From Candidatus Fermentibacterales bacterium (lineage in GTDB: Bacteria; Fermentibacterota; Fermentibacteria; Fermentibacterales; JAFGKQ01): DNA of 6,666 nt. This document shows positions 1 through 6,666 of this stretch, one piece after another. Made by a program: the position numbers and the translations under genes. Every line of letters starts with the position of its first letter. Position 1 is the first letter of the stretch. Below the pieces are notes generated by a model that ran no database searches, had not been told where the DNA came from, and saw only the letters and a program-made list of their open reading frames with translations. The DNA lies in assembly GCA_016928495.1 (NCBI GenBank), contig JAFGKQ010000070.1:1-6666 (forward strand). The letters are read 5' to 3'.

Positions 1-1
1 C

Positions 2-1138
2 GGGACCATCCTCAAGGAGGAGCTCGAGAACCACTGGAAGCGGGCTCACAGAGCCAGCGGCTACCAGCTCGTGTCGACCCCTCACATAGCGCCGGCCGGT
101 CTCTGGAAGACCTCCGGGCACTACGACTACTACAGGGACAACATGTACTTCATCCCCGTGGGCCAGGAGGAGTTCGTCCTCAAGCCCATGAACTGCCCCG
201 GGCACATAGTCATCTACGGGGACCGCAAGAGGTCGTACAGGGAGCTGCCTCTACGGCTCGCGGAGCTCGGCACCGTCTACAGGTACGAGAAGAGCGGCGT
301 GCTCCACGGGCTGATGCGGGTCCGAGGGTTCACAGTAGACGACGGGCATATCTTCTGCACACCTGATCAGATAATCAGTGAAATCCAGAACGTCGTTCGC
401 TTCGCCCTCTACTTCCTGAAGGTATTCGGCTTCGGCTACGAGATAGAGCTGTCCCTGCACGACAGGCAGGACCCGGACCACTACGCGGGAGACATGGATC
501 AGTGGGAGACGGTCGAGAGGTCACTCGCCGACGCTCTGGAGCGGATGGGCGAGTCCTACAGGAGGGCCGAGGGAGAGGCCGTGTTCTATGGTCCCAAGAT
601 AGACATCAAGCTACGCGATGCGCTGGGCCGGACCTGGCAGGGGCCGACGGTGCAGTTCGACTTCAACATACCCGAGCGATTCGATCTCACCTACGTCGGC
701 GAGGACGGGAACGACCACAGGGTGCTGCTGGTGCACAGAGCCCTCTTCGGATCCGTAGAGAGGTTCGTGGGCAACCTGATCGAGCACTTCGCAGGCGATT
801 TCCCGGGCTGGCTGACTCCCCTGCAGGTGGTTATTCTTCCGATTGCGCGCGATCATCAGGCCTACTCGGAGAGCGTCCTGAAGAGCGTCCGCAAGGCCGG
901 GTTCCGCGCAAGTGGCGATTTCAGGAGCGAGACCGTAGGGTTCCGCGTGCGGGAGGCCGAGGAGCGCAAGGTCCCGTTCATGCTGGTGATCGGAGACAGG
1001 GAGGTCGCTGGCGAGCGCGTGGCAGTCCGGAGACACGGGGCGGGCGACATCGGCTCGATGCCCCTGCGGGAAGCGCTGGCCATGATCGAGGACGCATGCA
1101 GGCGTCCGGACATACCGGATGGAGGTTTCGGCTCATAA
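2..1138 (+). CDS. thrS: Threonyl-tRNA synthetase, 3' part (5' end outside window)
   Basis: The enzyme charges tRNA-Thr with threonine in the cytoplasm (class II synthetase). The frame is open from base 2, so the start lies upstream; 378 residues are visible. A full ThrRS is about 640 residues, so the N-terminal TGS and editing domains are missing only because of the window edge. The visible part is the catalytic core followed by the anticodon-binding domain. The three zinc ligands that select threonine are present: Cys in LKPMNCPGH (codon 194), His in DDGHIF (codon 347) and His in LLVHRALFGS (codon 734). The motif 2 Arg (VYRYEKSG) is present, and FGSVERF resembles motif 3. The C-terminal domain starts near LQVVILPI (about 825) and contains VPFMLVIGDREV. 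Two oddities: FTVDDGH where most bacteria have FTQDDAH, and WQGPTVQ where many have WQCxTxQ. The TAA stop overlaps the probable infC start. Identity is very sure. Confidence 0.97.
   Translation, partial: GTILKEELENHWKRAHRASGYQLVSTPHIAPAGLWKTSGHYDYYRDNMYFIPVGQEEFVLKPMNCPGHIVIYGDRKRSYRELPLRLAELGTVYRYEKSGVLHGLMRVRGFTVDDGHIFCTPDQIISEIQNVVRFALYFLKVFGFGYEIELSLHDRQDPDHYAGDMDQWETVERSLADALERMGESYRRAEGEAVFYGPKIDIKLRDALGRTWQGPTVQFDFNIPERFDLTYVGEDGNDHRVLLVHRALFGSVERFVGNLIEHFAGDFPGWLTPLQVVILPIARDHQAYSESVLKSVRKAGFRASGDFRSETVGFRVREAEERKVPFMLVIGDREVAGERVAVRRHGAGDIGSMPLREALAMIEDACRRPDIPDGGFGS
1121..1137 (+). promoter_or_regulatory. Shine-Dalgarno and ATA start of infC
   Basis: GGAGG at 1121-1125 is followed by a 9-base spacer and ATA at 1135-1137, in frame with IF3. 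ATA shares two bases with the thrS stop TAA (1136-1138), giving ATAA. No ATG, GTG or TTG lies in frame between codon 1096 and the conserved IF3 core. In E. coli, infC starts at AUU and IF3 represses its own mRNA by rejecting non-standard start codons. That the same control applies here is inference. Confidence 0.75.
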
Positions 1139-1656
1139 GGAACAAGATCAGGGTCAACGGCGACATCAGGAGCCCGCGCGTGAGACTCATAGACGACGAA
1201 GGCTCGCATGTGGGCGTTGTTGAGATCGGAGAGGCCATGAACATGGCCTCGGAAGCCGGGCTCGATCTTGTCGAGATCTCCGGCAACGTCGATCCTCCGG
1301 TATGCCGGATAATGGACTACGGGAAGTACCGGTATCAGCAGAACAGAAAGGCGAGGGAGGCGAGGAAGAAGCAGCACTCGGGCGGGCTGAAAGAGATCAA
1401 GTTCAGGCCGACTACGGAGCACCATGACTACGATTTCAAGATGAAGCACGCCCGCGAGTTCCTCTCGGACAGGTACAAGGTCAAGGCCACCGTGGTCTTC
1501 AGGGGGCGCCAACTGGTCTACAAGGATCAGGGCAAGGACCTCCTTGACAGACTGGCGGGAGATTTGAGCGATCTTGCAGTGGTGGAGAAGCCACCTGTGC
1601 TCGAGGGACGGCTGATGTCCATGATCCTGTCGCCGGTAAGGGAGAAGAAAGGCTAG
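1135..1656 (+). CDS. infC: Translation initiation factor IF-3
   Basis: IF3 binds the 30S subunit, keeps it apart from 50S and checks the start codon and initiator tRNA. From ATA at 1135 the protein is 173 residues, a normal IF3 length. The N-terminal domain carries [13 protein letters not shown], the signature LDLVEIS and [17 protein letters not shown] basic linker ([10 protein letters not shown]) follows, then the C-terminal domain with [30 protein letters not shown] and a terminal LSPVREKKG. The start was chosen because GGAGG stands 9 bases upstream and the result, [12 protein letters not shown], aligns with known IF3 N-termini. The next ATG upstream (1096) has a purine run only 3 bases away and would add 13 residues unlike IF3. 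The gene is translationally linked to thrS by the ATAA overlap, and rpmI starts 8 bases after its stop. Family call is very sure; the ATA start is likely but unproven. Confidence 0.96.
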
Positions 1657-1664
1657 GATCCACC

Positions 1665-1856
1665 ATGCCGAAGATGAAGACTCACAAGGGGGCCGCCCGC
1701 AGGTTCAAGAGGACCGCCACGGGCAAGATCCGCTGCAGGCACTCCCATGCGAGCCACATAAAGACCAGCAAGAGCGCGAAGAGGAAGAGGAACCTGAGAA
1801 AGCCCGGCCTGCTGTCGTCACAGGACGCCAGGCGGGTCAGGAAGCTGCTTCCGTAG
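1665..1856 (+). CDS. rpmI: 50S ribosomal protein L35
   Basis: L35 is a small basic protein of the large ribosomal subunit. The 63-residue product begins [17 protein letters not shown], the classic L35 start, and continues with [24 protein letters not shown] and a C-terminal [10 protein letters not shown]. Length matches the family (about 64-66). The ATG is preceded by AGGA at 1655-1658, which overlaps the infC TAG stop and leaves a 6-base spacer, so it is placed for re-initiation after infC. rplT follows 22 bases after the stop. In E. coli, L20 represses rpmI-rplT by binding the mRNA upstream of rpmI; no such binding fold can be confirmed by eye here. Confidence 0.97.
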
Positions 1857-1878
1857 CCGGAAACCCTGGAGGCAATCG

Positions 1879-2232
1879 ATGAGCCGGGTCACCAACGCAG
1901 TCAGCAGGCGCCGGAAGCACAGGAAGACGCTCAGGGCCGCACGGGGTTACTTCGGCGGGCGCGGAAGGCTCTACACCGTTGCCTCCGATGCCGGCAAGAA
2001 GGCACTCGAGTACGCCTATCGCGACCGGAGAACGAAGAAGCGCAACTTCCGCGCTCTCTGGATCACCCGGATAAACGCCGCGGTCAGGCAGCATGGCCTG
2101 ACGTACCGGGATTTCGTATATGGTCTGAAGAAAGCCGGGGTGCAGCTAGACAGGAAGATGCTGGCAGACCTGGCGGTCAACGAGCCGGACGCGTTTGCCC
2201 GGCTCGTGGAGGTGGTCAGAGCCGCCTCCTGA
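1879..2232 (+). CDS. rplT: 50S ribosomal protein L20
   Basis: L20 binds 23S rRNA early in large-subunit assembly, and in several bacteria it represses its own operon. The 117-residue product is full length. It has the basic N-terminal arm ([18 protein letters not shown]), the hallmark [13 protein letters not shown], the segment [18 protein letters not shown], then [20 protein letters not shown] and the C-terminal [22 protein letters not shown] at 1868-1872 sits 6 bases before the ATG and fixes the start. It ends the infC-rpmI-rplT cluster. In many bacteria pheS-pheT come next, but here a small coiled-coil gene follows after 21 bases. Confidence 0.98.
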
Positions 2233-2253
2233 TCGAAAGAACCGGCGCACCGT

Positions 2254-2538
2254 ATGACTAAAGGCAGCGCAGAGCTGGAGAGGCTTACCGAGGCGGTGGA
2301 CAGGCTTCTGGTTCGCCTCAGGGCACTGAAGACCGAGAGGCGGCAGCTGATCGGGCGGGTCAGGGAACTCGAGGAGAGGCTCACGGTAGAGAAGTCGGGA
2401 GCAGCCTCCGTCGAGGACCCCGAGGCCGTCAACGTCCTCAGGATGCACAGTGCCAGGCTGCTGCGCGAGCGGAGCGAGGTCAGGCGGAGGCTTGCCGGGG
2501 TGCTGGAGAAACTCGAGAACCTGCAGCAGGGCGGTTAG
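2254..2538 (+). CDS. Small coiled-coil protein, unknown function (ZapB-like by size and position only)
   Basis: I do not recognise a family with certainty. The 94-residue product is almost all charged helix: residues about 6-47 (LERLTEAVDRLLVRLRALK and on) and 58-92 (HSARLLRERSEVRRRLAGVL and on) show leucine heptad spacing. A short non-helical link rich in Ala, Ser, Glu and Pro (about 48-57) lies between them, so a helical hairpin or dimer is likely. There is no signal peptide or membrane segment. The stop is one base before the zapA GTG, so the two are probably translated together. Small coiled-coil genes next to zapA are often called ZapB-like; ZapB in E. coli is an FtsZ-ring protein that works through ZapA. 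That role here rests on context only. The Shine-Dalgarno before ATG 2254 is weak, and no better start was seen. Unlike the ribosomal genes, the sequence carries no family signature. Confidence 0.8.
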   Translation: MTKGSAELERLTEAVDRLLVRLRALKTERRQLIGRVRELEERLTVEKSGAASVEDPEAVNVLRMHSARLLRERSEVRRRLAGVLEKLENLQQGG

Positions 2539-2539
2539 A

Positions 2540-2953
2540 GTGAGCAGGGAGACCCCTTCCCCGGTCAGGGTCAACATATATGGCAGGGAGTACGCCATCA
2601 GGGGAGAGGGTGACGGCAACTACATCGCCGACATCGCTCACTACGTAGATATGAAGATGCGTGAGATGACCGACAACATGGCAGTAGCCTCCACGGCCAA
2701 GGTTGCCATCCTTGCTGCCTTGAACATAACGGATGAGCTCTACCAGAAAGAGCAGCAGCTCCGGGAGCTGGACGAGGGCCACAGGGGCTCCCTGTCCAGA
2801 CTCGCCGACCTCATCGAGGCCGAGCTGGAGGAAACCGACGAGGAGTCCGGGCGGGAAGAGGCTTCCCCCGGACTTCCGGAGTCTTCCCGCTCCGGCTCCT
2901 CATCCCGACTCGAGAAGACCAGCAGCCCGGAAAGCTCCCGCAAGTCGGACTGA
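2540..2953 (+). CDS. zapA: Cell division protein ZapA with long low-complexity tail
   Basis: ZapA binds FtsZ filaments and bundles them in the division ring. The 137-residue product starts at GTG 2540, one base after the TAG of the previous gene, with AGGG at 2528-2531 eight bases upstream. Residues about 9-70 match the ZapA core: VRVNIYGREYAIRG (beta strands), NYIADIAHYVDMKM, then KVAILAALNITDEL, the family hallmark. Residues about 65-100 are a coiled coil (YQKEQQLRELDE, LADLIEAELEE), as used for ZapA dimers and tetramers. Residues about 101-137 are Ser/Glu/Arg/Pro-rich and probably disordered. ZapA is usually about 90-110 residues, so this tail is extra. The DNA for the tail contains two strong inverted repeats (2844-2874 and 2876-2895). 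An in-frame ATG at 2450 lies inside the previous gene and gives no ZapA-like sequence, so it was not used. Confidence 0.9.
   Translation: MSRETPSPVRVNIYGREYAIRGEGDGNYIADIAHYVDMKMREMTDNMAVASTAKVAILAALNITDELYQKEQQLRELDEGHRGSLSRLADLIEAELEETDEESGREEASPGLPESSRSGSSSRLEKTSSPESSRKSD
2844..2874 (+). repeat. 13-bp stem-loop inside the zapA tail
   Basis: AGTCCGGG (2844-2851) pairs with CCCGGACT (2867-2874). After a two-base bulge (2852-2853), GGAAG (2854-2858) pairs with CTTCC (2862-2866), leaving a 3-base AGG loop. That gives 13 pairs, mostly G-C. It lies within codons for the low-complexity ZapA tail. It could slow ribosomes, affect mRNA decay, or be a by-product of repetitive Ser/Glu/Pro codons; no T-tract follows, so it is not a standard terminator. 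Confidence 0.7.
2876..2895 (+). repeat. 6-bp stem-loop inside the zapA tail
   Basis: CCGGAG (2876-2881) pairs with CTCCGG (2890-2895) around an 8-base loop. It begins one base after the 13-bp stem-loop, so the two stack side by side. On its own a 6-bp stem is not rare in GC-rich DNA; it is listed because of this neighbour. Confidence 0.5.
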
Positions 2954-2954
2954 G

Positions 2955-2984
2955 CCCTCACTCCTGACGAAGCAGGTGTGAGGG
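2955..2984 (+). terminator. Stem-loop just after zapA; possible U-less terminator
   Basis: CCCTCAC (2955-2961) pairs with GTGAGGG (2978-2984). After a T-T mismatch, CCTG (2963-2966) pairs with CAGG (2973-2976) around the 6-base loop ACGAAG, giving 11 pairs. It starts two bases after the zapA stop, a fitting place to end the thrS-zapA transcript or protect its 3' end. The bases after it (GTGTTCC) are not a T-tract, so intrinsic termination is doubtful. It may instead be the first arm of a longer structured RNA. Confidence 0.45.
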
Positions 2985-3004
2985 GTGTTCCCACGGTCGC
3001 GGCA

Positions 3005-3035
3005 GGCCCGGGAAGGAGCGCAGCCTTTGCGGGCC
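3005..3035 (+). repeat. Stem-loop in the zapA-rny gap
   Basis: GGCCCG (3005-3010) pairs with CGGGCC (3030-3035). After a G-G mismatch, GAAGG (3012-3016) pairs with CCTTT (3024-3028), using one G-T pair, around a 7-base loop. No T-tract follows. It is the strongest single fold in the second half of the gap and lies about 70 bases before the rny start. Confidence 0.55.
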
Positions 3036-3102
3036 GAGGGTCGTCCCTGTCGCAGCACCGTTGATGATAGATTCTCTCTGCGCCCTGAACGGGAGTTGCG
3101 CC

Positions 3103-4650
3103 ATGCCCTGGATAGCATACGTGCTAATGGTGGCGGCCGCTGTTGCGGGGTTCCTGCTCCAGCGGCTGCTCGTCAAGAAGGAGATCGCCGGCGCCGAGAA
3201 CAAGGCTGAGCGTATCGTCGCCGAGGCGACAAGAGAAGCGGAGACCCTGAAGAAGGAAGCGGTTCTCGAGGGCAGAGACAGGATATCCAAGGAAAGGGCC
3301 TCGCTGCTGGAGGAGCAGCAGCAGCGCAGGCAGGACCTCGATGCCAGGGAGCGCGAGCTGCTACGGAAGACCGAGAGGCTCGAGAGGCTGGAGGAGAAGC
3401 TCGACAGGAAGGAATCCGGGCTGGAGTCGCAGGAGAGGAGTCTCTCCGACAGGGAGCAGTCTCTCAGCGCCAAGCAGCAGAGGGTCAACAGGCTGACGGA
3501 GGAGCAGAACAGACTGCTCGAGCAGATAGCCGGCCTCTCCCGCGACGAGGCCAGGAGCCTGCTTCTTTCGAACCTCCAGGAGGAGGCCCAGCTCGAGGCC
3601 GGGCGGCTTTCCAGGCGCATCCTCGAGGATGCCGAGAGGCACGCCGAGGACCAGGCCAACCGCATTCTCGCGACCGCCATCCAGCGATGCTCGGCCAGTT
3701 TCGTCGTCGAGAACTGCGTATCGGTCGTGAACCTCCCCGGCGAGGAGATGAAGGGCAGGATCATCGGACGCGAGGGACGCAACATACGCGCCTTCGAGAA
3801 GGCGTCGGGCGTGGACGTCGTCATAGACGACACCCCGGAGGCCATAGTGCTCTCCTGTTTCGACCCGGTCCGAAGGGAGATCGCGAGGTTGTCCATGGAG
3901 AAGCTGATCTCCGACGGCAGGATCCACCCGGGCCGGATCGAGTCGGTGATAGAGAAGACGTCCGCCGAGATGGAGAGGAAGATGAAGAAGCTCGGCGAGG
4001 ATCTCTGCATGGAGAGCAACGTCTCGGGGCTGAACGCCAGCCTGGTGAGCCTGCTGGGCAGGCTGCGCTACAGGTCGAGCTACGGCCAGAACATGTATCA
4101 GCACTCGCTGGAGGTCGCTCACATCTGTGGTCTTCTCGCCTCCGAGCTCAAGCTGGACTCCTCCGTAGCCAGAAGGGTCGGCCTGCTGCACGACATAGGC
4201 AAGACTGCCGATCACGAGGCAGAGGGCTCCCACGCGATAGTGGGGATGGAGCTGGCGCGGAGGTACGATGAGAGCCCGCTGGTTTGCAACGCGATAGGGG
4301 CTCACCACGAGGAGATGGAGCCGGAGACCCTCTACGCCGTCATCGTCCAGGCGGCGGACGCGGTCAGCAGCGCCAGACCCGGCGCTCGCCGCGAGACTCT
4401 GGAGAACTACGTGCGCAGGCTTCACAAGCTCGAGAGCATTGCCGACTCCTTCGACGGAGTGGGGAAATCCTACGCCATCCAGGCCGGACGTGAGCTGAGG
4501 ATAGCCGTCAAGCCGGAGATCATAGACGATTCCGGAGCGGCCGACCTTGCCAGGGTGGTAGCGAAGAGGATCGAGTCGGAGGTAGACTACCCCGGGCAGA
4601 TCAAGGTCACGGTGATAAGGGAGGTCAGGGCTGCAGAGACCGCCCACTGA
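3103..4650 (+). CDS. rny: Ribonuclease Y
   Basis: RNase Y is a membrane-anchored endoribonuclease that starts mRNA decay in bacteria that use it in place of, or beside, RNase E. The 515-residue length is typical. Residues about 3-19 form one membrane helix (IAYVLMVAAAVAGFLLQ), and about 25-195 a long charged coiled coil. About 200-270 is the KH RNA-binding domain, with GRIIGREGRN starting at residue 218 and VVIDDTPEAI after it. About 330-425 is the HD metal-dependent nuclease domain: His334 in YQHSLEVAH, His363-Asp364 in LLHDIGK, His401-His402 in GAHHE and Asp419 in AADAVSSARPGARRETLE. The C-terminal YAIQAGRELRI and VDYPGQIKVTVIRE are family hallmarks. ATG 3103 was chosen because GGGAG (3091-3095) is 7 bases upstream and the membrane helix follows at once; TTG 3061 and ATG 3064 lack a ribosome site. 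The GGGAG partly lies in a small fold (CCC 3083-3085 with GGG 3091-3093), which might damp initiation. Confidence 0.97.
   Translation: MPWIAYVLMVAAAVAGFLLQRLLVKKEIAGAENKAERIVAEATREAETLKKEAVLEGRDRISKERASLLEEQQQRRQDLDARERELLRKTERLERLEEKLDRKESGLESQERSLSDREQSLSAKQQRVNRLTEEQNRLLEQIAGLSRDEARSLLLSNLQEEAQLEAGRLSRRILEDAERHAEDQANRILATAIQRCSASFVVENCVSVVNLPGEEMKGRIIGREGRNIRAFEKASGVDVVIDDTPEAIVLSCFDPVRREIARLSMEKLISDGRIHPGRIESVIEKTSAEMERKMKKLGEDLCMESNVSGLNASLVSLLGRLRYRSSYGQNMYQHSLEVAHICGLLASELKLDSSVARRVGLLHDIGKTADHEAEGSHAIVGMELARRYDESPLVCNAIGAHHEEMEPETLYAVIVQAADAVSSARPGARRETLENYVRRLHKLESIADSFDGVGKSYAIQAGRELRIAVKPEIIDDSGAADLARVVAKRIESEVDYPGQIKVTVIREVRAAETAH
4619..4633 (+). promoter_or_regulatory. Possible Shine-Dalgarno and CTG start for the prenyl synthase, inside the end of rny
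   Basis: GGGAGG at 4619-4624 is followed by a 6-base spacer and CTG at 4631, in the same frame as the prenyl synthase and with no stop between. It lies within the last codons of rny (stop 4648-4650), so it would couple the two genes. CTG starts are rare, so this is a hypothesis. It is raised because the downstream GTG at 4727 has a poor ribosome site and yields a short N-terminus. Confidence 0.3.
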
Positions 4651-4726
4651 GCAGAGGACCGATCGGACCGGGGATCCCGGGGGATTCATCGGGCTCGTCG
4701 AGGAGCTGGGCTCCTGTGCGGGATGG

Positions 4727-5563
4727 GTGGACCGTGGTCTGTCCGTCCTGTTCGATGATCGAGCATCCTCCTGGTCCGTTCTCGGCACGGATGCCCGTCA
4801 CACGGTGGACGCCGGAGGGAAGAGGATACGCCCCTTCCTGGTGCGGACCGCATGCCAGGCCCTGGGACAGAGCGCCTCGACCTGCCTGCCGGCAGCCTGT
4901 TCCGTGGAGCTCGTCCACGCCTACTCTCTGATACACGACGACCTCCCCTGCATGGATGACGACGACACGAGAAGAGGGGTCCCGACCCTGCACGTCCTGC
5001 GGGGGGCGCCTCGAGCGACTCTCGCTGCAGACTGGCTGCTGGTGACGGCCTTCGAGGTCCTCCTGTCCTCGACCTTCTCCCCGGGGACCGTGTCCAGGAT
5101 GATCTCGAGGCTTGCCAGGGCTGCCGGCCCCTGCTTCCTCGTCGCGGGACAGCACAGGGACCTGGCACCGCCTTCATGCCCCGATACCGACTGGGTGGAG
5201 AAGGTGCAGCGCGGGAAGACCTCGGCCATGATCAGGGTCTCTCTCGAGCTCGGGGCGCTCGCCGGAGGAGCGGAGGCGGACCTGCTCGACCGCCTGGGCC
5301 CGATCGGTGACGATCTGGGGGTGCTTTTCCAGATCACGGATGATATGCTGGACGTGACCAGCTCCAGCGAGGAGCTGGGGAAGCGGACCGGGAAGGACTC
5401 GTCCCACGGCAAGGCCACTCACGTCGCGCTGCTGGGCGTAGACGAGACGGCCAGGCTCGCCCGCGGGATCGCGGATCGCATCTGCGATGCCTGCGCTGCC
5501 CTGGACGGCGACTGGGGCCTGCTGTCACAGCTCGCGCTCTACCTTCCCGGACGCAGGCGCTAG
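4727..5563 (+). CDS. ispA: Short-chain (2E,6E)-type polyprenyl diphosphate synthase, probable farnesyl diphosphate synthase
   Basis: It condenses DMAPP/GPP with IPP to make a short prenyl diphosphate, the precursor of quinone side chains and undecaprenyl carrier. From GTG 4727 it has 278 residues. Seen in order: GGKRIRPFLV (30-39), the first Asp-rich motif in SLIHDDLPCMDDDD (67-80), TRRGVPTLHV, GKTSAMIR (163-170), the second Asp-rich motif QITDDMLD (202-209), and KDSSHGKATHVALLG (223-237). The residues before the first motif (HAYSLIHDD) equal those of E. coli IspA, which favours a farnesyl product (inference). Two sites deviate: AGQHRDL where relatives have GGQxxDL, and LAADWLL for LAGDALL. 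The start is uncertain. The frame is open upstream to 4619, and the residues before GTG (FIGLVEELGSCAGWVDRGL) look like the usual first helix, but no ATG, GTG or TTG is there. CTG 4631 would give 310 residues. The gap to rny is 76 bases from GTG, or a 20-base overlap from CTG. dxs follows 38 bases on. Confidence 0.9.
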   Translation: MDRGLSVLFDDRASSWSVLGTDARHTVDAGGKRIRPFLVRTACQALGQSASTCLPAACSVELVHAYSLIHDDLPCMDDDDTRRGVPTLHVLRGAPRATLAADWLLVTAFEVLLSSTFSPGTVSRMISRLARAAGPCFLVAGQHRDLAPPSCPDTDWVEKVQRGKTSAMIRVSLELGALAGGAEADLLDRLGPIGDDLGVLFQITDDMLDVTSSSEELGKRTGKDSSHGKATHVALLGVDETARLARGIADRICDACAALDGDWGLLSQLALYLPGRRR

Positions 5564-5601
5564 GGCGAAGACCTGAAGACCCTGGGAAGGGGCTCTCCGG
5601 G

Positions 5602-6666
5602 ATGATTGACCTCCAGTCCATCAGAGGCCCAAGGGACATCGTGGCTCTCTCGATGGAAGAGAGGATCGAGCTCGCGGAGGCTGTCCGGGAGCTCATCATA
5701 CGCACCGTCTGCAGGACCGGGGGCCATCTGGCCCCCAGTCTCGGCGTCGTGGAGCTCACGATCGCGCTGCTCTCCATCTTCGATCCTCCTGACGACCGGG
5801 TGGTCTGGGACGTGGGTCACCAGACCTATCCGTACAAGATACTGACCGGCAGGGCCGCGGAGTTCGAGACCATAAGGCAGCGAGGAGGGCTCTCGGGCTT
5901 CCCCAGGCGCGACGAGAGCCCGTTCGACGCGTTCGGAACCGGCCACAGCTCCACCGGCATCTCCGCTGCTCTCGGCTTCGCTCTGGCCAGGGACCGCGCC
6001 GGCGGCAGCAACAGGATCGTGGCAGTCGTGGGAGACGGCGCGATGACCGGGGGCATGGCGCTGGAGGCCCTGAACCACCTGGGGCATACGGGCACGGACA
6101 TGATAGTCGTGCTCAACGATAACAGGATGTCCATCTCCAGGAATGTCGGCGGCCTCTCGCGGTACCTCACTCGGCTGATCACCGACCCGACCTACAACCG
6201 CCTCAGGAACGATCTCTGGAACATGCTGGGAAGGGTGCCTCTGGGTGATCGAATGCGTCACGCGGCACACGTCCTGGGCGAGGGCCTGAAGAGCCTGATA
6301 GCCCCAACCACTATCTTCGACGACTTCGGTATCCGCTACGTCGGGCCCGTGCCCGGGCACGATCTCCCCGCCCTCACTGCCGTTCTGGAGCGCGTGACCG
6401 ACCTGCGGGGTCCCGTTCTGGTTCACGTGGTCACTGTCAAGGGCAAGGGCTACGAGCCGGCGGAAGAGAACGCCAGCAAGTTCCACGGCATCTCCGGGTC
6501 CATCAGGGAGGAGCAGCCTGAGCCCGCTCCCGGCTTCACCTCCGTCTTCTCCGACAGCATGGTCTCTCTCGGGGAGAAGGACGACAGGATCGTTGCCGTC
6601 ACTGCCGCCATGCCGGATGGCACTGGCCTGTCGGAGTTCGCATCGAGGTTCCCTCAACGGTTCTTC
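5602..6666 (+). CDS. dxs: 1-deoxy-D-xylulose-5-phosphate synthase, 5' part (3' end outside window)
   Basis: DXS joins pyruvate and glyceraldehyde 3-phosphate, using thiamine diphosphate, to make DXP, the first step of the MEP isoprenoid pathway in the cytoplasm. The first 355 residues of about 620 are present. Seen: GGHLAPSLGVVELT with His42 (E. coli His49), WDVGHQTYPYKILTGR with His73 (E. coli His80), FGTGHSSTGISAALG (111-125), and the thiamine/Mg motif VVGDGAMTGG to VLNDNRMSIS with Asp145 and Asn174, spaced exactly as Asp152 and Asn181 of E. coli. VKGKGYEPAE and FHGISG close the first domain, and AVTAAMPDGTGL opens the transketolase-like pyrimidine domain. The catalytic Glu of the AEQH motif lies past the window end. 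GAAGGGG at 5586-5592 stands 9 bases before ATG 5602 and supports this start. It sits 38 bases after the prenyl synthase; together they feed one pathway and are likely co-transcribed. Confidence 0.97.
   Translation, partial: MIDLQSIRGPRDIVALSMEERIELAEAVRELIIRTVCRTGGHLAPSLGVVELTIALLSIFDPPDDRVVWDVGHQTYPYKILTGRAAEFETIRQRGGLSGFPRRDESPFDAFGTGHSSTGISAALGFALARDRAGGSNRIVAVVGDGAMTGGMALEALNHLGHTGTDMIVVLNDNRMSISRNVGGLSRYLTRLITDPTYNRLRNDLWNMLGRVPLGDRMRHAAHVLGEGLKSLIAPTTIFDDFGIRYVGPVPGHDLPALTAVLERVTDLRGPVLVHVVTVKGKGYEPAEENASKFHGISGSIREEQPEPAPGFTSVFSDSMVSLGEKDDRIVAVTAAMPDGTGLSEFASRFPQRFF

Follow-up and report, generated by a model that had tools for sequence, protein, structure and literature searches.

A very probable ATA start codon for infC, sharing bases with the thrS stop, in a member of the Fermentibacterales

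Introduction

Where does translation of infC begin when its reading frame lacks a canonical start codon near the conserved core of the protein, and what might follow if the best-placed codon lies across the stop of the upstream gene? This question is raised by a stretch of 6,666 nucleotides (the window), a single contig of a fragmented MAG that is 81% complete. Among named lineages this genome stands nearest to Candidatus Sabulitectum and candidate division Hyd24-12, in the phylum Fermentibacterota. The first part of the window has the classical gene order thrS-infC-rpmI-rplT, the same as in E. coli. The infC product is a full-length IF3 (TIGR00168, 214.6 bits; IF3_N and IF3_C domains), with 8jsg, 5me0 and 5lmn as its relatives in the PDB. 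The features are as follows; "forced" is defined further below.

1-1138, plus strand: thrS, 3' part of the threonyl-tRNA synthetase gene (ORF in frame 2, stop TAA at 1136-1138; TIGR00418, 458.8 bits)
1096-1098, plus strand: in-frame ATG, the probable wrong start for a standard gene caller (SD duplex only -5.3 kcal/mol)
1121-1125, plus strand: Shine-Dalgarno sequence (SD) of infC, GGAGG, within thrS (duplex -10.0 kcal/mol; anti-SD CACCTCCTTT in the relatives' 16S rRNA)
1135-1137, plus strand: ATA, very probably the infC start codon (aligned with ATC or ATT in 39 relatives, the start being forced in 34)
1136-1138, plus strand: TAA stop of thrS, overlapping the infC start by four bases as ATAA (direct reading; thrS end at +4 relative to the infC start)
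1135-1656, plus strand: infC, translation initiation factor IF3, 173 codons and TAG (IF3_N 106 bits, IF3_C 110 bits)
1665-1856, plus strand: rpmI (L35), the next gene of the operon (ORF; identity by sequence and gene order)
1879-2232, plus strand: rplT (L20) (ORF; identity by sequence and gene order)

The thrS-infC junction

The DNA of the junction reads GGATGGAGGTTTCGGCTCATAAGGAACAAGATCAGGGTCAACGGC. On direct reading, GGAGG at 1121-1125 is followed by the nine bases TTTCGGCTC (1126-1134) and then by ATA at 1135-1137, and in the tetranucleotide ATAA (1135-1138) the infC ATA and the thrS stop TAA share bases. The IF3 frame runs from 1135 to 1653, with its stop at 1654-1656, and is open upstream as far as 502; the only canonical start nearby is the ATG at 1096, none being found from 1099 to the RVNGDI core. 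An earlier, sequence-only reading of this DNA had placed the ATA nine bases after GGAGG, fused with the thrS stop as ATAA, in a frame devoid of ATG, GTG and TTG between 1096 and the core, and on all of these points the sequence bears it out.

How much weight can one such sequence carry? Against a codon and SD background of 65 ORFs of the same genome, taken from 12 contigs and the window, 6 of 196 internal ATA codons (~3%) are preceded at the same spacing by an SD of equal strength (≤ -10 kcal/mol), so that the window sequence by itself is suggestive of an ATA start (about 1 in 30), and it is the relatives that decide. In the same background the isoleucine codon ATA is used at 11.7 per 1000 codons, far above ATT at 2.5, and the GC-rich genome favours AGG for arginine (33.7 per 1000).

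Local folding at the junction is unremarkable (z -1.49), and a search of 1000-1900 for an RNA operator returned nothing from Rfam at E values up to 1. An inverted repeat, TCCGG-ACATA-CCGGA, lies at 1106-1120, directly 5' of the infC SD and inside thrS codons, and a similar CCGG...CCGG occurs in some relatives of the family designated f3; the repeat is absent from the minimum-energy fold and thus probably reflects codon bias.

The start codon in relatives of the order

The order Fermentibacterales is represented by 41 other genomes; we located infC in 40 of them, and in 39 its 5' end is present. At the position matching 1135, ATC is found in 34 of these relatives and ATT in the other 5, with ATG, GTG or TTG in none of the 39, and every one of them has an SD (GGAGG or a like motif) at normal spacing, with a computed duplex of -9.8 to -12.5 kcal/mol. 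For 34 of these relatives the rare start is forced, which is to say that an upstream in-frame stop is present and neither ATG, GTG nor TTG occurs between that stop and the IF3 core. The 16S rRNA of order relatives carries the normal anti-SD, CACCTCCTTT, which was read there, the copy in the window's own genome ending before the 3' end. Starts in the relatives were read codon by codon; a MAFFT alignment of the entire junction misplaces part of family f2, and for relative L013, where the automatic best-start pick was a spurious upstream ATC, the aligned ATC (SD -9.8) was taken instead.

Because all 39 relatives have ATC or ATT behind a strong SD, with 34 of these starts forced, we consider it very probable that infC begins at ATA 1135. 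The pattern is the one that the sequence-only reading had named as support, a conserved ATA, ATT or ATC together with a conserved GGAGG, and the conserved upstream ATG that it had named as contrary evidence does not occur in the relatives. With its IF3 product, its AUH start (AUA, AUC or AUU) and its conserved SD, the gene is placed by sequence comparison among the rare-start infC genes, and a little-studied phylum is thereby added to them, with an AUH start at every infC 5' end examined.

Within the order, ATA at this position is found in the window alone, the rest having ATC or ATT. The window is the sole genome of its family (f1) in the comparison, and in a tree of IF3 it forms a separate deep branch in the order, the exact placement of which the tree leaves open. 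In family f3 the infC ATC is followed by A, and thrS is 12-15 bases longer and ends in TAA; two of these relatives, L023 and L024, can be aligned with the window at the junction without gaps, placing ATC opposite its ATA and giving a thrS longer by 12 bases. From one genome in the window's family, then, we infer that the ATA most likely arose from ATC, and that the same C-to-A change turned TCA, a serine codon of thrS, into the stop TAA.

Two other accounts of the start have to be weighed against these data. Were infC to start at the canonical, in-frame ATG 1096, IF3 would gain a 13-residue extension, MQASGHTGWRFRL, and the gene a 43-base overlap with thrS. The window sequence alone permits this, the IF3 frame being open upstream and a weak GAGG lying four bases 5' of the ATG (duplex -5.3 kcal/mol), and a standard gene caller would probably pick it. 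The ATG is, however, a by-product of the ThrS codons GCA TGC AGG; the stronger SD at 1121 sits 3' of it (-10.0 vs. -5.3 kcal/mol); f3 relatives have CTG in its place; and in most f2 relatives the frame is interrupted by a stop near the IF3 core. Where an ATG does occur at the matching place, it is followed in L027 by an in-frame TGA after three further codons, and in L040 there is yet a better-placed ATC behind GGAGG. We therefore hold a start at ATG 1096 to be highly improbable, and have rejected it on comparison with the relatives' sequences. Slighter still is the chance that sequencing or assembly put A for a true C at the third base, the real start being ATC. In favour of an error are that the source is one 6,666-base MAG contig and that the other members of the order all have ATC or ATT; but with C, thrS would extend to the TGA at 1181-1183, ~15 codons more and beyond any relative, which argues against a base error, whereas with A it stops close to where the thrS of relatives stops.

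Rare infC starts across Bacteria and in known systems

Is an ATA start at infC then exceptional? When 57 other bacterial families were sampled, each by a single genome, the best infC start was ATC in 17, ATA in 14 and ATT in 11, picks that were made by SD strength, that are certain as non-canonical only if forced, and of which single unforced ones may err. Forced rare starts were found in 28 of the 57 (ATA 12, ATC 10, ATT 5, CTG 1). That ATA is the pick in 14 of 57 families suggests that such a start of infC is nothing unusual among Bacteria, and annotation pipelines restricted to ATG, GTG and TTG will misplace such starts. Among the 36 sampled genomes with a same-strand thrS match in the fetched stretch, seven have a four-base overlap of thrS and infC: GTGA and ATAG twice each, and ATGA, TTGA and CTGA once each. 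The ATAG cases (L160, which is G075, and L169, which is G061) are like the window in having a forced ATA whose last two bases open the thrS stop, and differ from it in that the stop is TAG rather than TAA; they belong to unrelated families.

Retapamulin ribosome profiling has established an AUA start for infC of Staphylococcus aureus (PMC13009471), which resembles the window in its start codon, its extended SD and the autoregulation proposed for it, although the start is assigned by profiling there and by sequence comparison here. In Streptomyces, infC starts with ATC, as in most Fermentibacterota relatives and in contrast to the ATA of the window; it shares with the window an AUH start of a commonly misannotated kind, most Streptomyces infC starts being misannotated (PMC5472188). 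The start in Escherichia coli is ATT, likewise an AUH codon disfavoured by IF3 (PMC5472188, PMC2268962); it is AUU there against AUA here, and regulation was established by mutation there but is inferred here. Reinitiation pairs with ATGA or GTGA (PMC6728339) have the same four-base overlap of stop and start and an SD within the upstream gene, but use a canonical start rather than an IF3-disfavoured one.

With AUA infC starts already published (PMC13009471) and stop/start overlaps recurring elsewhere, the novelty implied by the sequence-only reading was overstated. The infC of the window is almost certainly an ordinary case of a widespread device, a rare start through which IF3 would hold down its own synthesis. 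Neither rare-start autoregulation nor coupling to thrS is new, and what is likely local is the ATC-to-ATA change that would also have made the thrS stop.

Likely autorepression and possible coupling to thrS

In E. coli the rare infC start leads to self-repression by IF3, which lowers initiation outside AUG, GUG and UUG (reviewed in PMC5472188). By analogy, the initiator fMet-tRNA would read ATA 1135 despite mispairing with its third base, held there by the strong SD GGAGG inside thrS, and IF3, by destabilizing 30S initiation complexes wherever the codon is not AUG, GUG or UUG, would repress its own translation through ATA as it does in E. coli with AUU. Since IF3 disfavours such starts, autorepression is to be expected, and we regard it as likely.

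Ribosomes that complete ThrS would come to a halt on the start codon of infC, and termination-reinitiation could in this way couple a share of IF3 synthesis to thrS translation. Such coupling is somewhat favoured on the ground that the infC start overlaps the thrS stop: the two share bases, as is expected of termination-reinitiation pairs, and gene pairs with overlapping stop and start are translationally coupled, usually so in E. coli (PMC6728339). In E. coli, excess IF3 reduces reinitiation, and does so less when an SD is present (PMC2268962). The competing possibility, a serious one although we rate it somewhat below even, is that ATA 1135 is the start but its overlap with thrS has no regulatory meaning, infC being translated de novo from its SD and regulated by the rare start only. 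The SD duplex of -10 kcal/mol may indeed allow infC to be entered by ribosomes that have not translated thrS. The exact overlap, moreover, varies: thrS ends 5-18 bases before the infC start in 34 of 39 relatives and 16-19 bases into infC in five f3 members, so that a four-base overlap is not a conserved requirement. On the other hand, in all 39 the end of thrS lies no more than 20 bases from the aligned start of infC, and the recurrence of four-base overlaps in 7 of 36 unrelated genomes (those with the same-strand thrS match), like the usual coupling of such pairs in E. coli, speaks for a coupled arrangement.

One may go further and regard ATAA as a single combined switch, in which IF3 would be made mainly by 30S subunits just off ThrS, reinitiating on an IF3-disfavoured codon, so that the level of IF3 and the translation of ThrS would jointly set IF3 synthesis. 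Such a layout would have evolved more than once, as ATAA in the window, as ATAG in two further families and as CTGA in another. We consider this unlikely as a whole. For the study of start-codon discrimination by IF3 during reinitiation, the thrS overlap offers a compact natural construct.

Other features of the window

Between rplT and zapA, at 2254-2538, lies a small coiled-coil-like ORF of 94 aa with no Pfam match; having zapA as its neighbour, it perhaps encodes a partner resembling ZapB.

The spacer between zapA and rny (2954-3102; model match 2991-3095) holds a conserved RNA-like element, present in single copy in 39 of 42 genomes of the order and in 0 of 150 outside it, and situated between zapA and rny wherever its surroundings were read. 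A pairing GCGCAGG...CCTGCGC encloses a conserved ATAGA and shows compensatory changes, to GCACAGG/CCTGTGC in L224 and to GCGCGGG/GCCGCGC in L214, L215 and L217. A second conserved pair, CACGG...CCGTT, crosses the first, and the two suggest a pseudoknot just 5' of the rny SD; when the pairing is scored sequence by sequence, the GC-rich members score weakly (shuffle p up to 0.6). The element matched no Rfam family, and a search of the order for 6S RNA came back empty; in E. coli, ssrS adjoins zapA. The element could be a leader on the mRNA of RNase Y or else 6S RNA in diverged form, and, restricted as it is to the phylum, it deserves separate study. The start of rny is listed at TTG 3061, but the in-frame ATG at 3103, behind GGGAG (within 3061-3105), is likelier and gives the usual membrane N-terminus of RNase Y.
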